Assembly (NCBI GenBank): GCA_937922675.1
Contig: CALAJN010000001.1
Coordinates: 124,001 to 188,000, forward strand
Direction of reading: 5' to 3'
Length of the DNA stretch: 64,000 nt
Source: an uncultured Granulosicoccaceae bacterium
Lineage (GTDB): Bacteria > Pseudomonadota > Gammaproteobacteria > Granulosicoccales > Granulosicoccaceae
The notes under the pieces are model-generated. The model was not told the origin of the DNA. It saw nothing but the letters and a program-made list of their open reading frames with translations, and ran no database searches. Numbering within the stretch: position 1 is the stretch's first letter; every line of letters starts with the position of its first letter. The position numbers were made by a program, and so were the translations under genes. This document shows positions 1-64,000 of the stretch, in pieces.

Positions 1-165
1 GGAGTTCACAACAGGCTTTGGTTTGGCTGCATGAGCCTGATGCGCGACTGGGGTTCAGGTGTCCGCTCAGCTCGCGATACACTTAAGCTGCAGCGGTAAG
101 ATTCCCCCCATTCAATGGACTCAGATGCGATCGAATGATCCAAGCCCGATGCGCAAGATCCGACC

Positions 166-840
166 ATGAGATTGCTGCTCGTCGAAGACGATATCGAGCT
201 TGCGACCGGCCTGAGAGCAGATCTGGTGAAGGCCGGTTTCGCCGTGGATACCTGCGATAACGGCATCGACGCAGAGCATCTGGGCGATACCGAGCCATAT
301 GATGCGGTCGTACTCGATCTGGGGCTACCGGCCAAGCCTGGCATCGATGTGTTGCGCGCCTGGCGCCAACGCGACAACCGGGTGCCGGTCATCGTTCTGA
401 CCGCTCGTGACGCCTGGTACGAGCGTGTCGATGGTTTTCGTGAAGGTGCTGATGACTATCTCGGCAAACCGTTTCATATCGAGGAGCTGATTGCTCGAAT
501 TCGTGCCTTGATCCACAGGCGACACGGCCAGGCCGTCAATAGTATCAACGCCGGTGGACTGCACCTTGATGAGGACCTGCAACAGGTTCGGTTGGCAGAC
601 GGGGAAATGCGAGAATTGACCGGCACCGAATTCCGCATGCTTCGCTACATGATGCTCAACGCCGGCAGAATTCTGTCCAAGTCCACGCTGTCGGAACATG
701 TCTACGATCAAGACTCGGATAGAGACAGCAACTTGATCGAGGTCTATGTGAGGCGTCTTCGCGAGAAAATCGGCGCGTCCATGATTTTGACCAAACGCGG
801 ACAGGGTTATGTGTTCGTCGACGGGTCGTCTCGCTCCTGA
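166..840 (+). CDS. OmpR/PhoP-family response regulator
   Basis: A DNA-binding response regulator of 224 residues, the usual length for the OmpR/PhoP family. The receiver domain (about 1-115) shows the acidic pair E7-D8-D9, the phosphoacceptor D51 in a VVLDLGLP motif, T79 in VLTAR and K101 in GKPF. The C-terminal winged helix (about 125-220) contains the typical LTGTEFRML and YVRRLREKIG segments. The sensor kinase gene follows directly, so the two should form one signalling pair. The sequence resembles PhoP/QseB-type regulators, but the signal and targets cannot be told. Bases 1-165 upstream hold no gene I can name; an open frame ends with a stop at 97-99 and could be the tail of an upstream gene. 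Confidence 0.93.
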   Translation: MRLLLVEDDIELATGLRADLVKAGFAVDTCDNGIDAEHLGDTEPYDAVVLDLGLPAKPGIDVLRAWRQRDNRVPVIVLTARDAWYERVDGFREGADDYLGKPFHIEELIARIRALIHRRHGQAVNSINAGGLHLDEDLQQVRLADGEMRELTGTEFRMLRYMMLNAGRILSKSTLSEHVYDQDSDRDSNLIEVYVRRLREKIGASMILTKRGQGYVFVDGSSRS

Positions 841-857
841 ACTCTCTCGCGCGTAGC

Positions 858-2159
858 TTGCAGGTCTGGCTGATAGCCTGTGTCGGGCTGATGATGGCCG
901 TTTTTTGGTGGGCGGGAAGTCTGACTGCTCGCCAGCTGGCGGAGTCTCTGGTCTTCGATCGACTTGCCAGGGATGGAGCCAGTGTTCACGCCGCCTACAT
1001 CAGCCGCTCCGCAGAACAGCAGGGTCACAGGTCACTTAACCTGTATCCCGAATACGATATACCGGGCTCGGATCGTCTGTACTGGGTAAGTACTGGGCAA
1101 GGCAAGGTTCTATCGTCGGTCTCGGCGGCTGAGCGCACACCAACACCGACCTTGCTGGCTCCCGGGCAATCGAGGCGCGGGAGATGGGTGAGCGACACCA
1201 ACGAGCGCTTTTTGTATTGGTCTGGCGGGTTTTCCCGCAATTCGAGCAATGTCACAGTGACTGTCTACAACGAGCTATCACCGCTATACCGGCGCCTGGA
1301 TGTGGCCGCATGGTATGTCGCTGGTGCATCCGTGCTGCTGCTTGTTTCCCTGCTGAGCGTTCAACAACTGATCCTGCGTCGTACCACGCAACGTCTCGAT
1401 GCCATACGCGCTGATGTTGAGCGACTGGGTCACGGTGAAATAATGTCGCTGCCTGAGGATGTGCCCGAAGAAGTTCGTCCTCTGGTGGTTGAATTCAATC
1501 AACTGTTGCAGCGATTCGACCATCGCTTGCGACAATCGCGAAACGCCGTGGGTAATCTTGCCCATGCGCTCAAGGGGCCGCTCAATCTCATGATTCGGGC
1601 GGCAGACAACACACCAGGCGAGCACGGGGTTCAGCAAAATGCTGAACGTATTCGCCAGCTGATTGATGGAGAACTGCGACGCGCCCGGCTGGTCGGTCGC
1701 ACCAGTGTCGGTCGCCGCTTTGATCTGGCTGCAGAAGTCGAGACTCTGTCCGGCTTGCTGGCACAGGTCTACGGCGACAAGGCTGTTGAGGTTCGTCTAG
1801 CCGAGGGAGCCGGGGTAGAGATCGTGCACGATCGGCAGGACATGCTCGAGCTGATCGGTAACTTGCTGGACAACGCGGTCAAATGGGCACGCTCGCTGGT
1901 GATGGTAAACGCTCGCTATGCCGATGGCCTTCTGCTTGAAATCGAGGATGATGGCCCGGGTACGTCTGAGTACGAACTGACGCGCTTGACCGAGCGTGGC
2001 GTGCGCCTTGATGAATCGGTTGCTGGTCATGGTCTGGGTCTTGCCATTGTGCGCGATATTGTGGCGACCTACGGGGGCGAGCTTGAGCTGGGAAGATCAG
2101 TCAGGCTGGGCGGATTCCGTGTGAGCGTTCGTTTGCCCGAACGGACACCGCGACGTTGA
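858..2159 (+). CDS. PhoQ-like sensor histidine kinase
   Basis: Membrane histidine kinase, partner of the preceding regulator. A first membrane segment lies at about 4-20, a periplasmic sensor region at about 25-150 and a second membrane segment at about 152-172, followed by a HAMP-like linker. The H box reads NLAHALKGPL with H236 as the predicted phosphorylation site; this form is typical of the PhoQ-type subfamily. The N box (ELIGNLLDNAVKWA) and G boxes (EDDGPG, GHGLGLAIV) form the ATP-binding domain. The TTG start at 858 is 17 bases after the regulator's stop. The frame is open further upstream, where a CTG overlaps that stop, so the true start is uncertain. Confidence 0.9.
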   Translation: MQVWLIACVGLMMAVFWWAGSLTARQLAESLVFDRLARDGASVHAAYISRSAEQQGHRSLNLYPEYDIPGSDRLYWVSTGQGKVLSSVSAAERTPTPTLLAPGQSRRGRWVSDTNERFLYWSGGFSRNSSNVTVTVYNELSPLYRRLDVAAWYVAGASVLLLVSLLSVQQLILRRTTQRLDAIRADVERLGHGEIMSLPEDVPEEVRPLVVEFNQLLQRFDHRLRQSRNAVGNLAHALKGPLNLMIRAADNTPGEHGVQQNAERIRQLIDGELRRARLVGRTSVGRRFDLAAEVETLSGLLAQVYGDKAVEVRLAEGAGVEIVHDRQDMLELIGNLLDNAVKWARSLVMVNARYADGLLLEIEDDGPGTSEYELTRLTERGVRLDESVAGHGLGLAIVRDIVATYGGELELGRSVRLGGFRVSVRLPERTPRR

Positions 2160-2232
2160 ACCCGCTGCCACTTGTCTGGCGGTAGATCGTCGCCATGTTC
2201 ACGTCAGAATTGCCGGCCACAGAGAAAGACGT

Positions 2233-2964
2233 ATGGACCCGAAACTGATTCTTGATGCCTTGCTGGAGCGCTCGCAGCAGGCAACCGCGGGCGGACTCGA
2301 CCTGGCCGAGCGCAAGCTCGGTGTTGAAAACGCTGAGCAACGCTCGGCCATGCTCAAGGGGATGGGTACCGGAGCGGCTGCAGCCGGTGCGCTCGCTTTG
2401 CTCATGGGAAGTAAGCAAGGGCGCAAGTTCTCCAAGAAGGCTCTGAAGGTCGGCGGAGCTGCGGCGATCGGTGGCCTGGCATGGAAGGCTTACAGTGAAT
2501 GGTCTGCCCAGCAGTCGTTAAACCGTGGCGCGTCGGGCCCGCCTGGCGTAACGCCAGCGGCTGACCTTGTGGCACACGTGGGCACGCCGATTGGTGAATT
2601 GAACGACGTGGACGCTCAGAAGCGTAGCGAGATACTGATCAGGGCGATGATTGCTGCGGCACGCATCGACGGTCACATCGATGCGCGTGAAAAGAAACTC
2701 ATCGAGGAGCGGCTGCAGAGCCTCGGCCTGGAGCAGGATTTCTCGCGTCTGCTGATCGCGGAGATGGCAGAGCCGATAGATCCCGCACGGGTTGCTGCCT
2801 TCTCCGATTCACCCGAGACGGCGGCAGAGATTTATCTTGCCTCGGCGATGGTTGTAGATACGGAAAACTCGCAAGGCCAGGACTATCTCGACTCACTTGC
2901 GACCTCCCTCGAGCTGAATCCCAACGTTCGGTCGCTGCTGGATGCACCGCTGCGTGACACGTGA
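2233..2964 (+). CDS. DUF533 (YebE-like) membrane-associated protein
   Basis: A 243-residue protein of the DUF533 family, related to E. coli YebE. An alanine/glycine-rich hydrophobic stretch at about 42-60 and a second at about 73-85 (GGAAAIGGLAW) are likely membrane segments. The C-terminal half (about 125-240) is a helical TerB-like domain with the family's RAMIAAARIDGHID start and a DPARVAAF segment. Its role is unknown; YebE homologues are often linked to envelope stress, which would fit the two-component pair upstream, but this is inference. The next gene (yhbY) converges on it with 12 bases between the stops. Confidence 0.85.
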   Translation: MDPKLILDALLERSQQATAGGLDLAERKLGVENAEQRSAMLKGMGTGAAAAGALALLMGSKQGRKFSKKALKVGGAAAIGGLAWKAYSEWSAQQSLNRGASGPPGVTPAADLVAHVGTPIGELNDVDAQKRSEILIRAMIAAARIDGHIDAREKKLIEERLQSLGLEQDFSRLLIAEMAEPIDPARVAAFSDSPETAAEIYLASAMVVDTENSQGQDYLDSLATSLELNPNVRSLLDAPLRDT

Positions 2965-2976
2965 CGGACGTGTCGA

Positions 2977-3339
2977 TCAGCGCCGGGTGCCGCGGCGCAT
3001 GACATCGCTGCTACGAGCTGATGTGCGCTTGCCGACGCCCCGGCTGCGTGTGGCTGATCGAGGAGTCTTTTTTTTCGGAGGTGCCGCACGCCAGAGGGTA
3101 GCGGTGTGCCCAATGCTCTGCACCGCCTCCGCCGACACCGCGGCGCACAGTGACTCCAACTGCTCCTTGCGCGCGTCAGCCGACTCGGCGGCCAATTTGA
3201 TCTTGACCAGCTCGTGATGGCCAAGCGCGTTGTCCAATTCTGCGATCACGCCATCGGTAATCCCGTTCTGGCCCAATCGGACCACTGGCTTGAGGGCGTG
3301 AGCGCGGGATTTGAGCGCTTTGAGCTGTTGCGTGTCCAA
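2977..3339 (-). CDS. yhbY: YhbY family CRM-domain RNA-binding protein
   Basis: Small RNA-binding protein associated with the pre-50S ribosomal subunit in E. coli. The CRM fold is clear at residues 5-85: LKSRAHALKPVVRLGQNG with the GxxG-type loop, then GVIAELDNALGHHELVKIK. A basic, serine/arginine-rich tail of about 30 residues follows, longer than in E. coli YhbY (97 residues). I chose the TTG at 3339 because it puts the N-terminus where the family begins and leaves room for the divergent rlmE. No ATG lies in frame nearby, and the longer frame to 3552 would run into rlmE. Position next to rlmE and ftsH matches the conserved gammaproteobacterial order. Confidence 0.85.
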   Translation of the reverse strand: MDTQQLKALKSRAHALKPVVRLGQNGITDGVIAELDNALGHHELVKIKLAAESADARKEQLESLCAAVSAEAVQSIGHTATLWRAAPPKKKTPRSATRSRGVGKRTSARSSDVMRRGTRR

Positions 3340-3481
3340 ATGGGGTTTCGTTGTCCGATTGATGATCGACCAGCGCCGATTATCCGTAGAGATTCTGACA
3401 GGAGTGGCAGGGGCCGCCTGGCAGCGTGGGCGCCTCGCGAGTCCTTGTGGTTGGCATCGCCAGTGTACATGCGGAGCTGCG

Positions 3482-4153
3482 ATGAACGACCGTACGCGTA
3501 AGTCTGATTCCGGAGGCAAGGGTGGCCGTAGCAAGGGCCGCAGGGGCGGCAAGTCGGGGAACTGGTACGAGCGTCATGTCGGTGATGTTCACGTGCGGCG
3601 AGCGCAGGACGAGGGCTACCGCTCACGTGCCAGTTACAAGCTTGCCGAGATTGATCAGCGCGACGCTCTGGTACGAAATGGCGCGCGAGTGCTTGAACTG
3701 GGCGCCGCTCCGGGTGGTTGGACTCAGTATCTGGTTGAGCGAGTAGGGCCCGAGGGGATTGTTGTAGCGAGCGACCTGCTCGAGATGGACGCCATCGCTG
3801 GCGTGGAATTTGTGCAAGGGGACTTTACAGAGCAGGCCACAGCTGACCGGATCGAACACGCGATCGGAGAGGCTGGAGCCGACGTTGTTTTATCGGATAT
3901 GGCACCCAACTTAACGGGCGTGGCCAGTACCGATCAGGCGCGCTCGATGGCGCTGGCGGAATTGGCGATGGATATGGCCTGCTCGGTATTGAAGCCGGGC
4001 GGCGGTTTTGTGGTCAAGGTGTTTCAGGGGGAGAGTTTTGATACCTACGTCAGGTCGCTCCGGTCACATTTCCAGCACGTAAAAGTACGAAAACCCGAGG
4101 CATCGCGGTCCCGTAGCCGCGAAGTTTACCTTGTGGCCACAGAACATCGCTGA
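3482..4153 (+). CDS. rlmE: 23S rRNA 2'-O-methyltransferase RlmE
   Basis: Methylates the 2'-OH of U2552 in the A loop of 23S rRNA, a late step in 50S assembly (E. coli numbering). The 223-residue protein has a basic glycine-rich start, the SAM site LELGAAPGGW (71-80) and the complete K-D-K-E catalytic set: K53, D139, K179 and E214. The ATG at 3482 was preferred over an upstream start at 3311, because that extension (57 residues) has no family character and overlaps yhbY. It is divergent from yhbY and about 100 bases upstream of ftsH. Confidence 0.93.
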   Translation: MNDRTRKSDSGGKGGRSKGRRGGKSGNWYERHVGDVHVRRAQDEGYRSRASYKLAEIDQRDALVRNGARVLELGAAPGGWTQYLVERVGPEGIVVASDLLEMDAIAGVEFVQGDFTEQATADRIEHAIGEAGADVVLSDMAPNLTGVASTDQARSMALAELAMDMACSVLKPGGGFVVKVFQGESFDTYVRSLRSHFQHVKVRKPEASRSRSREVYLVATEHR

Positions 4154-4253
4154 GTCGGCAGCGGGCTTGGGCTATAGTCAGGGATCGGTGTGCGGGCAGT
4201 GTTACTGAGCACAAGCGTGGGCATGGGTCGACGCGAGCTCCTGAGGTGAATAC

Positions 4254-6212
4254 TTGAGCGATCTTCTTAAGAACGTCCTCCTGTGGGTGGTGATTGCGGT
4301 CATTCTGATGACCGTGTTCAACAATTTGGGCAGCCAGCGCGCTGCGGCCAATACCGTCAGTTATTCGGAGTTTCTGCAATCGGTCAAAAGTGGACAGGTA
4401 GTGCGCTTGCGCTTCGATGGCACCGAGATCTCCGGCATACGCTCCGGTGGGCAACCTTTCACGACGTTCAGCCCGGAAACGGACAACAGCTCGTTGATCG
4501 GTGAGCTGGACCGTGCGGGTGTCGAGTTTGAACAGGCGCCGCCGCAGGAGCCGAACCTGTTGCTGAATATCCTCATCAGCTGGTTTCCCTTCATCATTCT
4601 GCTTGGGCTGTGGGTCTTCTTCATGCGCCAGATGCAGGGCGGAGGGGGCGGTCGCGGGGCCATGAGCTTCGGCAAGAGCAAGGCACGTCTGCTGAACGAG
4701 GATCAGGTCAAGGTGACTTTTGCGGATGTCGCGGGCGTGGAAGAGGCCAAGGATGAAGTGTCAGAACTCGTCGAGTTCTTGCGTGATCCGGGTAAATTCC
4801 AGAAGCTTGGGGGCAAGATCCCACGTGGCGTCCTGATGGTGGGCTCGCCAGGTACGGGCAAGACGCTGCTTGCAAAAGCCATCGCCGGCGAGGCCAAGGT
4901 GCCCTTTTTCACCATATCCGGCTCAGACTTTGTCGAGATGTTTGTCGGCGTTGGTGCCAGCCGCGTGCGCGACATGTTCGAGCAAGCAAAGAAGCACTCG
5001 CCCTGCATCATCTTCATCGACGAGATCGACGCGGTCGGTCGTCATCGGGGAGCCGGACTTGGGGGCGGCCACGACGAACGTGAGCAGACCCTGAACCAGC
5101 TGCTTGTTGAAATGGACGGCTTTGAGGGCAACGAGGGTGTAATCGTCATAGCGGCCACTAACCGTCCAGACGTACTCGATCCTGCGTTGTTGCGTCCGGG
5201 ACGCTTTGATCGTCAGGTCGTTGTGCCGCTGCCGGACGTACGGGGTCGCGAACAGATTCTGCGTGTCCACATGGCGAAAGTGCCGATGTCAGATGACGTC
5301 AAGCCGGAGTACATCGCTCGTGGCACCCCAGGATTCTCAGGTGCCGATCTTGCCAACCTGGTCAACGAGGCTGCTCTTTTTGCGGCTCGCGCCAACCAGA
5401 GCCGTGTCGACATGGGCGACTTTGAGCGGGCCAAGGACAAGATCATGATGGGCGCAGAGCGCAAGTCCATGGTCATGAGCGAAGATGAGAAGAAGCTCAC
5501 TGCGTATCACGAGGCAGGCCACGCGATCGTCGGGCACCTGGTGCCCAAGCACGACCCGGTCTACAAGGTCACTATCATCCCTCGAGGCCGTGCGCTTGGA
5601 GTGACGATGTACCTGCCTGAGGAGGATCGCTACAGCCAGAGCAAGATTGAGCTGGAGAGCCGCATTTCGTCGCTGTATGGCGGGCGTATTGCCGAGGAGC
5701 TGATCTTTGGTGCAGAGAACGTCACCACCGGCGCCTCCAGCGACATCGAGCGTGCAACCGAGTTGGCGCGCAACATGGTCACCAAGTGGGGGCTCTCTGA
5801 CAAGCTCGGTCCGCTGGCGTATTCCAAGGAAGAGGGTGAACCTTTTCTGGGCGGCCGCTCTACTCAGCAAACGTCCATGTCCGCAGATACCGCTGACACG
5901 ATAGACGACGAGATACGCGCGTTGATCGACCGCAATTACCAGCGTGCCACGCAAATCCTCACAGACAACATGGACATCCTGCATGCCATGACGGATGCCT
6001 TGATGAAGTACGAGACGATCGACGTTGGCCAGATCGAACGGCTGATGAACCGTGAGGAGCCAGGTCCTCCCGCTGACTGGGGTGATGATCCTTCAGGCCC
6101 ATCCTCGCCACCGAACAGCGGCAAGCCCGTGAAGAGTGACGATGGCGGTGAGGCCGATGATGATTCCGCCGACAAGCCTGTCGGTGGAGACCCTTCGCCG
6201 AGCCTTCACTGA
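4254..6212 (+). CDS. ftsH: ATP-dependent zinc metalloprotease FtsH
   Basis: Membrane-anchored AAA+ protease that degrades misfolded membrane proteins and regulators. The 652 residues show membrane segments at about 5-22 and 103-123 around a periplasmic domain, a Walker A motif GSPGTGKT (197-204), Walker B IIFIDEID (252-259), the second region of homology with ATNRPDVLD, and the zinc site HEAGH (419-423). The first P of the usual GPPGTGKT is serine here. The tail is acidic and low in complexity, as is common. The TTG start at 4254 follows a GAGGTGA ribosome-binding site. It lies in its usual place after rlmE, but folP does not follow. Confidence 0.96.
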
Positions 6213-6569
6213 GGTCTGTCCAAGGCCAACCTCCGGCTCGCGCCCTCCGGTTCACTTTGAGTGTCCAGCGGTGATTCAGGGTGCCGGAGGTTGTAGCCGT
6301 TGTGAGATCTGGTATGAGCCAGGGATGTCGTCGGTTGCCAAATGCGACTCGCCCGCTACGCGAGCAGCAGGTAATTAGACCCCGCTTGCGGTTGCATCGC
6401 CTCGAGCGGTACTCGTCTTGTAGTTTGCGTGTGTGCGCTCGCTGCGCCATGAGTGGGCAGAACTGGCCCGGCTCTTGAAAGCGAATCGGTCATTGGCGGA
6501 GCGCTGTCTTTCAAGATTTAATATCGAGCTGTTGCAGCGACGCAACTCAACTCGGCGCGGGATTTACAC
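6213..6569. other. 357-base gap without folP
   Basis: In many gammaproteobacteria the dihydropteroate synthase gene folP lies between ftsH and glmM. I translated the three forward frames and found no dihydropteroate synthase motif and no open frame of convincing length. A short helical stretch in one frame shortly before glmM (reading LRHEWAELARLL) has no stop-free upstream extension and is not recognised. The stretch probably carries the glmM promoter, but no clear -35/-10 pair was found. Confidence 0.5.
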
Positions 6570-7907
6570 ATGAAACGAGAATATTTCGGAACCGACGGCA
6601 TCCGAGGCCGGGTCGGTGAGTACCCGATGACCGCTGAGACAGTCCTCAAATTGGGCTGGGCTGCTGGAATGGTGCTGGCCCGCCAAGGCAACCGTGAGGT
6701 TCTGATCGGCAAGGACACCCGCGTGTCCGGGTACCTGTTTGAGTCGGCACTGGAGGCTGGCCTCGCTTCTGCAGGCATCAACAGCCGGATGCTCGGCCCA
6801 ATGCCGACCCCGGCAGTTGCCTACCTCACCAGCACCTTCCGCGCTGCCGCCGGCATCGTGATCAGTGCGTCGCACAACCCGTTCTACGATAACGGCCTGA
6901 AGTTCTTCTCGACTGAGGGCACCAAATTGCCTGACGAGACTGAGCTGGAGATCGAGGCGATGATGAACGAGCCAATGACAACGGTGGATTCATCGGACCT
7001 TGGACGCGCAATGCGCATCGACGACGCGAGTGGCCGCTACATCGAGTTTTGCAAGAGCACCTTCCCGCAGGGTCTGCGACTCGGTGGCATGAAGATCGTC
7101 GTGGATGCTGCCAATGGCGCCGCCTACGATATTGCCAGCCGTGTATTCGATGAGCTGGGTGCGACCGTCATTTCGATTGGAGCCGCGCCTAACGGCGTGA
7201 ATATCAACAAGGAATGTGGAGCTACGTCTCCGGATCATCTGCGCTCTCACGTCCTGCTTGAACGCGCCGACCTCGGTGTGGCGCTCGATGGAGACGGCGA
7301 TCGTCTGATCATGGTGGACCATCGTGGCGAGATCGTCGATGGCGATGAAATTCTCTACGTTCTGGCGCGTTCGCGCCATGCGTCGGGCGTGATGAATGGC
7401 GGCGTTGCTGGAACTCTGATGACCAATCTTGCTCTTGAGCATGCGCTCGACGGCATGGGCGTGCCGTTCAAGCGCGCCAACGTGGGTGATCGCTATGTGC
7501 TTGAGACTCTACGTGCCGAAGGCTGGGAGCTCGGCGGCGAGAACTCCGGCCACATCATCTGTCTGGACCGAGTGACCACCGGCGATGCAATCGTCGCTGC
7601 ACTCGCCGTGCTGGCGGTGATGAACGAAACCGGCGAATCCCTGTCCAGATTGCGTGCAGACATGCAGCTCTATCCTCAGGTCTTGTTGAATGTACCCGTG
7701 CGTGACAAGAGCGTGATCGAGCAAAACAGCGCCATCGACGAGGCTGTTCGACAGGCCGAGGACAGTCTCGGAGATGCTGGCCGAATTCTGTTGCGCCCCT
7801 CGGGTACCGAGCCTCTGGTACGGGTCATGGTGGAAGGCAAGGTTGCCAACGACGTGCAGCGCATCTGTGAGCAGGTGGCGCGTGTCGTTCAGGATGCGGC
7901 TGCCTGA
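6570..7907 (+). CDS. glmM: Phosphoglucosamine mutase
   Basis: Converts glucosamine-6-phosphate to glucosamine-1-phosphate on the way to UDP-GlcNAc, the precursor of peptidoglycan and LPS. The 445-residue protein has the GlmM start YFGTDGIRG, the phosphoserine loop ISASHNP with S101 as active serine, the metal loop DGDGDR (240-245), the sugar-binding GENSGH motif and the C-terminal phosphate-binding [12 protein letters not shown]. Length matches the family (about 445). It follows ftsH without folP and precedes tpiA. Confidence 0.96.
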
Positions 7908-8014
7908 TCGGCGTCGGGGTCCGGTGCCCCTTTCCCGTGGGATACCGCCACCACCCGTAGCTGTCGCTGAGAGACAGATAGACTAGGCAGTCCCTTTCGC
8001 TGTTGCTCTCAAGA

Positions 8015-8770
8015 ATGACCACACGAATACCCCTGATCGCAGGTAATTGGAAGCTCAACACGACGAGCGCTAGTGGCAAACAGCTCGCCGTGGCGGTTGC
8101 CGATGGCGTGGCAGCGCTGTCTTGCGAAGTGCTTGTGTGCCCGCCTTTTCCCTATGTGGCGGCCATTGCTCAGGCAGTAGCCGGATCACGGGTCGGTGTG
8201 GGGGCGCAGAACGTCGCTGCGGAGTCTGCCGGGGCGTTTACTGGAGAGGTCGCCGGGACGATGCTCGCAGAAGTCGGCGCGACGCACGTCATTGTCGGGC
8301 ACAGCGAACGCCGCAGCCTGTTCGGTGAAACCGATGCGGAGGTCGGCTTGCGCACCCGCGGAGCACTGCGAGCCGAGCTAACCCCGATCGTCTGTGTCGG
8401 TGAGACTCAGGTTGAGCGCGAGGCAGATCGCGTCGAGCTGGTTATCGCGCGTCAACTCGCAGCGGTGTCGGAGGTCGTTGGTATTCAGGCCTTCTCCGAA
8501 CTTGTTATCGCCTACGAGCCGGTCTGGGCGATAGGCACCGGGCTCACCGCTACGCCCGAGCAAGCGCAAAGCGTGCACGCCATGATAAGAGGATGGGTGT
8601 TGGAGCAAGGGGGCGCAGCTGCCCCTTCGCTGCGGATTCTCTACGGAGGAAGCATGAAGCCCGGCAATGCGGCCGAGTTGCTTGCACAGCCGGATATCGA
8701 CGGTGGGTTGATCGGTGGTGCGGCACTGGCTGCTGACGATTTCATCAGCATCTGTCGCGCCGCAGGTTGA
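8015..8770 (+). CDS. tpiA: Triosephosphate isomerase
   Basis: Interconverts dihydroxyacetone phosphate and glyceraldehyde-3-phosphate in glycolysis and gluconeogenesis. All catalytic residues are present: N11 and K13 in GNWKLN, H96 in VGHSERR and E168 in AYEPVWAIGTG, plus the phosphate-binding YGGS near the end. The ATG at 8015 gives 251 residues and begins as the family does; a TTG 12 bases upstream is in frame but adds only four atypical residues. The gene sits between glmM and secG, the common gammaproteobacterial order. Confidence 0.96.
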   Translation: MTTRIPLIAGNWKLNTTSASGKQLAVAVADGVAALSCEVLVCPPFPYVAAIAQAVAGSRVGVGAQNVAAESAGAFTGEVAGTMLAEVGATHVIVGHSERRSLFGETDAEVGLRTRGALRAELTPIVCVGETQVEREADRVELVIARQLAAVSEVVGIQAFSELVIAYEPVWAIGTGLTATPEQAQSVHAMIRGWVLEQGGAAAPSLRILYGGSMKPGNAAELLAQPDIDGGLIGGAALAADDFISICRAAG

Positions 8771-8810
8771 GTCACTCAGGCTGACAGCCGCAAGCAGGCA
8801 CATCACAGGC

Positions 8811-8816
8811 TATAAT
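8811..8816 (+). promoter_or_regulatory. Candidate -10 box for secG/tRNA-Leu
   Basis: A perfect TATAAT lies between tpiA and secG, 46 bases before the secG start. No good -35 box is found at 16-18 bases upstream; CTGACA at 8781 is too far away (24-base spacer). This is therefore a partial match only. Confidence 0.35.
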
Positions 8817-8861
8817 GGCGGGCTGGCACTTTGGGTGTCCTTCTGATTCCGGTACCTATTC

Positions 8862-9266
8862 ATGCAGTCCCTCGCGCTTGTCGTTCACGTCATCCTGGCT
8901 GTGGTTGTTATCGGCCTGGTCCTTATCCAACACGGCAAAGGTGCTGATGCGGGCGCAGCCTTCGGTAGCGGCGCGTCGGCAACGGTATTTGGTGCGCGTG
9001 GCGCGGGTTCCTTCATGGCTCGGGCAACCACGGTGGCGGCCTTTTTGTTCTTCATGACCAGCATCGCGTTGTTCTGGATGGCTGCCCATCGCGAGTCGTC
9101 GATACGTTCGGTAACCGATGTGCCGGGTGTCATCGAGGAAGCACCGGGCGCCGAGGGGGATCTGCCAGGTGGAGTCACTGAAATCGACGCAATAGAGGCT
9201 ACTGACGTACCGGCAGCTCCGGTGGATGAAACGGCGGTAGAAGCGCCAGCTCCCGACACTGATTGA
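8862..9266 (+). CDS. secG: Preprotein translocase subunit SecG
   Basis: Small membrane subunit of the SecYEG channel that stimulates protein export. Two membrane helices are visible at about 4-22 and 55-74. Between them lies the family's cytoplasmic loop with IQHGKGADAGAAFGSGAS. The C-terminal tail (about 80-134) is acidic and rich in alanine, proline and threonine, as in other SecG proteins. The downstream tRNA-Leu is the usual neighbour. Confidence 0.92.
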   Translation: MQSLALVVHVILAVVVIGLVLIQHGKGADAGAAFGSGASATVFGARGAGSFMARATTVAAFLFFMTSIALFWMAAHRESSIRSVTDVPGVIEEAPGAEGDLPGGVTEIDAIEATDVPAAPVDETAVEAPAPDTD

Positions 9267-9354
9267 CCGGTAAAGGGGGCACTACATCGGCCCACGGAGT
9301 AAAAAAATCCGCTATTCTTGCGGGCTCGGCACAGAGAGGTGCCGAAACACGACT

Positions 9355-9439
9355 GCCGTCGTGGTGGAATTGGTAGACACGCTATCTTGAGGGGGTAGTG
9401 GCGAAAGCTGTCCCGGTTCGAGTCCGGGCGACGGCACCA
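9355..9439 (+). tRNA. tRNA-Leu (GAG anticodon)
   Basis: 85 bases with encoded CCA. The acceptor strands GCCGTCG (9355-9361) and CGACGGC (9429-9435) pair fully. The anticodon stem CTATC/GGTAG encloses loop TTGAGGG with anticodon GAG. A long variable arm with a GAAA loop marks it as a class II tRNA, and the T arm carries TTCGAGT. It lies between secG and nuoA. Confidence 0.96.
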
Positions 9440-9674
9440 TATGCGCTCATGCCTTGTTTGCAGGGTGGGCGCTCAGCGCTGTGCAGACGACGCGCTCACC
9501 AGGCTGAGCATCCAGCGCACCGGGCGCTTTGCGCACAAGATAAGTGACGCGAGATCATCAGCCTTGGGTCAGACCATATTGGCCGCAGGGAGCCGTCGAT
9601 CTGCGATACTTGGCGGGTTAGGCCGCAAGTGCATCAGTTGCCAGACGGCCGCAGGGCTTACAGACTAACTACAC

Positions 9675-10031
9675 ATGCTGGCGAACTACTTTCCGGTACT
9701 GCTCTTCATCGTTATCGGCCTGGTGCTTGGTGTCGCTCTCCTGACCGCCGGGCGCGTCATCGGCCCGTCAAAGCCGAACAGAGAAAAGAACTCCCCCTAT
9801 GAGTGCGGGTTCGAGGCCTTTGAGGATGCGCGCATGAAATTTGATGTTCGCTACTACCTTGTGGCCATTCTGTTCATCATCTTCGATCTGGAGATCGCTT
9901 TTCTGATCCCTTGGGCGGTCACGCTCGACACGATTTCCGGTGCAGCCTTTGCGGCCATGGGCATCTTCTTGTTCATACTCGTTATCGGATTCATTTACGA
10001 GTGGAAGAAGGGCGCTCTGGAGTGGGAGTGA
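9675..10031 (+). CDS. nuoA: NADH-quinone oxidoreductase subunit A
   Basis: Membrane subunit of Complex I, close to the quinone site at the junction of the two arms. The 118 residues hold three membrane helices (about 5-28, 62-84 and 88-110). The conserved loop YECGFEAF with its cysteine, a family hallmark, and the [18 protein letters not shown] segment are present. It is the first gene of a complete nuoA-N cluster. The 235 bases upstream, after tRNA-Leu, must carry the operon promoter, but I could not fix it. Confidence 0.95.
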
Positions 10032-10086
10032 GCCACTGCGGCCAGTAAACGTAAAAACCCCGGAACAACACAGCAAATACTGATAC

Positions 10087-10563
10087 ATGGGCATTGAAGG
10101 CGTACTGGAGGAAGGTTTTGTCACCACCTCTGCTGACAAGCTGATCAACTGGGCACGCACAGGCTCGATGTGGCCGATGACCTTTGGACTTGCCTGCTGT
10201 GCGGTGGAGATGATGCACGCGGGTGCCGCGCGTTATGACCTTGACCGCTTTGGCATCATCTTCAGACCCAGTCCGCGGCAGAGTGATGTGATGATTGTCG
10301 CGGGGACTCTGGTCAACAAGATGGCCCCGGCGTTGCGCAAGGTCTATGACCAGATGCCTGACCCCAAGTGGGTCATTTCAATGGGGTCCTGTGCCAATGG
10401 CGGCGGCTACTACCACTACTCTTATGCGGTGGTGCGAGGCTGTGACCGGATTGTTCCTGTGGATGTGTACGTTCCCGGGTGTCCACCGACTGCAGAGGCC
10501 TTGCTTTACGGCATCCTGCAATTGCAGAAGAAGATTCGCACCACGGACACTATCGCCCGATGA
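10087..10563 (+). CDS. nuoB: NADH-quinone oxidoreductase subunit B
   Basis: Carries the terminal [4Fe-4S] cluster N2 that passes electrons to quinone. The ligands are visible as the adjacent C37-C38 in [11 protein letters not shown]102 in MGSCANGGG and C132 in VPGCPP. At 158 residues it has normal length. Its stop overlaps the start of nuoC (ATGA), which suggests coupled translation. Confidence 0.96.
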
Positions 10564-11303
10564 GCCGGCTTGATGACATGATCGGGCGGTTGCGTGCAGC
10601 CTTCCCGGACAACGATTCGATCCACACGTCTGTGGACCTGGCTAGCATCACTGTCTCCCCGGCGGACTTGCCAACGGTCGCCTTGATGCTGCGTGACGAT
10701 CCGGCGCTGTCGTTCAAGCAGCTGTCGGACCTCTGCGGTGTTGATTACGCTACCTATGGTCAGGACGAATGGAACACCGAGACGGCAGGGACTGCAAGTT
10801 TCAGCCGTGCCGTTGATGCCAGCTCTGTGGGGCGCTTGAGTTTCGGTAGTGAATTCGAATTGCCGGATATCGGACGCGCGCGCTTTGTCGTTGTGTCACA
10901 CCTCTTGTCGCTCGATCATGGGGTGCGTTTGCGTCTTCGTTGTGACGCGCCGGATGATGCCATGCCGGTTGTGCCCTCGTTGACCACGGTCTGGGCCAAT
11001 GCGGATTGGTATGAGCGTGAGGCCTTCGATCTCTTTGGCATCCTGTTCGACGGGCACCCGGATCTACGCCGTATTCTCACCGACTACGGCTTTGTGGGTC
11101 ACCCGTTCAGAAAGGACTTCCCGCTCGTGGGCAACGTGGAGATGCGCTACGACCCGGTAAAGGGTCGCGTCGTATACGAGCCTGTGAGCATCGAGCCGCG
11201 CGTACTGGTGCCGCGTGTGATTCGCGACGATGCGCGATATGTCTCCGGCGCTGTGGAAGAAGAGGCGACTGCTGCGGCTAAAGCCGGTCAGTCAGCGGCC
11301 TGA
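10560..11303 (+). CDS. nuoC: NADH-quinone oxidoreductase subunit C
   Basis: Peripheral-arm subunit of Complex I, encoded separately from NuoD, unlike the fused NuoCD of E. coli. The ATG at 10560 overlaps the nuoB stop. The 247-residue product begins with about 45 variable residues, then [10 protein letters not shown] and the signature stretch [14 protein letters not shown] (here with [14 protein letters not shown]) and [14 protein letters not shown] roughly 35-residue insertion after GVDYATYG contains no known motif. Confidence 0.94.
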
Positions 11304-11316
11304 GAAGGGGACAAAC

Positions 11317-12570
11317 ATGCCAGAGATTCGTAACTACACCCTGAACTTCGGCCCGCAGCACCCTGCAGCTCACGGCGTACTGCGCCTTGTGCTCGAGATG
11401 GACGGCGAAGTGGTTGAGCGTGCAGATCCACATATCGGTCTGTTGCATCGCGGTACTGAAAAGCTTGCCGAGTCCAAACCCTATAACCAGACCATCGGTT
11501 ACATGGATCGACTCGACTATGTATCGATGATGTGCAACGAGCACGGGTACGTCATGGCCATCGAGAAACTGCTCGGTGTCGAGGTGCCGGTTCGAGCTCA
11601 GTACATACGTGTGATGTTTGATGAGATCACACGCATCCTCAACCACCTGATGTGGCTTGGAGCACATGGTCTGGACATCGGTGCGATGTCCATGTTCCTG
11701 TACTGCTTTCGTGAGCGTGAAGACCTCATGGACTGCTATGAGGCAGTCTCTGGTGCGCGCTTGCACGCGACGTATTACAGACCGGGCGGTGTCGCGCGCG
11801 ATTTGCCCGATCGCATGCCGCAGTACGAAGCCAACCGATTTCGCTCGGCGGCTCAGGTCAAAAAACAGAACGCGGCTCGAGAAGGCAGCATGCTCGATTT
11901 CATCGAGGACTTCACCAATCGCTTTCCGGGCTGTGTTGATGAATACGAGACGCTGCTCACCGACAACCGTATCTGGAAGCAGCGCACTGTCGGAATTGGC
12001 GTCGTCAGTCCTGAGCGTGCCTTGCAGTTGGGTTTTACAGGCCCGATGCTCAGAGGCTCGAACACCGAGTGGGACCTGCGCAAGACTGAACCCTACGAGG
12101 TCTACGACCAGCTCGACTTTGACATCCCTGTGGGTATCAACGGCGATAGTTATGATCGTTATCTGGTGCGTGTCGAGGAGATGCGCCAGTCCAATCGCAT
12201 CATCAAGCAGTGTATCGATTGGCTAAGAGTCAACTCTGGTCCGGTGTTGACAGAAGATCACAAGGTCGCGCCACCTCGTCGCTCTGAAATGAAGGGCGAC
12301 ATGGAAGCGCTGATACACCACTTCAAGCTGTTTACCGAAGGTTTCAGTCTGCCGGAAGGTGAGAGCTATGCAGCCGTTGAACACCCCAAGGGTGAGTTCG
12401 GTTGTTACCTCATATCCGATGGTGCCAACAAGCCCTACCGACTTAAGGTGCGCGCTGCTGGGTTTGCACACCTGGCAGCTCTTGACGAGATGGCGCGTGG
12501 CCACATGTTGTCCGATGTGGTTGCATTGATCGGTACTCAGGACATTGTATTCGGCGAGGTAGACCGATGA
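11317..12570 (+). CDS. nuoD: NADH-quinone oxidoreductase subunit D
   Basis: 49-kDa-type subunit that lines the quinone cavity together with NuoB. The ATG at 11317 gives 417 residues, the normal length for an unfused NuoD. The N-terminus [15 protein letters not shown] with its quinone-site histidine and the [12 protein letters not shown] segment are intact, as is the C-terminal DIVFGEVDR. Its stop overlaps the nuoE start by four bases. Confidence 0.96.
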
Positions 12571-13088
12571 GTTCCGTACCACGCGATGTGACCTTGCCTG
12601 ACCCTGCCGAGGTATTGAATGCCCACTCGATCGAGGAGATCGAGGAGTGGATGACGCGCTATCCCGAGGATCAAAAGCAAAGCGCGGTGCTTGCAGCACT
12701 GTCCATCGCACAACATCAAAACCAGGGATGGCTTTCAACAGAACTCATGGATGCGGTGGCCGCCAAGCTTGAAATGGCGCCCATAGCGGTGTACGAGGTG
12801 GCCAGTTTCTATTCAATGTTCGAGACAGAGCCTGTCGGTCGACACAATATTGCGATCTGCACCAACATCAGCTGCATGCTGATGGGTTCGGACAGCATCG
12901 TCGAGCACTGCGAGAAGAAGTTCGGCATCAAGCTCGGCGAGTCCACCCCGGACGGACGCATCTACCTCAAGGTGGAAGAAGAGTGTCTTGCGGCCTGCGC
13001 AGGTGGTCCGATGATGCAGGTCAATCACGCCTATCACACCAACCTCACGCCGGAACGAGTCGACGAGATCCTTGACGCGCTCGACTGA
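12567..13088 (+). CDS. nuoE: NADH-quinone oxidoreductase subunit E
   Basis: Thioredoxin-like subunit of the NADH dehydrogenase module that holds the [2Fe-2S] cluster N1a. The four ligands are visible in CTNISC and [10 protein letters not shown] helical N-terminal part (about 15-80) contains the family's [15 protein letters not shown] segment. 173 residues, normal length. Translationally coupled to nuoD through ATGA. Confidence 0.95.
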
Positions 13089-13114
13089 GCCATGCTGCAC
13101 CGATAAATGACGCG

Positions 13115-14467
13115 ATGAGCACATCAACCAATAGTGCCGGACCCAACGCCTCCGGACTGCGCCAGAACCAGGTCTGCTACACCACGCTCGAATATGAAGA
13201 GCCGTGGAGCTACGAGACCTACCTCAAGATTGGTGGTTACAAGGCGTGGCAAAAAATCCTCGACGAAAAGCTTTCACCGGAAGACGTGGTGCAGATCGTC
13301 AAGGACTCTGGTCTGCGTGGCCGTGGCGGGGCAGGTTTTCCCACAGGGCTGAAGTGGAGCTTCATGCCCAAGACCGATCCAAAGACACCGGGCGCGCAAA
13401 GCTACTTTGTCGTCAACTCGGACGAATCCGAGCCCGGGACCTGCAAGGACCGCGATCTGCTGCGGTTCAACCCGCATGCGCTGGTCGAAGGCATGTTGAT
13501 CGGCAGTTATGCCATCCGTGCAAGCGTCTCCTACAACTACATGCGCGGTGAGTTCATGGATGAGGTATACGCGCGATTCTCTCAGGCAGTCAAGGACGCT
13601 TATGCCAACGGATGGGCCGGCAAGGACATCCGTGGCAGTGGTCATGACATTGAAGTGATCCCGACCCTCGGCGCCGGCGCCTATATCTGTGGTGAGGAAA
13701 CGGCCCTTCTTGAATCTCTTGAAGGCAAGAAGGGTCAGCCTCGCTTCAAGCCGCCATTCCCGGCAGGCTACGGTTTGTATGGCAAGCCCACCACCATCAA
13801 CAACACCGAGAGCGTCTCGTCGGTGCCGGCGATCATCCGCAATGGACCCGAGTGGTTCAAGTCCATGGGTGTCGAGACCGCCGGTGGTCAGAAGTGTTTC
13901 AGCGTGTCCGGGCATGTTGCGTCGCCGGCCAACTTCGAGATTGATCTCGGCACGCCTTTCTCAAGCCTGCTCGAACTCGCCGGTGGCATGAAAGACGGCA
14001 TTCCCTTGAAGGCTGTAATCCCTGGTGGATCCTCGGTGCCTGTAGTGCCGGGAGACATCATGATGCAGGTCAATATGGACTATGACTCAATCTCCAAGGT
14101 CGCGGGCTCGATGCTGGGGTCGGGCGCTGTCATCGTAATGAACGAGACCACCGACATGGTGCAGGCGCTGCGGCGAATCTCGCGGTTCTATTATTCCGAG
14201 AGTTGCGGCCAGTGTACGCCTTGCCGTGAAGGCACTGGTTGGCTTTACCGCATGCTCTCGCGCATAGTGGAAGGCAAGGGTGTCCCTGAGGATATTGCCA
14301 AGCTTGAGGATGTGGCTGGCAAGATCGCAGGGCGTACCATCTGTGCCTTGGGCGATGCTGCGGCCATGCCGGTGCAGAGCTTCGTCAAGCACTACCGGCA
14401 CGAGTTCGAGTACTACATCGAGCACAAACGTAGCCTCGTGGCGGACAAGCTTGGGCAGGCGGCGTGA
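13115..14467 (+). CDS. nuoF: NADH-quinone oxidoreductase subunit F
   Basis: NADH-binding subunit with FMN and the [4Fe-4S] cluster N3. The glycine-rich nucleotide site GLRGRGGAGFPTGLKW, the FMN-binding stretch YICGEETALLESLEG and the cluster motif SCGQCTPCREGTGW with a later cysteine (CALGDAAA) are all present. 450 residues, slightly longer than E. coli NuoF because of an N-terminal extension of about 15 residues. Confidence 0.96.
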   Translation: MSTSTNSAGPNASGLRQNQVCYTTLEYEEPWSYETYLKIGGYKAWQKILDEKLSPEDVVQIVKDSGLRGRGGAGFPTGLKWSFMPKTDPKTPGAQSYFVVNSDESEPGTCKDRDLLRFNPHALVEGMLIGSYAIRASVSYNYMRGEFMDEVYARFSQAVKDAYANGWAGKDIRGSGHDIEVIPTLGAGAYICGEETALLESLEGKKGQPRFKPPFPAGYGLYGKPTTINNTESVSSVPAIIRNGPEWFKSMGVETAGGQKCFSVSGHVASPANFEIDLGTPFSSLLELAGGMKDGIPLKAVIPGGSSVPVVPGDIMMQVNMDYDSISKVAGSMLGSGAVIVMNETTDMVQALRRISRFYYSESCGQCTPCREGTGWLYRMLSRIVEGKGVPEDIAKLEDVAGKIAGRTICALGDAAAMPVQSFVKHYRHEFEYYIEHKRSLVADKLGQAA

Positions 14468-14567
14468 TCGGCCGCCCATTTGGCCGTCCGACCGGTCATC
14501 TGCATGATCGTGTCAGTTACCCTTATCTTGCAACGGCGCGCACAGCGCAACTTTTGAAGCCGCCTTC

Positions 14568-17003
14568 ATGAGCGACGATACAGTCAACATCACCGTAGAC
14601 GGACGCACGCTGCCAGCGAAGAAGGGGCAGATGCTGATCGAGGTGACCGACGCTGCCGGCATTAACGTGCCGCGCTTTTGTTACCACAAGAAGCTCTCGG
14701 TGGCGGCCAACTGCCGCATGTGCCTTGTTGAGGTAGAAAAAGCGCCCAAACCACTGCCCGCGTGTGCGACGCCAGTCATGCCAGACATGATCGTGCACAC
14801 CCAAAGCTCGCTGGCACGTGAAGCGCAGCAAGGCACGATGGAGTTTCTGCTGATCAATCATCCGCTGGACTGCCCGATCTGTGATCAGGGCGGCATCTGT
14901 GAGTTGCAGGATGTTGCCATGGGCTATGGACAGAGCGCCTCCCAGTACACCGAAGGCAAGCGCGTGGTGTTTGATAAATACATCGGTCCGCTGATCGCGA
15001 CGGAGATGACGCGCTGTATTCATTGCACGCGTTGTGTGCGCTTCGGTGAAGAAATTGCCGGTATTCGCGAATTGGGTGCCACCGGGCGTGGTGAGAATGT
15101 ACGTATCGGTACCTACATCGCCAAGTCCGTGGTCTCGGAGGTCTCTGGCAATGTGATCGATATCTGTCCGGTCGGTGCGTTGACAGCAAGGCCTTCGCGC
15201 TACAGCGCCCGAGCTTGGGAGCTGCGTCAGCAGCCGTCCATAGCACCGCATGATTCCATCGGCAGCAACGTCTCGGTATTCATCGATGGCAGTACTGTCA
15301 ACCAGGTGGTGCCGCGCGACAACGAATCGGTCAACGAAGTCTGGATCAGTGATCGAGACCGTTTCTCCTATCAGGGCCTGCGCCACGCGGAGCGAATGAC
15401 CACACCTCTGGTGCGTGAAGGCGAGGCACTGGTGCCCACAGATTGGTCGAGCGCCTTGGCGCGAGCCGCTGCGGTGTTGACACCAACACCCGGCAGTGAG
15501 GCTGATCTGGGCACGCTTGTGGCACCGCACAGCACATTGGAAGAGTTGTATCTGGCACAGAAGCTCACGCGCGGGCTCGGCTCCCCGCACATCGATCATC
15601 GCTTGTCGCAGGTGGACTTCTCGCAAGCCAAGGCTGACCCTGTCATGCCCTGGCTGGGCATGAACCTGCCGGACCTGGAAACCTTGAACGCTGCCTTGCT
15701 CGTCGGCTCCAACATCCGCAAGGATCAGCCTATAGCGGCCTTGCGGCTGCGCAAGAGCGCGCTCGCAGGAGCCGAGATCAGTCTCATCAATCCCAAACGC
15801 GTGCCTCTGAACTTTGAGGCGGCAGAACAGATCACGGTACGGTATGACCGACTCGTCGAACAGATGCATGCCTTGGCAGTTGCCGCTGGATGTGATCTTT
15901 CGGCCCTCGAAGGTGCGCCTGGCGATGCACAGGTGAGTACGCAACACCAGCGTATCGTCGAAAGCCTCAAGAGCGGCGAACGCTCAGCGGTCATGCTCGG
16001 CAATCTCGCTGCCGCCCATCCTGCGCGTGCCACCTTGTTGTATCTTGCGCGACAGATTGCACGGGCCACCAATGCAACGGTGTCACTGCTGCCTGAGCGC
16101 GGTAACACCGCGGGTGCCTGGCTTGCAGGTGCCGTCCCGCATCGCGGGCCTGGAGGAGTGGCCGCAGACCGTGAAGGTAGCAATGCAGCGCAGCTGCTCG
16201 CCGGCGGTGCGCGACGCTATCTGCTGGTCAATGCAGAGACTGATTACGATGCGGCATCCCCCGCTGCTGCGGCACAAGCGCTTCACGATGCAGATGGCGT
16301 GGTTGCATTGGCAAGCTATCTCTCACCGACGTTGGCTTCCACCGCTGACGTCATTCTCCCGATAGCGGAATTTACCGAGACTTTTGGCACCTACGTCAAC
16401 GCCGCAGGTCAATGGCAAACAACCAAAGGCGCCGTTGCACCTCCTGGTGAAGCGCGTCCTGGCTGGAAGGTGTTTCGAGTGCTTGCCGAGGCTCTCGGCC
16501 TTGAAGGATTCGGCTTTGACAGCCCGGAGGCGATAACGCAGGAAGTGCAGCGCGCCTGCACGAGTGTTGAGCTCAATAACCTGCTCGACGCGGATGACAA
16601 GCTTGAGTATCCGGGATCACTGGCGGCTCCGATGGTGCGCAGTGGCGAAACACCGATCTACCGCACTGACCCACTTGTGAGGCGTTCGCAACCCTTGCAG
16701 AAGTCCACCGACGGCAAGCAGGCCTTCATGTCGATGAACGCAAGCGTACTTGCCAGCATCGGTGCAAGTGAGGGCGACGCTGTCACGATTGACCAGGGCG
16801 GTGCGCGAGCCGTATTGCCTGCCAAGCTCGATGAAGCCATTCCGGACGGTACCGTTTGGGTGCCAATGGGCCTGTATGAAACACGCACTCTGGGCACCGT
16901 GTTCGGTGAAGTGACAGTGAGCCAAGGTGGGGAGCTGCCGGGTGAACCCGCCATCACTGCGGTGCCAGGTATTGCCGGTGGACAGGTCAAGGAGGCGGTG
17001 TAG
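14568..17003 (+). CDS. nuoG: NADH-quinone oxidoreductase subunit G
   Basis: Largest subunit of the peripheral arm, 811 residues. The ferredoxin-like N-terminus holds the [2Fe-2S] ligands (C38, C49, C52, C67). The histidine-type N5 motif (HPLDCPICDQGG) and the N4 motif (CIHCTRCVRF with a later DICPVGALT) follow. The cysteines that bind the extra cluster N7 in E. coli are missing, as in mitochondrial-type complexes. The rest is a molybdopterin-oxidoreductase fold that has lost its cofactor. 100 bases separate it from nuoF, the widest gap in the operon. Confidence 0.95.
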   Translation: MSDDTVNITVDGRTLPAKKGQMLIEVTDAAGINVPRFCYHKKLSVAANCRMCLVEVEKAPKPLPACATPVMPDMIVHTQSSLAREAQQGTMEFLLINHPLDCPICDQGGICELQDVAMGYGQSASQYTEGKRVVFDKYIGPLIATEMTRCIHCTRCVRFGEEIAGIRELGATGRGENVRIGTYIAKSVVSEVSGNVIDICPVGALTARPSRYSARAWELRQQPSIAPHDSIGSNVSVFIDGSTVNQVVPRDNESVNEVWISDRDRFSYQGLRHAERMTTPLVREGEALVPTDWSSALARAAAVLTPTPGSEADLGTLVAPHSTLEELYLAQKLTRGLGSPHIDHRLSQVDFSQAKADPVMPWLGMNLPDLETLNAALLVGSNIRKDQPIAALRLRKSALAGAEISLINPKRVPLNFEAAEQITVRYDRLVEQMHALAVAAGCDLSALEGAPGDAQVSTQHQRIVESLKSGERSAVMLGNLAAAHPARATLLYLARQIARATNATVSLLPERGNTAGAWLAGAVPHRGPGGVAADREGSNAAQLLAGGARRYLLVNAETDYDAASPAAAAQALHDADGVVALASYLSPTLASTADVILPIAEFTETFGTYVNAAGQWQTTKGAVAPPGEARPGWKVFRVLAEALGLEGFGFDSPEAITQEVQRACTSVELNNLLDADDKLEYPGSLAAPMVRSGETPIYRTDPLVRRSQPLQKSTDGKQAFMSMNASVLASIGASEGDAVTIDQGGARAVLPAKLDEAIPDGTVWVPMGLYETRTLGTVFGEVTVSQGGELPGEPAITAVPGIAGGQVKEAV

Positions 17004-18020
17004 GTGAGCGGCTTCCTTGATACCGTGATCTACACGGCTACCACGCTGTTGAAGATTGTTCTGGTGATGGTGCCGCTGATTCTGTCAGTTGCCTATCTCA
17101 CCCTTGCAGAACGTCGCGTTATTGGCTCGATGCAAACGCGTATCGGCCCCAACCGGGTCGGTCCCTTTGGGCTTTTCCAACCGTTTGCTGATGTCTTCAA
17201 GCTGTTGGTCAAGGAAGTCATTGTCCCGACCAACGCGTCACGCTTTTTGTTTCTGACGGCGCCCGTCTTGTCATTGGCCCCGGCGCTCGCTGCCTGGGCG
17301 GTCATCCCCTTCTTCGATGGTGGTGCCATAGCCGATGTCAACGCCGGTCTCTTGTACGTGCTCGCGATGACCTCCATCGGTGTGTATGGAGTCATCATTG
17401 CCGGGTGGGCGTCAAACTCCAAGTATGCTTTTCTGGGTGCGATGCGCTCAGCCGCTCAGATCGTCGCCTACGAGATCGCCATGGGTTTTGCTCTCATCGG
17501 CGTACTCATGCTTGCAGGTTCACTCAATCTGTCCGAGATCGTGCGCGGGCAGTCTGGTGGCTTCTTTCACTGGTATCTGATTCCGCTGTTTCCGCTCGCA
17601 GTTGTGTACTTCATTTCCGGGGTGGCCGAAACCAACCGCGCCCCGTTTGATGTCGCTGAGGGTGAGTCCGAGATCGTTGCGGGTTTTCACGTTGACTATT
17701 CGGGCATGGCCTTCGCGCTGTTCTTTCTTGCCGAGTACGCCAACATGATCATGATTGCGGCACTGACCGCGATTCTGTTCCTAGGCGGCTGGATGAGCCC
17801 GATCGATGGGGTAGGCGATGGCATCTGGTGGTTCCTCGGCAAGACCGCCTTTGTGTTGTTCCTTTTTCTGTGGCTGCGTGCGACCTTTCCACGCTATCGC
17901 TATGACCAGATCATGCGCCTGGGCTGGAAGGTGTTTATCCCGGTGACTATCGTGTGGATCGCTGTGGTGGGCTTTGCCATCTGGTTCGAGATTGGTCCCT
18001 GGTTCCAGCAACGTGCCTGA
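17004..18020 (+). CDS. nuoH: NADH-quinone oxidoreductase subunit H
   Basis: Membrane subunit that forms the quinone tunnel and links the two arms. 338 residues with eight to nine membrane helices. The [21 protein letters not shown] and [20 protein letters not shown] signatures are intact, including the glutamates near the quinone site. The GTG start directly follows the nuoG stop. Confidence 0.96.
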
Positions 18021-18082
18021 GACAATTAACGCAACATGATTACTGTGATCGCGCGCCACCCGCTTTCTGACAATCGAATCCG

Positions 18083-18574
18083 ATGACCGGACAACTCTCG
18101 AAATACGTCAAGAGCTTCACGCTGTGGGAGCTTCTCAAGGGCATGTCCCTGACCGGCAAGTACTTCGTCAAGAGAAGTGGGACGATCCAATACCCGGAAG
18201 AGAAGACGCCTCAGTCACCCCGGTTTCGCGGTTTGCATGCGCTGCGCCGATACCCCAACGGTGAGGAACGCTGCATCGCCTGCAAACTGTGTGAGGCGGT
18301 GTGCCCGGCACTGGCAATCACCATCGATTCGGATGAGCGTGCGGACGGCACTCGGCGTACCACACGCTACGACATCGATCTTTTCAAATGTATCTATTGC
18401 GGCTTCTGCGAGGAAGCCTGTCCTGTTGACTCCATCGTCGAGACGCGCATTCTCGAGTATCACTTCGAGAATCGCGGTGAGCAGATCATGACCAAGGACA
18501 AGCTACTTGCAATCGGCGACAAGTACGAGGCGCAGATAGCTGCCGATCGTGCTGCCGACGCAGACTTTCGGTGA
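18083..18574 (+). CDS. nuoI: NADH-quinone oxidoreductase subunit I
   Basis: Ferredoxin-like subunit with two [4Fe-4S] clusters, N6a and N6b. The two motifs [12 protein letters not shown] and [12 protein letters not shown] are perfect. 163 residues, the length usual in alpha-, beta- and many gammaproteobacteria. It ends 10 bases before the chosen start of nuoJ. Confidence 0.96.
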
Positions 18575-18584
18575 GGGTCGTCTG

Positions 18585-19229
18585 GTGAGTTTTGAGATTG
18601 TTGTCTTCTACGTGTTCGCGGCCATCGTCGTGTTCAGCGCCTTTCGTGTCATCACCGTGAACAACCCGGTGTTTGCCGCGATGTTTCTGGTCTTGACCTT
18701 CTTCACTTGTGCTGCCATATGGATGTTGCTGGAGGCTGAGTTCCTCGCCGTAACGCTGGTGTTGGTCTACGTGGGCGCGGTCATGGTGCTGTTCCTCTTT
18801 GTCGTGATGATGCTGGACGTCAATGTTGTGCCCATGAAAGAGGGCTTCGTGAAGTACTTGCCGGTGGGTTTGCTGGTGGGGGCGGTTATGCTCGTCGAGA
18901 TGGTCTTTCTGATCACGCAGCGTTATTTTCGCAATGAGTCCTTCCCACCGCCCGAGCGCGTGGCTGCTGATTACAGCAACACAGAAGCCTTGGGGCGCGT
19001 GTTGTACTCGGATTACCTTTTTCAGTTCGAGATTGCGGCCATCATCCTGCTTGTCGCCATCGTTGCAGCCATCGCCTTGACCATGCGTCGGCGTCCGGAG
19101 ACCAAGTACCAAAGACCTGCCCAGCAGATCGATATCAACAAGGCTGATCGGGTACGCGTTGTGTCCATGCCCTCATCGGCTCCGGCGGGCGCCCCGACTC
19201 GAGTGGATCACTCGGGAGGCCAATCGTGA
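18585..19229 (+). CDS. nuoJ: NADH-quinone oxidoreductase subunit J
   Basis: Membrane subunit with five helices. I chose the GTG at 18585, where the product begins VSFEIVVFY as in the family; a longer frame from 18549 would overlap nuoI. The 214 residues include the [16 protein letters not shown] segment with the conserved helix bulge. The tail after the last helix (about 175-214) is longer than in E. coli. The stop overlaps the GTG of nuoK by four bases. Confidence 0.93.
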
Positions 19230-19531
19230 TCGCGCTGTCGCACTACCTGACGCTTGCAGCGATCCTCTTCTGTCTGAGTGTTGTGGGCATCTTCCTGAAC
19301 AGAAAGAACGTGATCATCCTCTTGATGTCGATCGAACTGATGCTCTTGTCAGTCAATATCAATTTTGTGGCTTTCAGCCATTTTCTCGATGATGCTGCCG
19401 GCCAGATCTTTGTTTTTTTCATCCTGACGGTGGCGGCCGCCGAGGCGGCAATCGGCCTTGCGATTCTGGTTGTGCTTTTTCGTAATCGCGCGACGATCAA
19501 TGTCGCCGATCTTGATACCTTGAAGGGCTGA
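19226..19531 (+). CDS. nuoK: NADH-quinone oxidoreductase subunit K
   Basis: Small antiporter-like membrane subunit, 101 residues with three helices. The two buried glutamates needed for proton transfer are seen in [10 protein letters not shown] and [11 protein letters not shown]. The GTG start overlaps the end of nuoJ. Confidence 0.95.
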
Positions 19532-19535
19532 GCGC

Positions 19536-21485
19536 ATGAAAGGCCTATACGCACTTACAGCCTTTGCCCCGCTGATTGCAGCGATCATTGCCGGCTTTTT
19601 CGGGCGCCGTATCGGGCGCAAGAATTCACATCGCGTCACCATCGGCGGTGTTGCGCTGTCATTTCTCTTGTCCTGCTACGCCTTCACCCACGTGGTGCTT
19701 GGGGATGCGCCCGTCTTCGATGAGTCCCTGTACACCTGGTTGGTCTCCGGCGACATCCGCTTTGAGGTGGGCTTTCTCGTTGACAAATTGACCGTGTTGA
19801 TGATGCTGGTGGTGACCTTTGTCTCGTTGATGGTGCACATCTACACCATCGGCTACATGCACGATGATCCGGGCTATAGCCGCTTCTTTTCCTACATCAG
19901 CCTGTTCACTTTCTCGATGCTGATGCTCGTGATGAGCAACAACTTTCTACAGTTGTTCTTTGGCTGGGAAGCAGTGGGTACGGTCAGTTATCTATTGATT
20001 GGCTTCTGGTACAAGAAAGAGACTGCGATCTTCGCCAACATGAAGGCCTTTCTCGTCAATCGGGTAGGGGACTTCGGTTTTTTGCTCGGCATCGCGGCCG
20101 TCGTGATGTACACCAACAGCCTGCACTATGCGGATGCCTTTGCAGCTGCTCCCGCACTGGTTGGCGAGACCATGAATATTGTGGGCAGTGCCGAGTGGCA
20201 GGTGCTCACCGTCGTCTGCATCCTGTTGTTCATCGGAGCGATGGGCAAGAGCGCGCAAGCACCGTTGCATGTGTGGCTGCCCGACTCGATGGAAGGACCA
20301 ACGCCGATCTCGGCGCTTATTCACGCCGCCACCATGGTGACTGCCGGTATCTTCATGGTCGCGCGCATGTCGCCATTGTTTGAACTCTCCGAGACGGCCT
20401 TGTCCTTTGTGTTGATCATCGGCGCCTTTACAGCGTTTTTCATGGGGCTGATCGGTATGGTGCAAAACGACATCAAGCGCGTTGTCGCCTACTCGACGCT
20501 ATCGCAGTTGGGCTACATGACCGTGGCCTTGGGTGTATCTGCATACTCGGCGGCGATATTCCACCTGATGACGCACGCGTTTTTCAAAGCGCTGCTGTTT
20601 CTTGCAGCAGGCTCTGTGATCATTGCGATGCACCATGAGCAGGACATTCGCAAGATGGGTGGTCTGTGGAAGAAGATGCCCATTACCTGGGTAACCTCAT
20701 TGATAGGCTCACTGGCGCTGATCGGGTTTCCCTTTTTCTCCGGCTTCTATTCCAAGGACTTGATCATTGAGTCGGTACATGCGTCCGGCATTCCCGGCGC
20801 GCACATCGCCTACTGGGCGGTGTTTGGTGGTGTATTCGTGACGGCCTTCTACAGCTTTCGCCTGTTCTTTCTGGTCTTCCACGGCAAGCCGTGGGATCAG
20901 CATGCCTACGATCATGCTCACGAGACGGAGCCGGTCGTGACCTGGCCCTTGATACTGCTGGCCATCCCGTCTGTGGTGATCGGTGGACTTACCGTGAGCA
21001 CGGTCGTATTTGGTGACTACTTTGACGGCGTGATAGTTGTCGATGCCACGCGCGACGTCATTGCAGAGGTTGCAACCCACTTTCATGGCGCGGTCGCCTT
21101 TGCTTTGCATGGGTTTGTAACGCCTGTGTTCTTCATGGCCATGGCGGGCTTGATCACCGCTGCTGTGTTCTATCTGATCGCGCCCGGGATACCTGCCTTT
21201 CTGGATTCAAAGCTCGGTATTCTGCGCCGCATTCTGGAAAACAAGTACGGCTTTGATGATTTCAATCAGGCGATCTTTGCGCGCGGTAGTCTCGGTCTCG
21301 GTCGACAGCTGTGGCAGAAGGGTGATGTTGCCCTTATTGATGGCGCACTCGTCAATGGCTCTGCAAAGGGTGTGGGCGCGCTTGCCGGTATCGCGCGTCA
21401 CCTTCAGAGCGGCATGCTCTTTCACTACGCCTTTGCGATGATCATCGGGCTTCTTGCCATGCTCAGCTGGTTTCTCTTTGTATGA
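19536..21485 (+). CDS. nuoL: NADH-quinone oxidoreductase subunit L
   Basis: Distal proton-pumping subunit, 649 residues, with the antiporter core and the long lateral helix at the C-terminus. The core signature FFGWEAVGTVSYLLIGFWY with its key glutamate, the HVWLPDSMEGPTPISALIHAATMV helix (a shorter part of which is diagnostic: LIHAATMV) and the following lysine-bearing NDIKRVVAYST are intact. The stop overlaps the nuoM start by four bases. Confidence 0.96.
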   Translation: MKGLYALTAFAPLIAAIIAGFFGRRIGRKNSHRVTIGGVALSFLLSCYAFTHVVLGDAPVFDESLYTWLVSGDIRFEVGFLVDKLTVLMMLVVTFVSLMVHIYTIGYMHDDPGYSRFFSYISLFTFSMLMLVMSNNFLQLFFGWEAVGTVSYLLIGFWYKKETAIFANMKAFLVNRVGDFGFLLGIAAVVMYTNSLHYADAFAAAPALVGETMNIVGSAEWQVLTVVCILLFIGAMGKSAQAPLHVWLPDSMEGPTPISALIHAATMVTAGIFMVARMSPLFELSETALSFVLIIGAFTAFFMGLIGMVQNDIKRVVAYSTLSQLGYMTVALGVSAYSAAIFHLMTHAFFKALLFLAAGSVIIAMHHEQDIRKMGGLWKKMPITWVTSLIGSLALIGFPFFSGFYSKDLIIESVHASGIPGAHIAYWAVFGGVFVTAFYSFRLFFLVFHGKPWDQHAYDHAHETEPVVTWPLILLAIPSVVIGGLTVSTVVFGDYFDGVIVVDATRDVIAEVATHFHGAVAFALHGFVTPVFFMAMAGLITAAVFYLIAPGIPAFLDSKLGILRRILENKYGFDDFNQAIFARGSLGLGRQLWQKGDVALIDGALVNGSAKGVGALAGIARHLQSGMLFHYAFAMIIGLLAMLSWFLFV

Positions 21486-23011
21486 ACGCTGAAGCACTCG
21501 CCGCCGCCTCGGAAGCTGGCATGTCCTGGTTGAGCCTCGCTATCTGGTTGCCGATCCTCGGTGGTGTAGCCATCATCGTCCTCGGGGATGGCCGCTCGCG
21601 CAACCTGGCGCTCGCCATCAGCGTGCTTACGTTGCTGGTGAGCCTGCCGCTGTATTTTGGTTTTGATATCACGACTGCCTCGATGCAGTTTGTCGAGCAC
21701 ATGTCGTGGTTGCCTGATTTTGGTATCAGTTACACCCTCGGTGTGGATGGCATCTCGATGCCACTGATCGTTCTGACTACCTTGATCAACGTGGTTGTCG
21801 TGATCTCGGCCTGGGAAGTCATCAAGGATCGCCCAGCCATCTACCTGGGTGCTTTCCAGATCATGACCGGACTCATGGTCGGCGTATTCAGCGCGCTCGA
21901 TGCGATCCTTTTCTACATCTTCTTTGAAGCCACGCTGATTCCGATGTTCCTGATCATCGGTATCTGGGGCGGCCCACGCCGCGTGTACGCGACCATGAAG
22001 TTCTTTCTGTACACCTTTCTGGGTTCGGTGTTCATGCTGGTCGCCCTCATCTACCTGTATAAGGTTGGCGGCAGTTTTGCCATCCTGGACATGCACTCGC
22101 TGGCGCTGGCCGAGAAACCACAGTTCTGGATCTTCCTGGCTTTCTTCGCAGCCTTTGCCGTGAAGATACCGATGTGGCCGGTGCACACCTGGTTGCCGGA
22201 TGCACACGTTGAAGCACCGACTGCGGGCTCGGCGGTCCTTGCAGCGATCATGTTGAAGATGGGTGGCTACGGCTTTTTACGTTTCAGTTTGCCGATCGTG
22301 CCGGATGCATCGGCAGCTATGGACACGTTCATGATTGCCATCTCGCTGGTTGCGGTGGTCTACATCGGTTTTGTCGCACTCGTGCAGCGCGACATGAAGA
22401 AGCTGATCGCCTATTCATCGATCAGCCACATGGGGTTTGTCACCCTCGGCATCTTCATCGCATTTCGTCTGATCGGGCAGGGCGATGGCGCAGGCGTTGC
22501 ACTCGGGATCGAGGGTGCAATCGTGCAGATGATCAGCCATGGCTTCATCTCGGCGGCGATGTTCCTCTGCGTTGGCGTCATGTACGACCGTGTGCACAGT
22601 CGCGAGATCTCGGCCTATGGTGGTGTGATCAACACCATGCCCCTGTTCGGTGCTTTCATGGTGTTCTTTGCCATGGCCAATGCCGGCCTCCCGGGTACTT
22701 CGGGGTTTGTGGGTGAGTTCATGGTCATCCTGGCAAGTTTTCGGGCCAACTTCTGGATCGCCTTTCTTGCTGCCATAACGCTGATACTGGGAGCGGCCTA
22801 CACGCTCTGGATGGTCAAGCGGGTCATCTTCGGTGAGATCGGCAACGACAACGTAGCCGCTCTGCAGGACATCAACCGACGCGAGTTCTGGATGCTCGGG
22901 CTGCTCGCCGTCTTCGTGTTGTTGCTCGGTTTGTGGCCGGATCTCGTCGGGCGTGTGATGCACGCCACGGTCGAGAACCTGGTCTCTCACATCTCCATCT
23001 CCAAGTACTGA
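21482..23011 (+). CDS. nuoM: NADH-quinone oxidoreductase subunit M
   Basis: Antiporter-like proton-pumping subunit with about 14 helices, 509 residues. The glutamate-bearing FFEATLIPMFLIIGIWG, the VHTWLPDAHVEAPTAGS loop and the lysine-bearing RDMKKLIAYSSISHMG segment are complete. It begins within the last codons of nuoL and is followed after 11 bases by nuoN. Confidence 0.96.
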   Translation: MNAEALAAASEAGMSWLSLAIWLPILGGVAIIVLGDGRSRNLALAISVLTLLVSLPLYFGFDITTASMQFVEHMSWLPDFGISYTLGVDGISMPLIVLTTLINVVVVISAWEVIKDRPAIYLGAFQIMTGLMVGVFSALDAILFYIFFEATLIPMFLIIGIWGGPRRVYATMKFFLYTFLGSVFMLVALIYLYKVGGSFAILDMHSLALAEKPQFWIFLAFFAAFAVKIPMWPVHTWLPDAHVEAPTAGSAVLAAIMLKMGGYGFLRFSLPIVPDASAAMDTFMIAISLVAVVYIGFVALVQRDMKKLIAYSSISHMGFVTLGIFIAFRLIGQGDGAGVALGIEGAIVQMISHGFISAAMFLCVGVMYDRVHSREISAYGGVINTMPLFGAFMVFFAMANAGLPGTSGFVGEFMVILASFRANFWIAFLAAITLILGAAYTLWMVKRVIFGEIGNDNVAALQDINRREFWMLGLLAVFVLLLGLWPDLVGRVMHATVENLVSHISISKY

Positions 23012-23022
23012 GGCGCTGATTC

Positions 23023-24465
23023 GTGGATAGCTTGACTATTGCTGCGCCGGAGATCTTCCTGCTCACGGCAACCTGCATCGTCCTGGTGGTGAGCCTGTTT
23101 ACCCGTGCCGGCTCCAACGCCGTGTACTGGTTATCCCAGCTCTCCCTGATCGTTACTCTGTTTTTTGTTTGGGGTCAGACCCAAACTGATCCTGTCGTGG
23201 CCTATGTCGGTGCCTACGGTATCGATGGCATGTCATCCACGCTCAAGGTGTGGCTGTTGATCGTGGGTATCGGTGTACTTTTGTACTCTCGCGACTACGT
23301 TAGCGCGCGTCGCATTCAGCGCGGTGAGTACTTTGTGCTGGCGCTGTTTGCCATTGCCGGCATGATGATCATGGTGTCTGCCAAGCATCTTTTGACGGTC
23401 TATCTTGGCCTTGAGCTGCTGGCCTTGAGTCAGTACGCCATGGTCGCTCTGGCGCGTGATGATGGTGATGCCTCAGAGGCTGCCATGAAATATTTCGTCT
23501 TGGGCGCCCTGGCCTCAGGCATGCTCCTCTATGGCATGTCCATGATCTATGGCGCAACCGGATCGCTTGAGCTTGCCGCTATCCGTGATGCGGTGGTTGT
23601 CGGCGGTGCAGAAGGGTCGGTACCTGCACGCTTTGGTCTGACCTTCCTGATCGTGGGTATCGCGTTCAAGCTCGGTGCGGTGCCCTTTCACATGTGGGTG
23701 CCCGACGTCTACGAAGGCGCGCCGACATCGGTTGCCATGTTCATTGCAACCGCGCCCAAGATCGCTGCCTTCGCCATGCTCATACGCTTGCTGGTGGATG
23801 CGCTACCCGCCTTGAATACAGACTGGCAAGCGATGCTTGCAATTCTTGCCGCCTTGTCGATGATCGTGGGCAACCTGGTGGCCATTGCGCAGACCAACAT
23901 CAAACGCATGCTCGCCTATTCGACCATCAGCAATGTTGGCTTTCTCTTGTTGGGCATCGTGGGTGCCACACCGGCGGGCTATAGCGCTGCGATGTTCTAT
24001 GCCATCACGTACTCGTTCACAACGCTTGCAGCCTTCGGAGTGCTCATTGCCCTGTCACGTGGCACACGTGAGGACGGAAGCCCGTTTGAGGCAGTGATGA
24101 TTGATGATCTTGCGGGTCTGGCCAAGCGCAATTCCCTGCTTGCGGGTGTGATGTTGCTCGCGATGATCTCGCTGGCCGGCGTCCCGCCGATGGTGGGTTT
24201 CTACGCCAAGCTTGCGGTCCTGCGTGCCGCTGTTGATGCAGGTTTCACCTGGTTGGCGCTGATAGGCGTTGCGATGTCGGTGGCCGGTGCCTTCTACTAC
24301 CTGCGTGTCATCAAACTGATGTTCTTTGATGAGCCGCTTGTCACCAGCGAAGTGACGCCGGCGGGCGATGTGAGTGCAGGGCTTGCCGTGAATGGACTCG
24401 CCGTGCTCCTGCTCGGCATCTTTCCCTCGGTGATTATGGCCGCGTGCATTGCAGCCTTTGCCTGA
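23023..24465 (+). CDS. nuoN: NADH-quinone oxidoreductase subunit N
   Basis: Antiporter-like proton-pumping subunit nearest the peripheral arm, 480 residues with about 14 helices and a GTG start. The GLELLALSQYAMVAL segment with its glutamate, FHMWVPDVYEGAPTSV and the lysine-bearing TNIKRMLAYSTISNVGF are present. It is the last gene of the operon. A short GC-rich hairpin (24472-24488) follows but has no T run, so I do not call it a terminator. Confidence 0.96.
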   Translation: MDSLTIAAPEIFLLTATCIVLVVSLFTRAGSNAVYWLSQLSLIVTLFFVWGQTQTDPVVAYVGAYGIDGMSSTLKVWLLIVGIGVLLYSRDYVSARRIQRGEYFVLALFAIAGMMIMVSAKHLLTVYLGLELLALSQYAMVALARDDGDASEAAMKYFVLGALASGMLLYGMSMIYGATGSLELAAIRDAVVVGGAEGSVPARFGLTFLIVGIAFKLGAVPFHMWVPDVYEGAPTSVAMFIATAPKIAAFAMLIRLLVDALPALNTDWQAMLAILAALSMIVGNLVAIAQTNIKRMLAYSTISNVGFLLLGIVGATPAGYSAAMFYAITYSFTTLAAFGVLIALSRGTREDGSPFEAVMIDDLAGLAKRNSLLAGVMLLAMISLAGVPPMVGFYAKLAVLRAAVDAGFTWLALIGVAMSVAGAFYYLRVIKLMFFDEPLVTSEVTPAGDVSAGLAVNGLAVLLLGIFPSVIMAACIAAFA

Positions 24466-24522
24466 TGTCTGCGCCTACCGCGCAGGCGTGGCCAATGACC
24501 TGGTCAGTGACTCGATCAATGA

Positions 24523-25734
24523 CTAGTCCTCGTCTGTCTGCTTGAAGTGTCTGCTGGCGCGGCGGGTCATTGTCCAGACGCAAAAGGCGATCACTGGCAC
24601 CGACATCGCGATCACCAGCTTGCTGTTGACGATCGTCTGGGGCACGGCATTCAGTACGTAGGCAAGCAGCCCGACCGCGTAGTAGGTTATCGCTGCGGTC
24701 GAGAGGCCCTCTACGGCCTGGGACAGTTGCACTTGCTGGCGTGCCCGACGTTCCATGCTGCGCAGCAGTGACTGATTCTGTTGTTGCGCTATGAGATCCA
24801 GACGGGTACGGGCCAGCGCCATTGAAGAGTGCACATTGGTCGAGAGTTCATTGAGGCGACGCTCAAAGGCGTTGATCGTCTTGATCGCGGGCGTCAGCCT
24901 GAAGTCAATGAAGCTCTCAAGCGTTTGCAGTTGTCCAATTGGTGTCTCGTCAAGACGCGCCAGGCGTGCCTGTACCAGATCGTAGTAAGCACGGCTGGCA
25001 GCCAGTCTGAAGCGCACAGTCTCTTGTAGAGCACCCACTTCAGACAAGATCCCCGAGAGCGAACTGATGTTGCTGCCGAGATCGCCGTCATCGCTGCGCG
25101 ACAGCTGTTGCGTTGCCCTGACCGCGGAGTATTCAAGCTTTTGCAGTTGTGGTGTGGACTCGCGCACCAAGGGGAGGCTCAGCAAGGCCGCCATGCGGTA
25201 GGTGTCGAGATCCAGAATCTGTTTGGCCAGCCGGCCGCGCGCCGTTCCATCTGTAAAAGGCCCGGAAAGCAGATACTCGATCATGCCGTTGTCACGCACT
25301 CTGAGGTCGGTTTCGATCCTGACGCCTTGGCTCGATGTCTTGCCCGGGTATACGATTGAACCCACACTGTGCTGATGGCCTGGTTCGCGCTCGTCTGGTG
25401 TGATGATGATGCGCACACCGGTCAATAGCTCTCCAGGGCAGGCCGAGACCACATCACAGATGTGCGGTGCCGGACCGGCATCTCCGCAGTATGTGAGCGC
25501 TACAAATTCGGTGTGGTGCTCGACCCGCAACAGACCGCCATCCAGATCGACGACTTGATGGCGTTTTTCCGGTGTGATCTGCTCTGGCCAGGTTTCGTCC
25601 TTGTAGGCGCGCGTCAGCACCCAGTGCCATACCTCAGAGCGCTCGGCGGCAATGATCAGCGGTGGCCGCGCGTGCACTTCATCCTGCATTGCCTTGCGAT
25701 GCGGATGTTCTGGAAACTGAGGCTGCGTATTCAT
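24523..25734 (-). CDS. DUF3422 family membrane protein
   Basis: 403 residues of the DUF3422 family. The N-terminal signature HPHRKAMQDEVHARPP is clear. The middle contains long helices with many glutamines and arginines (about 225-345), likely coiled coil. Two hydrophobic segments near the C-terminus (about 347-367 and 371-390) suggest membrane anchoring with a short cytoplasmic tail. Function unknown. It converges on nuoN with 57 bases between the stops and is not part of the nuo operon. Confidence 0.85.
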   Translation of the reverse strand: MNTQPQFPEHPHRKAMQDEVHARPPLIIAAERSEVWHWVLTRAYKDETWPEQITPEKRHQVVDLDGGLLRVEHHTEFVALTYCGDAGPAPHICDVVSACPGELLTGVRIIITPDEREPGHQHSVGSIVYPGKTSSQGVRIETDLRVRDNGMIEYLLSGPFTDGTARGRLAKQILDLDTYRMAALLSLPLVRESTPQLQKLEYSAVRATQQLSRSDDGDLGSNISSLSGILSEVGALQETVRFRLAASRAYYDLVQARLARLDETPIGQLQTLESFIDFRLTPAIKTINAFERRLNELSTNVHSSMALARTRLDLIAQQQNQSLLRSMERRARQQVQLSQAVEGLSTAAITYYAVGLLAYVLNAVPQTIVNSKLVIAMSVPVIAFCVWTMTRRASRHFKQTDED

Positions 25735-25914
25735 TGCGTAGCCAGCTATAGACCGGTTGAGGCTGCGCTATCTACTGTATACCAATCCCGCGGAGCGCCG
25801 CGTGCCGTGTAGGGCGCAGCAAAGGCGGTCGGCATTGCGATATATCAAGCCTCTGCGTCCATCGTTTGCTTTAGTATCGGATGACGCACAGACCAGGGCG
25901 ACAGGAGGTATTCG

Positions 25915-26568
25915 ATGAGTTTACGAATCAACGGCACGGTTCCGGATTTCTCTGCTGAGACTGATCTCGGCACAATCAAGTTTCACGATTGGATCGGCGA
26001 CAGCTGGGCGATCTTGTTCTCGCATCCCAAGGACTTCACGCCGGTTTGCACTACCGAGTTCGGTGCAGTTGCTCAGCTGGCCGAAGAGTGGCAGAAGCGC
26101 AATACCAAGGTCATCGGCGTTTCTGTCGACAGTGCCGAGCAGCACAAGGGCTGGAAGACAGATATCGAGTCCTTTTCGAAGGCGACGGCGGGCTTCCCGA
26201 TTATTGCTGACGAGGGCCTTGAGGTATCCAAGCTCTTTGACATGCTGCCGGCTGAGGCCTACTTGCCTGATGGCCGAACACCCGCCGACAGTGCCACGGT
26301 ACGTTCGGTATTTATCATCGGTCCTGACAAGCAGCTGAAACTCAGCATGACCTACCCGATGACAGTTGGCAGAAACTTTGCCGAAGTGCTGCGCGCTCTC
26401 GATGCATTGCAAACCACGGCAGCCAAGGGTGTGGCAACTCCTGCCAATTGGCAGACTGGCGAGGATGTCATCATTCCCCCGACAGTGAATGATGATGATG
26501 CCAAGGCAAAGTTTGGTTCATTCAATGCGGTATTTCCCTACTTGCGCTTTACCCAGGTACCTGATTGA
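25915..26568 (+). CDS. 1-Cys peroxiredoxin (Prx6 type)
   Basis: Thiol peroxidase that reduces hydrogen peroxide and organic hydroperoxides. The active site HPKDFTPVCTTE contains C45, the only cysteine in the 217-residue protein, so no resolving cysteine exists and an external thiol must reduce it. The catalytic arginine lies in RSVFIIGPDK and the long C-terminal domain is of Prx6 type. The AGGAGG at 25903-25908 is an ideal ribosome-binding site, six bases before the ATG. It converges on hrpB with an 18-base gap. Confidence 0.94.
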   Translation: MSLRINGTVPDFSAETDLGTIKFHDWIGDSWAILFSHPKDFTPVCTTEFGAVAQLAEEWQKRNTKVIGVSVDSAEQHKGWKTDIESFSKATAGFPIIADEGLEVSKLFDMLPAEAYLPDGRTPADSATVRSVFIIGPDKQLKLSMTYPMTVGRNFAEVLRALDALQTTAAKGVATPANWQTGEDVIIPPTVNDDDAKAKFGSFNAVFPYLRFTQVPD

Positions 26569-26586
26569 CGCTCTCAGACTGAGCGC

Positions 26587-29091
26587 TCATCGCCCCTTGG
26601 TGCGTGTGGTCGCCTGCGCGTTCATTGGATCATCAGGCCACACATGCTTGGGGTAGCGCCCGGCCATCTCCTTTTTGACCTCGGGGTAGCTGTTGTTCCA
26701 GAAGCCTTTCAAGTCGGTGGTCACTTGCACCGGCCGCCGGGCAGGGGACAATAGCTCTACCTTGAGGATGATCTGAGCGTTGGCGATACTGGGATTTTCA
26801 ATACATCCGAGCATCTCCTGCAGTCTGACAGAGAGCTTGGGTACATCGGTGTTGACGTAGCTCAAGGCGATATTTGATCCGCTGGGCACCTGATAGCGCA
26901 CCGGTAGGTATTCATCGAGCAGCTTCTGTTGTGCATAGTCGAGCATGCTGTGCAGGATCTTGTGCATGTTCAGCTGATGCAAGGACTTGAGTGAGCTGAT
27001 GCCAACGAGCCAAGGCAAGAGCCAGGTGTCCAACGTGTCTGTCAAGGTTTGATCATCCACGTGTGGCCAGCGGGTCTGTTGCGCTGGTAGTTTCAGTGTG
27101 TGCATCCGCTGAACGCGCGCCTGCCACTCGCGCGTTTCATCAGTCCAGGGCAGGCACTTCAGTCCGGTTTGCTTGATACCTGCGAGCAGGACCGCAGATC
27201 GTTGTTCATCAGAGATCTCGTGCAAGGTTTCTGCGCTGACAACAAATCGCCCGAGAGTGAATTGGCGCTCGGCTGTAACCCGCTGCTCCTTGTCGTTCCA
27301 TGTCACCCGCTCAACCGTCTTGAACTGTTCGGGCGAGTACACTTCCAGATCCTTGATATTCAATTCAATGGCCCGGAACACCCGTAGCTGTTTTCCGGTA
27401 CCACCCATTTCCAACACCACCAACCACTCGGCATGTGCAAGCGCATCGTCGGTATCGATGCAAACACCGGCACCGCACGCAAGGCGAAAAGCGCCACGTT
27501 CTGCCCCGCGCCCTGAACGAGCTTGCGCAATCCAGTCCGGGTAGGCCTGAGCGAGCAAGATCGCTGCAGGTATCTGCTGCGACAGAGCGTCCGATGGCGG
27601 CAGCGCTTGTGTAAGCTGGCCAAGCTTGCGCTGTTGTGTCTTTGACAAGCGATCTTCCAGTACTGGCTCGAGGTCAATCGTTGCACTGCGTCGCCCAGGC
27701 TCATCGAGCACGGCAGCGAGGCGACAGGCCTGCGCAATGGCTCCGTGTTCCTGCGCCCAGGCCAACATGTTTCCAAGACGCGGATGAACCGGCAGCGCTG
27801 CTACTCGCCTGCCACGCTGGGTCAGCTGCCCGTCCTGCCAAAGCCCGAGATGTGTCAGCAAATCCTGTGCTCTTGCAACACTGGCAGTCGGCGGTGTGTC
27901 CAGCCAGTCCAGATCGTCGGGGCTCGTTGCACCCCAAAGAGCGAGTTCAAGAACAAGGGGGGCAAGATCTGCGCGAAGTATTTCAGGCTGCCAATGTCGG
28001 GCACGTTGCGAGTGCGCGGTGGCATCCCACAGCCTGTAGCAGTGACCGGCTGAAGTGCGCCCAGCGCGCCCGGCGCGTTGTGTGGCGCTTGCCTGACTTG
28101 ACATGACCGTTTCCAGGCGCTGGGCACCGGTTGCGGTATCAATCGCGCCGCGCCGCTCCAGACCTGAATCCACCACGATGGTAACACCGTCAATGGTCAC
28201 CGAAGTTTCAGCAAGACTGGTTGACAGGATCACGCGGCGCACTTGTGGTGATGCAGGCCCTGTTGCCTTCTTTTGATCTGCAAGGCTGACACCGCTGTGC
28301 AATCTGTGCAGCTCGATGGCATCGCTCAATCGAGGCTCAAGCAAGCGTGCGCTGCGATTGATTTCTGCTACGCCAGGCAGAAACACGAGCACATCGCCCT
28401 CGTGTTGATCGAGTGCCTTGAGGGTAGTGGATACAATCTGTTGTTCGAGCGCCCCTGTGGGTTTACCTTCCCAGTAGGTATCCACCGGATGCTGGCGTAC
28501 AGCGCACTGAAACTGCACCACGTTATTCATCCGTGTGCTCAGTGGAGTTGCGTCCAACGTAGCCGACATTAACAACAAGCGAAGATCGTCGCGTAGAGCC
28601 TGTTGCACCTCAAGATACAGTGCCAAGCCGAGATCGGCATGCAGGCTACGCTCGTGAAACTCATCGAAGATCACCAGCCCAACACCCTCCAGAGCCGGGT
28701 CGTGCTGCAGCATGCGAGTTAGCACACCTTCGGTAACAACGGTCAATTGAGTGTCGGCTGATACCCGTGTATCGGAGCGCATGCGTAGACCAATTCGCTG
28801 ACCTATCGGTTCGCCGAGATGGGCAGCAAGCCGTGATGCAACCGCACGAGCTGCGAGGCGACGAGGTTCGAGAAGAATGATGTTGGCGTTGCCTGAGTTC
28901 GTGTTGCCCGAGCTGGCATGAAGCAGTGCCAGCGGCAAGCCCGTGCTCTTGCCGGCACCAGGTTCTGCACACAGCAGTACATCGTGGTGGCTCACAGTCT
29001 CGGCCACATCAGCTGCCAACGACATGACAGGCAAGGTCCTGACAGAGCGGGGTAGAGAAGCGATGAGATCGAGTTCGGAGGTCAATGTCAT
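26587..29091 (-). CDS. hrpB: ATP-dependent helicase HrpB
   Basis: DEAH-type RNA helicase-like protein of 834 residues; the cellular role of HrpB is poorly defined. Visible motifs in order: Walker A EPGAGKST, the DEFH box in IFDEFHERSLHADLG, SAT in LLMSATLD, motif V in STSLAETSVTIDGV and motif VI QRAGRAGRT. The C-terminal HrpB-specific domain reaches the family's usual ending with NNSYPEVKKEMAGRYPKHVWP. The ATG at 29091 is the first in frame. The upstream 200 bases form a divergent promoter region with the next gene. Confidence 0.95.
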   Translation of the reverse strand: MTLTSELDLIASLPRSVRTLPVMSLAADVAETVSHHDVLLCAEPGAGKSTGLPLALLHASSGNTNSGNANIILLEPRRLAARAVASRLAAHLGEPIGQRIGLRMRSDTRVSADTQLTVVTEGVLTRMLQHDPALEGVGLVIFDEFHERSLHADLGLALYLEVQQALRDDLRLLLMSATLDATPLSTRMNNVVQFQCAVRQHPVDTYWEGKPTGALEQQIVSTTLKALDQHEGDVLVFLPGVAEINRSARLLEPRLSDAIELHRLHSGVSLADQKKATGPASPQVRRVILSTSLAETSVTIDGVTIVVDSGLERRGAIDTATGAQRLETVMSSQASATQRAGRAGRTSAGHCYRLWDATAHSQRARHWQPEILRADLAPLVLELALWGATSPDDLDWLDTPPTASVARAQDLLTHLGLWQDGQLTQRGRRVAALPVHPRLGNMLAWAQEHGAIAQACRLAAVLDEPGRRSATIDLEPVLEDRLSKTQQRKLGQLTQALPPSDALSQQIPAAILLAQAYPDWIAQARSGRGAERGAFRLACGAGVCIDTDDALAHAEWLVVLEMGGTGKQLRVFRAIELNIKDLEVYSPEQFKTVERVTWNDKEQRVTAERQFTLGRFVVSAETLHEISDEQRSAVLLAGIKQTGLKCLPWTDETREWQARVQRMHTLKLPAQQTRWPHVDDQTLTDTLDTWLLPWLVGISSLKSLHQLNMHKILHSMLDYAQQKLLDEYLPVRYQVPSGSNIALSYVNTDVPKLSVRLQEMLGCIENPSIANAQIILKVELLSPARRPVQVTTDLKGFWNNSYPEVKKEMAGRYPKHVWPDDPMNAQATTRTKGR

Positions 29092-29306
29092 TCAGTCTTG
29101 TGTGCAGGCTTGTGGTAACGCCTGCCGAACGTGAATCACGTCATATTTATACGAAATGCTCGAGGTTACCCGAAGCCAACAGGTAGCGGATCAATGAATT
29201 GGCAAGGTCTCTGCTCGACGGCCTATGGGCGAGGCTCGTCCGTGCTGGATGCGTTTCAGGGCGAATCCAGGCACATCAGAACAACTTGATACGGACCGTG
29301 AATTCG

Positions 29307-31373
29307 ATGATACCGACCGATAGAGCAACCAGGAAGCGGTGCGGCGCCTGCGATCTGAACACGAGTGCCAGCAGTCATGGCGCAAGGCCTCGATCAATTC
29401 GGCGCCCGAGCCGGCTCAATTGCGTTTTGACCGTGTCAATTCTGGCGATCCTCCCCTCACCTTCAGCCCTGGCCGATAACACCAACGGTGTGACTGTCCG
29501 AGATGGCGCTGTGAACCCCTCCGCGCCTGCGGTCCCGACGGTAAACAGAAGACAGACAGCGGACACCACACCCACGATATCGGGTGAGGCGAACATTGGT
29601 GAAGGGGATACGCTGACGGTTGAGCTCGACAATACGTATTACACGGCAGGCTACTCCGCTCTCGTTCTCAATGAGAACGGCACCTGGGAGTTGACGGTTG
29701 ACTCTGACTCGCCGCTCACGCCAGGGACCTACGACGTGGTCGTCACAGTCACTGACGCTCTAGGCAACCAGTCTGTCGACATGACCACAGAAGATCTGAT
29801 TATCGATCTGACGCTACCGCCTGCTCCCACGGTGGCCTCACAGACGACCGACAACACCGCCCCTACCGTGACCGGTACAGCCGAGCTGGGCGCGGGCATC
29901 AGCTTGACCGTTGAGGTGGACGGTGCGGTCTATGGCGACGGTGAAGGCGAGCTGGCAACTCACCCCGACGGCAGCTGGACGCTTGAGATACCCACTGCTC
30001 TGGAAGTGGGTATCTACGATGTCACGGCAACGGTCAGTGATACGAACGATAACGCTGTTACCGATGGCACTGTGAGCGAATTGACCATTGTTGCCCCGGA
30101 CCTTGATATCGACGGCGAGGTAGTTGCCGAGGAAGGCACGCCATTCCCTCAGTTGTCTGGCAGAACAAACGCAGCTGATGGTAGTGCTGTCATCGTCCGT
30201 GATGAGCAAGGCAACACGGTGTGTCGCGTTGTGGTCAACGCGGGTGCCTGGAGCTGTGCACCTGAGCAACCCTTGAGAGAGGGTTCACAGCGGCTACTGG
30301 CTACAATCACCGATGACAACGGCGGCTCGGCGAGTGCGTCTATTGATGTAGAGGTGCTACCCGCGCCGGGCGCTGACTTTGACGGTGATGGGGTGGCAGA
30401 TGCTGTAGATCTCGATGACGACAATGACGGTATTCCGGATACTGTTGAAGGCGCCCGCGATACCGACGAGGATGGACAGCCAGACTCGCTCGATCTCGAT
30501 AGTGACAACGACGGCATCGCCGATATCGTAGAAGGACAGGGCGAGGATGCAGACCATGACTTTCGCGTTGACGACTTTGTTGACGCAAACGCCAACGGCC
30601 TGTCAGATGAACTGGAGGTATTGCCGCTTGAACGGGTGGATAGCGACGGTGATCGAGTCGCTGACTTGCGTGATCTTGATTCAGACAATGACGGTTTGAC
30701 AGATCTTTTGGAGAGTGGCGGTATTGATGATGACAATGATGGTCGCGTCGATGGATTTACCGATGCAGATACTGATGGGGCCGATGACGCTCGCCAGATG
30801 GCCGGTCCGTCAGGTCGAGATACCGACGGTGATGGGATCGTCAATCGACTGGATCTGGATTCGGATAACGATGGTTTGACCGATGCTGCCGAATCCGGTG
30901 CGATCACGGATATCAATGACGGCATCACCGACCCGATGCGCGATGGGGACGGTGATGGAATACCTGACAGCGTTGATGTCGACCTGACAGCGGGTGTCGA
31001 TGTGGATATGGACGGTATCGATGATCAATTCGATGCAAGCGTACTGTTGGGTGACGACACCGATACAGACGGCATCATCGACAGTGCAGATCCTGATGCC
31101 AATGGCGACGGATTCGCCGATGACCCCAACAATGTGCTTGGCTCAGGTGGGTCGCTGCCTGATCAGAACAACAATGGCGTGGCTGATGTACTCGAAGGAC
31201 AGGGCGGCATCCTGCGCTCCGGTCTGGACGGCTATGCCGGGTGCTCAACGGGTGGGCCGGTCGGTGACAACAAGGCCACTGATCCACTGTTAGCCTTGTT
31301 GGGTGTGACAGCGCTGATAGGTTTTTTCGGGCGACGACGAACGAGCAGACAGGTCGCACGTCGCCGGCGCTAA
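29307..31373 (+). CDS. Secreted Ig-like/calcium-repeat protein with C-terminal sorting signal
   Basis: Large surface or secreted protein of about 688 residues. A hydrophobic export segment (RLNCVLTVSILAIL) ends near SALADN. Two Ig-like domains (roughly 60-240) with TPTISGEA and APTVTGTAEL starts follow, then a third region. The second half holds many acidic calcium-binding repeats of thrombospondin type 3 style (DFDGDGVADAVD, DLDSDNDGLTD). The end has a GC motif (YAGCSTGG), a hydrophobic helix DPLLALLGVTALIGFF and a GRRR cluster, a tripartite sorting signal resembling MYXO- or JDVT-CTERM types. The start is uncertain: ATG 29307 was taken, but TTG at 29199 is also open, and both give an unusually long region before the hydrophobic core. 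Confidence 0.75.
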   Translation: MIPTDRATRKRCGACDLNTSASSHGARPRSIRRPSRLNCVLTVSILAILPSPSALADNTNGVTVRDGAVNPSAPAVPTVNRRQTADTTPTISGEANIGEGDTLTVELDNTYYTAGYSALVLNENGTWELTVDSDSPLTPGTYDVVVTVTDALGNQSVDMTTEDLIIDLTLPPAPTVASQTTDNTAPTVTGTAELGAGISLTVEVDGAVYGDGEGELATHPDGSWTLEIPTALEVGIYDVTATVSDTNDNAVTDGTVSELTIVAPDLDIDGEVVAEEGTPFPQLSGRTNAADGSAVIVRDEQGNTVCRVVVNAGAWSCAPEQPLREGSQRLLATITDDNGGSASASIDVEVLPAPGADFDGDGVADAVDLDDDNDGIPDTVEGARDTDEDGQPDSLDLDSDNDGIADIVEGQGEDADHDFRVDDFVDANANGLSDELEVLPLERVDSDGDRVADLRDLDSDNDGLTDLLESGGIDDDNDGRVDGFTDADTDGADDARQMAGPSGRDTDGDGIVNRLDLDSDNDGLTDAAESGAITDINDGITDPMRDGDGDGIPDSVDVDLTAGVDVDMDGIDDQFDASVLLGDDTDTDGIIDSADPDANGDGFADDPNNVLGSGGSLPDQNNNGVADVLEGQGGILRSGLDGYAGCSTGGPVGDNKATDPLLALLGVTALIGFFGRRRTSRQVARRRR

Positions 31374-31465
31374 AAACGCTTTCGCGTGCTGCCGGCTATG
31401 TTCACGGGTCAACACACCAGACCCGGCTCAAGGTATCGTGTGTTGTCCTCACGATAAACGCTTGC

Positions 31466-32440
31466 ATGAACGGCATCGCCAGTCTGGCCCTGGACAATCT
31501 CGGGTCTCCGATCATTCTGTCTTTTGTATTGGGTCTTGTCGCCGCGTTGGCGCGATCTGATCTATCGGTCCCTGAGGCCGCCGCCAAGGCGCTGTCGATC
31601 TACCTGCTGTTCGCTATCGGCTTCAAGGGTGGTGTGGCTGTCTCGGAGCATGGCGTTGAGGGTGGCTTGTTACTCGCATTGCTCGCAGGCGCTGCCTTGT
31701 CCGCCTTGTTGCCCTTTGTCGCCTTCACCTTGTTGGGTGTACTCACTGGCCTGGACCGGCTCAATGCGGCAGCGGTAGCGGGTCACTATGGGTCGATATC
31801 CATCGTGACCTTCGTTGCCGCGACCACTGTGCTTGAGAGTCAGGGCATCACATTCGAGGGCTATCTGGTCGCTGTTGCCGCCATTATGGAAGCTCCAGCC
31901 ATCCTGTCGGCTCTGTGGCTGGTTTCTGGCGGGGACAAGGGCAGGCGTATGGACTCAACCTTGTGGCGCGAGATTCTGCTCAATGGCTCGATTGTGCTGC
32001 TGATCGGTGCCTTTGTCATCGGCTGGATCACAGGCACAGACGGGCTCGCCGAGATCGAGCCCTTCATAGTCACCCCGTTCAAGGGCGTGCTGTGTCTGTT
32101 CCTGCTGGACATGGGTCTGGTGGCCGGACGCGGCTTGTTGCGCTCTCGAGGGCAGATCAGGGGTGGATTGATTGCTTTCGGCGTTCTCATGCCGATGCTT
32201 GGCGGCATCGTGGGCCTGAGTGTGGCAGCACTGCTTGGTCTGTCACTCGGTGGGGCCATGCTGCTGGCAACCCTGTCAGCCTCGGCATCCTATATCGCAG
32301 TGCCAGCGGCCATGCGCGTTGCCTTGCCCGAGGCAGATCCGGGCATCTATCTGACCTTGTCGCTCGGTATCACTTTTCCGTTCAACCTCGCGCTCGGCAT
32401 CCCGATGTATCTGGCGCTGAGCCAAACGTTTATAGGCTGA
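31466..32440 (+). CDS. SbtA-type sodium-dependent bicarbonate transporter
   Basis: Membrane protein of 324 residues with about ten helices, of the SbtA/DUF897 family. Family features include the paired start LDNLGSPIILSFVLGLVAAL, the KALSIYLLFAIGFKGG stretch and the second repeat GLVAGRGLLRSRGQI. The ending with ASASYIAVPAAMRVALPEA is typical. In cyanobacteria SbtA imports bicarbonate together with sodium for carbon fixation; in other bacteria it may supply bicarbonate for carboxylases. The PII-like gene starts two bases after its stop, which strongly supports this assignment. Confidence 0.88.
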   Translation: MNGIASLALDNLGSPIILSFVLGLVAALARSDLSVPEAAAKALSIYLLFAIGFKGGVAVSEHGVEGGLLLALLAGAALSALLPFVAFTLLGVLTGLDRLNAAAVAGHYGSISIVTFVAATTVLESQGITFEGYLVAVAAIMEAPAILSALWLVSGGDKGRRMDSTLWREILLNGSIVLLIGAFVIGWITGTDGLAEIEPFIVTPFKGVLCLFLLDMGLVAGRGLLRSRGQIRGGLIAFGVLMPMLGGIVGLSVAALLGLSLGGAMLLATLSASASYIAVPAAMRVALPEADPGIYLTLSLGITFPFNLALGIPMYLALSQTFIG

Positions 32441-32442
32441 CC

Positions 32443-32754
32443 ATGCAGACTCACAAGGCCAAGCGTATCGAGATCACCATCGAGGCTCCAATGGAGCGGC
32501 GCCTGACCGATGCGCTTCAAGCGGCAAACATCACCGGCTACACGCTGCTCCCTGTTCTCGGGGGTAGTGGTCGCTCTGGCGTTTGGAGTCGTGAGGGACA
32601 GGTGTCGCGCGCCGGGGGCATGGTGCAGTTGATCTGCATCCTGCGAGATGAAAAACTGGACCAGTTGCTTGAGGCGGTTCTGCCGGTTCTGGACCGCCAC
32701 ATAGGAGTGGTTTGTGTGAGTGACTGCGAAGTCCTGCGCGCCGAGCGCTTCTAG
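32443..32754 (+). CDS. PII-like (SbtB-type) regulator
   Basis: 103-residue protein of the PII superfamily, encoded two bases after the SbtA-type transporter. The beta strand RIEITIEAPME, then ANITGYTLLPVLGGSGRSG (start of the T loop), the glycine-rich middle and the DCEVLRAERF end match SbtB-like proteins. SbtB binds adenine nucleotides and controls SbtA in cyanobacteria. The classic PII uridylylation tyrosine is not recognisable. Its stop codon lies in a CTAG that also ends the convergent DUF3291 gene. Confidence 0.85.
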   Translation: MQTHKAKRIEITIEAPMERRLTDALQAANITGYTLLPVLGGSGRSGVWSREGQVSRAGGMVQLICILRDEKLDQLLEAVLPVLDRHIGVVCVSDCEVLRAERF

Positions 32755-33224
32755 AGGGGCGATTCACCCGTATCCATCGTCGGGCAGGGCCAGACCTGTT
32801 TGAACGTAAAAGCGGACGACGTGGGACCGTTGGCCCGCAGGTACTCCAATTTCCGGGATGCCTCCAGCAAGGTCGGCCGCGTCCCGGCCGGGATCCACCA
32901 CAAGACCTGATGGGCGATGGGCAATCGCTCAAACCACTGTTTTCGTTGCCCCATGATCGGAGCATGAGCACTGGTGTAGACAAAGTCGTGAAGACGCTCT
33001 GGGTCTGTCCAGATGCTCATGGTCACGATGTGATCCTTCCCGAACAGCCTCGATTCCATGGCAGATCCGCCTGGAGCTGTGGTGTATCGCCACAAGAAGC
33101 CAGGCGATGTCTCTGCAAGCTGATTAATGTTATCCAGATTGGACACAAATTCGCTGAGCTGGGGTGAATCCAGCGGCGCTTTCAGCTGTGCGACATTGAG
33201 TTGGGCCAGATGGTGTGAGCTCAT
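32751..33224 (-). CDS. DUF3291 domain protein
   Basis: 157-residue soluble protein of the DUF3291 family. Recognisable parts are the start LAQLNVAQLKAPLDSPQL, PGFLWRYT, the SIWTDPERLHDFVY segment and HRKQWF-like HAPIMGQRKQWFERL, ending in PAGTRPTLLEASRKLEYLRANGP. The fold resembles dimeric ferredoxin-like monooxygenases, but the function is unknown. I chose ATG 33224, where the family starts; the longer frame upstream reads through a broken GGDEF remnant in another frame. Confidence 0.8.
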   Translation of the reverse strand: MSSHHLAQLNVAQLKAPLDSPQLSEFVSNLDNINQLAETSPGFLWRYTTAPGGSAMESRLFGKDHIVTMSIWTDPERLHDFVYTSAHAPIMGQRKQWFERLPIAHQVLWWIPAGTRPTLLEASRKLEYLRANGPTSSAFTFKQVWPCPTMDTGESPL

Positions 33225-33417
33225 GCGGCATCCAATCGATCGGCAATGGATTCTGGGAGGCTGGTATCGCAAGCATGATACGAGACTGGGACCGAAGGGT
33301 GCAGCTCGAGCGCTAGACGGCGAATTCTTCACCGCCAACTCGCGCGACCCAATCTTCACGGCGCAATACGCATTCCCCACCGCTTTGGGTAAGCGTCGCA
33401 GCGATCGGGCAGACCGC
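33225..33417 (-). pseudogene. Remnant of a GGDEF (diguanylate cyclase) domain
   Basis: On the minus strand, codons from 33417 to 33313 read IAATLTQS, then REDWVARVGGEEFAV and a stop. This is the diagnostic GGDEF active-site loop (here GGEEF) with the preceding arginine. Just after the stop a different frame continues with LPESIADRLDAA, which matches the helix that follows GGEEF in such enzymes, and it ends at the DUF3291 start. A stop also lies just upstream (33418-33420), and the DxDxFK part is not found. The domain is thus broken by at least one frameshift and lacks its N-terminal half. Bases 33418-33590 hold only a 37-codon open frame of unknown meaning. Confidence 0.5.
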
Positions 33418-33590
33418 TTAACCAGCGTGGCAGATCTACAGGCCGAGCCAAGCAAGAAACACCAACAGCGTGTAGCGTTAGCCCGTGAACGACGAAGATG
33501 CAGCCCTGCGCACAGTCCTGATGCGAGTTCGCACCGTTGGCAGGGAGTTAACGTGGGTGTGTTGTCGGCCAGACGCCGTGGAGATCAGTC

Positions 33591-34397
33591 ATGATTGAAC
33601 AGTCAACAGATGAGCGCGGAGTGGTCACGCTGACGCTTGATCGGCCAGATGCCTTCAACGCCTTGTCCGAAGCCATGCTCGATGCCCTGCATAGCGCAAT
33701 TTCTGCTGCCAGTGACAGCGAGGCAACGCGAGTCATCGTGATCGCTGCACGCGGGCGTGCTTTCTGCGCCGGGCACGATCTCAAGGAAATGCGGGCTGAG
33801 CCATCCGATGCGTATTATCAGCGCCTGTTCACACGTTGCGCTCAAGTGATGATGGCAATACAAAAAGCGCCTGTGCCTGTTCTTGCGCGGGTCGAAGGTA
33901 TTGCCACCGCCGCCGGGTGTCAGCTGGTAGCCATGTGTGATCTTGCCGTAGCTGCTGCCAGTGCGCGCTTTGCCGTCAGTGGAGTGCGGCTTGGTCTGTT
34001 TTGCTCAACCCCTGGCGTTGCCTTGTCACGCAACGTGCCGCGCAAGGTCGCCTTTGAAATGCTTGTGACCGGAGACTTTGTCAGCGCTGAACAAGCCATG
34101 CGCCACGGTCTGATCAATCGCGTGGCATCAGACGATGCCGTTGGTGCTGAAGTAGAGGTACTGCTCGCATCGATTGTCGCCAAGCCGCCAGTCGCAGTAC
34201 GCACCGGCAAGGCGCTCTTTTATCAGCAGCTTGAGAAGCCGATTGAAGACGCCTACGCCGATGCAGCACATGCCATGGCTTGCAATATGATGTCCGATGA
34301 TGCGTTGGAGGGCGTGCAAGCCTTTATCGAAAAGCGTGCCCCGGAATGGGCAGCGGATCGAGGAGTCAATGGGTCATTGCATAGACCACATAGTTGA
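33591..34397 (+). CDS. Enoyl-CoA hydratase/isomerase-fold protein, ECHDC3-like
   Basis: 268-residue crotonase-fold protein. The CoA and oxyanion-hole segment GRAFCAGHDLKEM (55-67) and the second oxyanion loop VEGIATAAGCQLVAMCD (101-117) are clear. The two catalytic glutamates of true hydratases are missing: the first is Q111 and the second aligns with G131 in FAVSGVRLGLFCSTP. This pattern recalls the ECHDC3 branch, whose reaction is unknown. It may bind an acyl-CoA without hydrating it. The gene overlaps the convergent DUF4159 gene by 32 bases. Confidence 0.85.
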   Translation: MIEQSTDERGVVTLTLDRPDAFNALSEAMLDALHSAISAASDSEATRVIVIAARGRAFCAGHDLKEMRAEPSDAYYQRLFTRCAQVMMAIQKAPVPVLARVEGIATAAGCQLVAMCDLAVAAASARFAVSGVRLGLFCSTPGVALSRNVPRKVAFEMLVTGDFVSAEQAMRHGLINRVASDDAVGAEVEVLLASIVAKPPVAVRTGKALFYQQLEKPIEDAYADAAHAMACNMMSDDALEGVQAFIEKRAPEWAADRGVNGSLHRPHS

Positions 34398-35133
34398 CAC
34401 CCATGCGATAGGCCTGAGTGGTCAATGGCGCAGGGTAGTGGGCATCATCGGCATGCTCCCAGGCGTCCCCGATATCCTGGTTGAAGTTGATCGCCACCAT
34501 GACCCTGCCGACATCATCCATCACGCCGCGCCAATGTGGATGGCGTCCGCCTTTCTCCCAGGTTTGCCCGTTCATCAATGCGCGGATTCCGGGTATTTGC
34601 TGGCGTTCGGACAGGTCGTACAGAACGTGGAAAGGTTCGGCGTGATGTTCCAGGTCCACGATCGGCCGGTCAGGAAAGGTGCGTGACATTTGCAGCTCGA
34701 ACAGCTGCCACTCGATCGGGCCGTGAAAGTCGTCCACCATCAGAAATCCGCCGCGAAGCAGGTATTCGCGAAGCAGGGCCGTGTCGTGATCCGACATGCT
34801 CATCGAGCCAGCCTCGACTACGTACAGCCATGGGTAGTCAAAGATCGCTTCATCGCTTATGCGTAGCACCTGCCCATCCTCGGCAACATCCAACACGGTC
34901 AGACGCATCAGGCCGCGCGAAAAGTGTGTTTCGGCCTCGGGCCAGTCGGCTTGCCAGCGTGGCCAACTCTCAACGTAGTCAGCGCCGTACCGCAGTCGGG
35001 CGAAGGTGAATTCGTTGGTGGCAGCCTGCGCGACACCTGATGGCGCAAGCATCGTGATCGGGCTCATTGCCGCGACGATTAGCGGTAATATTCTGCTCCA
35101 GCAACGCCGGAACGCACTCGGTGTTCTGGTCAT
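34366..35133 (-). CDS. DUF4159 domain protein, exported
   Basis: About 255 residues. The N-terminus (ATG at 35133) has a basic part followed by a hydrophobic segment ILPLIVAAMSPITML and a likely signal-peptidase site after GVAQA. The mature part is one DUF4159 domain, starting NEFTFARLRYG and containing YLLRGGFLMVDDFHGP and DDVGRVMVAINFNQDIGDAWE. The family has a flavodoxin- or glutamine-amidotransferase-like fold and an unknown role. The end overlaps the convergent crotonase-like gene by 32 bases, so the two genes cannot be transcribed at full length without antisense contact. Confidence 0.8.
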   Translation of the reverse strand: MTRTPSAFRRCWSRILPLIVAAMSPITMLAPSGVAQAATNEFTFARLRYGADYVESWPRWQADWPEAETHFSRGLMRLTVLDVAEDGQVLRISDEAIFDYPWLYVVEAGSMSMSDHDTALLREYLLRGGFLMVDDFHGPIEWQLFELQMSRTFPDRPIVDLEHHAEPFHVLYDLSERQQIPGIRALMNGQTWEKGGRHPHWRGVMDDVGRVMVAINFNQDIGDAWEHADDAHYPAPLTTQAYRMGVNYVVYAMTH

Positions 35134-35183
35134 CCGACGACTCGCTCTGTGATGGGCTTGTCTTGTCTGAGTTTTGACGTGCC

Positions 35184-35981
35184 ATGCCATCCTACACACT
35201 CACGGACGCAGAACAAGTCGCAGCCTACAGGCGCGACGGAGCTGTGCTTCTTCCGGGGCTGCTCGATGGGTACGTGGACACCTTGCGCCAAGGGGTCGAG
35301 CGCAACCTGCGTGACCCCGGGCCCTATGCTGCCGAGAATCTGCAGGCGGGCGATAGCGGCCGGTTCTTTGATGACTACTGCAACTGGGCTCGCATATCAG
35401 AGTACGAGTCGGTGATTCGCAACTCGTCGCTTGCAGATGCAGCCGCCTGTCTGATGGGGTCTGCGCGGGTGCAGCTTTTTCACGAGCATGTGCTGATCAA
35501 GGAGCCCGGTACCGCCAAGTCGACACCCTGGCACCAGGACAGCCCGTACTATTTTGTCGAGGGCAAACACACGGTCAGCTTTTGGTGTCCTTTGGATCCT
35601 GTGGACGATGCATCACTGCGTTTGGTGGCGGGGTCTCACCGCTGGGAGCGCCCGGTCCTTCCGGTGCGCTGGTTGGCCGAAGATGACTTTTATCCTGATA
35701 GCGATGTCTGGCAAGCCGTGCCGGATCCGGATGCTGAAGACATGACAGTGCTGGAGTGGCCAATGCAACCCGGTGACGTGGTGGCTTTTCATTTCAAGAC
35801 CTTGCACGGTGCACGCGGCAACTCCATGCGACGCCGCCGGCGCGCTTTCTCGCTGCGCCTGGTGGGCGCGGATGCGCGCTATGTCGAGCGGCCGGGCCCG
35901 GCCTCACCACCGTTTCCGGGCCACGGCATGAGCGCAGGCGATACCCTGCGAGAAGACTGGTTTCCGGTGCTGCGTGAGTAG
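35184..35981 (+). CDS. Phytanoyl-CoA dioxygenase (PhyH) family protein
   Basis: Iron(II)/2-oxoglutarate-dependent oxygenase of 265 residues. The metal triad is visible as H117 and D119 in PWHQDSPYY and H208 in TLHGARGN, with a likely 2-oxoglutarate-binding arginine in the following RAFSLR. The stretch SFWCPLDPVDDASLRLVAGSH is typical of PhyH enzymes. The substrate cannot be deduced. It starts 50 bases from the divergent DUF4159 gene, so both may share a promoter region. Confidence 0.9.
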   Translation: MPSYTLTDAEQVAAYRRDGAVLLPGLLDGYVDTLRQGVERNLRDPGPYAAENLQAGDSGRFFDDYCNWARISEYESVIRNSSLADAAACLMGSARVQLFHEHVLIKEPGTAKSTPWHQDSPYYFVEGKHTVSFWCPLDPVDDASLRLVAGSHRWERPVLPVRWLAEDDFYPDSDVWQAVPDPDAEDMTVLEWPMQPGDVVAFHFKTLHGARGNSMRRRRRAFSLRLVGADARYVERPGPASPPFPGHGMSAGDTLREDWFPVLRE

Positions 35982-36133
35982 TGCACCCTTGCGGTGCGCG
36001 CCGGCGTCTGGGTCGGAGTCTCAAGTTCGCGATGCAGTAGCGCGACAAGTAGACCCCGTGTCAGGTACCGTTGGCCCCAGGCATTTTCCGCCATTTTTGC
36101 ACTGGCCTACCGCCATTGGAGAGTAGAGAGACC

Positions 36134-37321
36134 ATGAAAAAGCTAGTTCTTGCCAGCGCCGTGACGCTGGCTCTTGCCACGTCGGTTGCTGCTGCTGACG
36201 ACGTCAAGGTCGGCGTCATCATGAGCTTCACCGGCCCCATAGAATCCCTGACACCGGCCATGGCTGGCGGAGCCGAGATGGCGCTGGCTGAAGTGAGCGA
36301 ATCCGGTGCGCTGCTCGATGGCACCACCCTCACGCCGGTACGTGGGGACGCCACCTGTATCGACTCCGCCGCTGCTACCGCTGCCGCTGAGCGTCTGGTC
36401 ACCTCCGATGGCATCGTTGCCATGGTGGGTCCCGATTGCTCTGGCGTTACCGGAGCGGTACTCGCCAATGTGGCTGTGCCCAATGGCATCGTCCTGATTT
36501 CCCCATCGGCAACTTCGCCCGCGCTGTCTACAGCCGAGGACGAGGGCTTGTTTTTTCGCACCGCCCCCTCTGACGCGCGTCAGGGTGTCGTCATGGCCGA
36601 GGTGCTGAAGGAACGCGGCGTTGAGTCTGCGGCGATCACCTACACCAACAACGACTACGGCAAAGGTCTCGCTGATGCCATTCAGGAAGCCTACGAAGGC
36701 ATGGGCGGATCGGTCACGATCGTTGCCGCTCACGACGACGGCAAGGCGGACTATTCATCTGAGGTCGCGGCATTGGCGGCAGCGGGTGGCGATGTGCTCA
36801 TCGTTGCAGGCTATGTTGACCAGGGTGGCAAGGGCATCATCCAGGCGTCTCTTGACACCGGCGCCTTTGAGACCTTCGCTCTGCCCGACGGCATGATCGG
36901 TAGCAGTCTTACCGACGATCTTGGCGGTGATATCGACGGTTCATTTGGCACCGTACCCGGAACCGACTCACCGGGAGCGGCGGCGATGGTTGAGCTCGCC
37001 GCAGCGGCTGGCGTATCAACTGAGGGGCCGTATGTGGGCGAGTCCTACGATGCTGCGGCGCTGATCGCACTGGCCATGCAAGCTGCCAAGTCCACATCAT
37101 CGAGTGACTTTGCAGGATCGGTAGAGACAGTTGCCAACGCACCGGGTGAGAAGATCTATCCTGGTGAGCTTGCCAAGGCACTGGGCATTCTCGCCGAAGG
37201 TGGCGAGATTGACTATGAGGGTGCAACGGCTGTTGAATTGATCAACGGTGGTGAGACAGCAGGTGCCTATCGCGAGATCCTGATCGAAGGCGGCGAAATC
37301 ACCACTGCCACCTACCGCTGA
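36134..37321 (+). CDS. Periplasmic substrate-binding protein, branched-chain amino-acid-type ABC transporter
   Basis: 395-residue binding protein of the LivJ/LivK class. Signal peptide 1-21 ends in SVAAA before DDVKVGVIMSFTGP, the usual first strand. The two-lobed periplasmic fold is seen in the loop GPDCSGVTGAV, the ISPSATSPALS stretch and the YTNNDYGKGLADA segment. The ligand may be a branched-chain amino acid, another amino acid or an amide; the pocket cannot be read with certainty. A strong terminator follows, so this product is probably made in excess over the membrane and ATPase parts encoded downstream. Confidence 0.9.
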   Translation: MKKLVLASAVTLALATSVAAADDVKVGVIMSFTGPIESLTPAMAGGAEMALAEVSESGALLDGTTLTPVRGDATCIDSAAATAAAERLVTSDGIVAMVGPDCSGVTGAVLANVAVPNGIVLISPSATSPALSTAEDEGLFFRTAPSDARQGVVMAEVLKERGVESAAITYTNNDYGKGLADAIQEAYEGMGGSVTIVAAHDDGKADYSSEVAALAAAGGDVLIVAGYVDQGGKGIIQASLDTGAFETFALPDGMIGSSLTDDLGGDIDGSFGTVPGTDSPGAAAMVELAAAAGVSTEGPYVGESYDAAALIALAMQAAKSTSSSDFAGSVETVANAPGEKIYPGELAKALGILAEGGEIDYEGATAVELINGGETAGAYREILIEGGEITTATYR

Positions 37322-37343
37322 GTATCGCGCTGACGCAACGCAA

Positions 37344-37383
37344 GCCCGGCTCAACGCGCGAGTGTCGAGCCGGGCTTTTCTTT
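37344..37383 (+). terminator. Rho-independent terminator after the binding-protein gene
   Basis: A perfect 9-base stem GCCCGGCTC (37344-37352) / GAGCCGGGC (37367-37375) with a 14-base loop is followed by TTTTCTTT. It lies between the binding-protein gene and the ATPase gene. Confidence 0.9.
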
Positions 37384-37436
37384 GCGTGCAGGATTGTTCG
37401 TAGAGGTTTTTCTGGCAGAGGTTTTTTCTGGACCCG

Positions 37437-38297
37437 ATGATCGACGTTCACGATCTTCACAAGCACTTCGGAGGAGCACGCGCGGTTGATGGTGCGACGC
37501 TGTCCATCGCACCCGGCTCCATCACAGGTCTCATCGGTCCCAATGGAGCTGGAAAGACAACTCTGTTCAACGTCATCGCAGGACTGATACCGCCGACCTC
37601 CGGACAGGTCAGTCTTGGGGGCGAAGACATTACAGGGCTGTCCCCTCATATCCTGTTTCAAAAGGGCTTGCTGCGTACCTTTCAGATTGCGCACGAATTC
37701 AGTTCAATGAGCGTGCGCGAGAACCTGATGATGGTGCCGGGTGGTCAGTCAGGGGAGTCCTTGTGGAACGCGTTTTTCCGGCGGAGCGATATTCGGGATC
37801 AGGAGCGCGAACTCGCTGCAAAGGCTGATGAGGTGCTCGAATTTCTGACCATTGATCATCTGGCCGACGAGAAGGCGGGCAATTTGTCCGGTGGACAAAA
37901 AAAGCTGCTCGAGCTGGGGCGTACCATGATGGTCGATGCCCGCATCGTGTTCCTCGATGAAGTCGGTGCAGGCGTCAATCGGACGCTACTCAATACCATC
38001 GGTGACGCGATCTTGAGACTGAATCAGGAGCGCGGCTACACCTTCGTGGTGATCGAACATGACATGGATTTTATCGACCGACTCTGCGATCCGGTTATTT
38101 GCATGGCCGAGGGGCGTGTGCTGGCTCAGGGAACACTCGCTGAGATAAAGGCAGACGAGCGCGTGATCGAGGCCTATCTCGGCACTGGCCTGAAGAACGC
38201 GCCGCACGTACCGGGCAGCGGCCAGGGTCTCACGGCGGGTGATCTGGGTGCCTCCCGCGGGGCACGTGGGCCCGGTTCTCCCAACGGAGACGCGTGA
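37437..38297 (+). CDS. ABC transporter ATPase, LivG type
   Basis: ATP-hydrolysing subunit of the importer, 286 residues. Walker A is GPNGAGKTT (about 33-41), the signature is LSGGQKK, and Walker B is RIVFLDEVGAG followed by VIEHDMDFI with the switch histidine. The LivG-type RTFQIAHEF stretch after the Q-loop is present. A glycine-rich tail of about 30 residues follows the domain. The next ATPase gene starts at the stop codon (TGATG). Confidence 0.92.
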   Translation: MIDVHDLHKHFGGARAVDGATLSIAPGSITGLIGPNGAGKTTLFNVIAGLIPPTSGQVSLGGEDITGLSPHILFQKGLLRTFQIAHEFSSMSVRENLMMVPGGQSGESLWNAFFRRSDIRDQERELAAKADEVLEFLTIDHLADEKAGNLSGGQKKLLELGRTMMVDARIVFLDEVGAGVNRTLLNTIGDAILRLNQERGYTFVVIEHDMDFIDRLCDPVICMAEGRVLAQGTLAEIKADERVIEAYLGTGLKNAPHVPGSGQGLTAGDLGASRGARGPGSPNGDA

Positions 38298-39007
38298 TGA
38301 GCGAGCCCTACCTGATTGGCAGGAACATGACGGGCGGCTATGGCGCTGCCGATATCTTGCACGATTGCACTATCGCGGTTGATCGTGGCGAAATTGCCGT
38401 GATCGTTGGCCCGAATGGAGCGGGCAAGTCCACCGCCATGAAAGCGGTGTTTGGCATGCTGAACCTGCGTGAGGGGTCGGTGCAGCTGGACGGTCAGGAC
38501 ATCGGGCACCTGACGCCACAACAGCGTGTGGTGGCGGGCATGGGGTTTGTGCCGCAAACAGCAAACGTGTTTACCTCCATGACGGTGCAGGAAAATCTCG
38601 AGATGGGAGCGTTTATCCGCACTGATGACATCAGCCACACGATGGAGGAGGTGTACTCGCTGTTTCCGATACTGCGCGAGAAGCGCAATCAGGCAGCGGG
38701 CGAGCTCTCGGGCGGGCAGCGCCAGCAGGTTGCGGTGGGGCGTGCGTTGATGACCCAGCCAAAGGTGCTGATGCTGGATGAACCTACCGCGGGGGTCAGC
38801 CCGATTGTGATGGATGAGCTCTTTGATCGCATTATTGATGTTGCCAGGACAGGCATTCCGATTCTGATGGTGGAGCAAAATGCAAGGCAGGCTCTTGCCA
38901 TCGCTGATCACGGCTATGTCCTTGTGCAAGGGCGAAACGCACACACGGATACCGGGCAGGCCCTGTTGGCTGATCCTGACGTCCGGAGGAGTTTTCTCGG
39001 TGGGTGA
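38297..39007 (+). CDS. ABC transporter ATPase, LivF type
   Basis: Second ATPase subunit, 236 residues. Walker A GPNGAGKST, signature LSGGQRQQ, Walker B VLMLDEPTAG and the switch histidine region MVEQNA are complete; the Q in place of the H-loop histidine (EQNA) is normal for LivF. The ATG at 38297 overlaps the previous stop by one base; a GTG one codon earlier is also possible. Its last eight bases overlap the permease gene. Confidence 0.92.
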   Translation: MSEPYLIGRNMTGGYGAADILHDCTIAVDRGEIAVIVGPNGAGKSTAMKAVFGMLNLREGSVQLDGQDIGHLTPQQRVVAGMGFVPQTANVFTSMTVQENLEMGAFIRTDDISHTMEEVYSLFPILREKRNQAAGELSGGQRQQVAVGRALMTQPKVLMLDEPTAGVSPIVMDELFDRIIDVARTGIPILMVEQNARQALAIADHGYVLVQGRNAHTDTGQALLADPDVRRSFLGG

Positions 39008-40031
39008 GGATGGCAGCAGTGTGGAGTTGCTGAATGCGTTGATCGTGTTCATGAACTTTGTCGGCATCCCGGCCATTACCTATGGCAGTCAACTTGCACT
39101 CGGTGCGTTGGGTCTGACGCTGGTCTACGGCATTCTGCGATTCTCCAACTTTGCCCACGGTGACACCATGGCCTTTGGCGCCATGGTCACCATCCTGTTC
39201 ACCTGGGGCTTGCAGGCGCTTGGTATCTCGTTTGGGCCCTTGCCAACGGCACTTCTGGCTTTGCCTTTCGGCATAGCGGTAACAGCCGTCTGGCTACTCG
39301 CTACCGACCGAGTCATCTACCGTTTTTACAGGCGTCAACGAGCGGTTCCGGTCATCTATCTCATCGCCTCGGCGGGTGTCATGTTTGTGACCAACGGGTT
39401 GGTGCGCTTCATCATCGGCCCGGGGGATCAACGCTTCAGCGATGGCGAGCGGTTCATCATTTCTGTTCGTGAGTTCAAGGCCATGACGGGCCTGCCCGAA
39501 GGCCTTGCGATCAAGACCACTCAAGGCTTGACGGTGGTCACCGCCATCGTGGTGGTTACCCTGTTGTTCTGGTTTTTGAACCGTACACGCACAGGCAAGT
39601 CCATGCGTGCCTATTCGGACAACGAGGATCTCGCCCTGTTGTCAGGCATTGATCCGGAACGCGTCGTCATGGTCACCTGGTTGATTGTGGCAGCGCTTGC
39701 CACCATCGCTGGCACGCTCTACGGTCTGGACAAGACCTTCAAGCCCTTTGTGTATTTTCAATTGTTGTTGCCGATGTTTGCAGCGGCGGTGATTGGCGGT
39801 CTCGGTAGCCCGCTGGGTGCCATTGTCGGTGGGTTTGTGATCGCTTTTGCCGAAGTCATCATTACCTACGCCTGGAAGAAGGTACTCACCTACGCCTTGC
39901 CGGAGGCCTGGGAGCCAAGCGGTCTGATGCAGTTGCTATCGACGGACTACAAGTTTGCTGTGAGCTTTGCTTTGCTGGTTGTGGTGCTGTTGTTCAAGCC
40001 GACCGGTTTGTTCAAGGGGCAGTCATTGTGA
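39000..40031 (+). CDS. ABC transporter permease, LivH type
   Basis: First membrane subunit, 343 residues with about eight helices. The GTG at 39000 was chosen because GGAGGA (38985-38990) lies nine bases upstream; a second GTG at 39021 is in frame. The LivH signatures ALGALGLTLVYGILRFSNFAHGD (key part: FSNFAHGD) and the EAA-like loop AAVIGGLGSPLGAIVGG are intact. It overlaps livF at its start and the next permease by four bases at its end. Confidence 0.92.
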   Translation: MGEDGSSVELLNALIVFMNFVGIPAITYGSQLALGALGLTLVYGILRFSNFAHGDTMAFGAMVTILFTWGLQALGISFGPLPTALLALPFGIAVTAVWLLATDRVIYRFYRRQRAVPVIYLIASAGVMFVTNGLVRFIIGPGDQRFSDGERFIISVREFKAMTGLPEGLAIKTTQGLTVVTAIVVVTLLFWFLNRTRTGKSMRAYSDNEDLALLSGIDPERVVMVTWLIVAALATIAGTLYGLDKTFKPFVYFQLLLPMFAAAVIGGLGSPLGAIVGGFVIAFAEVIITYAWKKVLTYALPEAWEPSGLMQLLSTDYKFAVSFALLVVVLLFKPTGLFKGQSL

Positions 40032-41371
40032 GTGGGGCAAGTGCCAGCAGGCGAGAGGATGGTGCAGGCGCCGGACCCCTGCGCACCACGCTCTTGTTCC
40101 TTTTCGTGTTTGGGCTGATCGTGGGTACCGGACTGGTGCAGAGTTGGAACACAGCGCTGGTCATTTTAGGCATGGGGCTGGTCAGTGCGATCATGGCGCT
40201 GGGTGTCAATCTGCAGTGGGGCTTTGCAGGCTTGTTCAACGTGGGCATCATGGGCTTTGCGGCCCTTGGTGGACTCGCTGCGGTGCTGATTGCCATGCCA
40301 CCGACTCCGGGGGCGTTTTCTGCCGGTGGCCCACGTGTGCTAATTGCCTTGTCGATCGGGGCGGCCACCGTCATCGCAGCGATTGCGGTATGGCGCAGAC
40401 TCTCGCCGGGTTGGTTACGTGGGCTTGCCGTATTCGTACTGCTGTTGATCGGTGCGGTGGTGTTTCGGCGGGTGTTTGACCCCGGTGTCGCGAGCATCGA
40501 GGCGGTGAACCCGGCAGGTACAGGTTATCTTGGGGGGCTGGGTTTGCCGGTGCTGCTTGCATGGCCTGTGGGTGGCTTGCTCGCGGCGGGCGCTGCCTGG
40601 TTGATCGGCAAGACCGCCCTCGGCTTGCGCTCTGATTATCTGGCTATAGCCACGCTCGGGATCTCGGAGATCGTTATCGCTGTGCTCAAGAACGAGGACT
40701 GGCTTTCGCGTGGTGTCAAGAACGTGGTCGGTATACCGCGGCCTGTTCCGTATGAGATTGACTTGCAGCGAGATCCTGCGTTCATCGAGCGTGCAACAGG
40801 CTACGGACTGGATCCTGTAACAGCATCGACGTTGACCGTAAAACTGCTGTACGCAGGTTTGTTTGCTGTTGTGCTGGTGATCCTGCTTGTCTTCGCGCAG
40901 CGCGCCTTGCACAGCCCCTGGGGACGTATGATGCGCGCTATCCGCGACAATGAGACAGCGGCGGCTGCGATGGGCAAGGACGTCACGGCACGTCACCTGC
41001 AGGTGTTTGTGCTCGGCTCGATGATCTGCGGTATCGCCGGAGCCATGCTCACCACCCTCGATGGTCAGCTCACGCCTGGCTCCTACCAACCGCTGCGCTT
41101 TACCTTTTTGATCTGGATCATGGTGATTGTTGGTGGCTCGGGCAATAACTTCGGTGCGGTACTGGGTGGCTTTCTGATCTGGTGGCTCTGGGTGCAGGTT
41201 GAACCAATGGGTTTGTGGCTGATGCAGTTCATCACCAGCGGCATGGCAGATGGCAGTGCGCTCAAGGCTCATCTGCTTGCCGGTGCAGCGCACATGCGCC
41301 TGATGACCATGGGGGCGATCCTGTTGGTGGTGCTCAGATTCTCGCCACGTGGCTTGTTACCTGGACGCTGA
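40028..41371 (+). CDS. ABC transporter permease, LivM type
   Basis: Second membrane subunit, 447 residues, longer than most LivM proteins because of an extra hydrophobic region near residues 105-150 that adds helices. LivM marks include LGVNLQWGFAGLFNVG, GLRSDYLAIATLGISEI and AIRDNETAAAAMGKDV. The GTG start overlaps the previous gene (GTGA). With the binding protein and two ATPases the importer is complete. No terminator was found after it. Confidence 0.92.
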   Translation: MSGASASRREDGAGAGPLRTTLLFLFVFGLIVGTGLVQSWNTALVILGMGLVSAIMALGVNLQWGFAGLFNVGIMGFAALGGLAAVLIAMPPTPGAFSAGGPRVLIALSIGAATVIAAIAVWRRLSPGWLRGLAVFVLLLIGAVVFRRVFDPGVASIEAVNPAGTGYLGGLGLPVLLAWPVGGLLAAGAAWLIGKTALGLRSDYLAIATLGISEIVIAVLKNEDWLSRGVKNVVGIPRPVPYEIDLQRDPAFIERATGYGLDPVTASTLTVKLLYAGLFAVVLVILLVFAQRALHSPWGRMMRAIRDNETAAAAMGKDVTARHLQVFVLGSMICGIAGAMLTTLDGQLTPGSYQPLRFTFLIWIMVIVGGSGNNFGAVLGGFLIWWLWVQVEPMGLWLMQFITSGMADGSALKAHLLAGAAHMRLMTMGAILLVVLRFSPRGLLPGR

Positions 41372-41428
41372 TGGAGAGCGTTGCTCAGCTCAAGGCCAAT
41401 GTCTCCATCATTCCTGTTGACACAGCTG

Positions 41429-41903
41429 TCACCAACTCTCGTGTATCGAGAATGACACACGACTCAACAGAACATGCACCTGGTCACACTGGATCGTGTT
41501 CTGCCGCCCGACAATTGCCAGTCTTGTCAGTCCTGCGTTGCCGTAGAGCGGACTGATATCTATGATGTCATTGTTGAACAGATGTACGTCTGCAAGTGTT
41601 GGCGTGTTGGCGTGTTGGCGTGTTGGCGAGCGCAGAGATATCTGAGATCTTGTTGTAGTTGAAATCGACCGACACGAGGCTCGTAAGGTTCTTGAGTGGT
41701 GAAAGATCCGAGATCTCGTTGAACGTGAATGCTACGGTCTGCAGATGTTCGAGTGCTGCCAGATCATCCATGTTGGAGACCGTATTCATGTTTGACTGCA
41801 GTTCTTGCAATTGAGGTGCGTTGGAGATCCTCTGCAAGCTGGTTGTCCTGTTATTGGCAAGAGAGCTTTTGGATTTGTTGCTCATTTTTATAGCCGCCCT
41901 CAT
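41429..41903 (-). pseudogene. Leucine-rich-repeat gene, frame broken by an octanucleotide repeat
   Basis: From the ATG at 41903 (or 41885) the frame encodes an LRR protein with 22-residue repeats, for example LAALEHLQTVAFTFNEISDL and LKNLTSLVSVDFNYNKISDI. At 41627 it enters four tandem GCCAACAC units (minus-strand view) and then stops at 41568. Another frame continues after the repeat with LADVHLFNNDIIDISPL, a typical next LRR, and stops at 41429. With two units instead of four the frames join and the repeat length is again exactly 22 residues, giving about 152 residues. Five units also restore the frame. No signal peptide is seen, so the protein could be cytoplasmic or N-terminally truncated. 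Confidence 0.75.
41596..41627 (+). repeat. Four tandem copies of GTGTTGGC
   Basis: Perfect 8-base units at 41596-41603, 41604-41611, 41612-41619 and 41620-41627. Because 8 is not a multiple of 3, each gain or loss of a unit shifts the LRR frame on the minus strand. Such repeats change length by slipped-strand mispairing. Confidence 0.97.
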
Positions 41904-42250
41904 ACAGCGTATTTTTTATACATCGATCCAGCGTGTCAGCTGACAGCCGAGCTTAGCTGAGTGTTTCGCTCTCTACACTTCGCATGGCGCGAGCCAGTGA
42001 CTCAGAAAACGCTCGCGTCTGACGCCGCCTCGGCAAGCGCTTTGATATCCGTGTTGTGGATGGCGTCATGGCGGCTACCCGGTTGGCTACGGCTGTGCTC
42101 TAGCTCACCCCGGCGAGGGCTGGAATGAGTCCCGAGGGAATGCCTCTGCGCAGAGCCTTGATGCACATTTGCGGTGCCTGGCCGGGCTGAATGGCTCTCG
42201 CTCGCGTAGGATTCAGGTACTGACTGTCTTGCCGTATAGAGGCTCCTCGT
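41904..42250. other. 347-base gap between the LRR gene and glcD
   Basis: Divergent intergenic region holding the start regions of the LRR gene (minus) and glcD (plus). No open frame with recognisable motifs and no LRR sequence continues into it. An AT-rich stretch (about 41910-41925) lies next to the LRR start. I could not fix promoters. Confidence 0.4.
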
Positions 42251-43735
42251 ATGGAAATGCCCGTACCGTCCAGTGAGATCATCGCCCGCAAAGCGGCGAT
42301 ACTCGACCGATTTCGTACCGTACTGCCTGTCGAAGCCGTGATTTCCGAGCCGGCTGAGACCCGCGCCTACGAGTGTGACGCGCTCGCGGCCTACCGCTGT
42401 CCGCCGCTTGCAGCTGTGCTGCCATCCTCCACAGCCGAAGTGGCAGCGGTGCTCAAGATCTGCCATGAGGAGGGTGTGCCCGTGGTGCCGCGCGGATCCG
42501 GTACGTCACTCTCTGGCGGTGCATTGCCGACCGCTGATGCGGTGATCCTCGGGGTATCCAAACTCGCCGATGTGCTCGAGACGGACTACGATAATCGCTA
42601 TATCAGGGTGCAGACCGGGCGCACCAATCTGTCGGTGACAGGAGCGGTTGAGCAGGACGATTTTTTCTACGCGCCAGACCCGTCCAGCCAGCTTGCCTGT
42701 GCCATCGCCGGCAATATCGCCATGAACTCCGGTGGCGCGCATTGCCTCAAGTACGGCGTCACGACAAACAATTTGCTCGGCGTCACCATGGTCACTATGC
42801 AGGGCGAGATCATCGAGCTCGGTGGTGCGCACCTTGATGCGCCAGGCTACGATTGGCTCGGTATCATCTGTGGGAGTGAAGGGCAGCTGGGGGTGGTGAC
42901 CGAGGCCACACTGCGTATCCTGCGCAAACCCGAAGGTGCCCGGCCTGTATTGATTGGCTACGACAGCAATGAGACCGCAGGCGCTTGTGTGGCAGATATC
43001 ATTCGTGCCGGCGTCTTGCCGGTGGCTATCGAGTTCATGGATCGTCCGTGTATAGAAGCCTGCGAGGCCTTTGCGCACGCAGGCTACCCGCAAGTGGAGG
43101 CCTTGTTGATCGTTGAGGTGGAGGGCAGCGAAGCCGAGATTCAGGAGCAGCTGAGCAAGATTGTGGCAATTGCGCGCAAACACAATCCGGTTGAGGTGCG
43201 CGAGAGCGCCAGTGAAGAGGAGTCGATGCTGATATGGAAGGGCCGCAAGTCCGCTTTTGGCGCGATGGGGCAGATAAATGATTACATTTGTCTTGACGGC
43301 ACCATACCGGTGTCAGAGTTGCCTTATACATTGAGGCGTATCGGTGAGCTATCCGAGGAGTATGGCCTCAAGGTCGCCAACGTGTTCCATGCGGGCGATG
43401 GCAACATGCACCCGCTGATCCTGTTCGATGCGAACAAGCCCGGTGACCTTGAAATCTGCGAAGCCCTGGGCGCCGAGATTCTCAAACTCTGTGTTGAAGT
43501 GGGAGGTTGTTTGTCAGGAGAGCATGGGGTAGGGGTGGAAAAACGCGATTTGATGACCGCCCAATACACGGATGATGATCTGGAGATTCAGATGCAAGTC
43601 AAGGATGTGTTTGATCCTGCCTGGTTGTTGAACCCTGCCAAGGTTTTTCCGCTTGCCAGTAGCGAGTCTCGCCGCAGTGGTGACGTGGAAGAGGTAAGCA
43701 CTGTCTACAACGCATCTGAAACTGCAGCCGCCTGA
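42251..43735 (+). CDS. glcD: Glycolate oxidase FAD-binding subunit GlcD
   Basis: FAD-linked subunit that oxidises glycolate to glyoxylate. 494 residues. The PCMH-type FAD domain shows VVPRGSGTSLSGGALP, the SSQLACAIAGNIAMNSGG stretch and LGIICGSEGQLGVVTEATL. The C-terminal domain has NVFHAGDGNMHPLILFD and GGCLSGEHGVGVEKRD, both typical of GlcD. The ATG at 42251 starts the usual N-terminus. glcE follows after seven bases. FAD-type relatives that oxidise D-lactate are similar, but the adjacent glcE favours glycolate oxidase. Confidence 0.93.
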   Translation: MEMPVPSSEIIARKAAILDRFRTVLPVEAVISEPAETRAYECDALAAYRCPPLAAVLPSSTAEVAAVLKICHEEGVPVVPRGSGTSLSGGALPTADAVILGVSKLADVLETDYDNRYIRVQTGRTNLSVTGAVEQDDFFYAPDPSSQLACAIAGNIAMNSGGAHCLKYGVTTNNLLGVTMVTMQGEIIELGGAHLDAPGYDWLGIICGSEGQLGVVTEATLRILRKPEGARPVLIGYDSNETAGACVADIIRAGVLPVAIEFMDRPCIEACEAFAHAGYPQVEALLIVEVEGSEAEIQEQLSKIVAIARKHNPVEVRESASEEESMLIWKGRKSAFGAMGQINDYICLDGTIPVSELPYTLRRIGELSEEYGLKVANVFHAGDGNMHPLILFDANKPGDLEICEALGAEILKLCVEVGGCLSGEHGVGVEKRDLMTAQYTDDDLEIQMQVKDVFDPAWLLNPAKVFPLASSESRRSGDVEEVSTVYNASETAAA

Positions 43736-43742
43736 AGCCAAC

Positions 43743-44921
43743 ATGCACGAACCAACAGATGAGGAGGGTCTTGCGGCCCTTGTGCGGGACGCAAGGGACT
43801 CGGAGTCGCCGCTGGCGATACAAGGAGGCAATACACGCGCAGGTTTCGGTCGTTCGGTCGACGGCACGCCCCTGACAACCAGAGCACTCACCGGCATCAC
43901 CTTGTACGAGCCGGGTGCGCTTACGCTGGTAGCCCGCGCAGGTACGCCGCTGAGCGAGATTGAATCAGCCGTTGCAGCCGAAGGCCAGATGCTGCCGTTT
44001 GAAGCGCCTCTGTGGGCCCGGATGCTGGGCAACGAGCCCGCAGCTGAATCCACTATCGGAGGTGTGGTTGCAACCAATGCCTCAGGGCCTCGCCGTATTC
44101 TGGCTGGAGCCTGTCGCGATAGTCTGATTGGTGTTCGCTTTGTAGACGGCTCAGGCCGTGTACTCAAGAACGGGGGGCGGGTGATGAAGAACGTCACTGG
44201 CTACGATCTGGTGAAGCTGATGTGCGGAAGCCACGGGACACTGGGTGTTCTCACCGAGGTGTCGCTCAAACTGCTCCCCGCACCACAGAAGACGGTAACG
44301 CTGAGTATCCACGGGCTCGATGATGTCCGGGCGGTGCGAGCGATGAGTGCGGCACTCGGCTCGCCATTCAACGTGTCTGGCGCCACGCACTCGCCACAGG
44401 GAGCGCGCGGCGATGCGATGACCTGTTTGCGTCTGGAAGGATTGTCGGCGTCGGTTGATTATCGGGCGGCGGAGCTTGCAAACACGCTCGCTGAGTTTGG
44501 AGCGCTGGAGCTTGATGAGGATGCCGCCTCTGTGCAAGAGACGTGGCGCTCGGCCCGTGATGTCAAGGTCATGGCTGCGAGTGAGGGCAGTGACGTCTGG
44601 CGTGTATCGACAAAACCGAGCGACGGACCGGCCGTTGCCGCGAAGTTCGGTAACTCCCGAACTTTCTATGACTGGGGTGGTGGGCTTGTGTGGTTGGCGG
44701 TGGAGTCTGGTACCGATGTGCGTCGTGAGCTTTCGGGCGTGGCCAGTGGCCATGCCACGCTCTTCCGAGCCTCTGACGAGACGCGCGAGGCACTGGGCGT
44801 CTTCGAGCCCGAGGTCGCGCCTCTGGCGAAGATAAGTGAGGACCTTCGCCATGAGTTTGATCCCGCCGGCGTCCTCAACCGAGCACGTATGGCGTCTGCC
44901 AGGACCGTGGCCGCAGCCTGA
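43743..44921 (+). CDS. glcE: Glycolate oxidase subunit GlcE
   Basis: Second FAD-domain subunit of glycolate oxidase, 392 residues. Visible parts are IQGGNTRAGFGR, the GTPLSEIESAVAAEGQMLPFE loop (core: EGQMLPFE), ATNASGPRRI and the GRVMKNVTGYDLVKLMCGSHG signature. The iron-sulfur subunit glcF, which usually follows, is absent: a tRNA gene comes next. The complex therefore needs a glcF elsewhere in the genome or another electron carrier. Confidence 0.92.
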   Translation: MHEPTDEEGLAALVRDARDSESPLAIQGGNTRAGFGRSVDGTPLTTRALTGITLYEPGALTLVARAGTPLSEIESAVAAEGQMLPFEAPLWARMLGNEPAAESTIGGVVATNASGPRRILAGACRDSLIGVRFVDGSGRVLKNGGRVMKNVTGYDLVKLMCGSHGTLGVLTEVSLKLLPAPQKTVTLSIHGLDDVRAVRAMSAALGSPFNVSGATHSPQGARGDAMTCLRLEGLSASVDYRAAELANTLAEFGALELDEDAASVQETWRSARDVKVMAASEGSDVWRVSTKPSDGPAVAAKFGNSRTFYDWGGGLVWLAVESGTDVRRELSGVASGHATLFRASDETREALGVFEPEVAPLAKISEDLRHEFDPAGVLNRARMASARTVAAA

Positions 44922-44980
44922 TGGGGTGACCGATTCGCTACTTTAACTTCTACCTTTGAAGAATAAACTTCACCCACGGC

Positions 44981-45009
44981 TTGTTCTTGTCGTCCTAACT
45001 CCCTATACT
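44981..45009 (+). promoter_or_regulatory. Candidate promoter of tRNA-fMet
   Basis: TTGTTC (44981-44986), a 17-base spacer and TATACT (45004-45009) lie 14 bases before the tRNA. The -10 box matches five of six positions, the -35 only the first three. Confidence 0.5.
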
Positions 45010-45022
45010 CGTTCAGATCGGC

Positions 45023-45099
45023 TGCGGGGTGGAGCAGTCTGGCAGCTCGTCGGGCTCATAACCCGAAGGTCGCAGGTTCGAATCCTGCCCCCGCTACCA
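45023..45099 (+). tRNA. Initiator tRNA-fMet (CAT anticodon)
   Basis: 77 bases with encoded CCA. The anticodon CAT lies in loop CTCATAA closed by the three G-C pairs GGG/CCC typical of initiators, and the D stem carries the initiator-type A11-U24 pair. The first base pair is mismatched as needed for formylation, but as U1-U72 instead of the usual C1-A72. In relatives this tRNA lies next to rimP; here six kilobases separate them. Confidence 0.96.
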
Positions 45100-45122
45100 A
45101 GTCGATTTCCGGGAAGCACATC

Positions 45123-45146
45123 AGCCGCTTGCAGAGCGGCTTTTTT
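45123..45146 (+). terminator. Rho-independent terminator of tRNA-fMet
   Basis: Stem AGCCGCT (45123-45129) / AGCGGCT (45135-45141) with loop TGCAG, followed by a run of T to 45146. It lies 24 bases after the tRNA. Confidence 0.92.
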
Positions 45147-45325
45147 GTGCCTGACAGGTTCTGGTTGTAGTCACAGGTGCTGTCACCGCGGCCCGTTTTG
45201 CTGTGTGCTTACCGACGTTGCAACCGTACTGCTCGTCGTGACTATCGTGCGCGTTCCATGAGTCGAGGCAGCTACCTCCATGTAGCGGCCTGTAGTTGGC
45301 TCTGCAGCTCGATACTTGCTCCGCG

Positions 45326-46774
45326 TCAGTTGCGCTTGTAGACCCGTACGTAGTCTATTTCGAGCGCGGGGTTTGACCAGTTGTCGATATCTGACTGCGT
45401 GGGGAAGTAGTTGCCGGGATCGCGGCCGAGCCCGCCTGCGTTGGCTGGGAAGTTGGTCCAGTTGCCACCGATGGCCAGATTCATGATCAGGTAGAGCGGT
45501 TCGTAATTGACCTCGTTCGAGTCAAGCGTGCTCACGACCTGCCCATCGATCAACCACTCAACCCGACCGGGCTCCCAGCGCACTGCATACACGTGGTAAT
45601 TACGGCTGTAGTCAGTGCCAGTGTAGACCTGGCCTGAAGGGTAGGGCTTGAGGAAGTTGGCGTCACCCCCGTAGGTCGGGCTGACGTTCTTGAAAAAGTG
45701 GAATGAGGTGTAGACGTACTGCGGCGCGTGACCGAGATTCTCCATGATGTCGATCTCGGTGCGTTGTGTGTCCTCATAGGCCCGGCGGCGCTCGTGAAAA
45801 AGCCAGAATGCAGGGAAGGTGCCTTCTTGCCTCGGGATCTTGATACGAGCCTCGTAGTAGCCGTAGCGCTGGCTGAACTTTTCATAGGTAGACATCGAGC
45901 CGGAGAGGAAGGGCTGTTGCCTTGCGATGTCGCGCAGCGGCCCGTAGCTCAGATCGGTATTGGCGTTCTTGAGGGGGTTGCGTAGTGCCCGTATCGCAAG
46001 CCGCGATCCATCCAGCTCGAACGGATTTGGCAGCGTTGCAATGAGGTCGCGGTGCTCGGAGTCTTGTGTCAGTGGATTTACATAGAACTGGTCTTCGCCG
46101 TTGATCAGGCGGTACTCATAACGCTCGCCGTTGTACTCACCGTCCCATTTCAGCTGTGTGTTCCACCGGTTGCTGTTCAGGCTTGTGTTGTTGAACTCGT
46201 CGCTGAATACCAGCTCGTAGCCAGGTTTTTGATAGACCTCGTTGTAGGCCCAGGATGCCGGGTCGATCAAACCGCTGTCGCTGCTGACTGGTGTGGGAGC
46301 GCTGACAACAGGTGTACTGGATGCGGGTGCAGTGACTGCCGATGCACCCGGATCATCATTCTGAGGCGCTGGTGCCGCGGCCGGGATCCCCGGCGTTGCT
46401 TGAGCCTCGAATTGTTGGCCGATGCCATCAGGGCCGAAGGCGGAGACGCTGGTCACATAAATCTTCAGTGTCTGAGACTGAGCCGAGTATTGTCCGTCTG
46501 CGCTGATGGACTTGACGGTGACCGAATGATCTCCTACCCACAGATTGGCGCTGACGTAGGAGGGGCCACTCGCTGTGCCGGCAAACGCTCCGTCCACAGT
46601 GACTTCGTACCGGACGGCGTCTGCAACAGGGTCCCATTGCCACATGACGGTTCCGGAGCCGAGGTCTGTGGCTCGAAAACCACCGGGCGCATCGATGGCC
46701 AGGGCAGTAGAGGCAAAAGAGCTGAGCGCGAGGAAGACAAGACTCGCAAACGCCAAACGGATCGAACAGAGCAT
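45326..46774 (-). CDS. Secreted GH16 family glycoside hydrolase
   Basis: Exported glycanase of 482 residues. A signal peptide (1-26, ending STALA) is followed by a fibronectin-III-like domain (about 28-110), a linker rich in A, P, S and T (about 122-168) and a GH16 domain (about 180-482). The catalytic ExDxxE motif is E340-I-D342-I-M-E345: E340 nucleophile, E345 acid/base. GH16 enzymes cleave beta-1,3/1,4-glucans or sulfated galactans; the exact substrate cannot be read, and the WDGEYNGERYEYR loop does not settle it. ATG 46774 is preferred over an upstream start at 46987 because it begins the signal peptide. Confidence 0.92.
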   Translation of the reverse strand: MLCSIRLAFASLVFLALSSFASTALAIDAPGGFRATDLGSGTVMWQWDPVADAVRYEVTVDGAFAGTASGPSYVSANLWVGDHSVTVKSISADGQYSAQSQTLKIYVTSVSAFGPDGIGQQFEAQATPGIPAAAPAPQNDDPGASAVTAPASSTPVVSAPTPVSSDSGLIDPASWAYNEVYQKPGYELVFSDEFNNTSLNSNRWNTQLKWDGEYNGERYEYRLINGEDQFYVNPLTQDSEHRDLIATLPNPFELDGSRLAIRALRNPLKNANTDLSYGPLRDIARQQPFLSGSMSTYEKFSQRYGYYEARIKIPRQEGTFPAFWLFHERRRAYEDTQRTEIDIMENLGHAPQYVYTSFHFFKNVSPTYGGDANFLKPYPSGQVYTGTDYSRNYHVYAVRWEPGRVEWLIDGQVVSTLDSNEVNYEPLYLIMNLAIGGNWTNFPANAGGLGRDPGNYFPTQSDIDNWSNPALEIDYVRVYKRN

Positions 46775-46969
46775 CGTTGTACAAGTACCAAAAAGTTGAA
46801 TAGTCGCTTGGACTAAAGCCCAGGCGTTTCTCGTTGCAGCGACGCGAATGATAGAAGTTATTCGAACGTGAAATGCTCGGGTTTCCAGTTTGTAGTGATT
46901 GTCGGGAGTTGCTCCGGCCCATGTGGTCTTCAATCCTCGATCACGAGTTTCTTGAAGGGTCAAAGTTTC

Positions 46970-46998
46970 ATTACAACGCGCACACAAACAAGTGACAA
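46970..46998 (-). promoter_or_regulatory. Sigma-70-type promoter for the GH16 gene
   Basis: On the minus strand TTGTCA (46998-46993), a 17-base spacer and TGTAAT (46975-46970) each match five of six consensus bases. Transcription would start near 46963, giving a leader of about 190 bases before the ATG at 46774. Confidence 0.65.
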
Positions 46999-47075
46999 AG
47001 TTGTATTACGTAAGCTGTAGGTGACACTTTCCGTTAGCAGTTGTCTGGCCTCTTGTCCAACAACAGAGGGTTTCA

Positions 47076-47140
47076 CAGCTCAGAGAGCTGCTGGCCAGGC
47101 TCACACAGCTGACTCGATGTTGTTTCACATTGAGAATGTG
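47076..47140. promoter_or_regulatory. Two 6-3-6 inverted repeats, possible operators
   Basis: CAGCTC-AGA-GAGCTG (47076-47090) and CACATT-GAG-AATGTG (47126-47140) are both perfect, with centres 50 bases apart, about five helical turns. They lie upstream of the GH16 promoter and just before a small plus-strand frame. No T run follows either, so they look more like protein-binding sites than terminators. The binding factor is unknown. Confidence 0.35.
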
Positions 47141-47193
47141 CAAGCGTCCAACCTCATTTCGTGAGTTGCGTATCTATGTCAGGAGGGTGTGAA

Positions 47194-47403
47194 ATGAGAC
47201 TTGGTTCACAGATGCATACCTTGACCAAGAGAAAGCTTACGAAGCGCACGAGCACTTGGTTCAGGTTCAGGCGAGCGATCGAGCACAAGGCAGCAACCAC
47301 GGATGCTCAGTCTGCGGGTCAAAAGGCGTGCACACTTCAGTTGAAACTCGTGATTCAGCGGCCTGCGTTTGGAAAAAACAGCTGTTGTCCGTCCAGTCTG
47401 TAA
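47194..47403 (+). CDS. Possible small basic protein of unknown function
   Basis: Open frame of 69 residues with an AGGAGG motif seven bases before its ATG, the best ribosome-binding site in this part. The product is rich in lysine, arginine and threonine (TLTKRKLTKRTSTWFRFRR). No signal peptide, membrane segment or known motif is seen. Its last 49 bases overlap the end of the convergent tupA gene, which argues against it. It may be chance. Confidence 0.3.
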   Translation: MRLGSQMHTLTKRKLTKRTSTWFRFRRAIEHKAATTDAQSAGQKACTLQLKLVIQRPAFGKNSCCPSSL

Positions 47404-48185
47404 TCAGCGATCGCTTGTTGGCCTTCCTCAGACAATAGCCAGTCGACAAAGATCACGGCATCGGCGGAGTTGACCTTCGGGTGGCGTTGCTCGTTTACTC
47501 GGGTGACACCGTATTGATTGAAAAGCTGCGGGTCGCCCTCAACCAGAATTCGGTGCTGCGCCTTGTTGCCGAAGGCAATCCAGGTCGCACGGTCAGTCAA
47601 GGTGTAGCCATTGCTACCGACAGCTACGTTGATTGTGGCGCCCATTCCGGAGCCGGTCTCTCTGTACCAATCTCCCGAGGCAGCGTCTACGTCGATATCA
47701 ATTTGCTCCCACAGGGCACGTTCCGCCTTGTGAGTGCCCGAGTCGTCGCCGCGCGATACAAAAACGGCGGGCGCTCTGGCGATTTTCTCGAGGCTTGCAA
47801 TAGCGTCAGGCAACGCTGCGATACCTGCCGGATCATCTGCCGGGCCTACGATTACGAAATCGTTGTACATCAAGTCAAAGCGTTCTACACCGTGGCCCGA
47901 GGCCACGAAGGCCTGTTCGGCAGACTTGGCATGCACAAGCAAGACATCGCCATCACCATTTCTGGCGTTGCGGATCGCTTGCCCGGTACCCACAGCGACT
48001 ACTTGTACATCAATACCGGTCGCTTCCTTGAACAGGGGTAGCAGGTGCAGGTAGAGCCCTGAGTTGTCCGTTGAGGTAGTGGACTGCACGATCAGGCGGC
48101 TGTTCATGGAATGAGCAAACGTAGCTATCGCGCCCGCAACAAAAGCCAATACAAGCGCGATGTGACGCGCGTGGTTGATCTTCAT
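47355..48185 (-). CDS. tupA: Tungstate-type ABC transporter binding protein TupA
   Basis: Periplasmic oxyanion-binding protein of 276 residues. The signal peptide runs to about residue 25 (ATFAHS). The TupA family signature QSTTSTDNSGLY opens the mature part, and VSRGDDSGTHKAER gives the second set of anion contacts; ETGSGMGATINVA follows. TupA binds tungstate with very high affinity; molybdate is also possible. ATG 48185 begins the signal peptide and is preferred over one 16 codons upstream. It lies last in a tupB-tupC-tupA order, 97 bases after tupC. Confidence 0.9.
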   Translation of the reverse strand: MKINHARHIALVLAFVAGAIATFAHSMNSRLIVQSTTSTDNSGLYLHLLPLFKEATGIDVQVVAVGTGQAIRNARNGDGDVLLVHAKSAEQAFVASGHGVERFDLMYNDFVIVGPADDPAGIAALPDAIASLEKIARAPAVFVSRGDDSGTHKAERALWEQIDIDVDAASGDWYRETGSGMGATINVAVGSNGYTLTDRATWIAFGNKAQHRILVEGDPQLFNQYGVTRVNEQRHPKVNSADAVIFVDWLLSEEGQQAIADYRLDGQQLFFPNAGR

Positions 48186-48282
48186 GCGCGAATTACCCAA
48201 ACGAGTCCTGGGTGGGGTATGTGCCATCTTCAAACACTATCCTCTATGGTTTTCTTGATGTGACCTTGCGAACGGGCTTGCG

Positions 48283-49065
48283 CTACTGCGTGCTGGTCAT
48301 GGGCAGGCGGCCTGCCATCCAGTCTTGCATCGCGCGGCTTTTCGGGTGGTTCAACACCGTCTGCGCTGGGCCATATTCTGCAACGCGTCCGTCGCTCAGG
48401 AACACGATGTCCTGTGCCAGTCTGCGCGCTTGCAATATGTCGTGAGTCACAAGCACGGGTGTGGTGCCCCGTGTAGTGGATTCACGCAAAACGATCTCAA
48501 TGGCTGCGGTGGATGCGGGGTCCAGACTTGCGGTTGGTTCGTCCAGAAACAAGAGTTCAGGATCAGCTGTCAGGGCGCGCGCAAGCGCCAGGCGCTGTTG
48601 CTCGCCGCCGGATAGCGAGCGTGCCGGTTGCCGGGCCTTGTGTTCGAGGCGTGCCACGCTCAGAAGTTCCTCGACGCGTTGTTGCTGGTGCAGCTTGGGG
48701 ATAGATCGCGCGCGTGTGGCAAACATCAAGTTCTGTCTGACGCTGCGTCGCAACATGATGGGCCGTTGAAACACCATCGCCTGGCGGTCTCTGGCTGATC
48801 TATCAAGCGCCTTGCCACGGACCCTGATGTTGCCGGCGTTCGGCGCGATCAGGCCGTGCAGCACCCGCAGCAATAGACTCTTGCCAGCGCCGTTGGGGCC
48901 GAGAATCACCAAGGTCCGCCCTGGCTCGACACTCAAGTCAATCTGCCGGAGCAGGGTCTGTCCATCGATCTGCAAGCTCACTCCAGTGGTGGCAAGCAAT
49001 GGCTCGGCCAGCAACTCAGTCACCGGCACGTCGTCCCAGCTGGCCCAGTCCCGTGAGACTGGCAT
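48283..49065 (-). CDS. tupC: Tungstate-type ABC transporter ATPase TupC
   Basis: 260 residues. Walker A GPNGAGKSLLLR, signature SLSGGEQQRLALARAL, Walker B LLFLDEPTASLDP and the H-loop VLVTHDI are intact. The gene overlaps the end of tupB by 50 bases if ATG 49065 is used. A GTG at 49023 would shorten the overlap to eight bases and is an equally good start. It supplies energy for the TupB permease. Confidence 0.9.
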   Translation of the reverse strand: MPVSRDWASWDDVPVTELLAEPLLATTGVSLQIDGQTLLRQIDLSVEPGRTLVILGPNGAGKSLLLRVLHGLIAPNAGNIRVRGKALDRSARDRQAMVFQRPIMLRRSVRQNLMFATRARSIPKLHQQQRVEELLSVARLEHKARQPARSLSGGEQQRLALARALTADPELLFLDEPTASLDPASTAAIEIVLRESTTRGTTPVLVTHDILQARRLAQDIVFLSDGRVAEYGPAQTVLNHPKSRAMQDWMAGRLPMTSTQ

Positions 49066-49720
49066 TGACGATCAAGGCAATGCTCAGCAGCACCACACCC
49101 AGCGCCAACGCCAGCTCCAGATTGCCGCGGGAGGTCTCGAGCGCGATTGCTGTGGTCATCACTCGAGTGACGTGGTTGATGTTGCCGCCCACGATGATGA
49201 CGGCTCCCACCTCCGCTATGGCGCGGCCGAATCCGGCAAGAGCCACGGTAACCAGCCGGTAACGCGCGTCAATCAAGAGCGCCGCGATACGCTGTACGGG
49301 GGTCAGACCCAAGGAGTCGAATTCTTCCTTGTATTCAGTATTCAGAGTGTCGATTACATCCCGCGTCAGTGCAGCGATGATCGGGGTCACCAACACGGTC
49401 TGGGCGATGATCATGGCGGTGGGCGTATACAACAACTGGAATACACCGAGTGGTCCCGAGGTGGAGATCATGAGGTAGACCAGCAGCCCCACGGTGACAG
49501 GCGGCAGCCCCATCAACGAGTTGAGCACGATTGTCAGCAGACCCCGCCCGCGAAATCTAAACGCACCAATGAGGCCCCCTAGCGGCAAACCGATCACACA
49601 GGCGCACACGACAGCGACGAGCGAGACACGCAGGGACAGAAGCACGATCTCGATGAGGTCTGCATCAGCGCTGATGATCAGCCCCGCTGCAGCTTCCATG
49701 ACGGCACTGAAGCTGGACAT
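49016..49720 (-). CDS. tupB: Tungstate-type ABC transporter permease TupB
   Basis: Membrane subunit of 234 residues with about five to six helices. The family's SLRVSLVAVVCACVIGLPLG, MGLPPVTVGLLVYL and the EAA-like loop ALAGFGRAIAEVGAVIIVGGN (core: GFGRAIAEVG) are clear. ATG 49720 was chosen; a TTG at 49747 is in frame nine codons upstream. It is the first gene of the three-gene operon and is divergent from the agmatinase gene. Confidence 0.9.
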   Translation of the reverse strand: MSSFSAVMEAAAGLIISADADLIEIVLLSLRVSLVAVVCACVIGLPLGGLIGAFRFRGRGLLTIVLNSLMGLPPVTVGLLVYLMISTSGPLGVFQLLYTPTAMIIAQTVLVTPIIAALTRDVIDTLNTEYKEEFDSLGLTPVQRIAALLIDARYRLVTVALAGFGRAIAEVGAVIIVGGNINHVTRVMTTAIALETSRGNLELALALGVVLLSIALIVNASLTGLGQLGRRAGD

Positions 49721-49840
49721 GCACAATTCTGGACCGTTTGGAATCAAAAACGCAAGAACCCACCGTTCACCTGCTGAGTTTCTTCAGGCAAGGCAAGTGA
49801 CTACAGTTGATGGGCGGATACAGAAGAGAGAGTGTTAGCA

Positions 49841-50812
49841 ATGAGTGAACAGCAGGGCGACCAGGCATTTCGCAACCCATCGTCGCACGGGCGATGGGAA
49901 GAGCTGACCTATGCCGGGGCCTTGTCCTTCTTGCGGCGGCGCTACACCCGTGACATCGCACATGCGCACGTGGTCGTCAGCGGCGTGCCCTACGACTCGG
50001 CCGTGACGTATCGGCCAGGCTGCCGGCTCGGTCCGCGTGCCATTAGAGCCGCGTCGGTGCAGCTGGCTGAACTACGTGCTTTTCCGTGGGGTTTTGATCC
50101 GTTCGAGACGCTTGCAGTGGTTGACGCGGGTGATTGCATGGTCGATCCACATCATCCCGAGACCGTGGTGGAGACCATTGAGGCTCATGCCGCACGGATT
50201 CTGGCGGCAGGCGCAAAGCCGCTGACGTTCGGCGGGGATCATTTCGTGGCGTATCCGCTATTGCGCGCTCAGGCACGCAAGCACGGGCCGATCGCACTGG
50301 TGCAATTTGACGCCCACTGCGATACCTGGGCTGATGATGGGCGCGCGATGGATCACGGCACCATGTTTGCCCGAGCCGTCGCTGAGGGAGTGATTGACAC
50401 CGCCCGTTCAACCCAGGTAGGGCTACGCACCTATAACCCGGTGGATGCGGGTTTTGAGATCCTCACAGCGCCTTGGGTACACCGAAATGGCATACAGGCG
50501 GCCATTGATCTTGTGCGCGAGCGCGCCGGCGATGCGCCGGTGTACCTGTCATTTGACATTGACGGTCTGGACCCGGCTTTTGCGCCGGGTACTGGCACAC
50601 CTGTGGCGGGTGGGCTGGCGACCTGGCAAGCGCTGGAGTTTGTGCGCGGCCTCGGGGGCATGAACCATGTCGGCATGGATCTGGTGGAGGTATCGCCACC
50701 TTATGATCACGCCGAGATCACCGCCATCGCCGCTGCCACCGTTGCCCATGATTGGCTATGCGTGCTCGCCGCTGACGCTGGTGGCGTCACGCAGCCCATG
50801 GGTCGGCTGTAG
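49841..50812 (+). CDS. speB: Agmatinase (arginase family)
   Basis: Manganese enzyme of 323 residues that most likely hydrolyses agmatine to putrescine and urea. All six metal ligands are present: H134 in GGDH, D157, H159 and D161 in FDAHCDTW, and D239 and D241 in SFDIDGLDPAFAPGTG. The N-terminal SGVPYDSAVTYRPGCRLGPRAIR stretch (key part: RPGCRLGPRAIR) favours agmatinase over arginase; guanidinobutyrase activity cannot be excluded. ATG 49841 is preferred over GTG 49832, with GAGAG upstream. Confidence 0.9.
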   Translation: MSEQQGDQAFRNPSSHGRWEELTYAGALSFLRRRYTRDIAHAHVVVSGVPYDSAVTYRPGCRLGPRAIRAASVQLAELRAFPWGFDPFETLAVVDAGDCMVDPHHPETVVETIEAHAARILAAGAKPLTFGGDHFVAYPLLRAQARKHGPIALVQFDAHCDTWADDGRAMDHGTMFARAVAEGVIDTARSTQVGLRTYNPVDAGFEILTAPWVHRNGIQAAIDLVRERAGDAPVYLSFDIDGLDPAFAPGTGTPVAGGLATWQALEFVRGLGGMNHVGMDLVEVSPPYDHAEITAIAAATVAHDWLCVLAADAGGVTQPMGRL

Positions 50813-50861
50813 TCGCGCCCAACAGGAAAGTCGCCACATGTTCGCCAGTTGGGTGTTCCGC

Positions 50862-50870
50862 TGATATACT
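50862..50870 (+). promoter_or_regulatory. Extended -10 promoter for the rimP-nusA operon
   Basis: TG-A-TATACT (TATACT at 50865-50870) is an extended -10 element, 50 bases after the agmatinase stop. No good -35 box is seen at the right distance, as is allowed for extended -10 promoters. The leader to rimP would be about 220 bases and contains a terminator-like hairpin. Confidence 0.45.
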
Positions 50871-51008
50871 TGTGCTCTTGTTTCGTGGCCGAACTCCCTC
50901 AGCTTGCTCTCAAGGGGCGCTGACAGTAGCGGCTGCGGCGCCACGGCGACGGCCTCCAAGGGGGGCGTTGGCGGTCGGCGTAGTTCGTCAGAATCAGGTT
51001 TTCAGGCG

Positions 51009-51030
51009 AGGCTCCCCAGGGAGCCTTTTT
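51009..51030 (+). terminator. Terminator-like hairpin in the rimP leader
   Basis: AGGCTCC (51009-51015) / GGAGCCT (51020-51026) with loop CCAG and a run of five T. It lies 69 bases before rimP and downstream of the candidate promoter, so it could act as an attenuator of the nusA operon or end upstream transcription. Confidence 0.75.
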
Positions 51031-51098
51031 CATTGGCTGCATTCCATTGTCTTTATGACGGTTGGGGCCGACGGTTTACAGGACACGGGGTTTGATCG

Positions 51099-51563
51099 AT
51101 GCGGCGAGCGTCGCAGGGGATCGTTGACGTCATCGAGCCGGTTGTCACCGGGCTGGGTTACGCGCTGGTGGGCGCTGAATTCGGCCAGGCCGAAAACGGA
51201 ATGACGCTGAGGGTCTATATCGATACCGACAAGCCAGAGGGCATCCTGATCGAGGATTGCGCGGCGGTCAGCCGCCAGCTCGATGCGGTTATGGATGTTG
51301 AGGACCCGATCATGCAGGCCTATCAACTTGAGGTCTCATCGCCCGGTGTGGATCGGCCGCTGTTCACAGCAGAGCAATTCAGTGAGCAGATCGGCAATGA
51401 GGTGCGGATACGTCTCGCCAGCGGTATTGGTGGGCGCAGGAATTACAAGGGTGTGCTGCTCGCGGTAGCGGACGGGCATGCGACGGTCGAGATCGACAAC
51501 GTGGATCACGCGGTGCCGCTCGACGATGTGGAACAGGCGCATTTGATCGGGCGCCTGCCTTGA
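51099..51563 (+). CDS. rimP: Ribosome maturation factor RimP
   Basis: Assembly factor of the 30S subunit, 154 residues. The N-terminal domain contains the family's VIEPVVTGLGYALVGAEF and LRVYIDTDKPEGILIEDCAAVSRQLDAV (key part: IDTDKPEGILIEDC), then YQLEVSSPGVDRPLF. A C-terminal SH3-like barrel follows. It opens the conserved rimP-nusA-infB operon. Confidence 0.95.
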   Translation: MRRASQGIVDVIEPVVTGLGYALVGAEFGQAENGMTLRVYIDTDKPEGILIEDCAAVSRQLDAVMDVEDPIMQAYQLEVSSPGVDRPLFTAEQFSEQIGNEVRIRLASGIGGRRNYKGVLLAVADGHATVEIDNVDHAVPLDDVEQAHLIGRLP

Positions 51564-51612
51564 TTGAACGGTCGGTTGCCGGGGTTCCGGTCAATCGCGA
51601 GGTGAAAAACGT

Positions 51613-53157
51613 ATGAGCAAGGATATTTTGTTGGTGGTCGAGGCAGTCTCGAACGAGAAGGGCGTGGATGAAGAAATTATCTTCGACGCACTCGAGACGG
51701 CGCTCGCCTCTGCAACCAAGAAGCGTCACGGTGGAGACATCGAGGTGCGCGTTGCCATCGACCGTGAGTCCGGCGAGTACGACACCTTTCGGTGTTGGGA
51801 AGTGGTCGAGGACGATGCCGAGATGGAGTTTCCGCTGCGCCAGATCACGGTGTCAGCCGCACAGTACGATCAGCCGGAGATTCAAATCGGTGGCTTTGTA
51901 GAGGAAGAGATCGACTCGGTCGATTTTGGTCGCATCGCCGCACAGACTGCCAAGCAGGTCATTGTGCAAAAGGTTCGCGAGGCCGAGCGGCAGCGCGTGG
52001 TAGAGGCCTATCAGGGGCGGGTAGGCGAGCTCGTCATGGGTATCGTCAAACGACTGGAGCGCGGTGGCGTGTACCTGGATCTCGGCGCCAACGCCGAGGC
52101 GTATATTTCCCGCGAAGACATGATCCCGCGTGAGGCCACACGCCCGGGTGACAGGCTGCGCGGTCTGCTGTACGAAGTGCGCTCCGAGATTCGCGGGCCG
52201 CAATTGTTTGTATCGCGTACACAACCGCAGTTTCTGATCGAACTGTTCAAGCTGGAGGTGCCCGAGGTGGGGCAGGGCACGATCCTGATAAATGCTGCGG
52301 CTCGTGATCCGGGCGCGCGCGCAAAGATTGCGGTGCAATCGCTCGACCCTCGTCTGGATCCTGTGGGAGCCTGTGTCGGTATGCGCGGTTCACGTGTGCA
52401 AACCGTGTCCAACGAGCTTGCAGGTGAGCGTATTGACATCATCTTGTGGAACGAGAACCCCGCACAGTTCGTGATCAATGCGATGGCTCCGGCGGAAGTC
52501 AAGGGCATCGTTGTCGATGAGGACAAGGGGGTGATGGACATCGCCGTTGAAAACGAGAAGTTATCTCTCGCGATAGGCAGAGGCGGTCAGAACGTTCGCC
52601 TGGCGGGCGATCTGACCGGTTGGCAGTTGAACGTCATGGACGAGGCCGCCGCCGAAGAGAAGAGTGATGAGGAATCCAAGGTCGTGCTGCACCGATTTGT
52701 CGAGCAACTGGATGTTGATGAAGAGGTTGCGCTCATACTGGTGCAAGAAGGCTTTACCACGGTCGAGGAAGTGGCCTACGTCCCCGAAGAAGAACTTCTG
52801 GATATCGACGAATTTGACGAGGATGTGGTCGCTGAGCTGCGCTCGCGCGCACAGGATGCGTTGCTTACCAAGGCTATCGCGACAGAGGCCAAGCTCGGGG
52901 GCAATGTGCCATCGCCCGAGTTGATCATGATGGAAGGCATGAACGAAGATCTGGCGGTGGAGTTCGCCAGTTGCGGTATCTGCACAGTTGATGATCTGGC
53001 GGATCAATCCGTGGACGATCTCATGGTGGTGCCGAATATGGATGAGGAAACAGCAGGGACCTTGATCATGAAGGCACGTGAGAGTTGGTTTGTTGAAGAA
53101 GAAGGTACGACAGATGAGGCGTCGGCAGAGGGTAAGCCGGCGACTGCCGCTTCCTGA
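51613..53157 (+). CDS. nusA: Transcription elongation/termination factor NusA
   Basis: RNA polymerase-associated factor that acts in pausing, termination and antitermination. 514 residues, with the N-terminal polymerase-binding domain (1-125), S1 domain (about 135-200), two KH domains (about 205-345, including [10 protein letters not shown] and the [10 protein letters not shown] loop) and two C-terminal acidic repeats (about 365-420 and 440-495). Full-length as in E. coli (495). NusA controls its own operon in E. coli, which fits the leader hairpin upstream. Confidence 0.97.
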
Positions 53158-53257
53158 CGGGTAGGCCTCTGAACACGCGCCCGACACGGTACCCACGGCA
53201 GCGCGAGAGGCAGCAGGAACAGCGGTCCGAAGTGCGAAACATCCACGCGGAAATTCC

Positions 53258-56095
53258 ATGGCAGAAGTAACCGTAAAGCAGCTGGCGCAAGTCGTCGGCA
53301 CACCCGTCGAGAAGCTGCTCGTGCAGCTGAAGGACGCCGGTGTAGAGAAGGCCAGCGAGACAGACTCAGTCACAGACGCCGAGAAGTTTGCGTTGTTGTC
53401 CCACTTGCGTGAGGCACGTGGTGGAGGCGCCACTGCCAGCACAGGCAAGCGCATCTCGCTCAAGCGCAAGAAGGTCAGTGAGCTGAAGTCAGATTCGTCC
53501 GGTCGGCGCAAGGTCGCGGTCGAGGTTCGCTCGCGCCGGACGTATGTCAGGCCAGGTGACGAGAGCGACGCTGATAGCACACCCGAAGTACCGACCGAAG
53601 CGCCTGAAGCGCCGGTTGCCGAGGCACCTCCGGTTGAGGCGCCTGTCAGTGAAGCGCCTGTGACAGCCGAGCCGGCAAGTGTCGAGTCGGCAGCGGTTGA
53701 AGAGGCAGCAGCAGATGACAACGCGGCGGCCGAGGCTGCTGCAGCTGCCGCCGCCGTAGCCGCTGCGGAAGCGGAAGCGGCCGCCGCTATCGAGCAGGCC
53801 GCCGCCGATGCAGATGCGGTCAAGGAAGCAGAAGCAGAGGCTGCCGTGGCCAAGGCTGCGGCGGATGCGGAGGCTGCAGCCGCCGCCGCTCGTGTCGAGC
53901 CGGCAACCCCCGCCGAGCTCGAGCGCCAAGCCAAGCTTGAAGAGCAGCGCAAGGCTGCCGAAGCCAAGGCCTTGGCCATGGCCGAGAAGCAGATCGAGCG
54001 CCAGGTACTCGGCGAGAAGCGCAAGGAAAACGCCGAGAATGCCAAGCGTGAGGCTGAGCGTCGCGAGCAGGAACGCGTCCAGGCTGAAGCCCAGCGACGC
54101 GCCGCAGTCGAGGCGCAGCAGGCGGCCAGTTCATCGGATCGCGGCGGTGCCGGGCGTGGCAAGGACTCGCGCGGTCGCGGCCGTGGCAAGCCAGGCGCCG
54201 GTGGCGGCGGTGGTCGTTTTGGGCGCAACCAGTTGCATGTTGCCAAGGGCAAGAGCGGGCGGCGCAAGGATCGTTCACGCAAGGCTCTGCCAGCGAACTT
54301 TGAGGCCAAGCACGCATTCGAGCGTCCAACCACACCGGTTGTACGCGATGTTGATGTGCCCGAGACCATCACCGTAGCCGAGCTTGCTCAGAAGATGGCG
54401 GTCAAGGCCGCCGAAGTCATCAAGGCGATGATGGGCATGGGCGTCATGGCAACCATCAATCAGCTACTCGATCAGGACACGGCGATCCTGGTGGTCGAGG
54501 AGATGGGGCACCGTGCCAATGCCATGAGTGCCGATGATGTGGAAGCAGCTCTGGCGGCTCTGGTAGCAGGCGCGCGCGACGGCGATACCGAGCCGCGTCC
54601 GCCGGTGGTCACCGTCATGGGTCACGTTGACCACGGCAAGACCTCACTGCTCGACTACATCCGCAAGTCCCGTGTGGCGTCGGGTGAGTCTGGTGGCATC
54701 ACGCAGCACATCGGGGCCTATCAGGCCGAGACTGACAACGGACCGATTACCTTCCTCGATACACCGGGACACGCCGCGTTTACCTCCATGCGAGCGCGTG
54801 GTGCCAAGGCTACCGACATTGTGGTGCTCGTGGTCGCAGCGGATGATGGGGTCATGCCGCAGACCGTAGAAGGTATTCAGCATGCGCGGGCCGCGCAGGT
54901 GCCAATGATCATCGCGGTCAACAAGATGGACAAGGAAGAGGCGGATCCGGAGCGCGTTCGCAACGAGCTCTCGCAACATGAGGTCATCTCCGAGGACTGG
55001 GGTGGCGATACGCAGTTCGTGCCGCTATCCGCTCTGACCGGCGAGGGCGTCGAAAACCTGCTTGATGCGATCACGCTGCAAGCAGAGGTTCTCGAGCTTG
55101 AGGCCATACCGGATGGCAATGCCTCAGGCATCGTTGTCGAGGCCTCACTGGATCGCGGGAAGGGTCCGGTCGCTACGGTCCTGGTTCAGGAGGGCACGCT
55201 CAAGCGCGGTGATAACTTCATCTGTGGCCAGGTCACAGGACGTGTGCGTGCGATGTTCGATGAAGACGGTCGAGCGGTTGCCGAGGCAGGTCCCTCATCA
55301 CCTGTGGAGGTGCTGGGTCTGTCTGCAACACCAAATGCCGGTGACGAGATGATTGTGGCAGCCGACGAAAAGAGTGCGCGCGAGCTTGCCGAGCTGCGTA
55401 CCGACAAGTCGCGTGATGCGCGTCTTGCTGCACGTCAGCCGCAACGACTCGATGATGTATTCAGCCAGGTCAAGGGCGGTACCCCGACGGTCAACTTTGT
55501 AGTCAAGGCCGATGTGAAGGGTAGCTACGAGGCTATTCGCGAGTCGCTTGAGCGTTTGTCGACTGATGAGGTTGAAGTTCGTGTCATGGGTGGCGGTGTC
55601 GGTGGTATCACCGAATCCGATGCCAACCTGGCCAGCGCCTCGGATGCGATCCTCGTTGGTTTTAACGTACGTGCTGATGCCACCGCGCGTCGCTTGATCC
55701 AGGAACGCAACGTGGAGCTGCGCTACTACAGCGTGATCTACGAGTTGATTGATCTTGCCAAGGATCTTGCCGGTGGCAAGCTGGCACCAGAGGTGCGCGA
55801 GACCATCATCGGCACAGCCGATGTGCGTGAAGTGTTCACCTCACCCAAGTTTGGTCTCATTGCCGGTTGCATGGTGGTAGATGGTGTTGTGCGTCGCGAG
55901 GAGCCGATACGTGTCCTGCGCGATAATGTCGTCATCTACGAGGGTGAGCTTGAGTCGCTGCGTCGCTTCAAGGACGACGTCAAGGACGTGCACATGGGTA
56001 CCGAGTGCGGCATCGGTGTAAAGAACTACCTCGATGTTCAGGTCGGAGACCAGATCGAAGTGTTTACCCGTACCGAGATCGCGCGCACGCTTTGA
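53258..56095 (+). CDS. infB: Translation initiation factor IF-2
   Basis: GTPase that places initiator tRNA on the 30S subunit and drives subunit joining. 945 residues. The N-terminal IF2N domain (1-55) starts [19 protein letters not shown] long linker rich in alanine and glutamate (about 110-290) and a basic glycine/arginine-rich part (about 290-350) follow, then a second IF2N-like domain (about 367-430). The G domain shows GHVDHGKTS (near 454), DTPGHAAF and NKMD. Domains for fMet-tRNA binding complete the C-terminus. It follows nusA by 100 bases. Confidence 0.97.
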
Positions 56096-56201
56096 AAACA
56101 GACAGTTTGAAAACAGTCAGAGTGAAGGTTGTTGATTGCAACGGCGCCAGTAGTGACACCATGGCTGGCGCTGTTGTTCGTAGTGGTGCCGAGCTGACCT
56201 G

Positions 56202-56663
56202 ATGGCCAGCTCGGATTACCCCCGGAGCCATCGGGTCGCTGACTTTATCCAACGTGAGCTGAGCCAGCTCATTCGCGATCAGGTCAAGGACCCTCGGCTT
56301 TCGCCAATGATGACCATCGCTGATGTGGAAGTGTCACGTGATCTGTCCAGCGCGAAGATTCACTACACCTTGATAGGCGCTGAGGCGGATTCTGATGAAC
56401 AACGGGATACGCACAAGGCACTGACCAGTGCCAGTGGGTTTTTGCGTCGACAGCTTGCGCAGATGATGCGCACGCGCTCGGTGCCTAATCTGCGTTTCTA
56501 CTTTGACGATTCCTCAGCGCGTGGTGCTCGTATGTCAGCGCTGATTGACGAGGCGGTGGCTTCAAACACGACGGCAAGTGATGACGAGCTAGCCGAGTCT
56601 GACCAGTCAGCCAGGAGCGACGAAGATCTGCTCGGCGGCGGGCATCCCCCCGGGCGCGACTAA
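56202..56663 (+). CDS. rbfA: Ribosome-binding factor A
   Basis: Small KH-like protein that helps 16S rRNA 5' end maturation and cold adaptation. 153 residues. The RVADFIQRELSQLIRDQVKDPR start and the DLSSAKIHYT and GFLRRQLAQMMRTRSVPNLRFYFD segments (key part: RTRSVPNLRF) are typical. An acidic/serine-rich tail of about 40 residues extends beyond the fold. It follows infB by 106 bases. Confidence 0.95.
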   Translation: MASSDYPRSHRVADFIQRELSQLIRDQVKDPRLSPMMTIADVEVSRDLSSAKIHYTLIGAEADSDEQRDTHKALTSASGFLRRQLAQMMRTRSVPNLRFYFDDSSARGARMSALIDEAVASNTTASDDELAESDQSARSDEDLLGGGHPPGRD

Positions 56664-56671
56664 ACTCTCTG

Positions 56672-57646
56672 ATGGGCAGACGCCGACGTGGGCGGGCAGT
56701 GCACGGCATCTTGCTGGTGGACAAGCCGGCCGGAGGCAGTAGCAATGCGGTACTGCAACGTGTTCGCCGCTCGCTGAATGCGGCCAAGGCAGGGCACGCT
56801 GGCACGCTCGATCCGCTCGCCACCGGCATGTTGCCGGTCTTGTTGGGTGAGGCGACCAAGTTCGCCAGCTACCTGATTTCCTCGCGCAAGGCCTACGAGG
56901 CCACTCTGAGGCTCGGTATCGAGACCGATTCGCTCGATGCGGATGGCGAAGTTGTATCCGAGCGCCCAGTGCCGGCGCTGACACGCGAGGATCTGGAAAC
57001 GGCGGTGGCGGCGCTGCGTGGCACGCAACAGCAGGTACCGCCGATGGTCTCGGCGATCAAGGCGAACGGCGAGCGGCTTTACAAGCTGGCAAGAGAGGGG
57101 CGTGAGGTCGAGCGCCAAGCGCGACAGATAGAGGTCGAAGAGTTCGAGATCCTCGAGATCAAGCTGCCCGAGCTGCGGGTACGGGTACGGTGCTCCAAAG
57201 GCACCTACATACGGGTGCTCGGCGCAGATCTTGGAAATGCACTGGGTTGCGGTGCACACGTCACAGCCCTCAGGCGAATCTGGGTCGCACCCTTTGAAGG
57301 TCAGGCCATGGTTTCACCCGCCGACATCGAGATTGGCGGGGAGGCGCTGTTGCTACCCATGGACGCGGGCTTGGCTCATTTGTCACGCGTGCAGCTTGAC
57401 GCTGCTGGTGTGCAGGCGTTTCGCCATGGTCACGCGGTTCCGGCGGCGCTGATGGCGAGCAAGCCCGATCAGATCGCGGTGGGTTCGGGCAGGCCTGTAA
57501 CTGAGGGCGCTGGTCTGGGTGCGGACGAGCCATTGCGGGTGTGTGACCCTCAGGGCGGGATCATTGGTCTCGGGGCGGTGCAACGCGCTGCACCCTTGCA
57601 TATTCGACCAATCAAGGTGTTACAGCTGGAGTCTGAAACGGCCTGA
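56672..57646 (+). CDS. truB: tRNA pseudouridine(55) synthase TruB
   Basis: Makes pseudouridine 55 in the T loop of tRNAs. 324 residues. The catalytic aspartate is D47 in GHAGTLDPLATG. The thumb-loop stretch QQVPPMVSAIKANGERLYKLAREG (key part: PMVSAIKANGERLY) and RCSKGTYIRVLGADLG follow, then a PUA-like C-terminal domain. It begins eight bases after rbfA. Confidence 0.96.
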   Translation: MGRRRRGRAVHGILLVDKPAGGSSNAVLQRVRRSLNAAKAGHAGTLDPLATGMLPVLLGEATKFASYLISSRKAYEATLRLGIETDSLDADGEVVSERPVPALTREDLETAVAALRGTQQQVPPMVSAIKANGERLYKLAREGREVERQARQIEVEEFEILEIKLPELRVRVRCSKGTYIRVLGADLGNALGCGAHVTALRRIWVAPFEGQAMVSPADIEIGGEALLLPMDAGLAHLSRVQLDAAGVQAFRHGHAVPAALMASKPDQIAVGSGRPVTEGAGLGADEPLRVCDPQGGIIGLGAVQRAAPLHIRPIKVLQLESETA

Positions 57647-57673
57647 GACACCCGCGGCGACAGCGCCACGAAC

Positions 57674-57682
57674 TGATACAAT
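57674..57682 (+). promoter_or_regulatory. Extended -10 promoter for rpsO
   Basis: TG-A-TACAAT (TACAAT at 57677-57682) lies between truB and rpsO. The -10 matches five of six consensus bases and the upstream TG makes it an extended type. In E. coli rpsO also has its own promoter after truB. Confidence 0.45.
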
Positions 57683-57739
57683 TAGGGGTTTCCCGAATAC
57701 CCGGTCCCATCGTGGATCATCAACCGAGATCGTATTTGC

Positions 57740-58012
57740 ATGTCGTCACTCAGCGCCGAAAAGAAGGCGGAAATTGTCAAAGAGCATCAGCTCGACTCTA
57801 CGGACACAGGGTCACCAGAAGTACAAGTTGCATTGTTGTCTGCGCGTATTTCACATCTCACCGAGCACTTCAAGGCGCACAAGCATGACCATCACTCGCG
57901 CCGGGGTCTGCTCCGCATGGTCAACCAGCGCCGCAAGCTGCTTGATTACCTGCACGGCAAGGACGCGTCGCGTTATCAAAACCTGATCAAACGCCTCGGC
58001 CTGCGTCGTTGA
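57740..58012 (+). CDS. rpsO: 30S ribosomal protein S15
   Basis: Primary 16S rRNA-binding protein of the platform, 90 residues (E. coli 89). The four-helix sequence with [23 protein letters not shown] (key part: [10 protein letters not shown]), [21 protein letters not shown] and the [13 protein letters not shown] end is complete. In E. coli S15 represses its own mRNA; I did not test the leader for the corresponding pseudoknot. Confidence 0.97.
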
Positions 58013-58054
58013 TAACCCCTATCCGACGCCTCGCCTAACAGGAACCCAGATATC

Positions 58055-60151
58055 GTGACCATTCATTCAAAAACATTCGAATTCGGCAGCCAGACCGTCA
58101 CCCTGCAGACGGGCGAAATCGCTCGCCAGGCCAGCGGTTCAATTGTCGCGAGCATGGGCGATACCGTCGTCCTTGTGACCGTTGTCGGAAAGAAGGAGGC
58201 CAACCCGGGCCAGAACTTCTTCCCGCTGACCATCAACTACCAGGAAAAGACCTACGCAGCAGGCAAGATCCCTGGCGGTTTTTTCAAGCGCGAGGGCCGA
58301 CCCGGTGAAGGCGAGACCCTGATCTGTCGCCTGATTGATCGCCCCTTGCGCCCGCTCTTCCCCAAGGGCTTCATGAACGAGGTACAGGTCGTTGCCACGG
58401 TCATGTCACTGGATCCTGAAATTCCCTCAGATATCCCGGCCCTGATCGGCGCATCAGCGGCGCTTGCCATCTCCGGTATCCCGTTTGCCGGCCCGATCGG
58501 TGCGGCGCGCGTTGGCTACATCGATGGCGACTACGTGCTTAACCCGACGGTCACGCAGATGGAAAGCACGCAGCTCGATCTGGTGGTCGCCGGTACCGAC
58601 CAGGCCGTGTTGATGGTGGAATCAGAGGCTGACATGCTGTCCGAGCAGGTCATGCTGGATGCGGTCATGTTCGGCCACGAGCAATTGCAGACTGCGATCA
58701 CGGCGATCAAGCAGCTTGCCGACGAGGTAAAGCCTGTCATGTGGGACTGGAGCGCACCCGAGGCAGACACGTCCATTGCCGACAAGGTAGATAGCCTGAT
58801 CCGCGCGGACCTTACCGCGGCTTATCAGATTGCTGACAAGATGGAACGTCAGGATGCGGCAGCGGCTGCCAAGGCCCGTGCCGTGGCCGAGATCGCCAGC
58901 GAAGACGGCCCAAGCGCCGCAGACGTCAAGGCCGCTGTCGGCAAACTTGAAAAGAGCATTGTGCGACGTCGCATCATTGATGGTGAGCCGCGCATTGACG
59001 GGCGCACCACCGACAAGGTCCGCCAGATCACCGTGCACACCGGCGTGCTACCGCGTACCCACGGGTCTGCGGTGTTCACACGTGGTGAAACCCAGGCCAT
59101 TGTCACCGCAACTCTGGGCACCACTCGTGACGCTCAGATCATCGACTCAATCGCCGGTGAGCAGCGCATGCCCTTCATGCTGCACTACAACTTCCCTCCG
59201 TACTCGGTGGGCGAGACCGGCTTCATGGGCTCCCCCAAGCGACGCGAGATCGGCCACGGCAAACTCGCCAAACGCGGTGTACAGGCCATCATGCCAAGCG
59301 ATGAGGACTTCCCGTACACCATTCGTATCGTGTCGGAGATTACCGAGTCCAATGGTTCAAGCTCCATGGCGTCGGTTTGCGGTACCAGCCTTGCGTTGAT
59401 GGATGCAGGTGTGCCGATCAAGGCACCGGTTGCCGGTATTGCCATGGGTCTGATCAAGGAGGACGATGGCTATGCGGTCCTCACCGATATCCTGGGTGAT
59501 GAAGATCACCTGGGTGACATGGACTTCAAGGTGGCAGGCTCTGCTGACGGCGTCACCGCGCTGCAGATGGACATCAAGATCGATGGCATCACGCGTGAAA
59601 TCATGGAAAAGGCTCTCGAGCAGGCCAAGGCCGGGCGTCTCTACATCCTTGAGGAAATGAACAAGGTGCTCGGTACCGCACGTGATGATCTCTCTCAGCA
59701 CGCGCCGCGATTCATCACGGTAAAAATCAACCCCGAGAAGATCGCTGCGGTTATCGGCAAGGGCGGGGCGGTGATCCGTGGCCTGACCGAAGAAACCGGC
59801 GCCACCATCGACATCGGTGACGATGGTTTGATCAAGATCGCCTCCAGCGATCGTGCAGCAGGCGAGGAAGCCAAGCGCCGCATTGAGCTGATCACAGCCG
59901 ACATCGAAGTCGGCACCATCTACGAAGGCCGTGTACAGAAGATCATGGACTTCGGTGCCTTCGTCAACATCCTGCCTGGCAAGGATGGTCTGGTACACAT
60001 CAGCCAGATCAGCGAGAACCGTGTACAGAATGTTGCTGATGAGCTGTCAGAGGGGCAGACAGTCAAGGTGAAGGTACTGGAAGTGGACAAGCAGGGTCGC
60101 ATTCGTCTCAGCATGAAGGCGGTGGAAGAAGGCGAGGCCGTTACCGGCTAG
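58055..60151 (+). CDS. pnp: Polyribonucleotide nucleotidyltransferase (PNPase)
   Basis: 3'-5' phosphorolytic exoribonuclease of 698 residues. Two RNase PH domains flank a helical domain; the second has the [16 protein letters not shown] and [29 protein letters not shown] signatures (key part: [13 protein letters not shown]). The KH domain with [12 protein letters not shown] (about 566-577) and the S1 domain starting [14 protein letters not shown] (about 626) are intact. The GTG start lies 42 bases after rpsO, the usual order. Confidence 0.97.
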
Positions 60152-60177
60152 TCTTTCCTCGAACTGCCTGTAACAAG

Positions 60178-60200
60178 GGGGCGCTCAGGCGCCCCTTTTT
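60178..60200 (+). terminator. Rho-independent terminator after pnp
   Basis: Stem GGGGCGC (60178-60184) / GCGCCCC (60189-60195), loop TCAG, and five T. It ends the rimP-pnp block. Confidence 0.93.
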
Positions 60201-60252
60201 ATGTTGTTGTCAGCGTCACTCTGCGGGACATCCTTGTCCCGCAACAAGGCGA

Positions 60253-63200
60253 TCAGTAGACGTCGACTTGTTCCGCGTAAGACGGTCCCGTGTCCACCCA
60301 GAAGGTACGGCTGGTACCTGAGCTGATGTCAGTGGGCAGTTTTTCGGTGCCGATGAATACTTCCGGATCGCGCCCGGCAGGGAATAGCAGTGTCGGGTTA
60401 GGCGGTGGTCCCTGGTGCTTGAGCTCATAGCGGACGTCATCCTGAGCGTTATCGTCGCCTTCGCCATTCCACACCCTCTCCAGCTTGCCGTCACCGTCAA
60501 AGTCCAGCACCGGTGAGCCGTCAACGATCGACACCGCGTAGCCATAGCCTGACCCGATAGAGACGCCGCAGGCGTCCACGCTAGGGGTAGGGACGTAGCT
60601 TGTAAAGTACAGGACATCACGAAAGATCAGGCTGGTGCCGAGGACCTTCTCGCCATCGTCGGGCAAACGCATGTACCAGCCGTGTGTCAGGTCATTACTG
60701 TCCGTGCTGCCGGCTGCTGCATTGACCAGTTTCAGATCATCTTCGGTAATGGGTCGAAACCGGCCGTCGGCCGTCTGCATTCCGTAGCCGTCAGGTACGC
60801 CACGCACCGAGGGCACACGAATGACATACTGTGCATCGCCGACGATATCGTTCAGCGGGTGGGCTCGCCAACCTGAACCGATACTGATCGCCAGATAACG
60901 TGCGCCATTCTGCTGGACGAGCGCCACATCGGGCTCCGAATAAAAGCGTCGGTGGCCTGCAGCGTCGTCGGTTGACAGGTCGGCCACGACCCCACCGGAC
61001 AGCAATTTATCGCGGCTCGTTCCTGTGATGTCGAATCGCCATATCTGACCACCTGTGTCAGCGGCGTACAATTGATCGGCAAAGCCATCAAGCTCGATAT
61101 CCACCACGCGGATGCTCGCAGGCATGCTGTATTCCATTGCATCAAATCGCTGATCCGCGTTAGCACCGGTACCAAGATCAGGGCCTGAGACTGACCAGAT
61201 CTTCTCGCCGGTTGCAGCATCGACAATGAACAGGCCACGGCCAACGCTGTCGGCGCTGTGCTCCATGATCACGGTATTGCCATTGGCATCGCGGCGTGGA
61301 TCGGCATCTTGGTTGAGGTCGTAGCCTGCGCCAAAGATCAGTACATCACGCTCGGTCTTGCCATCCTTGATACGTGCATGGGTTGCACTTGACCAGCTCT
61401 GCCCGAGCTCTGCGAAATCAGGATCTCCGCCATCGGGGCCACCCTTGATGACCCAGGCAAGCTTTGGATTGTCCTTGTCACTGATGTCGAAGGCGTAGTA
61501 GTTGTTGCCACCGCGGCGCATGCCAATGTACAAAAAAACCGATTCATTCTCATCGACGACCAGATCCTCGTTTGGATCATCGCGCCACAGCGTCATGCCG
61601 CCGTCCAGGCCATAGGGGTGTAGGCTGCTGCTCGAGTTGTCGAACAGGATCTTGTGGTTGGACAGGAGTTCCTTGGGAGTGAAGGCCCAGAGTTCGTTGC
61701 CGTTTGTACTGTCGATGGCGTGCACAACGCCATCGTTTGTGGCTACATAGACAACGGATGAATCGACTGGATTTGCCGGATCCCGGGTTGCCTCGCGATA
61801 GTTGACAATGACCGGTTGTGAGTGCATGGGGTCACCCATATGACGACGAGGCTCGGTTTTGTTGCCATCGTTGTCATCATCAAGGACATCAACTCCACGT
61901 ATCCATCTCATCAAGGCTTCGCGGTTGGCCGCGCGTTCTGTACCACTCAATGCTGCATCGTTGATACCCAGCATCGCTGCCGTGATGGCGCGATTGCTCT
62001 CGTGAAATTCATGTCGTCCGCTGTTGAGGTCTATTCCTCCTGATGGAATGTCGGTTGTGACGTCACCCAGGAAGGTGTACATCTTGCGTCTGTCTATACC
62101 GTTTGCGCCAATGCGAGAGCCAGCGCCACCCAGCGGTACATTGGCACCATCGGGATCTGTCGTGACGCGGCCATCCTCGTTGATATGGTCCCATAGACTC
62201 AGCGCGCTGTCGCTGAAGAAGCCGGTCTCAGGGTCAATGGCATTGGCGCCTGCGGCATCAAGCAGTTCGGTTGAAGTAGTGAAAGTGCTGGCGTCCTCTT
62301 CAACGCCGAGCGTGTAGCGTTTGAGGTTACCCTGCCACTGGGGAGTGTCTTTCGGCTTGAACAAGGCAAGGTACACATCCTCGCGATGCGATAGACGATT
62401 GAACTGGTTCACCGTCGCACCGGGGCCGGTAAAGCTGGTTTCGATAGACTGTGCGCCCGAGATGATCGAGGTAAAGGCATCCACCAGTTCCTCGGCAGAG
62501 GCGGCATCGCGAAAATCGCCGCCCCCTTCTCTGGCAAGGCTCTCAAGGTAGGTTCTGCCGTCACCCGTCAGGTTGAAGGCAACAGTATGAGTGGTGACGT
62601 TCTGCTGACCATCGATATGCGGCGCATGGTCATTTTCAAATAGCCAGCGTTGCAGATCCGTTCCACAGGCCTTGCTGCCCGAATCGTTGTTATCGCACAC
62701 AGTTTTACCGATGAGCGGGCGAATCAAGTCGTCCGCGCTGTCCGCGGTTGCCGCTCCGTCTGACAACAAGACGATGTGATTGGTCTGGCAGGCGTCCTCG
62801 ATCGGGGTAATGTAGGTGGGCACCGAGCCGCCGGCTCCATCAAAGATCTCCTCCTCTGCGCAATTGCTGTTGAAGGGGTCGAGCTCGCTGCAACCGAAGG
62901 GCGTGTAGAGCTTTCCGCCCGTGTAGGAGTCGGGGTGGGAGACGCGCATGGTTGGCACGATGGCCTGTCCACCGCGGCGCCGTCCGTATGTCACTTCATT
63001 GCCGAGAAAATAACTGGCCGCCTCATACTGCTGGCTCAGCAGTGGTGTCCAGTAGTTGAGCTGCATCCGGTCAATGACGCCTCGCAGTTCATCGCGGGCG
63101 GTTCTTTCAGTGGACATACTGGTCGATCCGTCGCTGTACGTCTTGTAGGTGACGTAGATCTTGGAGACGTTGCCGCGCACGCGTTCAAACGCACTGACGC

Positions 63201-64000
63201 GCATATGGCCACCCCCGGCATTCGGATGGAGCAACATCATCATGTAGTTGTTGGGCTTCCATCCTGGGCGATCGACAATTTCCTGCACAACGGGTGCGAT
63301 ATTGCCGGTCACAATGCGCTGGTCTACCTCTACATCATCGGTATGGCTCCAGTCAGCAAACGCTCTGGTACGCGGGCGGTTGGATATATTGCGCCACCAC
63401 CTGTCCTGTATGCTTCCGGAGGAGTTGTTGGCGTGTCCGGTGATGCGAACGTCGAGGTTGTCGGTGGTCGCTCTTTCCACGTGAAAGTCGAGCCGAGCGT
63501 CAACGATTTCAGCGCCTTGCGGTACATCGACGAACCGGTAGCGAAATGCCCCGATCCACGCATCGCGGCGCTGTGATCCCAGAGCCACCCAGGTATTGGT
63601 TCGATTGACCCCACCATTCACGTGTTGATAGCCGTCGTTGTAGCTGCTTATCGCCTGACCAACCACGGTTGTCAGTCTGCACCCCTTTCCTGCAGGTAGT
63701 GCATCGTCCTCGTAGGTGATACGCAATTGCGCCGGCGGCACGTTCACATCGTTTGCAGCGTTGGCAATTGAAGACTCGAGGCTGACGATACTGCGCGAGT
63801 CTGTGCCTCCGAGTACGAAGGCCATATCGTTACCACCACACCAACCGGGGCGATCAACGATTTCCTGTACCACGCTTGCAAGGTTAGCCGAGGTGTACAC
63901 CTCATCTTCAACCCAGGCCCCCGGGTTGTAGCTGACACCCGCCGTCAGGGCACGGCTTGAAAGATCGCCTCTGTTGGTGGTGATTTCGGCAGCCGTATCC
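60253..64000 (-). CDS. PilY1-like type IV pilus protein, 5' end outside the window
   Basis: At least 1,248 residues; the frame is open to base 64000, so the start and signal peptide lie outside. From the N-terminal side: two copies of a beta-sandwich-like module with the shared phrase VVQEIVDRPGW (near 63860 and 63275), then a von Willebrand A-like region with NHIVLLSDGAA (near 62770), and the C-terminal PilY1 beta-propeller with VVYVATNDGVVHAIDSTNG and NELWAFTPKELL. A calcium-type loop DLNQDADPRRDANGN and the ending of the propeller are present. PilY1 sits at the pilus tip and controls extension, adhesion and surface sensing. It converges on pnp across the terminator. Confidence 0.88.
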   Translation of the reverse strand, partial: DTAAEITTNRGDLSSRALTAGVSYNPGAWVEDEVYTSANLASVVQEIVDRPGWCGGNDMAFVLGGTDSRSIVSLESSIANAANDVNVPPAQLRITYEDDALPAGKGCRLTTVVGQAISSYNDGYQHVNGGVNRTNTWVALGSQRRDAWIGAFRYRFVDVPQGAEIVDARLDFHVERATTDNLDVRITGHANNSSGSIQDRWWRNISNRPRTRAFADWSHTDDVEVDQRIVTGNIAPVVQEIVDRPGWKPNNYMMMLLHPNAGGGHMRVSAFERVRGNVSKIYVTYKTYSDGSTSMSTERTARDELRGVIDRMQLNYWTPLLSQQYEAASYFLGNEVTYGRRRGGQAIVPTMRVSHPDSYTGGKLYTPFGCSELDPFNSNCAEEEIFDGAGGSVPTYITPIEDACQTNHIVLLSDGAATADSADDLIRPLIGKTVCDNNDSGSKACGTDLQRWLFENDHAPHIDGQQNVTTHTVAFNLTGDGRTYLESLAREGGGDFRDAASAEELVDAFTSIISGAQSIETSFTGPGATVNQFNRLSHREDVYLALFKPKDTPQWQGNLKRYTLGVEEDASTFTTSTELLDAAGANAIDPETGFFSDSALSLWDHINEDGRVTTDPDGANVPLGGAGSRIGANGIDRRKMYTFLGDVTTDIPSGGIDLNSGRHEFHESNRAITAAMLGINDAALSGTERAANREALMRWIRGVDVLDDDNDGNKTEPRRHMGDPMHSQPVIVNYREATRDPANPVDSSVVYVATNDGVVHAIDSTNGNELWAFTPKELLSNHKILFDNSSSSLHPYGLDGGMTLWRDDPNEDLVVDENESVFLYIGMRRGGNNYYAFDISDKDNPKLAWVIKGGPDGGDPDFAELGQSWSSATHARIKDGKTERDVLIFGAGYDLNQDADPRRDANGNTVIMEHSADSVGRGLFIVDAATGEKIWSVSGPDLGTGANADQRFDAMEYSMPASIRVVDIELDGFADQLYAADTGGQIWRFDITGTSRDKLLSGGVVADLSTDDAAGHRRFYSEPDVALVQQNGARYLAISIGSGWRAHPLNDIVGDAQYVIRVPSVRGVPDGYGMQTADGRFRPITEDDLKLVNAAAGSTDSNDLTHGWYMRLPDDGEKVLGTSLIFRDVLYFTSYVPTPSVDACGVSIGSGYGYAVSIVDGSPVLDFDGDGKLERVWNGEGDDNAQDDVRYELKHQGPPPNPTLLFPAGRDPEVFIGTEKLPTDISSGTSRTFWVDTGPSYAEQVDVY

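Follow-up and report, generated by a model that had tools for sequence, protein, structure and literature searches.

A four-unit octamer array in an LRR gene of a Granulosicoccaceae bacterium: probably one lesion of a decaying remnant, and unlikely to be a working switch

Can an array of four eight-base units, lying inside an LRR frame, turn its gene on and off, or does it mark a gene in decay? The question is raised by one locus of the window (the whole 64,000-nucleotide stretch of DNA that was analysed), for which the original prediction proposed phase variation by slippage at the array and named, as the alternative, a decaying gene that had lost its frame by one expansion. We read the locus, with a probability of roughly 0.85, as the remnant of an LRR gene, 5′-truncated, in decay and probably acquired from outside, lodged between livM and glcD. 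The features at its centre are the following.

41596..41627, minus strand: octamer array, GCCAACAC in four perfect copies, of which two are surplus relative to the homologue G366
41568..41903, minus strand: main LRR frame, from an ATG at 41903 or 41885 to the TGA at 41570-41568, with a Pfam LRR_4 match
41429..41596, minus strand: second frame, holding the last LRR and the C-terminal cap with a TGA at its end, matching G366

The array is real and goes beyond chance. TRF places it at 41596-41628 with 4.1 copies and 100% matches, the top score among 27 rows for the window; the GCCAACAC octamer occurs four times in the window, always inside the array (41627-41596), and the 3.63 Mb genome holds a single copy of the four-unit array. 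Counting perfect octamer arrays with two units or more gives three for the window, of which this one alone reaches three units, and six for 19 sampled stretches of the own genome, 380,000 bases in all, of which none does. Slippage would be the natural cause of such an array, which is a tandem repeat inside a coding frame with a unit length not divisible by three. Elsewhere in the genome, one of the sampled stretches (L153 on C8, at 613-807 and 1417-1445) carries hexamer arrays (GGTTCG, TCTGGC and variants) that are perfect, reach up to 12 units and would be codon-phased if translated; among tandem arrays with units of 4-12 bases, none in the sampled 380 kb is longer.

The main LRR frame runs into the array and reaches its TGA 28 bases past it, the stop codon included. 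It qualifies as an LRR protein at 38.9 bits for Pfam LRR_4, with a cut-off of 27. The second frame, read from 41596, begins LADVHLFNNDIIDISPLYGN and gives in full LADVHLFNNDIIDISPLYGNAGLTRLAIVGRQNTIQCDQVHVLLSRVSFSIHESW before the stop at 41431-41429; taken alone it scores 14.6 bits, under the same cut-off. The two repeats before the junction measure 22 and 22 residues, and at two units the repeat across the junction comes to 5 + 17 = 22. What the original prediction had described thus holds, down to the different frame that encodes the next LRR and the exact 22-residue spacing at two units. Away from the breaks the LRR pattern is kept in both the main and the second frame, which suggests that decay would be recent. 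Their GC contents are 0.478 and 0.503, respectively, versus 0.585 for the window. The locus is the one LRR_4 match in its own genome, and any LRR_4 match is found in four of the 27 genus genomes, own included. A weak promoter-like site lies upstream on the minus strand (41939-41911, 9 of 12; two sites found on both strands versus 0.4 expected). No terminators were found at the locus, and an Rfam scan of 41300-42300 gave no match up to E 0.5.

To place the pieces within one protein we rely on G366, a genome of the same class whose intact LRR frame of 414 residues, itself with a Pfam LRR_4 match, is the best non-own match among 369 class genomes. The main frame aligns without gaps to G366 residues 269-351, with homology from 41864 onward, scoring 165 (500 shuffles gave at most 63). 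The second frame aligns from residue 353, scoring 87 (at most 42 in 500 shuffles; BLASTP 1e-9, 15/48 identical). Identity is ∼41% for the main frame and 31% for the second, or about 40% as an overall figure. At the junction, the main frame ends at G366 residue 351, T97 of the window stands opposite residue 352, and the second frame continues from 353. Since G366 aligns across the junction without a gap, the surplus in the array is 16 bases, or two units, which lends support to the predicted frame-shifting expansion from two units to four. The G366 codons that face the array hold no tandem repeat.

As to how the expansion arose, two GCCAACAC units would by chance have stood side by side in the codons for LANTPTL, octamer pairs not being rare (six in 380 kb). 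One or two steps of slipped-strand mispairing would then have taken the two units to four and shifted the frame. In a gene that had already been shortened, this expansion would be neutral.

Upstream of the main frame we found a further piece of the same gene, in a third frame, that was overlooked in the original prediction.

41854..41952, minus strand: third frame, N-terminal LRR-cap piece, with its match at 41946-41854, not in phase with the main LRR frame

The 33-residue peptide from 41952-41854, taken from the stop-to-stop list, is ARLSADTLDRCIKNTLYEGGYKNEQQIQKLSCQ. It matches G366 residues 197-227, directly before the G366 LRRs, with 15/31 identical and a score of 68, reached by none of 5000 shuffles (maximum 45). 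Ranked by score against G366 with all stop-free peptides of 25 residues or longer in the window (1452 in total), it comes third, and the two that precede it are the LRR frames of this very locus. Of 130 loci compared with it, only three matched, all of them covering this G366 region, so that the cap identification rests on one homologue, the same one that supplies the spacing evidence. The piece holds no ATG, GTG or TTG and is bounded by a TAA before it (41955-41953) and another after it (41853-41851), and it overlaps the start of the main frame's homologous part (41864) in another phase. Between the cap match and the main-frame match, 41 G366 residues are without counterpart. The first 195 residues of G366 do not rise above background anywhere in the window (best scores 34 in the extra segment described below, 36 in the glcD frame and 46 elsewhere). 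That N-terminal part, which is hydrophobic in three stretches (around residues 28, 134 and 162) and has no Pfam match, may be peculiar to G366 rather than ancestral.

Taken together, three collinear minus-strand pieces in three frames match the intact G366 protein as N-terminal cap, main LRRs, and last LRR with C-terminal cap. The window thus resembles G366 in aligning cap, LRRs and C-terminal cap in the same order, and differs from it in that G366 is intact, has 195 further N-terminal residues and 41 further LRR residues, and lacks a tandem repeat at the matching codons. Relative to this homologue the locus carries the inactivating lesions of a pseudogene, namely two frame breaks, a missing start and stops. 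Because there are breaks besides the array, a change in unit number alone gives no whole gene: the cap has no start, a stop stands in front of it, the frame breaks after it and, relative to G366, the N-terminal part is missing, and slippage at the array would repair none of these. Unit number therefore does not decide by itself between a whole and a cut gene. The array would be one lesion among several, and a working switch is unlikely.

No orthologue of the main LRR piece was found in the 26 other genus genomes (1/27, the own genome), the LRR genes of other genus members (G005, G011 and G015) were left unmatched by it, and in the order it was found in 2/48 genomes, the own and one with a distant 819-aa frame. 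Across the class it matched in 18/369 genomes, own included, the best of the others being G366 at 40%. Searches of genome contigs returned 54 loci at 26-48% identity, none judged an orthologue, and plasmids and phages returned 19 records each, all below 60% identity. A DNA pattern search of viral contigs gave 0 matches. Compared as DNA with 39 genomes, the whole segment matched the own genome and, over 30 bases, G030. When the LRR part of G366 served as the query, G366 was the only genome of its family to match (1/4), and 5/369 class genomes matched at E 1e-15, G366 among them and the window's own genome absent.

These results bear on the possibility that slippage at the array is a true phase switch, not of the whole gene but of a short LRR protein started at the ATG at 41903 or 41885, with the cap and N-terminal part dispensable. 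In favour of such a switch, four perfect non-triplet units sit in an LRR frame, the LRR pattern is kept in both frames, the weak promoter-like site lies upstream, and BspA-like LRR genes with a dinucleotide tract are reported to be phase-variable in passages of a published study (PMC5476646). We nevertheless consider it quite improbable: an out-of-frame cap piece without a start remains upstream, the N-terminal part is gone relative to G366, the 380 kb sampled hold no other octamer array of at least three units, and the genus, order, 39-genome DNA and viral-contig searches found no relative with a different unit number. That the array still varies in living cells, switching a short LRR protein that evolved past its old cap and N-terminal part, so that a gene fragment would carry an in-frame octamer switch, is very unlikely. 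The proposal of phase variation in the original prediction thus goes unsupported in the face of the second frame break upstream, the startless cap with its stops, and the untraced N-terminal 195 residues. Further inactivating mutations in orthologues were to have spoken against a switch, and while near orthologues were not found, such mutations are present in this copy itself. The decaying gene, offered there as the alternative, is the better reading, although the decay involves several lesions and not one expansion alone.

Two other explanations would leave the gene intact or expressed. If the frame breaks were assembly errors, two independent ones would be required, one of them amounting to exactly two repeat units, and the cap piece would still be startless with a TAA before it. 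An array of 32 bases is moreover shorter than an ordinary short read, which counts against such an error, and we regard this explanation as highly improbable. Programmed ribosomal frameshifting could in principle join the frames, as the collinear pieces contain no internal stops; however, it would have to occur twice, the cap lacks a start codon, no classical slippery site was recognised at the cap junction (by eye), and the arrangement is kept in no relative among the 26 other genus genomes. Frameshifting is therefore extremely improbable.

As for its setting, the locus has a permease gene resembling livM (PF02653) on one side and a glcD-like FAD oxidase gene (PF02913, PF01565) on the other.

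about 41380..42180, no strand: extra segment between livM and glcD, ∼0.8 kb, absent in G003, with a fairly clear left border and a weak right one

The matched livM and glcD ends are separated by 85 bases in G003, the closest relative (LivM 83%), versus 879 bases between the two genes in the window. At the strict limit of 1e-80, livM matches in 22 of the 27 genus genomes, own included, and of 23 livM loci, covered for up to 1.5 kb downstream, only those of the own genome and G003 have glcD next to livM, with L095 and L111 too short downstream for adjacency to be judged. Acquisition of the segment from outside is likelier than its loss in G003. The GC content of 41904-42180 is 0.585, the same as that of the window, and direct and inverted repeats within the segment, besides the array, were only short and imperfect, with no clear mobile-element ends.

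Several further observations concern the surroundings. An imperfect 19-base direct repeat (79%) flanks the segment at 41533-41551 and 42224-42242, its first copy lying within the second LRR frame; it may be due to chance. At the left end of the segment, a 30-base stretch (41387-41416) is 28/30 (93%) identical to G030, where the copy sits in a frame that resembles, by eye, the end of an outer-membrane barrel protein. Over 37437-44921, genes for an ABC transporter of the branched-chain amino acid type lie ahead of oxidase genes resembling glcD and glcE, with all of them on one strand.

By itself the locus matters little. It does illustrate clearly how a two-unit octamer, present by chance, expanded within LRR coding sequence, and it calls for caution, as a non-triplet repeat in a broken frame mimics a switch until the upstream frames have been checked against an intact homologue. 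Should the array turn out to vary in living cells, it would represent a rare case of an octamer switch within an LRR gene.

Among known systems, the closest in kind are the pseudogenes of the GeneTack survey (PMC3711429), passages of which ascribe singleton frame-broken genes, confirmed by BLASTp and Pfam, to sequencing errors or to pseudogene indels. Here too a lone frame-broken gene is confirmed by a homologue; unlike those cases, one of the breaks falls in a tandem repeat, which the same passages take as a sign of phase variation only for clusters of at least five genes. In Haemophilus influenzae, strain-variable octanucleotide tracts are described, in parts of a published study (PMC2651432), upstream of genes, and they comprise 1-6 units, or 12-15 in the case of the hmw genes; the table for strain Rd gives 45 octamer tracts at two units and none at three. 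The likeness lies in the eight-base units, whose number is altered there by slippage, and the difference in that our four units sit inside a broken frame, with no variation in their number seen. Lastly, passages on Candidatus Mycoplasma girerdii (PMC5476646) describe an LRR gene of the BspA-like type whose CA tract is phase-variable, so that repeat-switched LRR genes are already known. In both organisms a tandem repeat breaks an LRR gene through its length, but in Candidatus Mycoplasma girerdii the tract is a dinucleotide, length variants occur in the reads and an intact variant is present in the population.
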